A stretch of 36,324 bases of DNA from the NCBI GenBank assembly GCA_024508935.1, contig JANINW010000004.1, positions 1-36,324 on the forward strand, in the 5' to 3' direction. This stretch comes from Flavipsychrobacter sp. (GTDB taxonomy: Bacteria; Bacteroidota; Bacteroidia; Chitinophagales; Chitinophagaceae). Both the position numbers and the translations under genes were made by a program. Below, piece after piece: positions 1 through 36,324 of the stretch. Each line of letters opens with the position of its first letter. The stretch's first letter is position 1. Below the pieces are notes generated by a model. That model was not told the origin of the DNA. It did not search any database and saw only the letters and a list, made by a program, of their open reading frames with translations.

Positions 1-2
1 TG

Positions 3-76
3 CTCCCCCTTCAGGACTTGAACCTGAGACCCCCTGATTAACAGTCAGGTGCTCTAACCAACTGAGCTAAGGAGGA
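3..76 (-). tRNA. tRNA-Asn (GTT)
   Basis: On the minus strand the sequence folds as a cloverleaf. The 7-bp acceptor stem (TCCTCCT with AGGGGGA) has one G-U pair and G as discriminator base. The D-loop contains AGCTCAGTTGGTTAGAGC. The anticodon stem CCTGA/TCAGG carries the loop CTGTTAA, giving anticodon GTT (plus-strand positions 40-42), and the T-arm contains GGTTCAAGTCC. The TCCTC start and G73 fit asparagine tRNAs. CCA does not appear to be encoded, since the two bases after G73 read CA and the window then ends. Confidence 0.96.
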
Positions 77-129
77 GTGTCAATTGGGATTGCAAAAATA
101 ATCGTTTTCTGTTTTTGACAAAATCTTTT

Positions 130-2082
130 TTACGCTCTGCCCAAATATTTTAAATTCTTAAGTATCAGGTTGACATCGAGGCCTGCACTGTACTGGCGCG
201 CATATTCTGCATTCATCCATTCCAGCACTTCGCCTTCGGGCATATAGCCATCTATAATATTGTACGGCGGCAGTATGCCTTTGCGTATGGCGGGCAGGTA
301 TTGCCAGGTAGCGGCTGCACCGGTGTACCCTACCCAGGTAGCACTGCCACCCAGGGTACGGAATATATTGGCTATGAATGTGCCGGGCTGCTTTACCACA
401 AATACCAGCAGGGGCAGCAGCAGCAGGAAGCCTATGGCCAGCACTACATCGAGTATGCGCTTGTTGCGCAACTGTGCAAACTGCGAGAGGTTGTAGCGGC
501 GGTCTATGGTATAGAGGTCGCCCGAGGTATGGCTGCTGTTGCTGCCTACAAAGCTGTGGCTGCCGGGTATGTGTATCTTGTATTCGTACTGCGGGCCGCA
601 GTGCTGCATTTGCTGCAGTATCTCGCCATAGCTGAGTCCGTTCACGCAAAATATCACTTCGTTGATGCCGGCGGTGTACAGCAGGGGCTTCATGCCCTGC
701 ATATCGGCCATGGTATCTACTTCTTTGGTGCCGGTGCTTACGCGGCCTACCAGCTCGGGTGCGTAGTGCACTTTTTGCAGGGTGGCGGCGGTTTCGTTAT
801 AAGCGGTGCGCTCGGCTACTATTATGGCCTTGTGCGGCAGCTTGTCGTAGGGTATGAACTTGAAGATGCCCAGGCGGTACAACAGCTCGTGCAGGCCCAG
901 CAGTCCTACCGTGCCTATAAACCCGCTGAAGACGATGATGGCGCGCGAGTAGCGCAGCCCCGGCTGCAGCAAACCATAGTAGGCCAGTATCACCACCGTG
1001 CCTATCACCATGCCGCGAATGACGCGCAGGGCACGGTAGCTCTGGTCGTAAGCGCCGTTGATGTACAGGCTGCCTATCCACAGCAGTATATATACGGGGA
1101 AGGTGGCTATGACCGAGCTGAGGGGTATGGGCTGTATGTTCTTTACATGCTCTACCCAGAATTCCTTCATAAAGGCGAGGGTGCCCAGCAGCACCAGCGC
1201 ATCGAACAGGGGCATGCGCAGCACTTTGAGCACCTGCTTTACCGCACCCATTATGGCGCGCAGTATGATGCCTATGTTTATAAAGAGTATGAACAGGCGG
1301 GCATTGCCCTTGCTATAGTGTTTTTTTACAAATGTGGAGAGCGCCTCGTTGAAGATGCGCACATAGCTGAGGGTGGCCTTGCGGGTACTCTCGCCTTTGT
1401 AGTGCACAAGGGTGGCCTCGGGGTAGTAGATATTCTTATACCCTGCTTTCTGTATGCGGTAGGCAAGGTCTACATCCTCGCAGTACATAAAATAATCTTC
1501 GTCGAAGGCGCCGCCTATTACCGGCAGTACCGATGCGCGCACTATCATGCAGCAGCCGCTCAGCACGTCTACCTCGGCGGTCTGGTGCTCGCCTATGTGC
1601 ACGGCGTAGTATTTATTGAAATAGGGCGAACGGCTGAATATTTTGTTGATGCCCGTGGTTTTGAATATAGCTACCGACAGGCTGGGGAATGATTTCTTGC
1701 CATCGGGGGCAAATACGCCTTTGCCGTCTATCAGCCGCGGGCCTATGCTGCCCACCGTGGGGTTGGCATCCATATAGGGTATCAGCCTGCTGAAGAAGTC
1801 TTCGGGCATCACCGTATCGGGGTTCAGGAAAAGGATGTATTCGCCTTTGGCAATGGCTACACCCTGGTTATTGGCCTTAGAGAAACCTTTATTGTCTTTG
1901 TTCTCTATCAGCACCACCTGCGGAAACTTGCGGCGCACCATATCGCAGCTGCCATCGGTACTGTTATTATCGGCTACTATGATCTCTGCATCGAGCTGCG
2001 CAATAGCACGGCTTACAGAATGCAGGCATACCTCCAGGAAGTACTTAACATTATAGTTTACAATAATAACAGATAGCTTCAT
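130..2082 (-). CDS. GT2 glycosyltransferase fused to a degenerate polyprenyl sugar-phosphate transferase-like membrane region
   Basis: A 650-residue protein, probably an inner-membrane enzyme of surface polysaccharide or O-antigen assembly. Residues 1-260 are a GT-A family 2 domain of the rhamnosyltransferase (WbbL/RfbF) type. It has SVIIVNYN at the start, the DNNSTDGS nucleotide-binding segment, the metal-binding LNPDT motif near residue 89, and the acceptor/catalytic EDVDLAYR segment near 202-209. Several hydrophobic helices follow (about 263-283, 322-342, 354-374, 380-400). Residues 415-515 form a Rossmann-like region similar to the CoA-binding-like domain of WcaJ-type transferases. Another helix (about 545-563) follows the RNKRILDVVLA segment that resembles the start of a bacterial sugar transferase domain. 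The usual catalytic part after that helix is much shortened, so phosphoglycosyl transferase activity is doubtful. The donor sugar cannot be told. No terminator is evident before the downstream tRNA. Confidence 0.85.
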   Translation of the reverse strand: MKLSVIIVNYNVKYFLEVCLHSVSRAIAQLDAEIIVADNNSTDGSCDMVRRKFPQVVLIENKDNKGFSKANNQGVAIAKGEYILFLNPDTVMPEDFFSRLIPYMDANPTVGSIGPRLIDGKGVFAPDGKKSFPSLSVAIFKTTGINKIFSRSPYFNKYYAVHIGEHQTAEVDVLSGCCMIVRASVLPVIGGAFDEDYFMYCEDVDLAYRIQKAGYKNIYYPEATLVHYKGESTRKATLSYVRIFNEALSTFVKKHYSKGNARLFILFINIGIILRAIMGAVKQVLKVLRMPLFDALVLLGTLAFMKEFWVEHVKNIQPIPLSSVIATFPVYILLWIGSLYINGAYDQSYRALRVIRGMVIGTVVILAYYGLLQPGLRYSRAIIVFSGFIGTVGLLGLHELLYRLGIFKFIPYDKLPHKAIIVAERTAYNETAATLQKVHYAPELVGRVSTGTKEVDTMADMQGMKPLLYTAGINEVIFCVNGLSYGEILQQMQHCGPQYEYKIHIPGSHSFVGSNSSHTSGDLYTIDRRYNLSQFAQLRNKRILDVVLAIGFLLLLPLLVFVVKQPGTFIANIFRTLGGSATWVGYTGAAATWQYLPAIRKGILPPYNIIDGYMPEGEVLEWMNAEYARQYSAGLDVNLILKNLKYLGRA

Positions 2083-2138
2083 GCCAGTATGCAGCGCCGT
2101 AGTTGAGTTTGCGAATATAGCTCGTAATGCCTAATAAC

Positions 2139-2170
2139 GAAAAAGCAGCCTGCAACATTGTGCAGGCTGC
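2139..2170 (-). terminator. Intrinsic terminator after the SRPBCC gene
   Basis: A perfect 10-bp stem (GCAGCCTGCA / TGCAGGCTGC, arms 2145-2154 and 2161-2170) with a 6-base loop is followed on the minus strand by a run of five T. It lies 27 bases beyond the stop of the gene ending at 2197. Confidence 0.85.
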
Positions 2171-2196
2171 CCTTTAAAAATATATGGAGGCTATGC

Positions 2197-3198
2197 CTAT
2201 TTCAGCATATAGTATACATTGGTCTCGTACTGGTTGCTGTCGGGCGTGGCTTCGGGGCCTTTGGTATACTCCTGTATCACCAGTCCGCTTTGCTTGTTGG
2301 TTTCGGTAAGGTGTTTGGCAATGGCATCGTGCGCACGGCCTATGCCGTTGTAGCCGCCTACATACTTCACCATATAGGCATTGCCGGCAGGCACCTGTAC
2401 TATGGTAGCGCCTTCTACGGTCTTATCATCCGCCACCGGGAACACGGCCATTACATCGGCTTTCTGGTTTTTGGCATCCCACATATAAATAAGGTCTCCC
2501 GCAGGACCTATAATGCGCGGGCCCAGTGCTTTGCCCAGTGCACCATAGCTGTTTTTATAGAAAGTGTCCATTTCGGCAAAGGCAACGGTCTTGCGGATGC
2601 CGGCATAGTAGTGCTGTGCAAAGGGTACTTCCTGCACGCTGAGGGCAGCACCGCTCATATCGCCTTTGTGCGCTTCGCAATAATTTTTCATCAGCTCCAG
2701 GCCGCGGTCAAACATTTTTTTCAGCATTTTGCCGCCGCCCATTACCATCATCATACCGCGATATTTGAAAGGCAGGTTCTCGTGGAAATACCAGGTAACA
2801 TTGGTAGCCCCGTTATTTTCTGCCACGCGAAAATAACCATCGGCCGCACCGGCAAATGGCTCAATAAATTCCATTTCATATTTCATCTCGCCATCGCTTA
2901 CGCCTACATTTTTGGTAATACCCTCGCCGCTGCGCTCTCCCTTATAGTGGTAGCTGCTGCCGGGCTGTCCATCGGTGCCCGATACGGTTACGGTAATGGT
3001 CGAGTCCATTTCTTTGAAGGAGCTCCAGTTGAGCCAGTTGTTGAATTTCACGATTTGCTCCCATACCACGGCTTTGGGCGCATTGATGGTAGCCTTGCTT
3101 TCTACGGTCATTTCTTTAGGACCCACAAGGCAGAGTAGTAAATATCCTACTACCAGTACCAGTATAAGGATGAGTAAAAAACGGAGAAACTTTTTCAT
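2197..3198 (-). CDS. SRPBCC-family protein with a C-terminal GyrI-like effector-binding domain
   Basis: A 333-residue membrane-anchored protein. Residues 4-26 are one strongly hydrophobic helix. Residues about 30-180 look like a START/SRPBCC ligand-binding fold: the beta-strand opening VESKATINAPKAVVWEQIVKFNNWLNWS is typical of polyketide-cyclase-like members. Residues about 190-333 resemble the GyrI-like/AraC effector-binding (SOUL-type) domain, with VQEVPFAQHYYAGIRKTV and the closing YETNVYYML. This domain pairing occurs in Bacteroidota as a stand-alone protein with no DNA-binding part. The ligand is unknown and a role in sensing or sequestering small molecules is only inferred. It is divergently transcribed from rlmN. 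The ATG has no purine-rich Shine-Dalgarno sequence in front; the sense strand there reads CACCTCC. Confidence 0.85.
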   Translation of the reverse strand: MKKFLRFLLILILVLVVGYLLLCLVGPKEMTVESKATINAPKAVVWEQIVKFNNWLNWSSFKEMDSTITVTVSGTDGQPGSSYHYKGERSGEGITKNVGVSDGEMKYEMEFIEPFAGAADGYFRVAENNGATNVTWYFHENLPFKYRGMMMVMGGGKMLKKMFDRGLELMKNYCEAHKGDMSGAALSVQEVPFAQHYYAGIRKTVAFAEMDTFYKNSYGALGKALGPRIIGPAGDLIYMWDAKNQKADVMAVFPVADDKTVEGATIVQVPAGNAYMVKYVGGYNGIGRAHDAIAKHLTETNKQSGLVIQEYTKGPEATPDSNQYETNVYYMLK

Positions 3199-3249
3199 AT
3201 GGAGGTGTTTTGGTGAAAAATATAAAAATTCTGTTATAACTAAAAGCAG

Positions 3250-3288
3250 TTTGCCGCTAAATTAACGCACAGGCAGTACCTTTGCGCC
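3250..3288 (+). promoter_or_regulatory. Candidate Bacteroidota promoter giving a near-leaderless rlmN mRNA
   Basis: TACCTTTG at 3277-3284 is a perfect match to the -7 consensus TAnnTTTG, and TTTG at 3250-3253 lies 23 bases upstream as the -33 element. The rlmN ATG begins only four bases after the -7 box, so transcription would start at or next to the initiation codon. The call rests on the known family consensus; the start site itself is inference. Confidence 0.6.
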
Positions 3289-4326
3289 ATGAAAAATTTG
3301 AGGCACAGCAGCCCCGAGGATCTGCAAGCGTTGATGAAGGAGATGGGAGAGCCTGCTTTTCATGCCAAACAGGTATATGAGTGGATATGGCAGAAACATG
3401 CCGGCAGCATTGCCGAAATGAGCAATCTCTCTAAAAACCTGCGCGAACGCCTTTCGGAACAATACGAGATACCTAAAGTAAAAGTACACCATAGCCAGTT
3501 CAGCAGCGACGGCACTATAAAGAACCGCCTGCAGCTGCACGACGGCCATTTTGTAGAAAGCGTGCTGATACCTACCGAAAAACGGCTGACGGTATGTGTA
3601 TCGTCGCAGGTGGGCTGCTCGCTGGCCTGCAAATTCTGCGCTACCGGCTTCCTGCCGCGCAAGCGCAATATGGATTTTGACGAGATAGTGGACGAGGTGA
3701 CCCTGGCCAACGAACAGGCCCTGCAACATTATGGCAAGGGCATTACCAATATCGTGTTCATGGGTATGGGCGAGCCTTTGCTGAACTATAAGAACGTGCT
3801 GAAGGCGATAGACAAAATAACTTCCCCCGACGGGCTGGGTATGAGCCCGAGGCGCATTACGGTGTCTACCGCTGGCATAGCAAAAATGATACGCCAACTG
3901 GGTGATGATGAGGTACGTTTTAAACTGGCACTGTCGCTGCACGCTGCCAATGATAAAAAGCGCGACCAGATCATGCCCATCAACGAGACCAGCAACCTGG
4001 ACGACCTGGTAGATGCATTGAATTATTTCTACCAGAAAACGAAGAACGAGATAACATTCGAATACATCCTCTTTAAAGACTTTAACGATGGCCAGCGCGA
4101 TGCCGACGAGCTGGTGAAACTATACCGCCGTGTGCCGGTAGACCTGGTGAATATCATAGAGTATAACCCGATAGAAAAAGCACAGTTCAGCAAACCCGAT
4201 GAAGAAGTGACCGACGAGTTTATGCGCTACCTGGAAAGCAAACGTGTAAATGCCCGCCTGCGTCGCAGCCGTGGTAAAGATATAGATGCCGCCTGCGGAC
4301 AATTGGCGAATGTAGATAAGGCGTAG
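3289..4326 (+). CDS. rlmN: Dual-specificity 23S rRNA A2503 / tRNA A37 C2-methyltransferase
   Basis: A 345-residue radical SAM methyltransferase that makes 2-methyladenosine at 23S rRNA A2503 and usually at A37 of some tRNAs. The [4Fe-4S]/SAM-binding cysteines are C110, C114 and C117 in CSLACKFC. The second, mechanistic cysteine is C336 in the C-terminal AACGQL motif. The glycine-rich SAM-binding segment is VFMGMGEP, and ISLH-like and NLI-type strands (ALSLHAAND, LVNIIEYNP) are present. The N-terminal helical region matches RlmN rather than the resistance enzyme Cfr. Length is normal for the family. The first ATG is used because it directly follows a consensus promoter box. Its TAG stop abuts the stop of the convergent gene with no base between. 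Confidence 0.97.
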   Translation: MKNLRHSSPEDLQALMKEMGEPAFHAKQVYEWIWQKHAGSIAEMSNLSKNLRERLSEQYEIPKVKVHHSQFSSDGTIKNRLQLHDGHFVESVLIPTEKRLTVCVSSQVGCSLACKFCATGFLPRKRNMDFDEIVDEVTLANEQALQHYGKGITNIVFMGMGEPLLNYKNVLKAIDKITSPDGLGMSPRRITVSTAGIAKMIRQLGDDEVRFKLALSLHAANDKKRDQIMPINETSNLDDLVDALNYFYQKTKNEITFEYILFKDFNDGQRDADELVKLYRRVPVDLVNIIEYNPIEKAQFSKPDEEVTDEFMRYLESKRVNARLRRSRGKDIDAACGQLANVDKA

Positions 4327-5160
4327 TTAGGCGTTAGGCATAGTGGTTTTAGTCGCTTGATATTGCCAGCTATCGATTAAAAAATCAGATATTGTCATTG
4401 CCAAATTAACAGCCAATTTTGCATGATGTTTTTTGGTATTAAATTTGGTTGCATGTCTATCTCCTGCATTATTACTTAATCCAGCCAACCCTTTTATAGC
4501 CGTGTCGACACCAGACAAGATTTGAAAAACATAGTCAGGTAATGTGGCTTTATCAATCTCTAATTTCATTATCTTCTTAACTCTTTTCCAAAGATTTTCA
4601 ACGTCACCATCATTTTTCACCTCTTCCGCATCATTTCTTTCTATAATTTCAATAAATACAGCTTCTAACAAAGAACGCGCATTTGTAATAGCTCCATTAA
4701 AATCGTCTTCAGTTATCTTTTTTTGGCATTTTTGTATTTGCTCATTTATAAAATCATGGTTTATTTGTTTTACGGTTTCTGGTTGTATAAGAACACCATT
4801 TAGACTTGCAACTTTATAAAAATCCCCACTTTTTTTTAATTCAATTTTGTCAAATTTTATTATCTCATTTATTTCTTTGGCTGCATCATCAACATTCATA
4901 TTCAATCCGTGATAACGACGTGGATCGACGATATCTTCAATAATCTGTCTAATCGCATCAGTACCATTTAATTCTCGAAGTTTATCTTCAGTGTATTTCC
5001 ATCGCGAAGGAAATCCTGCATCATAAGTATCGTTAGAGCCATATTTATTAAAATATATAACCAGGTCATAGCCTCGAACGTATGGCGTATAACCAGCATC
5101 ACCGCATACCGCTTTTGATAAGTGTTTTAAAGTATACTCTGAAATTTTCATTCTTAACAT
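4327..5160 (-). CDS. Abortive-infection family protein (Abi_C-type C terminus)
   Basis: A 277-residue soluble protein. The C-terminal part, about residues 140-265, matches the Abi_C pattern. It has a helical segment with NGAITNARSLLEAVFIEII, a charged linker, then LWKRVKKIMKL, LPDYVFQILSGVDTAIKGLAGL and SNNAGDRHAT. The N-terminal region (GYTPYVRGYDLVIYFNKYG, GFPSRWKYTEDKLRELNGT, DPRRYHG) is the companion domain seen in many such proteins. In related HEPN-like sequences the last motif usually reads R-N-x5-H; here the Arg position is Ser229 while His236 is kept, so nuclease activity is uncertain. The gene is clearly AT-richer than its neighbours (row 4801-4860 has about 13 G/C of 60), which suggests horizontal acquisition. 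It lies 6 bases after a small upstream gene, probably in one operon. A second ATG at codon 4 (MKISEY) is an equally plausible start. Anti-phage function is inference from the family name. Confidence 0.8.
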   Translation of the reverse strand: MLRMKISEYTLKHLSKAVCGDAGYTPYVRGYDLVIYFNKYGSNDTYDAGFPSRWKYTEDKLRELNGTDAIRQIIEDIVDPRRYHGLNMNVDDAAKEINEIIKFDKIELKKSGDFYKVASLNGVLIQPETVKQINHDFINEQIQKCQKKITEDDFNGAITNARSLLEAVFIEIIERNDAEEVKNDGDVENLWKRVKKIMKLEIDKATLPDYVFQILSGVDTAIKGLAGLSNNAGDRHATKFNTKKHHAKLAVNLAMTISDFLIDSWQYQATKTTMPNA

Positions 5161-5166
5161 AGTCGT

Positions 5167-5496
5167 TTATAAGCCTAACCTACGCTTTGCAAGCTCAATA
5201 GCCTTTTCTTTCATTTGCCGCTCTTGCAATAGTTGATCCTCATCCATCGCCATAGTAATAATCTCGGGGAATTGCATCCGAGAACAACGCGAACAGCAAG
5301 CTATCGTCTTTTTTTCATAGTGAAAAGGTGTATATGCCAGCTTTGCTGTTAAACTAAAGGGTAGGACAACCTCTTGAATTTCAGTATAGTTATTCGCCAG
5401 CATAGGACAATCTACTTTGAAATGCAGCATGACCTTATTCTCAGAATTTTTGTCTTCCAGCAGCCTCTTGTTAAAACCAGTTACATATACTTTCAT
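5167..5496 (-). CDS. Small AT-rich protein with a CCxxC motif, paired with the Abi-like gene
   Basis: A 109-residue protein that I do not recognise. It begins MKVYVTGFNKRLLEDKNSENKV, has a predicted beta-rich first half, then a cysteine cluster CCSRCSR near residues 67-73 that could bind a metal, and a charged helical C terminus (DEDQLLQERQMKEKAIELAKRRLGL). No signal peptide or membrane segment is visible. It precedes the Abi_C-type gene by 6 bases on the same strand and shares its low G+C, so the two probably travel and are expressed together. It could be a partner, regulator or antitoxin-like protein, but nothing in the sequence proves any of these. Confidence 0.6.
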   Translation of the reverse strand: MKVYVTGFNKRLLEDKNSENKVMLHFKVDCPMLANNYTEIQEVVLPFSLTAKLAYTPFHYEKKTIACCSRCSRMQFPEIITMAMDEDQLLQERQMKEKAIELAKRRLGL

Positions 5497-5589
5497 ACTT
5501 TAAATGCCTTTAATATAAAAGTACGAAGCAAGTGCCTTCAAAATCTATGTACTTTAAATGTTCATTCCAAATTCATATAATTTTCAAAC

Positions 5590-5619
5590 AAAAAAGCCGC
5601 TCCCTGGAGCGGCTTTTTT
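5590..5619 (-). terminator. Strong bidirectional-type terminator hairpin
   Basis: A perfect palindrome, AAAAAAGCCGCTCC then GGAGCGGCTTTTTT around a two-base centre, with A and T tracts on both sides. It lies 22 bases beyond the stop of the lipoprotein gene ending at 5642. It insulates the small AT-rich gene pair from that gene. Confidence 0.9.
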
Positions 5620-5641
5620 GTTTGTTCGCCTTATGAAGATT

Positions 5642-7450
5642 TTAATCCTGCACGCACCGGCAGCTCACCATCCAGGGGTATATGCCGGAAGAATCGAACT
5701 GTGAGTAGGCGGGCTGCGTAACTGCTTTGGTAAAATCGTGGAGATATAATGTAAGTACGCCGTTGCCGCTGCCCTGCGTGGTGCTGCGGAAGAAGGTGAG
5801 GGTGCCGCCCACATAACCTTTACCTACAGAATAGCTGCCTGCGGGCAATGCATCGAAGCCCGATTCGCCGGTAGCATTGGCAGCAGTTGGCCAGGCGCCC
5901 GCTTTTTTAAGTTTGGCGCCTGCCTCCTGGTCACCACCCAGGGAACTTATCAGCGAAGAAAATTCGATACTGCTCGGTACATGCCAGCCTTTAGGACAAA
6001 TGCCTCTTACGCCGCTGGGTGATAAAGAAGAGAATCCTGCGCCATCCATTATTTGCTGCACGGTGTACAAGCGGCCATAAGACGCAGGACCATAGGCCAC
6101 GCTGCCGGCTGCATTATACCGCAGGTTCTCTGCCATCCATACCTGCCTGCCTATGCATACTGTTTTGTATACTTCACCATCGCGGTCGTCTACCAGGTTG
6201 GCACCGCAGGCATAGCAATAATTATCTGCGCCATAGCGTGTAAAGAACAGGTAGGGCGGGTTGGGCGTAGACAGCCAGTCGGAATATTCGGAGGTATTAT
6301 CCTGTTTCAGGTTGCTGATACCGGTACTGTCTTTATTGATGAACAGGCGCTTGATGATAGAGTCTTCCATAGCTATGGCAAAGTCGTTGGAAACGATCTT
6401 TGATTTGCCGGTAGTAAATGCATAGCTGTAATACACTGCCGGGTTGCGCGCTACTATAGCTGTTTTGATGGGGTCGCCCGGCCAGTACGAATTGTTCAGG
6501 GTAGCGCCGGAATAGCACATATTGCCATACAGGATGGTCTTGCTAAGCGATGGCATATTGTCCTGTACATAGGCCGAGGTAATGAAGACATGGTAGCTAT
6601 GATCTCCTAAAGCTTCCTGCCAGTTAAGCCCTTTCTTCTTGTCCACCCATACCACATCTGCAACCAGCAGTTTTTTATTCAGCACGTTTTTATAGTCTTC
6701 CTGTCCAAGCTGGTCCAGTATAGCTTTCTTCAGTACGGCAGTATCTTTTGTAGTTTCACTTATAGATACCCTGTTGCCTGCAAAAAAGCCTATCTCCAGT
6801 CCATGCGTGTCCATTATCACCATGCCATAGTCGGCAAACTGGCTGATTGTTTTAGGTGTGCAGGCTTTGTTCTCTATAATGGTCACTTTTGTGCCGGCTG
6901 TATTGTCGGTTATTTTTCTTGAGAGTGCTGCAAGCTCACCTGCATTATAAAAACCCTGGTCGGAGTAGCCGCCGCCCTTTGTACCCTCAGCTGCCCATAT
7001 CAATATCTTTTTATTGTCTACCGGGTGCGAGCAGCTGCCGTTTGAGCCCAGCACCTGCAGGCCGGTGGTGCGCGCACCGCCGCGGGTATAAGGTATGCCG
7101 TCATCATTCATAGACATTACACTGAAAATAGTGGGAAGCCCGGCCTTGGTTTCTATATATATCCCCAAGGTATCGTCCCTCAGAATAGTGCTCGCTACAT
7201 TATCCTTGCTATTCAGCCAGTCCCTCAATTGCAGCACGGACATTTGAGGATTGCCTCCGATGGCCGCATTGATAGTATAAAACTGGGTTTGCGAAGACGA
7301 TAGCACATCTACCAGTTGCATTATCTGTTCACCTTCCGCACCACTGCCGCCTCCGCTACTGCCCACAGGCTCATTCTTATGCTTTTTACAGGCCGCAATC
7401 AGCAGCAATACACCGAGGAGTGTAAACAGCAGGCTCTTTCTTATTTGCAT
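5642..7450 (-). CDS. Lipoprotein with possible caspase-like (clan CD) peptidase region and C-terminal FISUMP domain
   Basis: A 602-residue predicted lipoprotein. The signal peptide ends in a lipobox LIAAC (Cys21), followed by a Gly/Ser-rich spacer (about 29-42). The C-terminal portion, from about residue 418, is a Fibrobacter succinogenes major paralogous (FISUMP) domain: GEVYKTVCIGRQVWMAENLRY, ICPKGWHVPSSIEF, GFDALPAGSY and the closing WMVSCRCVQD. The middle region has two features of clan CD cysteine peptidases such as gingipains and clostripain. One is a hydrophobic strand ending in His-Gly (MVIMDTHG, His216); the other is a hydrophobic strand ending in Cys (KTILYGNMCYSG, Cys312). The order and spacing suit a His/Cys dyad, but this assignment is inference. 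It would act on the cell surface or in the periplasm. The gene is monocistronic with a strong terminator behind it. Confidence 0.8.
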   Translation of the reverse strand: MQIRKSLLFTLLGVLLLIAACKKHKNEPVGSSGGGSGAEGEQIMQLVDVLSSSQTQFYTINAAIGGNPQMSVLQLRDWLNSKDNVASTILRDDTLGIYIETKAGLPTIFSVMSMNDDGIPYTRGGARTTGLQVLGSNGSCSHPVDNKKILIWAAEGTKGGGYSDQGFYNAGELAALSRKITDNTAGTKVTIIENKACTPKTISQFADYGMVIMDTHGLEIGFFAGNRVSISETTKDTAVLKKAILDQLGQEDYKNVLNKKLLVADVVWVDKKKGLNWQEALGDHSYHVFITSAYVQDNMPSLSKTILYGNMCYSGATLNNSYWPGDPIKTAIVARNPAVYYSYAFTTGKSKIVSNDFAIAMEDSIIKRLFINKDSTGISNLKQDNTSEYSDWLSTPNPPYLFFTRYGADNYCYACGANLVDDRDGEVYKTVCIGRQVWMAENLRYNAAGSVAYGPASYGRLYTVQQIMDGAGFSSLSPSGVRGICPKGWHVPSSIEFSSLISSLGGDQEAGAKLKKAGAWPTAANATGESGFDALPAGSYSVGKGYVGGTLTFFRSTTQGSGNGVLTLYLHDFTKAVTQPAYSQFDSSGIYPWMVSCRCVQD

Positions 7451-7710
7451 ACGGTAGGAAATTTAAACAGCTAAACTATTATATACATTCAGCCGGTACC
7501 ATACCTAAAATGATGTAGGGAAGTTTATAATACATAGCCGGCCGTGTTATACCCGGCAGCTACCTATTTGCCTGCGGGTTTTTAAAAAAAGCGGCCGGTA
7601 CAGCGAACGATTTTTGCTGTATGATTGTTTTTGTTTAAAAACCCGGAATTTGTTAATGTCTTATATTTATACCAGCTAAGTTGGAAAAGCTTGCTGTGAC
7701 ACACACCACA

Positions 7711-10161
7711 ATGAGTACTAAAACCTTACATAGTAACTTACAATTTATATCTGGAACCGGGGAAATGGCCGCCCTGATGCGCACAACCGACTGGAGCCAG
7801 ACATCCCTCGGAGACCCGGAGCAATGGCCGGCCAGCCTTAAGACCACGCTGTCCCTAATGCTCAGGTCGAGCTTCCCCATGTTCCTGTGGTGGGGGCCGG
7901 AGCTTATTTGCTTTTATAACGATGCCTACCGCCCCAGCCTGGGCAATAATGGCAAACACCCTTCTATACTGGGCATGCCGGCAAAAGATGCCTGGCCCGA
8001 AATATGGGATACGATAAAGCCGCTGATAGATAAAGTATTGGACGAGGGGGCATCTATGTATTTTGAAGATATGCTGGTACCCATATACCGCAATGGACGT
8101 ATGGAAGATGTGTACTGGACATTCAGCTATAGTCCTGCGCCGGGTGATGATGGCCATACAGCCGGCGTATTGGTTACCTGCACCGAAACTACCGGCAAGG
8201 TGGCGATGCAAAAACAGTTGGAAGAAAGCGACAACCGCTTTCGCGACCTGGTAGCACAATGGCCTATACCTATGGTAGTACTGAAAGGCCCCGAGCATGT
8301 GATAGATATTGTGAACAACGCCATGCTGAAGCGCTGGAAAAAACCGGCAGAGCTTTTAACCGGCAAAAAGCTTGCAGATGTTTTCCCGGGCACAGGGCTT
8401 CAGTCATACATCACACTGCTGGACAGGGTATACACCACCGGCCAGCCGTACCAGGAAACAGATTCTGTTTCATTTATACAAGACAGCGACACTCCTCATA
8501 CTTCTTATGTAGATTTTGAATACGTACCCCTGCTGGGGCCGGATGAAAAAATAGCGGGTGTGATAGCTACCGTGCATGATGTTACGGAAAGAGTGGAAGC
8601 CCGCCATAAAATAGAGAACAGCAGCCTGCACTTCCGCAACCTCATTATGCAGTCTCCTGTGCCTAAAGCTATACTGCGGGGCAAGAACCATATAGTAGAA
8701 ATGGCCAACGATGCCCTGCTGAAAAAAATATGGAAACGGGAAGAAGACGAGGTGGTAGGCAAAGCGTTGCTGGAGGTATTTCCTGAGCTGAAAGAACAGT
8801 CTTATGCTGAGATACTGGACAGCGTGTACAACTCGGGCGAAAAATGGACAGAGAACGAGGCTGAACTGATCATTAAAGGCAGTAATGATACCGAACAGTT
8901 TTATGTGGATTTTGAATTTGCCCCGCTGATAGAAGCAGACAAAACCATATCGGGCATAAAGATCACCGCGATAGATGTGACGGAGAAAGTGCGGGCCAGG
9001 TTGAAGATAGAGGAAAGTGAAAAGAAATTCCGCTTGCTGGCAGACTCTATGCCACAGCATATATGGACGGCAGATGCACAGGGGACGCTTAATTATTTTA
9101 ACCGTTCGCTGTTGGACTATAGCGGCCTGCAACCGCAGCAGGTACCCGAAGGCGGATGGCTGCAGATAGTGCATCCCGACGATAAGCAGTCAAGCATTAC
9201 TGCATGGACAAAAGCCCTGCACACCGGTGAAGATTTCCTGCTGGAACACCGTTTCCGCAAATACACCGGTGAATACCGCTGGCAGCTGAGCCGTGCCCTG
9301 CCGCAGCGCGACGAGGATGGCAATATCCAGATGTGGGTAGGCTCCAGTACCGATATACAGGAACAAAAAACTTTTTCGGAAGAACTGGAAAAAGAAGTGA
9401 ACGAGCGCACCAAAGAGCTGGAACAAAAAAACAGCGAGCTGGAACAGATGAATAAGGAATTACAATCCTTCGCCTATATATCCAGCCACGACCTGCAGGA
9501 ACCGCTGCGCAAGATACAAACCTTCTCTACCTTCCTTTTAAAAAGCGAGCACGACAACCTTACCGACCGTGGCAAGGAACATTTCAGGAGAATGCAGCTG
9601 GCAGCAGAACGTATGCAGTTGCTGATAGACGACCTGCTGGCTTATTCACGCACCAGCAATGCGGAAAAGAAATTCGAACAAACAGATTTCCGCAGGATAG
9701 TGGAGGATGTAAAAGACGACCTGAACGAAGAGATAGTACGCAAAAAAGCAACCATAGAAATAACGGAAAACTGTGTGATAAATGTTATCCCTTTCCAGTT
9801 CAGGCAGCTGCTGCAAAACCTGATAGCCAATGCGCTGAAATTTGTAGACCCCGGCCGCGCACCGCATATCACCATCAGCAGCAAAATAGAAAAAGGTGCC
9901 GCACTTGATTATGAAGTACCGCGCCCCGGCAATGATTATCTGCATATTCGCGTAGCAGATAACGGCATAGGCTTTGAGCAGGAATACAGCAATAAGATAT
10001 TCGAACTGTTCCAGCGCCTGCATGGCCGTAGCGAATACCCTGGCACCGGCATAGGCCTGGCCATTGTAAAGAAGATAGTGGAAAACCATAATGGCATCAT
10101 TACCGCACATGGCATACCCGGTGCTGGTGCTACTTTCGATATTTATATACCCGCAGCCTAA
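7711..10161 (+). CDS. Cytoplasmic multi-PAS sensor histidine kinase
   Basis: An 816-residue soluble sensor kinase with no membrane segment. Domains from this start: a PAS-like domain at about 20-165 (TDWSQTSLGDPEQWP, FPMFLWWGPELICFYNDAYRP), PAS at about 172-295, PAS at about 302-428, and a PAS_3/PAC domain at about 438-555 (HIWTADAQGTLNYFN, HPDD, EYRWQLSRALP). A coiled coil runs over about 555-590. A HisKA dimerisation domain follows with the phospho-acceptor His593 in SHDLQEPLRKI, then a HATPase_c domain with the N box NLIANALK (about 703-710), G1 DNGIGF, F box FELFQRL and G2 GTGIGLAIVKK. The family autophosphorylates on His and passes phosphate to a response regulator; none is encoded beside it, so it is an orphan. 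I prefer ATG 7711; a TTG at 7681 would add ten residues. Confidence 0.92.
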   Translation: MSTKTLHSNLQFISGTGEMAALMRTTDWSQTSLGDPEQWPASLKTTLSLMLRSSFPMFLWWGPELICFYNDAYRPSLGNNGKHPSILGMPAKDAWPEIWDTIKPLIDKVLDEGASMYFEDMLVPIYRNGRMEDVYWTFSYSPAPGDDGHTAGVLVTCTETTGKVAMQKQLEESDNRFRDLVAQWPIPMVVLKGPEHVIDIVNNAMLKRWKKPAELLTGKKLADVFPGTGLQSYITLLDRVYTTGQPYQETDSVSFIQDSDTPHTSYVDFEYVPLLGPDEKIAGVIATVHDVTERVEARHKIENSSLHFRNLIMQSPVPKAILRGKNHIVEMANDALLKKIWKREEDEVVGKALLEVFPELKEQSYAEILDSVYNSGEKWTENEAELIIKGSNDTEQFYVDFEFAPLIEADKTISGIKITAIDVTEKVRARLKIEESEKKFRLLADSMPQHIWTADAQGTLNYFNRSLLDYSGLQPQQVPEGGWLQIVHPDDKQSSITAWTKALHTGEDFLLEHRFRKYTGEYRWQLSRALPQRDEDGNIQMWVGSSTDIQEQKTFSEELEKEVNERTKELEQKNSELEQMNKELQSFAYISSHDLQEPLRKIQTFSTFLLKSEHDNLTDRGKEHFRRMQLAAERMQLLIDDLLAYSRTSNAEKKFEQTDFRRIVEDVKDDLNEEIVRKKATIEITENCVINVIPFQFRQLLQNLIANALKFVDPGRAPHITISSKIEKGAALDYEVPRPGNDYLHIRVADNGIGFEQEYSNKIFELFQRLHGRSEYPGTGIGLAIVKKIVENHNGIITAHGIPGAGATFDIYIPAA

Positions 10162-10183
10162 ACGTAAACCTATATATACAACA

Positions 10184-10216
10184 AAGCCGTCCGTTAAAGG
10201 GGCGGCTTGTTTTTTA
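10184..10216 (+). terminator. Intrinsic terminator after the PAS kinase
   Basis: A 9-bp stem AAGCCGTCC (10184-10192) / GGGCGGCTT (10200-10208) with one G-U pair and a 7-base loop is followed by GTTTTTT. It lies between the kinase and the convergent SDR gene. Confidence 0.85.
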
Positions 10217-10240
10217 TAGGAAACGGATAGTAAGCAAATA

Positions 10241-11014
10241 TCAATAGGCAGTCCAGCCACCATCAGCCGTGATGACTGCACCGTTCACAAAGCTTGCATC
10301 TTCCGATGCCAGGAACAGCGCTACTTTAGCAACCTCCATCGGGTCGCTGCCACGCGGGTTCAGCGCCATACCCGGCATTATCCGTTCATTTACCAATGCC
10401 AATGCAGGCAGGTGTTCAAAATCTATCGTATTGCCTATATTGGTATTCATTTGCCCCGGTGCTATAGCATTGCAGCGTATACCTGCTTTGGCATACATAT
10501 AGCCCGTGTTTTTGGTAAGCCCTATCAGCGCATGTTTACTGGCCGTATATGCCGCACCTGCCCTGGCACCAAAAAGCCCGCCTATAGAAGATATATTTAT
10601 GATAACGCCTGTTTTTTTAGACAGCATTATTTTCAGCACACTGCGCATGGCCTTCATTGGGCCATCCACATTGATTTTCATTACGCGGTCCCACAGTGCA
10701 TCTGTAACATCTGCTACCGGGCTGAAATCGTCCATCACACCGGCATTGTTCACCAATATATCTACTGTGCCGTAGCTATCTACAGCAGTCTTTACCATAG
10801 CCTCTATATCCTCGCTTACGGCCATATTCGCTTTCACAGTTTTAATGATACCGCCCGCAGCCGTTACTTCCTTCTCAAGCTCAGCCAGCGTCGCTTCATT
10901 CACATCGGCAGCTACTACTTTGGCGCCATTAGCGGCATAAAGTATGGCTATGGCCTTGCCCAGTCCCGAGCCGGCACCGGTAACAATGGCTATTTTATTT
11001 TCAAGGTTTTTCAT
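10241..11014 (-). CDS. Short-chain dehydrogenase/reductase (classical SDR, NAD-type fold)
   Basis: A 257-residue classical SDR that would oxidise or reduce an unknown alcohol/ketone substrate. The Rossmann motif is TGAGSGLG (residues 12-19), and Asp at the end of the second strand (VVAADVN, D37) favours NAD(H) over NADP(H). NNAG (89-92) is present, the catalytic Ser is in INISSIGG (142/143), and the catalytic pair is Y156 and K160 in YTASK. The closing TADGGWTAY is typical of the family. It is FabG-like in fold, but a separate, better fabG candidate lies at 24235, so no symbol is given. It is convergent with the kinase and divergent from the flavodoxin-like gene. Confidence 0.9.
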   Translation of the reverse strand: MKNLENKIAIVTGAGSGLGKAIAILYAANGAKVVAADVNEATLAELEKEVTAAGGIIKTVKANMAVSEDIEAMVKTAVDSYGTVDILVNNAGVMDDFSPVADVTDALWDRVMKINVDGPMKAMRSVLKIMLSKKTGVIINISSIGGLFGARAGAAYTASKHALIGLTKNTGYMYAKAGIRCNAIAPGQMNTNIGNTIDFEHLPALALVNERIMPGMALNPRGSDPMEVAKVALFLASEDASFVNGAVITADGGWTAY

Positions 11015-11205
11015 GCGTGTATTTTAGCAGTTACGAAAATAGCATGTCATGCCCGGCTCCCTCATGACCATGCTCATAGCGGAGGTTGACAGGTATCACT
11101 GCCACGGGGTTGTAATAAATGCTATTGCTGTGCAGAATATGATGCAGGTCATCTTTGGCGAGCAGTGCAACAGCTAATTTCGTTCACTTAATAAGTTTAA
11201 TTCTC

Positions 11206-11748
11206 ATGAACATAAAGATCATTTCCTATTCGCTTACCGGCAATAACGATGCTGTGGCCAAAAGCCTTGCCGCTGCATTGGGCGCACAACATATACAGGT
11301 ATCAACGGCCGGCAAAAAAACGATGCCTGCTATCTTCTTCGACCTGCTGCTGAATCGCATACCGCGGGTAAGCCCTGCTGCAATAGATATACATAATGAT
11401 GACCTGGTAATATTTATAGCACCTGTATGGCTGGGTCGTATAGCTACACCATTGCGTACCTATTTCAAGCAGCTTAAAGACAAACCATGTAAGTATGCAT
11501 TTGTATCTATCAGCGGTGGCGCCGATGGTGATAATATCAAGTTGGCCGATGAGCTGCAAAGCAGGATGGGCAGAAAGCCGGTTGCACTTGTAGACCTTCA
11601 TATCGCAAGCCTGTTGCCACAGGTACCAAAGCCTACGCGCAATGACACAATGAAATACCACATAACCGGTGCTGACAGAAAAAACATGACCGATAAAATA
11701 ATGGCTGCGCTGCAACCGGCGCTTGCACCAAGCCTGCAAAACGTGTAA
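11206..11748 (+). CDS. Flavodoxin-like / NAD(P)H-dependent FMN-reductase-like protein
   Basis: A 180-residue protein with a flavodoxin-type opening, MNIKIISYSLTGNNDAVAKSLAAALG, where the STGN-like phosphate loop that holds FMN reads SLTGNN. DDLVIFIAPVWLGRIATPLRTYFKQL matches the second FMN-contact region, and KYAFVSISGGADG the third strand and 90s-type loop. It is probably a small cytoplasmic electron carrier or quinone/flavin reductase. An in-frame TTG at 11155 would add 17 residues, but ATG 11206 begins exactly at the conserved first strand. It ends two bases before the DUF998 gene, so the two are probably one transcript. Confidence 0.8.
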   Translation: MNIKIISYSLTGNNDAVAKSLAAALGAQHIQVSTAGKKTMPAIFFDLLLNRIPRVSPAAIDIHNDDLVIFIAPVWLGRIATPLRTYFKQLKDKPCKYAFVSISGGADGDNIKLADELQSRMGRKPVALVDLHIASLLPQVPKPTRNDTMKYHITGADRKNMTDKIMAALQPALAPSLQNV

Positions 11749-11750
11749 AA

Positions 11751-12446
11751 ATGAAACAGCAGGATGCACTGAGAAAAACTTTACTTGCCTGCGGCATCGT
11801 ATCGTCGGTATTGTTTGTTGTGGTAGATATCATTGCATCTTGTAGTTGGGAAACATACCGATTTACAGACCAGGCATTCAGCGAACTGACAGCGATTGAA
11901 GCACCCACCCGAAGCCTGATGGTGATGGCTATAGGTATCCCTTACAACCTGCTGGTTATTGCATGTTCATCGGGCGTATGGCTGTCTGCTGCGTATTCCC
12001 GAAATAAGCGCTTTCTACGCTTTACAGCAATCTTCTTATTACTGCATGCATTATCCGGTTTTATAGGAGGTACCCTGTTCCCTATGCATTCGCGCGGCAT
12101 GGCGGGTGCGGGCACGCTTACCGACACAATGCATATCAGCTTTACCGCTATCGAAGTATTATCACTTTTCCTGGCTACAGGGTTTGGCGCAGCTTGCTTC
12201 GGGCGAACTTTCCGTGTGTATTCCATCATTACCATTATACTGCTGCTGGCGGGTGGTGGTATTGCTGCTATGTATGGCGGCAAAGTTGCAGCCAATCAAC
12301 CGACACCCGGCATGGGTATAGTAGAACGTCTCAATATTTATAGCTTTATGCTGTGGGCAACGGTGCTTGCCATAATGCTATGGCGCAAGAAAAGGGATGT
12401 GCCGCATAAGATAGGATATAACATGCCCCCGATCCGGCTATATTAA
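11751..12446 (+). CDS. DUF998-family integral membrane protein
   Basis: A 231-residue protein with about six membrane helices (approximately 9-29, 55-77, 86-108, 124-146, 153-172, 198-216). It has the DUF998 signature features: SELTAIEAPTRSLM after helix 1, the FPMHSRG loop with the LTDTMHIS segment near residues 108-128, and a basic C-terminal tail. Family members are uncharacterised and the Ser/His-containing loops face one side of the membrane. The start lies two bases after the flavodoxin-like gene's stop, which indicates translational coupling. A functional link between a flavoprotein and this membrane protein is possible but unproven. Confidence 0.8.
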   Translation: MKQQDALRKTLLACGIVSSVLFVVVDIIASCSWETYRFTDQAFSELTAIEAPTRSLMVMAIGIPYNLLVIACSSGVWLSAAYSRNKRFLRFTAIFLLLHALSGFIGGTLFPMHSRGMAGAGTLTDTMHISFTAIEVLSLFLATGFGAACFGRTFRVYSIITIILLLAGGGIAAMYGGKVAANQPTPGMGIVERLNIYSFMLWATVLAIMLWRKKRDVPHKIGYNMPPIRLY

Positions 12447-12525
12447 CAGCTACGGTATATACAAATCATACCTGAAATCTGTAATTTTAAGGTTTACGGC
12501 TAACCTAACCTTAAACCCGGCTAAA

Positions 12526-15387
12526 ATGTATAAGACACTATCTGCTATTGTTATTGCCTGCCTGGCAGTTGCGCAAGCCTTTGCACAATCAAATACCAGC
12601 CTCCATAGCAACACTATTTTATTTGCAGAGAACAAAGGCCAGGTAACAGATAAAAAAGGACATAAAAGGGATGATATACTATTTACTGCCCACAGTAATG
12701 AGGTGCAGGTATTTGTAGGCCGCTCATTTATTTCCTACCAGTTTACACGGGCCACAGCAGTAGGTAATGCAACAGTATCACCCGGCAGTATGCGGGGTGA
12801 TACACGTGCTACCACTATGGCTACCTACCGTACCGACATGCGCTTCGTGGGTGCCAACCCGGCTGCTGAAGTAGAAGCAACCGCGATCAACAGCTATTTC
12901 GAAAATTATTACCTGCCGGGATGCCGCAATGGCATTACCGGGGTGCGTACCTGCGAACGTATCGTAGTAAAAGATTTGTATCCTCATATAGACTGGGTAT
13001 TGTATAGCAAAGGCAGCAGCATAGAATACGACCTGGTGGTTCACCCCGGTGGCAATCCCGGTGATATACAATTGGTATACGATCATGCAAGCGGAATGGG
13101 TATAGATAATAATGGTAACCTCGAAGTGAAGAATATGCTGGGCAGTATTACAGAGCATAAACCATATAGCTACCAGGGAGAGGCTGTGGTTGACAGCCGG
13201 TTTGCACTGGATGGCAATAAGCTGGGTTTTGTTATTGGCCGGTACAATACGCAGCAAGACCTTGTTATAGACCCCAGCATTATCTGGGCTACTTATTATG
13301 GTGGCGATGGTGTGGATGACGGCACCAGTACACAAATAGACAAGCAGAGCAATGTCTATTTATCGGGCAGTACCAGCAGCTGGACAGGCATTGCCGACAG
13401 CGGGTACCAGAATGGGTATATGACACATACAGATTGCTTCCTGGTCAAATTCAACAGCCTGGGGCAACGCTTATGGGCCACTTATTATGGCGGCTCGGAA
13501 GAAGAATGGCTGGGGACGAGCGCCTGTGACGATTCCGGCAATGTATATCTTTCAGGGTATACTAATAGTGCAGATGTGATAGGCAGCCCAAATGCACACC
13601 AGGAGCACTTTACCACAGGTAATAATTATTGGGATTATGATGGCTTCCTTGTAAAATTCAACGCCCGTGGCGAACGCATTTGGGGTACTTACTGCGGTGG
13701 CAGCCTCGATGACCAGGCATTAGCCTGCGCTACAGATAAACAGGGCAATGTGTACCTGGCAGGCAGAACGGAGAGTACAGATAGCATAGCGCACAGTGGC
13801 TATCAAAATGTATTGCACGCAGGCTACGACGCTTTTCTTGTTAAGTTTAGCGGCGCAGGTAATCGTATATGGGGTACTTATTATGGCGGCGACGGAGATG
13901 ATTTTACCTATAGCTGCCATACAGATGATTCAGGCCATGTATATATAGCAGGCGCTACGGTCAGCAGTGATATAATGGGTGCAGGAGGCTTCCAAAACAA
14001 CAACGGCGGATATACAGATGCATATATAGTGAAGTTCGATAGCCTGGGCAATCGTAAATGGGGCACATTCTTTGGCGGTGCACTGAGTGACTGGGGAGCT
14101 GATTGTGCTATTGATAAACTGGGGAACGTATACCTGTGCGGTTTTGCAGAAAGTTCGAACATAGCATGGAATGGTTTTCAAAATACCTATGGCGGCGATG
14201 GCTATTATCGTGGGGATGCTTTCCTGGTGAAAATGGATGCCGCCGGCAACAGGCAATGGGCTACCTACTATGGCGGCAGTAATTACGACCGCGGGTTTTC
14301 ATGCACCACAGATAAAAATAATAATGTCTACCTCGCCGGTACCACGCTCAGTCCCAACAACATTGGCCAGGACGGTTTTCAAAATACATATGGTGGTAAT
14401 TTAAGCACCGGCAGCGTTTATGGAGATGGGTTCATTGCAAAATTCAATACCGGTGGCAACCGCATATGGGCTACCTACTATGGTGGTACAGGTGATGATG
14501 GGATCCATTGTGTCAGCGTAGATTCATTCACTAACCTGTATGTGGCGGGTATCACGTACAGCTTTACCAATATTGCTAAGAATGGTTTTCAAAATAATCA
14601 TACAGGCAGCCTGTATGATGCATTCCTGGGAAAAGTGTCTAATTACAATTGTGCAGGTATAGATACTCCACGTGTAAGTATCAGTATCGCACCCGACACC
14701 GCATTCTGTGCAGGCAGTTCACGTACCTTTACTGCTACAGCAGTTAATGCCGTTCATGGCATAGCATACGACTGGTATATCAATGGCTATTCCGCAGCGG
14801 TTACTCAATCCAATACATTTACTACCAGCAAGCTGCATAACGGTGATAAGATCATTTGCTATGTACATAGTGATGATACCTGCCTGGCCACCAATATTGC
14901 CGTGTCCGATACTATAAAAGTGACCGTGTGGCCATTGCCGTTGCCTGTGATAGCACAGAGTAATGATAGCCTGCAAACAACCGACACTTTCAGCACCTAC
15001 CAATGGCTGTATAATGGCAAACCTATACCCGGTGCTACCGGCAGACAATACATTGCAGACAGTAATGGAAGCTACGCGGTAATAGTGACCAGCAGTCATG
15101 GCTGTACAGATACTGCTGCACCGGTAACCGTCTCAACTGTACATGTAGAAACAGCTACTTATAACCTGCAGGTAGCTGTATACCCGGTGCCTGTGGGCGA
15201 TGTATTGCATATAGAAAGCGCAGTGCCGCTTACAGCTGTATTATATACGGTGGATGGCAGGGTAGCCATTTCAGCATCGACCGGCAGTACAATACTTACG
15301 AAGCAATTAATGCCGGGGCTTTACCTGCTGCAATTGAAAGACAGCAACGGCCATGTTTTACGTACGCAGAAAATAGTGAAGGAATAA
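12526..15387 (+). CDS. Secreted SBBP-repeat protein with T9SS C-terminal sorting domain
   Basis: A 953-residue secreted protein. The signal peptide ends AQAFAQS (about residue 21). Residues 28-250 form the N-terminal domain that usually precedes SBBP repeats (FAENKGQVTDKKGHK, VQVFVGRSFISYQF, LVIDPSIIWATY). Seven tandem SBBP (beta-propeller-type) repeats of about 60-70 residues span 253 to about 710. Each opens with a variant of IWATYYGG, has DxxGNVYLAG in the middle and closes with DAFLVKFxxxGNR. A PKD/Ig-like region with CTDTAAPVTV follows (about 715-875). The last 75 residues look like a type A T9SS sorting domain (YPVPVGDVLHIES, TVDGRVA, LMPGLYLLQL, closing KIVKE). It is likely exported by the type IX system and held on the cell surface or released. 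Its ligand is unknown. Confidence 0.92.
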   Translation: MYKTLSAIVIACLAVAQAFAQSNTSLHSNTILFAENKGQVTDKKGHKRDDILFTAHSNEVQVFVGRSFISYQFTRATAVGNATVSPGSMRGDTRATTMATYRTDMRFVGANPAAEVEATAINSYFENYYLPGCRNGITGVRTCERIVVKDLYPHIDWVLYSKGSSIEYDLVVHPGGNPGDIQLVYDHASGMGIDNNGNLEVKNMLGSITEHKPYSYQGEAVVDSRFALDGNKLGFVIGRYNTQQDLVIDPSIIWATYYGGDGVDDGTSTQIDKQSNVYLSGSTSSWTGIADSGYQNGYMTHTDCFLVKFNSLGQRLWATYYGGSEEEWLGTSACDDSGNVYLSGYTNSADVIGSPNAHQEHFTTGNNYWDYDGFLVKFNARGERIWGTYCGGSLDDQALACATDKQGNVYLAGRTESTDSIAHSGYQNVLHAGYDAFLVKFSGAGNRIWGTYYGGDGDDFTYSCHTDDSGHVYIAGATVSSDIMGAGGFQNNNGGYTDAYIVKFDSLGNRKWGTFFGGALSDWGADCAIDKLGNVYLCGFAESSNIAWNGFQNTYGGDGYYRGDAFLVKMDAAGNRQWATYYGGSNYDRGFSCTTDKNNNVYLAGTTLSPNNIGQDGFQNTYGGNLSTGSVYGDGFIAKFNTGGNRIWATYYGGTGDDGIHCVSVDSFTNLYVAGITYSFTNIAKNGFQNNHTGSLYDAFLGKVSNYNCAGIDTPRVSISIAPDTAFCAGSSRTFTATAVNAVHGIAYDWYINGYSAAVTQSNTFTTSKLHNGDKIICYVHSDDTCLATNIAVSDTIKVTVWPLPLPVIAQSNDSLQTTDTFSTYQWLYNGKPIPGATGRQYIADSNGSYAVIVTSSHGCTDTAAPVTVSTVHVETATYNLQVAVYPVPVGDVLHIESAVPLTAVLYTVDGRVAISASTGSTILTKQLMPGLYLLQLKDSNGHVLRTQKIVKE

Positions 15388-15408
15388 GTTTTAAAGTAAG
15401 TTTTAATT
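15385..15408 (+). repeat. 12-bp tandem duplication starting at the stop codon
   Basis: TAAGTTTTAAAG (15385-15396) is followed directly by TAAGTTTTAATT (15397-15408), with ten of twelve bases identical. The first copy begins with the TAA stop of the SBBP-repeat gene. Confidence 0.7.
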
Positions 15409-15468
15409 GAACTGTTGATTATAGCAGGCAGCGTTAATTTCTTATTTTTATTCTTATAAGCTTTGCTA

Positions 15469-16854
15469 ATGCGTCTAAGACTCTTTCTGCCCTTTGTTTT
15501 CCTGCTTGCTTTTTGTAAAAACAGTATAGCGCAAAATGCACCTTGTACGTTCCGTACTACAGATGCCATACTGAAGGTGACCCTGGAAGATGCCCATATA
15601 CAGGGGCTTACCGACGATTATATAGCAGAGGCAAAGCTGTTTGACATAAGCGGCAAAAATGCAAATAAGCCTAAGTTGCTTATCAGCTCAACGGTAGGTG
15701 GTGACAAGCAGGATGATTTTAAGAACTGTGATATAGTAGCGCAGATAAATAAACAGGTGCTGGTGCTGAAAACATTTTACAGCAGCGATGGCGGGAAACA
15801 TTTTGTACATATATCCGGCTTTGTAAAAAAAATACAGGAACAGTACCCTGAAAAAAAGGATCTGAAAACATGCTACCCCGAATTGCTGAATGATTCAGTG
15901 CTCCTGCTGCAATTCAGTACGGTGAAGAACCCTAAGCCAACGGAAAGTTTTGTTTGTATAAGAGGGGACCGGTTTCAGTATGCAGAAGGCGAGACCCGCG
16001 CACTCATCAACCTGCTGCGCATGGATGCCGCCCGGCGTATAAAAAGCGGCAGCCTGGAGCCACAGCAGTATAAAAGCAGCGAAGCCGCCGCCAGCCGCAA
16101 CCATAAGGTGCAGGTATGCTATGGTGAGGGCGAGGCTACCGGTGATGATAAAGCAAAAGAAGCCCTGGTGGCAGGCAGTTGGGGTTATCTGCCGGTACCG
16201 GCACAACAGGTAGAACAGCCTGCTGGTGCGCCTGCCGCAGCAGCAGAAATGGTGCCCATCCCTAAGGCGGCACTCGGCAGGAAAGGAAGCAACACCATGC
16301 TTTATAATGCCGACCATACCATGCTGCGCTACTACCAGGTGGGCGATTCTGTGTATAAAACTACCTGGCACTGGCGTATATCGAACGATAGTATGATCTA
16401 TGCCTTCAAAGCCGACTACGATGATACACTGGCTATTTACAACCGTATAGATAAGCTCACCGCCAATAGCCTTGTGATGCATACAATAGGCCGGGATAAT
16501 ATAACCGAGCCGGAGCTATGCAATACCAGTACCAGCCTCAGTTGTATAATCAATGCAAAACCTGTATACCCGGGCGATGCTGTAGCGTATTTTAAAAACG
16601 CCTTGAAGGATTTTGTGCCCTTGCAGGACTACTATCATGCCAGTTTCAGGTTTGCCGTCAACTGCAGGGGAGAAGTGACCCATATTAAAGATCATGGGTA
16701 CAAGCCTTTTGATAAGGCTGTGGGCATAGCACTGCGCCGTATGACAGGCTGGGAAGCCCCCCTGTGCAATGGCCGCCCGTTTGATACAGAAGCGGGTATT
16801 ACAGTAGACTGGAATAAAGGATTTATTGATGTGGAAATATTTCAACCGCGTTAA
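15469..16854 (+). CDS. Secreted protein with possible TonB-like C-terminal domain
   Basis: A 461-residue protein with a signal peptide MRLRLFLPFVFLLAFCKNSIAQ. I do not recognise the bulk of it. Residues about 25-190 carry several cysteines (in APCTF, FKNCD, KTCYPEL, FVCIRGD). A low-complexity Ala/Pro/Gln segment sits near 245-260. A region like a generic stability or lipocalin-type strand pattern follows (NTMLYNADHTMLRYYQVGD, WHWRISNDSMIY). The last 90 residues (AYFKNALKDFVPLQD, ASFRFAVNCRGEVTHIKDHG, ALRRMTGWEAPLCNGRPFD) resemble a TonB C-terminal domain, but no membrane anchor typical of TonB is present. An in-frame TTG lies six bases upstream; ATG 15469 is preferred because it starts the signal peptide. 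The WG-repeat gene follows after four bases, so they form an operon. Confidence 0.75.
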   Translation: MRLRLFLPFVFLLAFCKNSIAQNAPCTFRTTDAILKVTLEDAHIQGLTDDYIAEAKLFDISGKNANKPKLLISSTVGGDKQDDFKNCDIVAQINKQVLVLKTFYSSDGGKHFVHISGFVKKIQEQYPEKKDLKTCYPELLNDSVLLLQFSTVKNPKPTESFVCIRGDRFQYAEGETRALINLLRMDAARRIKSGSLEPQQYKSSEAAASRNHKVQVCYGEGEATGDDKAKEALVAGSWGYLPVPAQQVEQPAGAPAAAAEMVPIPKAALGRKGSNTMLYNADHTMLRYYQVGDSVYKTTWHWRISNDSMIYAFKADYDDTLAIYNRIDKLTANSLVMHTIGRDNITEPELCNTSTSLSCIINAKPVYPGDAVAYFKNALKDFVPLQDYYHASFRFAVNCRGEVTHIKDHGYKPFDKAVGIALRRMTGWEAPLCNGRPFDTEAGITVDWNKGFIDVEIFQPR

Positions 16855-16858
16855 GGAT

Positions 16859-18775
16859 ATGAAACACTGTTTGGCGTTTGTTTTTATTTTTTGCAGTATT
16901 GTTGTAGGGGCACAGCCCTTGCTTATACCTTACCGCGATGGTAAGAAATGGGGCTACTGCGATAAGGATGGCAAGGTGCTGATACAGCCCCAATGGGATG
17001 CTGCGGAACTTTTTACCGGCAACAAAGCAGTGGTAACCATAGATACCGCACAGGATAAGTGGGGCAACGGGAAGATCGTATGCATTATTGATGAGACAGG
17101 TAAATATATCATACCACCATCTTTTCACTGGAACGGCGAATGGGACAGGCGCGGGAATCTGAATGCTTATGGCAACGATGGCAAGGGCGGTATGATAGAT
17201 ACCAACGGCATAGTAAAAATACCTTTCCGGTACGACAGGGGGAATAACGTGCGTTACCACAATTGCGGCAACAGGTTGTTTACATCTGTGCTGCGCAATG
17301 GAAAAGAAGGCATGGTAAACGAGAGCGGCGTAGAAGTATTGCCCGCAACCTATCGTGTTATCCCTGATTGCTATACATCGAACCCTCCTACTTTTTATGC
17401 CTATATAAGTTTGGATACGGTAGTGCTGATTGATACTACGCAACGCATCATCTATATGTTTGAGAAAGGTAGCTATGCGCACCTGGTAAAACGGCTTAGC
17501 AGGTATACCAACGCTATTTTGCTGAGAGATAATAAGAAAGTCTTTTACTGGAAGGACTATCCTAATGGCACGCCCAAGCAACTGCCCTACGACGATATTA
17601 TTTTGGATGACGAAGACAGCAGGGGGTGGATAATGGTTAAACAAGGTGCACATTATGGGCTGATAGATACCAACGGTAAGGAGCTCCTGAAACCCTTGTA
17701 CGACCAGCTATACCTGCGGGGGAAAGTAATAATTGCAGAGAACAGCCTGCTGGCCAACAAAGATCCCCGGGCACGGTACGAACATGCTTACCTGGACCCG
17801 GCAGCACTGCAGCGGGCTCCGAAGATGAAACCTACGGAGGTATCGGAAATTGAACGCTACACCCGGCAGCAAGCAGAGCATTCGGAAACCCGGCAGGAAA
17901 ACGAAGCCAACCGCAACAATAATATCATTCCGGTAGATAAAGTATTGTATGCAGATGGTCACCCCGTGTACCAGAAAGGAAAATATATCATAGACCTGGG
18001 TCAGTACGACCGTGATGTATACACAGCTTATACCCCCGCAGCTATTTATGATGCCGGCACGAAAAAGCTGCTGGGCAATACCCTTGTACATGAAGATTTT
18101 AGCCTGGCCAGCCCGCTTACACAATGGCAGATACCTAAGTTCAGCAGCATATCGCTGATGGCCTATATACAAGAAGGCGACTTGTATGGCCTGGCCGATA
18201 CCAATATGAAACAGGTTATTGCTTTTCAGAAATACCCGGTAGACGGGCACAATTATATAGTGCATAACGGCAAACCTTACGTACTAGTAAGCAATTACGG
18301 CCCGGCCAATGACCTGAGCAGCAATCGCGGTTATATGTTTATTGGGGCCGATGGTAAAGTGCCCCCGCAGTTTGAGCCTTATATAAACATATCACCGGCT
18401 ATGCCCTATACCGGCTACCGCGATAGCAAATATTTTATAGTAAAAGACAAACAGGGGCGCACCGGTGTTATAGATTTTGATGGCAGGGTGCAGTACAGTG
18501 AAGTGAGCTTTAAGCAGGATATAAAAAACTATTACGAAGATGGCCTCTTCCTGCTGGGTAATGGTAAGCTGGTAGACCGCCACGGCAGCCCGTTGCTGAA
18601 TGATATAACCTTACAGGTCATTACACCCGCCTTTTATAAGCACTTTGCCGGAAGCAATGATTATGATGTAGCCGGGGGATTATATAAAGTATTCCTGCCG
18701 GCGCCTAACGGCAGGCAAAGCTATTTCTACATCGGTACCGGTGGCCAGGCTTATGTTGGCAGCTGGGATTTTTAA
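16859..18775 (+). CDS. Secreted WG-repeat protein
   Basis: A 638-residue protein with the signal peptide MKHCLAFVFIFCSIVVGAQ. It contains several WG (KWG) repeats of about 25-30 residues, each an aromatic/glycine start followed by a D/N-x-x-G turn. Examples are KKWGYCDKDGKVLIQPQWD, GMIDTNGIVKIPF, EGMVNESGVEVLPATY, YGLIDTNGKELLKPLYD, YGLADTNMKQVIAFQK and TGVIDFDGRVQY. WG repeats form beta-rich surfaces, but their functions are mostly unknown. A longer reading begins at TTG 16826 inside the previous gene. ATG 16859 is chosen because it opens a clean signal peptide and is preceded by AAGGAT, one of the few Shine-Dalgarno-like sites here. It lies four bases after the upstream stop. Confidence 0.85.
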   Translation: MKHCLAFVFIFCSIVVGAQPLLIPYRDGKKWGYCDKDGKVLIQPQWDAAELFTGNKAVVTIDTAQDKWGNGKIVCIIDETGKYIIPPSFHWNGEWDRRGNLNAYGNDGKGGMIDTNGIVKIPFRYDRGNNVRYHNCGNRLFTSVLRNGKEGMVNESGVEVLPATYRVIPDCYTSNPPTFYAYISLDTVVLIDTTQRIIYMFEKGSYAHLVKRLSRYTNAILLRDNKKVFYWKDYPNGTPKQLPYDDIILDDEDSRGWIMVKQGAHYGLIDTNGKELLKPLYDQLYLRGKVIIAENSLLANKDPRARYEHAYLDPAALQRAPKMKPTEVSEIERYTRQQAEHSETRQENEANRNNNIIPVDKVLYADGHPVYQKGKYIIDLGQYDRDVYTAYTPAAIYDAGTKKLLGNTLVHEDFSLASPLTQWQIPKFSSISLMAYIQEGDLYGLADTNMKQVIAFQKYPVDGHNYIVHNGKPYVLVSNYGPANDLSSNRGYMFIGADGKVPPQFEPYINISPAMPYTGYRDSKYFIVKDKQGRTGVIDFDGRVQYSEVSFKQDIKNYYEDGLFLLGNGKLVDRHGSPLLNDITLQVITPAFYKHFAGSNDYDVAGGLYKVFLPAPNGRQSYFYIGTGGQAYVGSWDF

Positions 18776-18903
18776 ATGGGAAAGGTTTAAGCGCCGTTTT
18801 TTGCCCCGCCTCCCGGCCTGTTGAAGAGCTATTGGTTTGCTAAGATGAAAAATAGCCCCGAGCCCATTTCCATGGCTGCTTTCAGGCCATAGTGTGCCAG
18901 CAG

Positions 18904-18931
18904 ACTTACGGCTTATCACTTATGGCTTACC
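18904..18931 (+). repeat. 14-bp imperfect tandem duplication
   Basis: ACTTACGGCTTATC (18904-18917) is followed directly by ACTTATGGCTTACC (18918-18931), with 12 of 14 bases identical. It lies immediately upstream of the 11-bp repeat array. Confidence 0.7.
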
Positions 18932-18937
18932 ACACAT

Positions 18938-18993
18938 TTGTTAACCGCTTGTTAACTACTTGCTAAACCAGCGTTAAGGGGGCCATATTCTTG
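18938..18993 (+). promoter_or_regulatory. Phased array of four 11-bp GTTAA repeats followed by a -7-like box
   Basis: Four consecutive 11-base units read TTGTTAACCGC, TTGTTAACTAC, TTGCTAAACCA and GCGTTAAGGGG (18938-18981). All have a GTTAA-like core at the same phase. TATTCTTG (18986-18993), seven of eight matches to TAnnTTTG, begins five bases after the last unit, where an activator replacing a -33 element would sit. Eleven-bp direct repeats are the hallmark of PhoB/OmpR-family response-regulator sites. The regulator is not known, and the functional call is inference. Confidence 0.55.
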
Positions 18994-19193
18994 CTTGCTA
19001 CCCGGTTGCTCATCCCATCTTTGTGCCTGAGAAAGAGAAAAACCTATTTTAAACAGATAAAACAAACAAACCTATTATGATGAAACGCTATGAGATACAC
19101 CCCGTTTTTTCTATTTTTCGCGGACGGTAAAGAGAGGATACCGCAGTAATAGAAGGGGCTGTTCCAGGATAGCAAACATATAGGAGAGAATTT

Positions 19194-21956
19194 ATGTACC
19201 GTTTTAATACATATAGAGCATATTTTAAGGGATACCTTTTTATCCTGCTGATGCTGGCCACCATGGCAGCACAGGCGCAGCAGAGCAAAAGGATATACAA
19301 GACCACCCTGATGTACGATACATTGGTGGCTTCCAGCAATAAAGATTTCCTCTACAACAATATTACCATCACCAACCTTACCTCTGATAAGATAAGTGTG
19401 CTGGTGAACATACAAGTGCCGCCGGGATGGCAGCTCATTACCCAGAACATTACTACCTATACACTGGAGGCCAACGAGAATACTACGATAAACGTACGCC
19501 TGCTGCCTGCCAATTCAAAAACAGCAGATTGGCAGAAAGTAAAAATAGATTACCGCCTCAACAGTGGTATAGAAACCGTTACCGATACCTTTCGCGTAAG
19601 GGTAGCGGAATTTATCAGGTACAAAGCATACCTGCCGGCATCTACTATGGCATTGCCCGCTTACCAGAAAACGCTTTCTTTCCCGGTATATGTAAAGAAC
19701 TCGGGCAATACAGCGGGTGACTATACCATTCATTATACCAACCACCTGCTGCAGCTGGATTATAAAACAGTATTGCGCCTGAACCCCAACCAGGATACCG
19801 TGTACCGCATACCACTGCGCCTTACTGAAGGACAATGGGGCCTGCTGCGCAAAGAGCAGATAAAAGTATTAGTTACAGGGCCTAACGGCGAGACTATCAA
19901 CCTCATACAGGAATTATCTAAAATAGGCTACCTTTTAAAAGACCATGCATCAGCTTACCTGGATATGCCATTACAACTGGAAGCGGGTAGTACCTACCAG
20001 GGTGGTGAAGATTTTCAATATTATGGTGCACTGCACGGCAGCCTGGACCTGACCCCGCAAGACCACCTGGCACTTGACTTGCGCAGCAATACCTACTCGA
20101 AAGGGCAGGTAGCCAATAATATGATATTGCGCGGCGAATATACCGGCGCCAAATGGATGGCCGTGGCCGGTACGGTGCAGGAGCTTACAGATTTTGTAAT
20201 GGATGGCTACGGTGCCAAGCTGGGCTACAAATGGGATGAGCGCAACAAGGCAGAACTATATGGTATGGGCCTGAGCCGCATAGGCGATAGCAAGCTGGTA
20301 GGTGGTAATGTGCATATAGGTGTAACAGACCAGGTGAAGATGACAGAAAGCGCTACTGCCAATTTTGATGTAGATAAAAAACTGAACGGCTATATATTCA
20401 AACAAGCTGCCGACTACCGCTTTAGCGAAACAGGCAGGTTGTCGGTAGTAGGTGGTGTAGGTATGGAACAAAGCTATGCCAAGCTGACCGAAGGCACCAA
20501 GCGCAGCATGACGGGTACTTCATTCGGTTATAATTTCCAGTGGGGCAATAAGCGCTTCAATGTAATGTCGAATGTATTGTACAACAGCAATTCATATCCC
20601 GGCATCTTCAAAGGCCAGCGTATGCAGAACCACGATGCAAGAGTAGTGTTCAGGAATATATTTGTAGGTGGTTTCTACGATTACAACTTCCGCAAGCAGA
20701 ACATGTACGTGGATACTACTTTGTTCTCCGATGTGTTCAACCTGCAGACAGAGAACTACGGTGCGCGTACGGGTATGAGCTACAAAGGCAGCAACTTTGT
20801 ATTGTCTGCCGGCCGCCAGTTACAGATACAAACAGACTCAGGCATGTTCCAGCACTACCGGTTCGATTATGTGAACCTGAACCTGGCCGTACTGCTGTTC
20901 AAGCGCCTGTCTATCACTACCAATTCTTATTTCGGCCAGGGTTCTATACAGGAAAAACAAACAGCGCCTACCTCGTTCATCATGAGTAACCAGGGCAATA
21001 TACAGTACCGCTTTGCGGGTGTATCGCTGCGCTACGACAGGGGCCCTTATTACTACCACGAGTATATAGCCTATGCAAAAACACCGCAGCAGTACGAGCG
21101 TATCATATTCAGCCCGTTTGCCGATGTGAACCTGTTTAGAAGTGCGCTGAGCATTCGTGCACAGTTTAACTATGCAAAGAGCAAACCGGATAATGTAGAG
21201 AACTCCAGCCTGCTGACCAATATCGTGTATGCCAATGCCGCCCATGGTTTCGATGTGTTCCTCAGCAGCATTGTACCGCTCAACCAGCAAGGCAGGACCA
21301 CTCCGTATATAAGTGCATCAGTGCGTGTACGCCTGCATACACCGTTTGTACCTATCCGCAAATACTACCAGCTGAAAATGATCCTGTTTAAAGATGCCAA
21401 CAGCAACGGTATAATGGATGCAGGTGAGCAGCCTATAAGCGGACAAATGGTATCGCTGAACGGCAACAACTTTGTAAGTGACGAGCGCGGCTACGTGATA
21501 TTCAAGAATATTGATAAAGGCGATTTCAATGCAGACTTTGGCCTGAGCAGCAAAATGAAAGGCTGGATACCAAACGATGGTACCAGGCAGCAGTTTGCAG
21601 TAAGGGGCAACGAGCTTATTTATGTACCTTATAAAATGAGTAAGGTATTGCAGGGCAAACTGGTACTGCATGTAGACTCTAATTCTAATACGAAATTCAG
21701 CCTGGCCAATATCAAAGTAACGGCTTCGAGCAAAGACTCATTGTCTACCTTCTCTACTATTACCGATGAAGAAGGTGAGTTCTATTTCAACCTGCCTTCC
21801 GGCAACTATATCATTACACTGAGCGAAGGTGCATTTGATGAGAACTTCCAGCCTACGCAGTTTGCACAGCCTGCCGACCTGGTAAACAACAATACCAAAG
21901 ACCTGTTCTTCGATATCAAACAAAAGAAAAGGCAGATAAACATCCGCAAAAAATAA
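19194..21956 (+). CDS. Large outer-membrane beta-barrel protein with usher-like architecture
   Basis: A 920-residue protein with a signal peptide ending MAAQAQQ (about residue 29). Residues 30-235 form an all-beta region of Ig-like (NEW3/COG1470-like) character, with phrases such as ITITNLTSDKISVLVNIQVPPGWQ and FPVYVKNSGNTAGDY. Residues about 245-720 consist of alternating amphipathic strands rich in Tyr, Gly and Asn (YYGALHGSLDLTPQDHLALDLRSNTY, GTSFGYNFQWGNKRFNV), as expected for an outer-membrane barrel. Two carboxypeptidase-regulatory/SdrD-B-like beta domains close it. The first (about 727-800) has a Ca-binding-type loop DANSNGIMDAGE; the second (about 816-905) has DEEGEFYFNLPSGNYIITL. The order resembles chaperone-usher ushers, but no chaperone or pilin gene is adjacent, so the role is open. 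ATG 19194 follows AGGAGAG at ideal spacing. Confidence 0.75.
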   Translation: MYRFNTYRAYFKGYLFILLMLATMAAQAQQSKRIYKTTLMYDTLVASSNKDFLYNNITITNLTSDKISVLVNIQVPPGWQLITQNITTYTLEANENTTINVRLLPANSKTADWQKVKIDYRLNSGIETVTDTFRVRVAEFIRYKAYLPASTMALPAYQKTLSFPVYVKNSGNTAGDYTIHYTNHLLQLDYKTVLRLNPNQDTVYRIPLRLTEGQWGLLRKEQIKVLVTGPNGETINLIQELSKIGYLLKDHASAYLDMPLQLEAGSTYQGGEDFQYYGALHGSLDLTPQDHLALDLRSNTYSKGQVANNMILRGEYTGAKWMAVAGTVQELTDFVMDGYGAKLGYKWDERNKAELYGMGLSRIGDSKLVGGNVHIGVTDQVKMTESATANFDVDKKLNGYIFKQAADYRFSETGRLSVVGGVGMEQSYAKLTEGTKRSMTGTSFGYNFQWGNKRFNVMSNVLYNSNSYPGIFKGQRMQNHDARVVFRNIFVGGFYDYNFRKQNMYVDTTLFSDVFNLQTENYGARTGMSYKGSNFVLSAGRQLQIQTDSGMFQHYRFDYVNLNLAVLLFKRLSITTNSYFGQGSIQEKQTAPTSFIMSNQGNIQYRFAGVSLRYDRGPYYYHEYIAYAKTPQQYERIIFSPFADVNLFRSALSIRAQFNYAKSKPDNVENSSLLTNIVYANAAHGFDVFLSSIVPLNQQGRTTPYISASVRVRLHTPFVPIRKYYQLKMILFKDANSNGIMDAGEQPISGQMVSLNGNNFVSDERGYVIFKNIDKGDFNADFGLSSKMKGWIPNDGTRQQFAVRGNELIYVPYKMSKVLQGKLVLHVDSNSNTKFSLANIKVTASSKDSLSTFSTITDEEGEFYFNLPSGNYIITLSEGAFDENFQPTQFAQPADLVNNNTKDLFFDIKQKKRQINIRKK

Positions 21957-21983
21957 GGATAGCTTAAATTGAATATAACACAG

Positions 21984-22012
21984 AAGGTGGGCTTTATAGC
22001 CCGCCTTTTTTG
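21984..22012 (+). terminator. Intrinsic terminator after the usher-like gene
   Basis: A 10-bp stem AAGGTGGGCT (21984-21993) / AGCCCGCCTT (21998-22007) with one G-U pair and a 4-base loop runs into a T-rich tail. It begins 28 bases after the stop. Confidence 0.88.
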
Positions 22013-22045
22013 TGCCGGTGGCTGTCTTATTAATACATATTGTCT

Positions 22046-22104
22046 TCGTTAATGAGTTGTTAACCAGTTGTAAACGATGGGTTAACGTGAGCAATATCAC
22101 TTTT
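22046..22104 (+). promoter_or_regulatory. Second phased array of 11-bp GTTAA repeats, before the 89-residue gene
   Basis: Four consecutive units read TCGTTAATGAG, TTGTTAACCAG, TTGTAAACGAT and GGGTTAACGTG (22046-22089). They have the same 11-base period and core as the array at 18938. A TA-rich stretch (TATCACTTTT, 22095-22104) begins six bases after the last unit, close to the spacing in the first array but a weaker -7 match. GTTAACC (22059-22065) and GGTTAAC (22080-22086) also form an inverted pair. Shared regulation with the usher-like gene is inferred. Confidence 0.5.
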
Positions 22105-22183
22105 ATCGGCCGGCTAATCTTTTAATCTTTATATCACGCAATATTTAACATATATACCTTAACACACACTAACACACATCAGT

Positions 22184-22453
22184 ATGAACCACCAAAATTC
22201 CCTGGCAGCGTTTTCCCGCATGGCGAAGCTCGTTGTCAGCAGGCAGTTGAAGAACACCCGGCAAGCAAACTCCTACGATTATGTAGGACAACTCATTAAT
22301 AACATGCAGGTTGTGAACGTATCATTGATGGCTTCTGCAATACGGCTTATCAAGAAAGTAAAAGAGAATGCGGAGATAGATATGGAGCGCTTTACACAAG
22401 AGCTTCGCGATATCATCAGCAATTCTGTAACAGAATGCGCTAAGGCAGCATAA
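22184..22453 (+). CDS. Small helical protein of unknown function
   Basis: An 89-residue, probably all-helical and soluble protein starting MNHQNSLAAFSRMAKLVV and ending TECAKAA. It has a basic N-terminal half (SRQLKNTRQANSYDY) and an amphipathic C-terminal half with alternating Lys/Glu (IRLIKKVKENAEIDMERFTQELRDII). There is no signal peptide. I do not recognise a family. It stands alone between two terminators, so it has its own promoter, and an 11-bp repeat array ends 94 bases upstream of the ATG. The basic and helical composition would allow nucleic-acid or protein binding, but this is a guess. Confidence 0.7.
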   Translation: MNHQNSLAAFSRMAKLVVSRQLKNTRQANSYDYVGQLINNMQVVNVSLMASAIRLIKKVKENAEIDMERFTQELRDIISNSVTECAKAA

Positions 22454-22479
22454 ATTATCCTGCAACATACATATAGGTA

Positions 22480-22507
22480 AAAAGCCGGCTTCTTCAAGCC
22501 GGCTTTT
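22480..22507. terminator. Hairpin terminator between convergent genes
   Basis: A perfect 12-bp stem AAAAGCCGGCTT (22480-22491) / AAGCCGGCTTTT (22496-22507) with the loop CTTC. A and T tracts on both sides let it serve the 89-residue gene and porT, which converge here. Confidence 0.9.
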
Positions 22508-22529
22508 ATTATGTCCTTAAAAAAAGAGA

Positions 22530-23240
22530 TTATCCTTCGAGGTGAATGGAGATAACGATCATCCGGGTGTTTATCTGGTCTATCGCATTGCTCAGCGGTA
22601 TGGCCGGGTCTTTAAACTGCTGGTTCATGAGCCCCTGGCTCAGTTTTATTTCGGGCGAGAAAATGAAGTTAGGGTAGTAGAACTCGAAACCTGCACCCAG
22701 TTCATAGCCCATATCTATAGGCTTTACCTTCAGAAACTCATCGCGCCTGCGCGAGCGGGCATTGGCTGCCAGGTCTATATCAAATTTATACCCCACCATG
22801 CCGTAAAAGCGGAAATTGCCGATACGGTCGCTCTTAAACTTCATTTGCAGTGGCAGGTGCATGTATATAGACTCTATAGAGCGGTCAGAAACACTGTCAT
22901 CTCCCCCTATAGAATTGCGCATGGTGATGACCATACGTTTTTCGGCAAACGAAAGAGAAGGTACGAAACGGAGGTCGAGGAAGCTCGTCACCCGCAGGTT
23001 GCCCATAAGTCCCAGGTTGAAGCCGGGGCTGAATTTTGGTTGTATGGACTTGAAAGTATCGGTCTCGGCAAACGATTTGGTATAGCGTACGCGGTAGCTG
23101 GAGAAATTAAGCCCGAAGGTGATACCAAAATAATAGGCTTTGGCATCGTGCTCCGGCATGTTCTGTATATAGCTTTGGGCATATGTAGCCTGGCCGAATA
23201 ACAGGAAAAGCAATATGGTGCAAAAAAGGCGTAAACGCAT
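22530..23240 (-). CDS. porT: Type IX secretion / gliding protein PorT (SprT)
   Basis: A 236-residue outer-membrane beta-barrel with the signal peptide MRLRLFCTILLFLLFGQATYAQ. The body follows the PorT/SprT pattern: YYFGITFGLNFSSYRV, PGFNLGLMGNLRVTSFLDLRFVPSLSFAEKR, ESIYMHLPLQMKFKSDRIGNFRFYGMVG, then GYELGAGFEFYYPNFIFSPEIKLSQGL and a closing aromatic-poor strand MIVISIHLEG. PorT is needed for the type IX secretion system that exports proteins carrying C-terminal sorting domains; its exact step in the machine is not fully settled. No other secretion genes are adjacent, which is usual because T9SS genes are scattered in Bacteroidota. It is divergent from the peroxiredoxin gene. Confidence 0.85.
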   Translation of the reverse strand: MRLRLFCTILLFLLFGQATYAQSYIQNMPEHDAKAYYFGITFGLNFSSYRVRYTKSFAETDTFKSIQPKFSPGFNLGLMGNLRVTSFLDLRFVPSLSFAEKRMVITMRNSIGGDDSVSDRSIESIYMHLPLQMKFKSDRIGNFRFYGMVGYKFDIDLAANARSRRRDEFLKVKPIDMGYELGAGFEFYYPNFIFSPEIKLSQGLMNQQFKDPAIPLSNAIDQINTRMIVISIHLEG

Positions 23241-23407
23241 CTGGCTCGTTTGGTAAATATAACGAATGCCTGCGAAGATACAGTATGTTGCCTCTAAACC
23301 ATTGCCGGTTTTTAATGACTAATAGATTTTCTTTAACATTCTGCAAAGCTCAAACCCCTAAATTTGGGTCTTTCCTTAATTTCTAAACCGTTTAAACATC
23401 TTCTATT

Positions 23408-24046
23408 ATGGCATTACGTCTGGGCGACGAAGCCCCTAATTTTAAAGCAAGCACTACCGCCGGTGAGCTCGATTTTCATGATTATTTAGGCAATAGCTGG
23501 GGCATACTTTTTTCGCACCCCGCCGATTATACACCCGTATGTACTACCGAACTGGGCCGCACAGCACAGCTCAAAAACGAATTTGACAAGCGCAATGTGA
23601 AAGTGCTGGCCGTAAGCGTAGATCCCCTGGATAAACACCATGGCTGGGTCAACGATATCAATGAGACACAGAACACCGAGGTGAACTTTCCTATTATAGC
23701 CGATGAGAACCGTACCGTGGCTACCCTGTACGATATGATACATCCCGAGGCCAGCCTTACTCAAACAGTACGTTCATTGTTTGTCATTGGCCCCGATAAA
23801 AAAGTAAAGCTTACCATTACATACCCGGCATCTACCGGCCGCAACTTTTTGGAAGTGCTGCGCGTGATAGATTCCCTGCAACTGACCGCCAACCACAGCG
23901 TAGCCACCCCCGCCGACTGGAAGCATGGTGAAGATGTAATAGTAGTACCGGCAGTTAGCACAGAAGATGCAGAAAAGAAATTCCCCAAAGGCCTGCGCAT
24001 TGTAAAACCTTACCTGCGTTACACCCCGCAGCCCGATGTGAATTGA
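23408..24046 (+). CDS. 1-Cys peroxiredoxin (Prx6-type)
   Basis: A 212-residue cytoplasmic thiol peroxidase that reduces hydrogen peroxide or organic peroxides. The peroxidatic cysteine is C45 in the motif HPADYTPVCTTE, with the preceding Pro and Thr of the PxxxT/SxxC signature. It is the only cysteine in the protein, which makes this a 1-Cys type. The supporting Arg is in LTQTVRSLF, and the extended C-terminal dimerisation region (DWKHGEDVIVVP, FPKGLRIVKPYLRYTPQP) is that of the Prx6 subfamily. The reductant cannot be told from sequence. It is a single-gene unit with a terminator behind it. Confidence 0.93.
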   Translation: MALRLGDEAPNFKASTTAGELDFHDYLGNSWGILFSHPADYTPVCTTELGRTAQLKNEFDKRNVKVLAVSVDPLDKHHGWVNDINETQNTEVNFPIIADENRTVATLYDMIHPEASLTQTVRSLFVIGPDKKVKLTITYPASTGRNFLEVLRVIDSLQLTANHSVATPADWKHGEDVIVVPAVSTEDAEKKFPKGLRIVKPYLRYTPQPDVN

Positions 24047-24070
24047 TTGGAATAATAAAAACACAGCGTT

Positions 24071-24105
24071 ATAAAAGGTAAAATGGCTTGCATTTTACCT
24101 TTTAT
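24071..24105 (+). terminator. Long A/T-rich hairpin terminator
   Basis: A perfect 15-bp stem ATAAAAGGTAAAATG (24071-24085) / CATTTTACCTTTTAT (24091-24105) with the loop GCTTG. The 3' side is followed by ATTTT. It lies 24 bases after the peroxiredoxin stop. Confidence 0.75.
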
Positions 24106-24234
24106 ATTTTCCCTTAACTATTACAGTCCCCTGGTTTGTTAAGTAAATAGATAGATTTTATCTTTTTCCTATAATTTTTTGCCTTTCCCTTTGGCCGATA
24201 AAAATTACTAATTTAGCAGCCCAAATAAGGTTTA

Positions 24235-24981
24235 ATGAAATTACTGGAGAACAAAACAGCCTTAGTTACAGGCGCCAGCAGGGGAATAGGAGAGGCCATA
24301 GCCCTCAAATTTGCCGAGCAGGGTGCCAATGTAGCCTTCACCTACCTTTCATCTGATGAAAAAGCCAAAGCACTGGAAGAGAAACTGGCAGCCTTTGGTG
24401 TAAAAGCAAAAGCCTACAAAAGCAATGCTGCCGATTATGCAGCGGCAGAGCAGCTGGCCAACGATGTGATAAAAGATTTTGGTACTATAGATATATGTGT
24501 GAACAACGCAGGTATATCGAAAGACAACCTGCTGCTGCGCCTTACGCCCGAGCAGTGGGACGATGTGATACAGGCCAACCTGAAAAGCGTATACAACCTT
24601 ACCCGCCAGGTGATAAAACCGATGATGAAAGCCCGCAGCGGCAGCATCATCAATATGAGCAGCGTAGTAGGTGTGGAAGGCAATGGCGGGCAAAGCAGCT
24701 ATGCAGCCTCTAAAGCTGGTATCATAGGTTTTACAAAAAGTATAGCACAGGAGCTGGGCAGCCGCAACATACGCTGCAATGCCATAGCCCCGGGCTTTAT
24801 AGAAACAGATATGACGCATTACCTGAAAGATGGTGGTGCAGAGAAATGGTTTGAAAAAATACCGCTGGCACGCTTCGGCAAGCCGGAAGAGATAGCTAAC
24901 GTAGCCCTGTTCCTGGCCAGCGATATGAGCTCGTATGTAAGCGGCCAGGTCATCAACGCCTGCGGTGCTATGTGCACATAA
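24235..24981 (+). CDS. fabG: 3-oxoacyl-[acyl-carrier-protein] reductase
   Basis: A 248-residue SDR that reduces 3-oxoacyl-ACP with NADPH in fatty-acid elongation. The Rossmann motif TGASRGIG (12-19) has the basic Arg expected for NADP. NNAG (90-93), catalytic Asn115 in QANLKS, Ser143 in NMSSVVG, and Tyr156/Lys160 in YAASK are all present. KSIAQELGSRNIRCNAIAPGFIETDMT is characteristic of FabG rather than of general SDRs, and the length is typical. The C terminus reads VINACGAMCT, a slightly altered form of the usual GGM ending. It lies upstream of fabH on the same strand but is separated by 153 bases of inverted repeat arrays and a new promoter. Confidence 0.9.
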   Translation: MKLLENKTALVTGASRGIGEAIALKFAEQGANVAFTYLSSDEKAKALEEKLAAFGVKAKAYKSNAADYAAAEQLANDVIKDFGTIDICVNNAGISKDNLLLRLTPEQWDDVIQANLKSVYNLTRQVIKPMMKARSGSIINMSSVVGVEGNGGQSSYAASKAGIIGFTKSIAQELGSRNIRCNAIAPGFIETDMTHYLKDGGAEKWFEKIPLARFGKPEEIANVALFLASDMSSYVSGQVINACGAMCT

Positions 24982-24982
24982 T

Positions 24983-25096
24983 AATGGCTCAATGGCTTAA
25001 TAGCTCAATAACTCAATGTAATACAGTGATTTATAGCTGTGTTGTCATTCGCGGGGTATCTATTGAGCAATTAAGCCATTCAGCAATTGAGCAATT
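24983..25096. repeat. Two inverted arrays of an 8-bp repeat between fabG and fabH
   Basis: Four tandem 8-base units, AATGGCTC, AATGGCTT, AATAGCTC and AATAACTC, fill 24983-25014, starting one base after the fabG stop. After a 50-base centre, four units of the opposite orientation (GAGCAATT, AAGCCATT, CAGCAATT, GAGCAATT) fill 25065-25096. Arms 24991-25010 and 25061-25080 match as reverse complements at 19 of 20 positions, so the RNA could form a long hairpin. There is no T tract. Confidence 0.85.
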
Positions 25097-25103
25097 AAAT
25101 ACT

Positions 25104-25111
25104 TAATTTTG
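25104..25111 (+). promoter_or_regulatory. Candidate -7 promoter box for fabH
   Basis: TAATTTTG is a perfect match to the Bacteroidota -7 consensus TAnnTTTG and ends 23 bases before the fabH ATG. No TTTG or TTG sits at the proper upstream spacing, because that interval is occupied by the 8-bp repeat units. The box is therefore plausible but incomplete. Confidence 0.5.
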
Positions 25112-25134
25112 CACTTTCCTTTAAAAGACCATAA

Positions 25135-26136
25135 ATGCAGAAGATTCATGCTGCTATAACAGCGGTAGGCGGATACGTTCCCGACTACGTAATGACGAAT
25201 AAAGAGCTGGAGACGATCGTAGACACTACAGACGAATGGATAACCACCCGTACCGGTATTAAAGAACGCCGGATACTGAAAGGCGAAGGCAAAGGATCAT
25301 CAGACCTGGCAGTTGGTGCACTCGAAGACCTCTTCCGCAAACGTCCTGAGCTGAAGAAAGAAGATATAGACCTGCTGATCTGTGCCACTACTACGCCCGA
25401 TTTCCAGTTCCCGGCTACGGCCAATGTTATTACGGACAAGTTTGGCCTGGTAAATGCTTTTGGATATGATGTAAATGCCGCATGCAGCGGCTTTTTGTTT
25501 GCCCTCAATACTGGTGCCCAGTTTATAGAGACCGGCCGCTACAAAAAAGTAATAGTAGTGGGTGTAGACAAAATGAGCTCTATACTGAACTATGAAGACC
25601 GTACCACCTGCATCATATTTGGCGATGGCGGCGGTTGTGTATTGCTGGAGCCGAATACCGAAGACCTGGGCATTATAGACAGCGTGCTGAAAAGCGATGG
25701 CGCAGGCCGTGCACACCTGCACCAGAAAGCAGGCGGCTCGGTAAAACCGGCTACGGTAGAAACAGTAATGAACCGTGAACATTTTGTGTACCAGGAAGGA
25801 CAAACGGTTTTCAAATTTGCTGTAAAGAATATGGCCGATGTAGCTGCCCAGATAATGGAGCGCAACGGGCTTACTTCTGATAACGTGGCATGGCTGGTAC
25901 CCCACCAGGCCAATAAGCGTATCATAGCAGCTACATCAGAGCGTATGGGCCTGCCCGAATCGAAGGTGATGCTGAACATAGAACGCTATGGCAATACGAC
26001 CAATGGTACACTGCCACTGTGCCTGTGGGAATACGAAAAGCAATTGCATAAAGGTGATAATATAGTACTGGCTGCCTTTGGTGGCGGTTTCACCTGGGGT
26101 GCTACTTATATAAAATGGGCGTACGATACGAAATAA
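25135..26136 (+). CDS. fabH: 3-oxoacyl-[acyl-carrier-protein] synthase III
   Basis: A 333-residue thiolase-fold enzyme that condenses acetyl-CoA (or a branched starter CoA) with malonyl-ACP to begin fatty-acid synthesis. The catalytic triad is C117 in VNAACSGFLFAL, H257 in WLVPHQANKRI and N287 in ERYGNTTNGT. The N-terminal AVGGYVPDYVMTNKELE and DEWITTRTGIKERR segments, and the closing GDNIVLAAFGGGFTWGA, are standard for FabH. Length is normal. Starter preference cannot be read from sequence. It follows fabG but appears to have its own promoter. The stop codon opens a tandem repeat and a terminator follows. Confidence 0.95.
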   Translation: MQKIHAAITAVGGYVPDYVMTNKELETIVDTTDEWITTRTGIKERRILKGEGKGSSDLAVGALEDLFRKRPELKKEDIDLLICATTTPDFQFPATANVITDKFGLVNAFGYDVNAACSGFLFALNTGAQFIETGRYKKVIVVGVDKMSSILNYEDRTTCIIFGDGGGCVLLEPNTEDLGIIDSVLKSDGAGRAHLHQKAGGSVKPATVETVMNREHFVYQEGQTVFKFAVKNMADVAAQIMERNGLTSDNVAWLVPHQANKRIIAATSERMGLPESKVMLNIERYGNTTNGTLPLCLWEYEKQLHKGDNIVLAAFGGGFTWGATYIKWAYDTK

Positions 26137-26161
26137 GTCATGATTCGTAAGTCATGAGTTG
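26134..26161 (+). repeat. 14-bp tandem duplication that includes the fabH stop codon
   Basis: TAAGTCATGATTCG (26134-26147) and TAAGTCATGAGTTG (26148-26161) match at 12 of 14 bases, and a third partial copy begins TAAGCC at 26162. The first TAA is the fabH stop. Confidence 0.75.
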
Positions 26162-26186
26162 TAAGCCTGTGAGATGATATTTTTTT

Positions 26187-26212
26187 AAAGCCTGCCTTGT
26201 GCAGGCTTTTTT
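26187..26212. terminator. Terminator between fabH and the small lipoprotein gene
   Basis: A perfect 9-bp stem AAAGCCTGC / GCAGGCTTT with the loop CTTGT is followed by TTTT on the plus strand. On the minus strand an A-rich stretch upstream gives TTTAAAAAAA, so it can serve both convergent genes. Confidence 0.88.
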
Positions 26213-26237
26213 ATTGGGACATTAAAGTAGCTATTGG

Positions 26238-26450
26238 CTAATTCAGTTCGCAAACCACTTTTTCACTGGCGCCTTTGGCATCGCACTGCGGCTGGCCGGT
26301 ATGCTTGCTGTAAGAGCTGAGCGAACCACGGTACACTACTGTTTTGGTAACAGTATCGGTACAGGTGCAGGTAAAATTCTTATTGCAGGAAGAATTTAAT
26401 ACGGCCAGGGCCACTAACACTATAAACAGGAAAAAGAGCGCAGCTTTCAT
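26238..26450 (-). CDS. Small cysteine-rich lipoprotein
   Basis: A 70-residue protein from the ATG at 26450 (a longer reading adds eight residues upstream and spoils the signal peptide). It has a hydrophobic signal KAALFFLFIVLVALAVL followed by the lipobox LNSSC. The mature part holds CTCTDTVTKTVVYRG and two further cysteines (PQC, VVC), so two disulfides are possible. I know of no named family, though short lipoproteins with a TCTC opening are common in Bacteroidota. It is probably an exposed or periplasmic lipoprotein. It stands alone, with a terminator behind it. Confidence 0.7.
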   Translation of the reverse strand: MKAALFFLFIVLVALAVLNSSCNKNFTCTCTDTVTKTVVYRGSLSSYSKHTGQPQCDAKGASEKVVCELN

Positions 26451-26498
26451 ACGGTGTGATTGTATATAAACCAATCCAAATATTGTGCCAGTTAGCTG

Positions 26499-26840
26499 TT
26501 ATTCAATTTTATATTTTTCGGCCAGTTTCTTGGGTGCTACCGTGCAATAAGCCACAGTAAGTATATCCTGCAGCATTTCTTTGCGTATCAGCGGCAGGTG
26601 CACATTGGTCCAGCCATGTTTGCCCCAGGCATTGGGCACCGCATGTATCACGTTCTTGTCAAAGCTGCAAAACACATCCTGGTCTATGGGCGACAGGCGC
26701 ACCGTCATGCGTTTTTCTTTTTCGTTCATGGTGGCATATACTTTCTTCCCTACCCGGAAAGATGTAAGCTCGAAATGCGGTGCTTCAATCACCTCGTCAA
26801 AAGCCAGTGCCAGTGTGCGGGCTGTTTTAATGTTTACCAC
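26499..26840 (-). CDS. MmcQ/YjbR-family protein
   Basis: A 113-residue protein matching the MmcQ/YjbR (CyaY-like fold) family. Marks are the opening VNIKTARTLALAFDEVIEAPHFELTSFRVGKKVYATM, with a conserved H and xxxSFRVGKKxFA strand, the middle LSPIDQDVFCSFDKN, and the closing WGKHGWTNVHL...ILTVAYCTVAPKKLAEKY. The family is often labelled DNA-binding but its role is not established. Its first 14 bases overlap the end of the upstream lipoprotein gene, which implies translational coupling. It has no visible membrane segment. Confidence 0.88.
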   Translation of the reverse strand: MVNIKTARTLALAFDEVIEAPHFELTSFRVGKKVYATMNEKEKRMTVRLSPIDQDVFCSFDKNVIHAVPNAWGKHGWTNVHLPLIRKEMLQDILTVAYCTVAPKKLAEKYKIE

Positions 26841-27366
26841 GATAAGGGAAGTCGATAAATTTAAAAAGATGGATGGTATCGGAATAAAAAGCGGGGTCGT
26901 TTACATGTGCTGTTACATATTTACGCACCTCAGCCTCGCTTGCCAGGCTGCGCATGGTTTCATCACCCACTACCGCGGCGGTTATGCTGGTAAAACCAGG
27001 GTCTATGTTTATCAATTTTAAAAAGCCATAACCAAAGTTGGTAAGTCCTTTCTCAAAGTAGGGTACATTGAAAAAAGTATGACCTGCAACAACGGAGAAA
27101 AAACCATTTGCTTCGTAGCTGGGGTTGGCACCGCCACGGTTCCAAAACCTGATATGGTACTGGTTAGAGATGCTGCTATCGGCCTTATATACTTCATAGA
27201 AATTGCGGAAATTGGTATCTTCTTCAAATTTCCAGCGGCCCATTACCTGATCGTTTTGAAGTCCAGGCACAGGCTCTTTATCCAGCGCATACGAGGCGGT
27301 GTTTTTGCAACTGCTGCCCAGCAGTGCAATACCGACCAGCATAATAATGAATGCAGCATACTTCAT
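26827..27366 (-). CDS. Lipoprotein of unknown function
   Basis: A 179-residue predicted lipoprotein: the signal MKYAAFIIMLVGIALLG is followed by the lipobox SSC (Cys20). The mature part is mixed alpha/beta with GRWKFEEDTNFRNFYEVYKADSS, HIRFWNRGGANPSYEANGFFSVV and TFFNVPYFEKGLTNFGYGFLKLINID. This pattern could be a small soluble beta-sandwich, but I recognise no family. It is the first gene of a two-gene unit with the MmcQ/YjbR gene, overlapping it by 14 bases. Why a surface lipoprotein and a cytoplasmic protein are coupled is not evident. Confidence 0.75.
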   Translation of the reverse strand: MKYAAFIIMLVGIALLGSSCKNTASYALDKEPVPGLQNDQVMGRWKFEEDTNFRNFYEVYKADSSISNQYHIRFWNRGGANPSYEANGFFSVVAGHTFFNVPYFEKGLTNFGYGFLKLINIDPGFTSITAAVVGDETMRSLASEAEVRKYVTAHVNDPAFYSDTIHLFKFIDFPYRGKH

Positions 27367-27470
27367 AAGGCACGGCTTTGAGATAAACTAAATTACAAAA
27401 TAAAACCGCGTATATCATAGCTATCACATTACGGTGACATACAGCAATTACAAATCAAATATCTTAGTAG

Positions 27471-27890
27471 ATGCAACTGCGGATATTATTATTGTACATA
27501 AGCCTATTTACCGCACAGGCATGCGCAGCACAGGATACCACACGCCTAAAAATACATTGTTCCACACCTACCGGGCAGATTCTCCTATTGATAGATAATG
27601 TATGGTATGATTCATGGCAAAGCAATATAGACAGCATCATATTTATTGTTGATGGCAAAGTCTATAATCGCTATAAAACAGAACTAAGATTATTTGAATT
27701 GAATCGCAGCATTCCTGATAGTACTATAGCATCCATGAAGGTGTATGTACTGCGTAGCCGTAAGATAAAGAAGATATTCATTAACCCGCCTTACGGCAAA
27801 GACATCATAGAGATCTATACCAAAGATTGGCCCGCAGACAGTATACGTTTATATAAAGAAAAGAGGAAGCATCTTTTCGCAGGTAGCTGA
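27471..27890 (+). CDS. Small secreted protein of unknown function
   Basis: A 139-residue protein with the signal peptide MQLRILLLYISLFTAQACAAQ, which ends in the AQ typical of this window. The mature part reads DTTRLKIHCSTPTGQILLLIDNVWYD, then SIIFIVDGKVYNRY and SMKVYVLRSRKIKKIFINPPYGKDIIEIYTKD. IVDGKVY and the NPPYGKDIIEIYTK closing resemble TonB-plug/carboxypeptidase-regulatory-like segments found in Bacteroidota secreted proteins that carry an IDGK phrase, but the match is weak. ATG 27471 directly follows a TATCTTAG -7-like box, so the mRNA may have almost no leader. It converges on hisIE with 16 bases between. Confidence 0.7.
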   Translation: MQLRILLLYISLFTAQACAAQDTTRLKIHCSTPTGQILLLIDNVWYDSWQSNIDSIIFIVDGKVYNRYKTELRLFELNRSIPDSTIASMKVYVLRSRKIKKIFINPPYGKDIIEIYTKDWPADSIRLYKEKRKHLFAGS

Positions 27891-27906
27891 GCCAGGCATT
27901 ACTGCA

Positions 27907-28524
27907 CTAATGATTACCGGTTGCAGCTGTATGCCTTTCGCTGAGGTGCGCGGCTATGGCTGACAGGCTGCTGCCTTTGGCCTGCAATAATATCAGCAGG
28001 TGAAAGACCAGGTCGGCTGCTTCGTTAGTGAAGAGTTGGTCATCATTGCCCAGTGCTTCTATTACCAGTTCTACGGCTTCTTCGCCTACTTTCTGCGCTA
28101 TCTTACCTATGCCTTTGCTGAAGAGGCTGGTGGTATAAGAGCCTTCAGGCATTTGCTCTTTACGCGCTGCGATCAATTGCTCCAGTACAGAGAGAAAATA
28201 ATAGCCTGTTTGCCCGGTGGTGCCAAAACAAGTATCGTCACCGGTGTGGCATACAGGCCCGGCAGGCAGCGCTTGCACCAGCAGTGCATCGCGGTCGCAG
28301 TCGGTAGCCATACTGTCCAGGTGCAGGAAATTGCCGGAGCTTTCTCCCTTCACCCATATAGCCTGCCGCGAACGGCTGTAGAAGGTTACCAGCTTTGTTT
28401 GCTGTGTTTGCTGCCAGGCAGCTTGGTTCATATAGCCCAGCATCAGCACCTGGCCGGTGGTAGCGTGCTGTACAATAGCGGGTACCAGCCCGTCAGGATA
28501 TTTTTCAAATAGCGGCGTGTTCAT
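27907..28524 (-). CDS. hisIE: Phosphoribosyl-AMP cyclohydrolase / phosphoribosyl-ATP pyrophosphatase
   Basis: A 205-residue bifunctional enzyme for steps 2 and 3 of histidine synthesis. The N-terminal cyclohydrolase half has GYMNQAAW, TFYSRSRQAIWVKGESSGN and the metal-binding DCDRD and GPVCHTGDDTCF segments. The C-terminal pyrophosphatase half has GIGKIAQKVGEEAVELVIEAL and EAADLVFHLLILLQA. The fused form is the usual one in Bacteroidota. It is the last gene of the his operon; its start overlaps hisF by four bases. No terminator is seen in the 16 bases before the convergent gene. Confidence 0.96.
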   Translation of the reverse strand: MNTPLFEKYPDGLVPAIVQHATTGQVLMLGYMNQAAWQQTQQTKLVTFYSRSRQAIWVKGESSGNFLHLDSMATDCDRDALLVQALPAGPVCHTGDDTCFGTTGQTGYYFLSVLEQLIAARKEQMPEGSYTTSLFSKGIGKIAQKVGEEAVELVIEALGNDDQLFTNEAADLVFHLLILLQAKGSSLSAIAAHLSERHTAATGNH

Positions 28525-29282
28525 AAGCGTACAGGTATTTTTTGTTTGTAGAGATATTGTTTCACTTGGGGTATGGTGATGCTTTCTTCGTGGAAGATAC
28601 CTGCAGCCAGTGCAGCATCGGCACCGGTCTGCTCAAATACATCGGCAAAATGCTGCAGGCTGCCTGCACCACCGCTGGCTATAACAGGCACCTGCACGCG
28701 TGCGGTTACCTCCTGCAATAAAGACAATGCAAAGCCCTTCCTGCCACCATCGTTATTGATAGAGGTGAGCAATATTTCGCCCGCACCCATCTGCACGGCT
28801 TGTTCTATCCAGCACAGCACGCTGATGCCCGTGTTTTTCCTTCCGCCATTCACATATACCTGCCAGTTGCCATCAGCCTGCATACCCGCATCGGCGGCCA
28901 GTACTACGCACTGGCTGCCAAAACGTTTGGCCAGTTTGCTTACCAGCGCAGGTTCTTTTACCGCTGCACTGTTTACCGATATTTTATCAGCACCGGCACT
29001 GAGCAGGTTGTAGGCATCCGCCTCGCTGCTGATGCCGCCACCCACGGTAAAAGGAATATTCACCTGCCGGGCTACTGATTTTATCAATGACAAAAATATT
29101 TTCCTTTCCTGTATCGTAGCGGTTATGTCCAGGAACAGTAATTCATCGGCACCCTGCGCAGCATAGCGGGCAGCCAGTGCTACCGGGTCGCCCATATCGC
29201 GCAGGTTTACAAAAGCAGTGCCTTTTACTACTTTGCCGTCTTTTACATCCAGGCAGGGTATGATGCGTTTGGTCAGTGGCAT
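28521..29282 (-). CDS. hisF: Imidazole glycerol phosphate synthase, cyclase subunit
   Basis: A 253-residue TIM-barrel cyclase that with HisH converts PRFAR and ammonia to imidazole glycerol phosphate and AICAR. Catalytic residues are D12 in IPCLDVKDGKVVKG and D131 in LAADAGMQADG. Phosphate-binding loops are GGGIS (81-85) and ASGGAG near the C-terminal side. Length is normal. It lies three bases after hisA and overlaps hisIE by four bases. Confidence 0.97.
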   Translation of the reverse strand: MPLTKRIIPCLDVKDGKVVKGTAFVNLRDMGDPVALAARYAAQGADELLFLDITATIQERKIFLSLIKSVARQVNIPFTVGGGISSEADAYNLLSAGADKISVNSAAVKEPALVSKLAKRFGSQCVVLAADAGMQADGNWQVYVNGGRKNTGISVLCWIEQAVQMGAGEILLTSINNDGGRKGFALSLLQEVTARVQVPVIASGGAGSLQHFADVFEQTGADAALAAGIFHEESITIPQVKQYLYKQKIPVRL

Positions 29283-29285
29283 GGC

Positions 29286-30002
29286 TTATGCATATTTTAA
29301 AGCAGTTTGCAGGAAAGTGTGGTCTTCGTAAACAGCCTTGCCGGTGATGACGCCTGTGCACCCTGCGGCTTTGGCGGCTGCTATGTCTGCCGGCGATGAT
29401 ACGCCGCCCGATGCTATCAGCGATATACCCGGTATCTCCTCCAGCAGCCTGCTGTACACTGTAGCATCTATGCCGCTCATCATGCCGTCGCGGCTTACAT
29501 TGGTGCAGCAAAACTGCCTGAAACCCCGGATGAAATAGTCGCTGATGAAATCGGTGATACGTTTATCTGTCGTTTCCTGCCAGGCATTTACCAGCAGTAT
29601 GCCATCGCGCATATCGGCACTAATGATAAAGCGCTCATGGCCGTATGCCGTGCCCCAGTCGTACACGGTTTGCGGCTGCTTATAAGCCATGCTGCCAATG
29701 CATACCCATGTGGCACCGGCGGCAATGGCCGTTTCTGCATCGGCGCCGGTACGTATACCACCGCTGTAGTCTATGCGGAGGGTAGTGGCATTGGCTATAT
29801 CGCGCAGCACCTGTATGTTTTGCAGGGTGCCGCTTCGTGCGCCGTCAAGGTCTACGAGGTGCAGGCGTGTGCAGCCCATTGCTTCAAAGCGCCGCGCCAC
29901 TGCTACCGGGTCATTATCGTACACGGTCTTGCGCTGGTAGTCGCCTTGCGTGAGGCGTACACACCGGCCGGCTATAATGTCTATGGCGGGAATGAGTTCC
30001 AT
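29286..30002 (-). CDS. hisA: ProFAR isomerase
   Basis: A 238-residue TIM-barrel isomerase of histidine step 4. The acid/base residues are D8 in IPAIDIIAGRCVRL and D130 in ISADMRDG. Phosphate loops are SGGIRTG (80-86) and ASGGVSS. The first base of its ATG is the last base of the hisH stop (TAATG), so translation is coupled. Confidence 0.97.
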   Translation of the reverse strand: MELIPAIDIIAGRCVRLTQGDYQRKTVYDNDPVAVARRFEAMGCTRLHLVDLDGARSGTLQNIQVLRDIANATTLRIDYSGGIRTGADAETAIAAGATWVCIGSMAYKQPQTVYDWGTAYGHERFIISADMRDGILLVNAWQETTDKRITDFISDYFIRGFRQFCCTNVSRDGMMSGIDATVYSRLLEEIPGISLIASGGVSSPADIAAAKAAGCTGVITGKAVYEDHTFLQTALKYA

Positions 30003-30580
30003 TATAAGTTTAAAAAGTTTTTAAGGATGAGCAAACCATTGTCTCCCGATTTCTCCGGGTGAAACTGTACGCCGTAAAAATTATCTTTCTGCACCGCTGC
30101 GCTAAAGCTTTGGCCATAAGCTGCTGTAGCTATTGTAGCACGACTTACAGGCACGCCATAGCTGTGTACAAAATACAAGTAGCTGTTTTCGGGCAGCCCT
30201 TTAAACAAGTCGCCGCGCAGGTCGTACACATCGTTCCAGCCAATATGCGGTATTTTGGGTGCGTCCAGTTTTTGCACCTGCCCGCCAAGTATATCCAGGC
30301 AGGATGCGTCATCTTCGTCAGACGCTGTACAGAGCAATTGCATACCCAGGCATATACCCAGCATAGGCTGCTGCAAGCTGCGCAGTACATTATCCAGCCC
30401 GTTCTGCTGCAAGGATAGCATGGCACTGCCTGCAGCACCTACGCCCGGCAGTATTACTTTGTCTGCCGCACGTATCTCTGCTGCATCTGCACTGATGACG
30501 GGTGCTATACCCAGCCGGTTGAGGGCAAATATTACCGAGCATGTATTGCCCGCACTATAGTCTACAATAACCAGTTTCAT
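30002..30580 (-). CDS. hisH: Imidazole glycerol phosphate synthase, glutaminase subunit
   Basis: A 192-residue class I glutamine amidotransferase that supplies ammonia to HisF. The triad is C77 in LGICLGMQLL, H174 and E176 in FHPEKSG. The oxyanion strand is PGVGAAGSA. Length is close to the family norm. Its start overlaps hisB by four bases and its stop shares one base with hisA. Confidence 0.96.
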   Translation of the reverse strand: MKLVIVDYSAGNTCSVIFALNRLGIAPVISADAAEIRAADKVILPGVGAAGSAMLSLQQNGLDNVLRSLQQPMLGICLGMQLLCTASDEDDASCLDILGGQVQKLDAPKIPHIGWNDVYDLRGDLFKGLPENSYLYFVHSYGVPVSRATIATAAYGQSFSAAVQKDNFYGVQFHPEKSGDNGLLILKNFLNL

Positions 30581-31686
30581 AATATGCCTTTGGTTGAGGG
30601 TATGGTCATTTCAGTTGTTTCTTTCTTTATGGCCATCTTAATGCTTTTGGCCAGCGCTTTGAAAATAGCTTCTGCTTTGTGGTGTTCGTTATTGCCTTCT
30701 GCCTTTATGTTCAGGTTGCAGCGTGCACCGTCAGAGAACGATTTGAAAAAATGGTAAAACATTTCTGCCGGCATATCGCCTATCTTTTCACGTGTAAAAT
30801 CTGCATCCCATACCAGCCAGGGTCGGCCGCCAAAGTCTATAGCCACCTGCGCCAGGCAATCGTCCATAGGCAGGCAGAAGCCATAGCGGTTGATGCCCGC
30901 TTTTTTGCCCAGTGCTTCGCTGAAGGCGCTGCCCAGTGCTATTGCCACATCTTCTATCGTGTGGTGTTCATCGATATGCAGATCGCCTTTGGCTGTTATT
31001 AACAAGTCTATGCCGCTGTGGCGTGCCAGTTGTTCCAGCATGTGGTTGAAGAAAGCAATGCCTGTATCTATCGCATAGCGGCCACTGCCATCCAGTTGCA
31101 GGCGTATGTCTATCTGTGTTTCGGTAGTGCTTCTTCGTATAGCTGCTGTGCGGTATTGGCCACGCAGGTATTCGTATATCTCATCCCAGCTATTGGTTTG
31201 CGCAGCCAGCGCATCGCTTTGAGCCGGTGCTTCATAGTTTTGAAGGAAGATGGCTTTGCAACCTAAATTCTGTGCCAGTTGTACATCGGTATTGCGGTCG
31301 CCTATTACAAATGAATTAGCGAGGTCATACTCGCCGTTCATATACGGCATCAGCATAGCTGTACCCGGTTTGCGTGTAGGCAGGTTGTCTCCGGGGAAAG
31401 AGCGGTCTATATGGATAGCATAAAAGCGGATGCCTTCATTACCGAGTATCTCCAGCATTTTATTTTGCACAGTATCGAAATTTGCCTGCGGGTATTTATC
31501 CGTTCCAAGGCCGTCCTGGTTGGTAACCATCACGGGTATATAGTCCATCTCCGTGCATATTTTGTACAGGTTGCGTATAGCACCGGGCAGCAAGCTCAGC
31601 TGGCTTAGATCATCTACCTGGAAGGTAACGGGCGGTTCCTGTATCAGCGTGCCGTCGCGGTCTATAAATAATATTTTCTTACGCAT
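30577..31686 (-). CDS. hisB: Bifunctional histidinol-phosphatase / imidazoleglycerol-phosphate dehydratase
   Basis: A 369-residue fusion for histidine steps 6 and 8. The N-terminal HAD phosphatase has the nucleophile pair D9/D11 in FIDRDGTL, VTNQDG and GDRNTD. The C-terminal IGPD domain has the two metal-binding motifs DEHHTIED (about 239-246) and NEHHKAEA. The HAD loop that holds Zn through cysteines in the E. coli enzyme reads IDRSFPGDNLPTRKP here, with no cysteine, so this phosphatase is probably Zn-free. I prefer the ATG at 31686 (MRKKILFIDRDG) because homologues start there; another ATG at 31698 adds four residues. Either start overlaps hisC. Confidence 0.95.
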   Translation of the reverse strand: MRKKILFIDRDGTLIQEPPVTFQVDDLSQLSLLPGAIRNLYKICTEMDYIPVMVTNQDGLGTDKYPQANFDTVQNKMLEILGNEGIRFYAIHIDRSFPGDNLPTRKPGTAMLMPYMNGEYDLANSFVIGDRNTDVQLAQNLGCKAIFLQNYEAPAQSDALAAQTNSWDEIYEYLRGQYRTAAIRRSTTETQIDIRLQLDGSGRYAIDTGIAFFNHMLEQLARHSGIDLLITAKGDLHIDEHHTIEDVAIALGSAFSEALGKKAGINRYGFCLPMDDCLAQVAIDFGGRPWLVWDADFTREKIGDMPAEMFYHFFKSFSDGARCNLNIKAEGNNEHHKAEAIFKALAKSIKMAIKKETTEMTIPSTKGIL

Positions 31687-32725
31687 AGGTGTAAGCATTT
31701 AATGCGGTTATCAATGATCTGTTCTCACCGGCGGTGCCAATAGTAATACGCAGGCAGTTATCGCACAGCACCATGCCCGAACGGTTGCGCACAATGATGC
31801 CTTTGCTTTTGAGGTAAGCGTGCAGCGCATTTGCATCGTCTACCTGCACCAGTAAAAAATTGGCATCAGAGGGATAAACTTTTTTTACAGATGGCAATGC
31901 CTGCAATGCTGCTGACAGCGCTGTACGTGCTGCTATCAGCTGCTGCGTGGTCTCTGCTACGGTTGTATTGCCCGTTATCATTTGCGCAGCTAATTGCTGC
32001 ACGGCGGCATTGATATTGTATGGCGCCTTCACCTTATTGAGTACAGAAATGATCTGCGGCGATGCAAAGGCCATGCCCAACCTAAGCCCCGCCATGCCCC
32101 ATGCCTTGGAAAAAGTTTGCAGGATGACGAGGTTCGGATATGTATCCAACTGCTGCAAAAATGAATACGATGCATTGAAATCTATATAGGCTTCATCCAG
32201 CACCACCAGGCCGCTGAACTGCTCCAGCAGCTGCTGTATGCTGCCGGCATCAATGAGATTGCCCGTAGGGTTGTTGGGCGAGCAGATAAATATAAGTTTG
32301 GTCTGCGCATCTATGGCTTGCATTATTGCAGGCAGGTCTAACTGAAAATCTGCGGTAAGGTTTACTTTTTTCACCGCCACATCATTTATCTGTGCCGATA
32401 CTTCGTACATGCCGTAGGTAGGCGGGAAGACAAGAATATTATCTCTGCCGGGGTTGCAGAAAGAGCGTATCAGCAGGTCTATGGGCTCATCGCTGCCATT
32501 GCCCAGGTATATACATTCTTTGCGTACATTTTTTATAGCAGCGATAGCTGTTTTCAATTGCTGCTGCAAAGGGTCGGGGTAGCGGTTGTACAGGCTGCAC
32601 AGGCTATTCTCGTTGGCATCGAGATATATTACATCCTGCCCCGAATATTCGGAACGTGCAGAGGCATAGGGCGCCAGGCTGCGGATATTATCGCGTACCA
32701 GGTTATCAAGATTAAAATTGCTCAT
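31679..32725 (-). CDS. hisC: Histidinol-phosphate aminotransferase
   Basis: A 348-residue fold-type I PLP aminotransferase, histidine step 7. The PLP lysine is K207 in QTFSKAWGMAGLRLG. SPNNPTGN (149-156) and LDEAYIDF (176-183) hold the cofactor ring, and the substrate loop DANENSL is near residue 36. Length is normal. It overlaps hisD by four bases at its start and hisB by eight (or twenty) at its end. Confidence 0.97.
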   Translation of the reverse strand: MSNFNLDNLVRDNIRSLAPYASARSEYSGQDVIYLDANENSLCSLYNRYPDPLQQQLKTAIAAIKNVRKECIYLGNGSDEPIDLLIRSFCNPGRDNILVFPPTYGMYEVSAQINDVAVKKVNLTADFQLDLPAIMQAIDAQTKLIFICSPNNPTGNLIDAGSIQQLLEQFSGLVVLDEAYIDFNASYSFLQQLDTYPNLVILQTFSKAWGMAGLRLGMAFASPQIISVLNKVKAPYNINAAVQQLAAQMITGNTTVAETTQQLIAARTALSAALQALPSVKKVYPSDANFLLVQVDDANALHAYLKSKGIIVRNRSGMVLCDNCLRITIGTAGENRSLITALNAYTYA

Positions 32726-34017
32726 TGCTCATTTATTTTTTTAAGTCTTACAGAAACAGAAGCGGCGTGTGCATCCAGCCCTTCGGCCATAGCCATCGTC
32801 TCTATGGTATTGCCCAGTGCATTTAACCCTTCGGGGGAAATAGACTGGAACGTGACCTTTTTTACAAAACTGTCTACTGACACACCACTGTAGGCTGCCG
32901 CATATCCATTGGTAGGCAGCGTGTGGTTGGTGCCCGATGCATAGTCGCCTGCACTCTCCGGTGTATAGTTGCCGAGGAATACAGAACCTGCATTCACCAC
33001 CATGCCAGCCAGCGCATCGGCCTCTTTGCCGGCTATGATGAGGTGCTCCGGCGCATAACTGTTGATGATGTTCATACCCGCTTGCAGCGAAGTGGTGATG
33101 ATGGCTACGCTGTTTTGCAATGCGGCTGCGGCTATGTCTTTGCGTGGCAGTAATGCCAGTTGTTTTTCCAGTTCTGCATTTACCGCATCCGTTACAGCAA
33201 TGCTGTCGGTTACCAGCAGTACCTGCGAATCTGCACCATGTTCGGCCTGCGCCAATAGGTCTGCTGCAACAAAAGCAGGCTCGCAGCTATCGTCGGCCAG
33301 TATCGCTACCTCCGAAGGGCCTGCGGGCAGGTCTATGGCCACGCCCATGCTTTGCACCAGTAGTTTGGCGGCCATCACATAGCGGTTACCGGGGCCGAAT
33401 ATCTTCTGCACTTTGGGTATGGTTTCCGTACCGAAGGCCATAGCTGCAATAGCCTGCGCACCACCCACAGCGTATACAGCCGTTACACCGGTAAGCTTTG
33501 CAGCGTACAGGATAGCAGGGTATATCTCTGCCGGTGATGCAGCAGGTGTGCACACAATTATGTTTTTACAACCGGCTATTTTAGCCGGTATGGCAGCCAT
33601 CAGCAGCGATGAGAATAAAGGTGCTGTACCACCGGGTATATAAATGCCGACCGTATCTATGGCTATACTTTTGCGCCAGCACTGTACACCCGGCATAGTG
33701 GTGACTACAGGGCTGCTGTCGTTTGTGCAGGCACGGTGAAAGGTCTCAATATTCTTTGCTGCAGTGTTAATAGCTGCTTTCAGTTCCGGTGATATAGTAT
33801 CAGCAGCAGCAGACCATGTTGCCTCATTCAGTACTATACTGCTGCCGGTAAGGCCATCAAAGCGGCGGCAATAGTCCAGCAGTGCAGCATCGCCATTTGT
33901 TTTTATGTTCATGGCAATTTCTTTCACCGTAGCGTATAATTGTTCTTCGCTATTAGCCGGCCGCTGTAGTAGTTGCTGCAGTTCCTGTGCTGCAGGGTAT
34001 TTGAACACGCGCATCAT
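32722..34017 (-). CDS. hisD: Histidinol dehydrogenase
   Basis: A 431-residue Zn-dependent NAD enzyme for the last two oxidations to histidine. It shows IPGGTAPLFSS, FGPGNRYVMAAKLLVQ and DLPAGPSEVAI. The Zn site contributors are Q257 and H260 in QAEHGAD. YAPEHL and SAGDYASGTNHTLPTNG are also present. Length is normal. The start ATGATG overlaps the hisG stop (ATGA, four bases). Confidence 0.97.
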   Translation of the reverse strand: MMRVFKYPAAQELQQLLQRPANSEEQLYATVKEIAMNIKTNGDAALLDYCRRFDGLTGSSIVLNEATWSAAADTISPELKAAINTAAKNIETFHRACTNDSSPVVTTMPGVQCWRKSIAIDTVGIYIPGGTAPLFSSLLMAAIPAKIAGCKNIIVCTPAASPAEIYPAILYAAKLTGVTAVYAVGGAQAIAAMAFGTETIPKVQKIFGPGNRYVMAAKLLVQSMGVAIDLPAGPSEVAILADDSCEPAFVAADLLAQAEHGADSQVLLVTDSIAVTDAVNAELEKQLALLPRKDIAAAALQNSVAIITTSLQAGMNIINSYAPEHLIIAGKEADALAGMVVNAGSVFLGNYTPESAGDYASGTNHTLPTNGYAAAYSGVSVDSFVKKVTFQSISPEGLNALGNTIETMAMAEGLDAHAASVSVRLKKINEQ

Positions 34018-34868
34018 ACGATCATCTTTTCTATAGCAGTTACCAATATGCCCTGCGCGCCTTCCCTGCGCAGGCTTTCTATAATGTTCCAGAAATCATC
34101 TTCCTGCACTACCGAGTGCACAGAGCTCCAGCCTTCGGTAGCCAGCGGGAGTATGGTAGGACTTTTCATGCCGGGTATAATGCGGATAATGTTCTCTAAA
34201 TTCTCGTCCGGTGCATTCAGCAGTATGTATTTATACTTCTTCGAGCGCTTCACGGCTTCTATGCGGAACAGCAACTGGTCGAGTATGCGCTGCTTTTCTG
34301 CCGCCAGCACGGGGCCTTGTACCAGTACGGCTTCAGACCGCAGTATCACTTCTGTTTCTTCCAGGTTGTTGAGGAAGAGTGTGCTGCCGGAACTTACCAG
34401 GTCGCAAATGGCATCTGCCAAACCTATATTCGGTGCTATCTCTACCGATCCGCTTATTTCGTGTATCTCGGCACTCACACCATTGTCCTGCAAAAAGGCA
34501 TTGAGTATCACCGGGTAGCTGGTGGCGATACGCCTGCCCGATAGACAGGCTATGCTTTTATAAGCACTGCCCTTTGGTACAGCTACCGACAGGCGGCATT
34601 TGCCAAAACCCAGGGGCAGCAGGGTGGTGATGGGCTTTTGTTTTTCCAGCACTACATTCTCACCCACAATGCCAATATCGGCCACGCCGTCTTCTACGTA
34701 CTGCGGTATATCGTCATCGCGCAGGTACAGCACTTCCAGCGGGAAGTTGCCTGCTGTTACCTTCAGGCTGTTCACCCCATTGCTTACTTCTATGCCGCAT
34801 TCCTTCAGCAGGCCGATGGAATCATCGTGCAGGCGTCCTGATTTTTGTACTGCGATCTTTAGTTTCAT
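34014..34868 (-). CDS. hisG: ATP phosphoribosyltransferase, long form
   Basis: A 284-residue enzyme that joins ATP and PRPP in the first, feedback-inhibited step. The catalytic domains show KIAVQKSGRL, DIGIVGENVV, the PRPP-loop region near DLVSSGSTLFLNNL, and ATSYP. The C-terminal 75 residues (ILLNAPDENLENIIRIIPGMKSPTILPL, WNIIESLRREGAQGILV) are the ACT-like regulatory domain of the long form, so no HisZ partner is needed. It is the first structural gene of the operon and lies 14 bases downstream of the attenuator terminator's T tract. Confidence 0.96.
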   Translation of the reverse strand: MKLKIAVQKSGRLHDDSIGLLKECGIEVSNGVNSLKVTAGNFPLEVLYLRDDDIPQYVEDGVADIGIVGENVVLEKQKPITTLLPLGFGKCRLSVAVPKGSAYKSIACLSGRRIATSYPVILNAFLQDNGVSAEIHEISGSVEIAPNIGLADAICDLVSSGSTLFLNNLEETEVILRSEAVLVQGPVLAAEKQRILDQLLFRIEAVKRSKKYKYILLNAPDENLENIIRIIPGMKSPTILPLATEGWSSVHSVVQEDDFWNIIESLRREGAQGILVTAIEKMIV

Positions 34869-34881
34869 AATTTTTAGAAAT

Positions 34882-34912
34882 AAAAAAAGGGGCTTACCGT
34901 TAGGTAAGCCCC
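34882..34912 (-). terminator. his attenuator terminator
   Basis: On the minus strand GGGGCTTACC (34912-34903) and GGTAAGCCCC (34898-34889) form a perfect 10-bp stem with a 4-base loop, followed by seven T (34888-34882). It sits between the leader peptide's stop and hisG, so it must be read through for the operon to be expressed. The 5' arm can instead pair with GGTAGGCC (34968-34961) inside the leader ORF, eight pairs with one G-U, which would be the antiterminator. Confidence 0.9.
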
Positions 34913-34934
34913 TGTGAGAAATTGATAGTATGGT

Positions 34935-35018
34935 CTACTGCCCATGCACAATATCATCCAGGCCTACCCTGTGAAGGATAAGATGATGATGTTGATGCAT
35001 ATGCAGATTTTGAATCAT
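34935..35018 (-). CDS. hisL: his operon leader peptide
   Basis: A 27-codon ORF rich in histidine. It starts MIQNLHMHQHHHLILHR and has seven His among 27 residues (positions 6, 8, 10, 11, 12, 16 and 25); six lie within eleven codons. It ends at TAG (34937-34935), 23 bases before the first arm of the terminator. It is read in the same direction as hisG, begins about 20 bases after a promoter box, and is too short for usual gene finders. In the attenuation scheme known from enteric his operons, a ribosome stalled at the His codons when charged tRNA-His is scarce leaves the antiterminator strand free. The symbol is given by analogy. Confidence 0.88.
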   Translation of the reverse strand: MIQNLHMHQHHHLILHRVGLDDIVHGQ

Positions 35019-35040
35019 AGTTTTTGTGCTGCTATTGATG

Positions 35041-35072
35041 CAAACTAAAAAACTATTTTTCGAATTACCAAA
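35041..35072 (-). promoter_or_regulatory. Promoter of the his operon
   Basis: On the minus strand TTTG (35072-35069) is followed after 20 bases by TTAGTTTG (35048-35041), seven of eight matches to the -7 consensus TAnnTTTG. Spacing fits the 17-23 bases known for Bacteroidota promoters. Transcription would begin near 35035, about 17 bases before the leader peptide ATG. Confidence 0.6.
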
Positions 35073-35280
35073 ATTTAAATTGTTAATGACTGTGGTTGCC
35101 TTTGTCATTTACATCCTGCGGCAAGATGCTGATTGCCTGTAAATAAAGCGTTCCAGCCAATTATTTCTCCTTGCTTTTTTATTGTAAAAATGATGCGATG
35201 TACGCGCAAGGATATTCGGCATAGCATTTGATGCCGTATCTTTATGTAGCTACATTTTACCTAAGCTTATGTAATAACCT

Positions 35281-36324
35281 ATGCAGCCCCGTTTATTTAC
35301 CATAACCTTTCCTATTAGTGCTATAAGGCACTTGCTATACACCTTATGTTGTCTATGTATCATCCCGCTTTACTGCCATGCACAGGGCGAGAATAATGTA
35401 TGGGCTTTCGGTATTAACGCAGGGCTCGATTTCAATTCCGGTACACCGCAATTTTTTATATCAAAATCGGCCACCAGCGAGGGTAGCGCTACGGTATGCG
35501 GGCCTGACGGGCAACTGCTGTTTTACAGCGATGGCAATCATGTATGGGACCGCAACCAAAACCTTACACCCAATGGCACCGGCCTGCTGGGCAATACCGG
35601 GGGATGGGCAACGCAATATGGCTCGTCTACGCAGGGGGTGGCCATCGTACCCTTCCCTGCCGATGTAAATAAATACTACCTCTTCACGCTCGATTGTGCC
35701 GAATCGATCACACCATATTATGCAGGCTACCTGCGCTATTCGGTAGTAGATATGAGCCTCAACGGCGGGCTGGGTGATGTAGTTGCCGGGCAAAAGAATA
35801 TTGTTGTAGACAGTTTTAAAAGCGAGAAGATGACCGTGGCCAAAGGCAGTGGTTGTTTTTTCTGGGTGGTAACACACCAGTGGGGCAGCAATGAATTCCG
35901 CAGCTATAAAGTAAGCGATAACGGGGTGGGGGCGGCTGTTTCTTCTTTTGCCAGCAGCATCCCTGCATCGCAGCTGGGGGGGAAATGGGATTATATGGGT
36001 GGTGAAATAAAAGTATCGCCCAACCAGGAATGGCTGGTTTGCGTGGGTGGCAGGCCGCTTGCCGCAGAACTTTTTCGTTTTGATAACAGTACTGGTATAT
36101 TAAGTAATGCTGCCAGCCTGTACAAAAGAGATACAGGTTACCTGTACGGTACCAGCTTTTCGCCCGATGGCAGTAAGCTATACTTTGGCGTGATGGATGG
36201 TGTAGGCGCTAAGAACTTACCGCTCTTTCAGTATGACCTGTCGCTGCTGCCGGATACGGCTGCTGTACGGAAGTCGGCCACCGAAGTAGGGCCGGCTTCT
36301 ACCTGGAGTGGTATGCGTATAGGT
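35281..36324 (+). CDS. Secreted protein, N-terminal 348 residues (runs off the window)
   Basis: An open frame from ATG 35281 to the window edge without a stop. The first 35 residues look like a signal peptide ending CHAQG. The mature part opens NNVWAFGINAGLDFNSGTP and continues with SATSEGSATVCGPDGQLLFYSDGNHVWDRNQ, TGLLGNTGG, STQGVAIVPFP and YYLFTLD, then later FSPDGSKLYFG. This is the opening of the large Bacteroidota surface proteins that often end in a gliding/T9SS sorting domain; that end is outside the window. The pattern is beta-propeller-like (kelch/WD type). Upstream, TATCTTTA at 35237-35244 is a weak promoter candidate. The 200 bases between the his promoter and this start hold nothing else that I can support. 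Confidence 0.8.
   Translation, partial: MQPRLFTITFPISAIRHLLYTLCCLCIIPLYCHAQGENNVWAFGINAGLDFNSGTPQFFISKSATSEGSATVCGPDGQLLFYSDGNHVWDRNQNLTPNGTGLLGNTGGWATQYGSSTQGVAIVPFPADVNKYYLFTLDCAESITPYYAGYLRYSVVDMSLNGGLGDVVAGQKNIVVDSFKSEKMTVAKGSGCFFWVVTHQWGSNEFRSYKVSDNGVGAAVSSFASSIPASQLGGKWDYMGGEIKVSPNQEWLVCVGGRPLAAELFRFDNSTGILSNAASLYKRDTGYLYGTSFSPDGSKLYFGVMDGVGAKNLPLFQYDLSLLPDTAAVRKSATEVGPASTWSGMRIG

Follow-up and report, generated by a model that had tools for sequence, protein, structure and literature searches.

The stretch of DNA immediately upstream of hisG in Flavipsychrobacter sp. is very probably a leader-peptide (ribosome-mediated) transcription attenuator of the histidine operon. The window, that is, the whole 36,324-nt stretch analyzed here (contig JANINW010000004.1 of assembly GCA_024508935.1), was compared with its relatives and folded in silico. 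The argument is carried by a His-rich leader ORF, an intrinsic terminator and alternative pairings that co-vary, and by how these features are distributed among related genomes; it supports the attenuator interpretation already offered in a first-pass annotation of this sequence.

Attenuation by ribosome stalling is a textbook principle. In the enteric his attenuator, the 5' arm of the 1:2 hairpin contains the His codons, and antiterminator and terminator are mutually exclusive. The corresponding parts of the leader and operon in the window are as follows.

35041-35072, minus strand: candidate promoter of the Bacteroidota type, read from the sequence, with TTTG at 35072-35069, a 20-nt spacer and TTAGTTTG at 35048-35041
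34935-35018, minus strand: leader ORF of 27 codons, seven of them His, with the peptide MIQNLHMHQHHHLILHRVGLDDIVHGQ and the stop codon TAG at 34937-34935
34975-35006, minus strand: strand 1, the 5' arm of a long 1:2 hairpin (CTGC, TATGCA, CAA, ATCATC, CTTATCCT), from predicted fold and swap test
34983-34991, minus strand: run of three His codons, CATCATCAT, the proposed stall site
34938-34970, minus strand: strand 2, the 3' arm of the 1:2 hairpin in the predicted fold, holding the CAT of His25 at 34946-34944
34961-34968, minus strand: core antiterminator strand GGTAGGCC, within strand 2
34903-34910, minus strand: strand 3 core GGCTTACC, which can pair with strand 2 (antiterminator) or strand 4 (terminator)
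34882-34913, minus strand: intrinsic terminator with an 11-bp stem, a TAAC loop and seven T
34014-34868, minus strand: hisG, the first gene of the operon, with ATG at 34868 (NCBIfam TIGR00070, over the cut-off)
27907-34017, minus strand: hisD, hisC, hisB, hisH, hisA, hisF and hisIE, consecutively (NCBIfam)

The his operon directly downstream of the leader is complete (hisG-D-C-B-H-A-F-IE). Matches to NCBIfam models exceeded the cut-off for hisD, hisC, hisB, hisH, hisF and hisIE, and the best match of hisA, TIGR00007, reached 222.1 bits, just under the curated cut-off of 228.95. Elsewhere in the window, a large ORF on the plus strand (35281-36324) is divergent from the his leader and runs off the window end, and a tRNA gene (Rfam RF00005) is located at 3-76 on the minus strand.

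All letters of the TTTG-N20-TTAGTTTG promoter claimed by the first-pass annotation are present, and transcription is predicted to start a few nucleotides past it, at about 35038-35034. With 22 nt from this element to the ATG, the window's leader would have a short 5' UTR. The leader ORF reads exactly as annotated, three of its His codons being consecutive at 34991-34983; in the ORF list it appears as the 3' portion of a 57-aa ORF in the same frame. His occupies codons 6, 8, 10, 11, 12, 16 and 25, so that 7 of 27 codons in this ORF, which stands before the first gene of the operon, specify the operon's amino acid. The terminator had been described as a 10-bp stem with seven T before hisG; these are present (GGGGCTTACC-TAAC-GGTAAGCCCC-T7 at 34912-34882), but the stem has 11 bp once A34913 is counted. 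It lies between the leader ORF and hisG, whose start is 66 nt downstream of the leader stop codon.

Two pairings compete within this leader. GGTAGGCC (34968-34961) is complementary to GGCTTACC (34910-34903) in the terminator's 5' arm over the eight pairs previously noticed, one of which is G-U; in a comparison with 200 dinucleotide shuffles of the window's spacer, the best 2:3 pairing reached p = 0.005. In the predicted fold, the 1:2 hairpin joins 35006-34975 with 34970-34938, ending just upstream of the stop codon, and consists of the segments CTGC/GCAG, TATGCA/TGCATG, CAA/TTG, ATCATC/GATGAT and the core CTTATCCT/AGGGTAGG. The early hairpin proposed before, GATGAT (34958-34953) with ATCATC (34990-34985), does pair in this fold, but it is the middle of the longer hairpin and not a separate structure. 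Similarly, the last His codon was correctly placed past the antiterminator strand, but this layout is not simply odd, because its CAT forms part of the 3' arm of the long 1:2 hairpin.

HisG was searched for in the genome contigs of 84,980 species, from which 80 loci were kept. Of 294 genomes searched within the window's family, 214 had a match, and 30 loci were taken; 111 loci yielded 101 distinct hisG upstream regions. Upstream regions in common with named records, such as L088/L008 (Taibaiella) and L104/L031 (Hydrotalea), identify this family as Chitinophagaceae. The detector looked for an ORF with at least three His in six codons and then for a terminator, and 2114 other 450-nt stretches from the same loci served as controls. 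A His-dense ORF was present in 100 of the 101 hisG upstream regions and in 117 of the 2114 controls. The ORF together with a terminator was found in 93/101 and 20/2114, respectively. Under a stricter detector (at least four His in six codons), the counts were 85/101 and 0/2114. The eight loci missed by the detector (L003, L006, L024, L036, L046, L052, L067 and L087) stand outside all pairing counts. According to the first-pass annotation, the attenuator would be refuted if homologous upstream regions had neither the His-rich ORF nor the alternative pairing; these counts, and the co-variation of the pairings described below, point the other way.

Across relatives, the His codons vary almost solely as CAT/CAC. 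The usual family peptide has about 16 codons (median 16), such as MNINVHTHHHHHFLPRG followed by the stop codon, and its LP-x-G end is encoded by the hairpin CTTACC-GGTAAG/GGTAGG, which forms the 1:2 core. In the family, strand 2 (GGTAAGCC) pairs with strand 3 (GGCTTACC), which alternatively pairs with strand 4 (GGTAAGCC), and the strand-3 core is nearly invariant. The distance from the last His codon to strand 2 was 13-19 nt in 85 of 93 loci, and in 41 this codon starts at exactly 16 nt. At 63 loci the stop codon overlaps strand 2, at 25 it lies downstream and at 5 upstream, and its commonest placement is GG-TAG/TAA at offset 2 (46/93). The window is among the downstream cases, and at 31 nt past the start of strand 2 its stop codon has a greater offset than any other of the 93 loci.

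In 78 of the 93 loci, the end of a TAnnTTTG element is 1-20 nt upstream of the leader ATG, and in 46 it is 8 nt or less away; a shuffled-upstream control, scored slightly differently, gave the element in 57 of 1860. The window is one of the 15 loci not scored, its own element having T in place of A at position 2. Because the promoter element is so near the ATG, many leaders of the family would be leaderless or nearly so. According to the available text of two studies, short 5' UTRs are uncommon in Bacteroidota, with about 3.7% of 5' UTRs under 10 nt in B. thetaiotaomicron (PMC7366714) and 5.5% leaderless in F. psychrophilum (PMC9723704).

For alignment A1 and the first swap tests, the 93 detected loci were reduced to 64 by removing near-duplicates, and four more were left out by hand (L056, L059, L069 and L073; 2:3 pairing is poor in L069, p 0.66, and L073, p 0.345), leaving 60. 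Columns of the terminator stem were 97.2% paired, with changes on both sides in 7 of 11 pairs. For 1:2 plus 3:4, 95.0% of cells were paired and 10 of 17 pairs changed on both sides, a result reached by 0 of 500 shuffles. For 2:3, 84.6% of cells were paired and the covariation score was reached by 1 of 500 shuffles; its seven double-change pairs were reached by 158 of 500, and slid versions gave 6-10. The weak co-variation of the proximal 2:3 pairing is explained by the proximal strand, which hardly varies.

When own partners were compared with swapped partners in all 93 loci, the z values were -18.4 for 3:4, -5.8 for 1:2, -8.6 for whole strand 1 with whole strand 2, -3.6 for proximal 2:3 and -9.2 for distal 2:3. 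Each was unreached in 1000 swaps, shared ancestry still being within these tests, and the results held with 64 and with 93 loci at values similar to those with 60. Pairing, swap and fold tests together indicate mutually exclusive 2:3 and 1:2 structures, column co-variation of 2:3 being weak when taken alone. The outermost 1:2 pairing, between the codons just before the His run and the end of strand 2, found no support as a general feature in the 60 loci (z -0.8; control further upstream, z -1.9).

We then modelled a ribosome that masks 12 nt downstream of the first base of the A-site codon. With the last His codon in the A site, strand 2 was free and 2:3 formed in 90 of 93 loci, and with the first His codon in 82; with the stop codon there, 2:3 formed in 5, strand 2 being blocked in the other 88. 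Without a ribosome, 1:2 formed in 70 loci and 2:3 in 23 when whole strand 1 was folded, and 2:3 formed in 75 when strand 1 lacked its 5' part. In the window, any of the three His codons of the run in the A site left 2:3 formed when strand 1 lacked its 5' part, and the last one did so with whole strand 1 as well. A ribosome waiting at His16 (CAC, 34973-34971) would mask strand 2 because this codon is so close to it. The window is one of the 5 loci in which 2:3 is still possible with a ribosome on the stop codon (8 pairs, -16.5 kcal/mol, strand 4 absent); with strand 4 included, the best fold is the 1:2 core plus 3:4, at -37.2 kcal/mol. The terminator is also the best fold with strand 4 and a ribosome on the third His codon of the run, which means that antitermination must depend on kinetics, as it does in every model of this kind.

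From this arrangement we infer how promoter use, translation, stalling, termination and a response to histidine would fit together. RNA polymerase would start about 20 nt before the short ORF, and the 5' arm of the 1:2 hairpin would include the His codons of this ORF. When histidyl-tRNA is scarce, a ribosome would stall on these codons, some 16 nt upstream of strand 2, and cover the 3' part of strand 1; strand 2 would then be free to pair with strand 3, no terminator would form, and polymerase would read into hisG. When histidyl-tRNA is plentiful, the ribosome would continue to the stop codon, which lies on strand 2 or shortly after it, allowing 3:4 to form and transcription to terminate near 34882. 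If no ribosome is present, 1:2 would form and leave 3:4 free.

To see how far the arrangement extends in the class Bacteroidia, we sampled 247 genomes, 108 of which had hisG. Upstream regions were read at 104 loci, three of them from the window's family; L216 was dropped as no hisG start was located. An ORF with a terminator was present in 75, a His ORF alone in 16 and neither in 13, and some of the 75 are weak by eye (e.g., L163, L168, L174, L198, L210 and L211). Strand 3 varies across the class (GGCTTACC, CCCGTTTGA, CCCGTCTGA and others). In 37 of 70 stricter cases it lacks the GCTT core, as in CCCGTTTGA, and the leader then has a matching strand 2, such as CTCAAGCGA. Leader regions paired better with their own strand 3 (-9.5 kcal/mol) than with foreign ones (-7.2 kcal/mol), 58 of 70 beating the median foreign region (Wilcoxon p 5e-10).

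The same scaffold also carries codons for other amino acids. A covariance model built from the family his leader (R1) was used for genome searches, and its second match in the window's genome (L237; C17:23074-23178, minus strand; E 1e-4) is a leader, MITNKLYKKTKRLAPR, before an aminotransferase gene. Within this genome, the his leader and the C17 leader are the only places with the GGCTTNCC-GGNARGCC terminator. R1 matched in 14 of 15 genomes of the genus, and 14 places were read: 12 have Lys-rich leaders before the same aminotransferase (L237, L286-L294 except L288, and L296-L298, with L294 counted from its first codons only), and at L288 a leader with Lys codons on the same scaffold precedes an aspartokinase gene. 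A Lys-rich leader before aspartate-semialdehyde dehydrogenase was found outside the genus set. At L246 (genome G418, contig 205), the leader MKTQTHNNNRFFALASR, with an Asn run, precedes asparagine synthase B. Leaders with Met/Cys runs of the MMCC type (MMNSMMCC, MMCCMMC) were found at L249, L250 and L254, L249 being upstream of a gene of the NIR_SIR (nitrite/sulphite-reductase) family. Six R1 matches (L255, L247, L252, L253, L244 and, as the last of the 14 genus places, L295) look like ordinary terminators or chance and were rejected as leaders.

Within the genus, histidinol dehydrogenase was found in 3 of 15 genomes and not in the other 12. In the two of these three besides the window's own genome, G536 and G542 (L263 and L262), HisG is only 56% identical to that of the window, and the leader is MLFNQLHHHHFHTSHRRA, with the terminator CCGCCTGAG. 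In a FastTree phylogeny of 50 HisG sequences, these two grouped with CCCGTCTGA-type lineages (support 0.956), apart from the window. It seems that, within the genus, the his operon and its leader were lost or exchanged as a unit.

Other explanations were weighed against these data. The terminator and antiterminator might be switched by a T-box, a riboswitch or an RNA-binding protein, with the His ORF incidental. The nearly invariant strand-3 core of the family is what a protein-binding site might look like, but across the class strand 3 is wholly different in sequence while the layout stays constant, and a switch without a ribosome leaves unaccounted for the His codons kept through synonymous changes, the 13-19 nt from last His to strand 2 in 85 of 93 loci, and the appearance of Lys, Asn or Met/Cys codons instead where a different pathway lies downstream. 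No T-box or riboswitch was detected at the Rfam gathering score in the window or 17 relatives, and we give such a switch a small chance of being correct.

A slighter chance still attaches to the leader ORF being an upstream ORF whose translation supports reinitiation at hisG, the terminator being constitutive. Bacteroidota are among the groups for which reinitiation at leader ORFs has been suggested (in the available text of PMC4833913), but in the window 66 nt and the terminator separate the stop codon from the hisG start, and this reading would account neither for the alternative 2:3 pairing nor for its co-variation. As for chance adjacency of a His-rich ORF and a terminator, which has the small size of the ORF and nothing else in its favor, the 85 of 101 regions against none of 2114 refute it, and its probability is negligible.

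With leader-peptide attenuation as the preferred reading, a broader proposal can be put forward, which we hold to be slightly less probable than its opposite: one scaffold, re-coded for each amino acid (His, Lys, Asn or Met/Cys), may be a general device of Bacteroidia. It would consist of a near-leaderless leader peptide whose stop codon forms part of the antiterminator strand (GG-TAA/TAG-GCC) and thereby dictates the recurring terminator GGCTTACC/GGTAAGCC, and it would travel with its operon between lineages. Bacteroidota are a major phylum of gut, soil and water, for which few regulators of amino-acid operons are described in the literature searched. If the proposal is true, codon runs would reveal from sequence which amino acid controls which operon, including operons of unnamed genes; the aminotransferase preceded by a Lys-codon leader, which has no exact family assignment, is an example. 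Such leaders, with promoters often 8 nt or less from the start codon, would also provide a natural setting in which to test transcription-translation coupling where Shine-Dalgarno use is weak, as it is in this phylum.

Among known systems, Rfam at its gathering score gives only the tRNA at 3-76 in the window and nothing in 17 relatives, and sub-threshold matches of the window were treated as chance. Vitreschak et al. in 2004 and Lopatovskaya et al. in 2010 are said to discuss attenuators beyond proteobacteria, possibly including Bacteroidetes. The Bacteroid-trp RNA motif presumably carries Trp codons. Like the present leader, this motif is a candidate cis-regulatory RNA of Bacteroidetes (RF01692; available text of PMC2864571), but it has no match at the gathering score in the window or 17 relatives. 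Histidine attenuators of Firmicutes (Bacillus cereus group, Peptostreptococcaceae and Erysipelotrichales) have been proposed by comparative genomics (PMC9413887); as far as the available text goes, they are alike in having a leader peptide with three to five consecutive His and attenuator, antiterminator and terminator hairpins, and unlike in phylum and sequence, the word Bacteroidetes being absent from the main text. Closer in phylum, the transcriptome of Flavobacterium psychrophilum gave strong clues for leader-peptide attenuation before amino-acid biosynthesis operons, with no operon named and the word histidine absent from the main text in the part available (PMC9723704). No description of a his attenuator in Bacteroidota was found in the full-text literature searched, as far as the available texts go; the earlier remark that such attenuation is little documented in this phylum is fair for his operons in that literature, but F. 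psychrophilum already offers strong clues for amino-acid operons.

The enteric his attenuator (RF00514, His_leader; 17.5 bits and E 0.9 against the window, with a gathering score of 49 bits) is alike in that a His-codon leader peptide, together with an antiterminator and a terminator that exclude each other, precedes the his operon. Unlike it, the Bacteroidota family has a peptide with a median of 16 codons, a stop codon within the antiterminator strand in 63 of 93 loci, and a promoter element often 8 nt or less from the start codon (46/93). Judged by its sequence, the window's leader would represent a known mechanism in a class-wide member that is new in the literature searched, with a predicted response to histidine.
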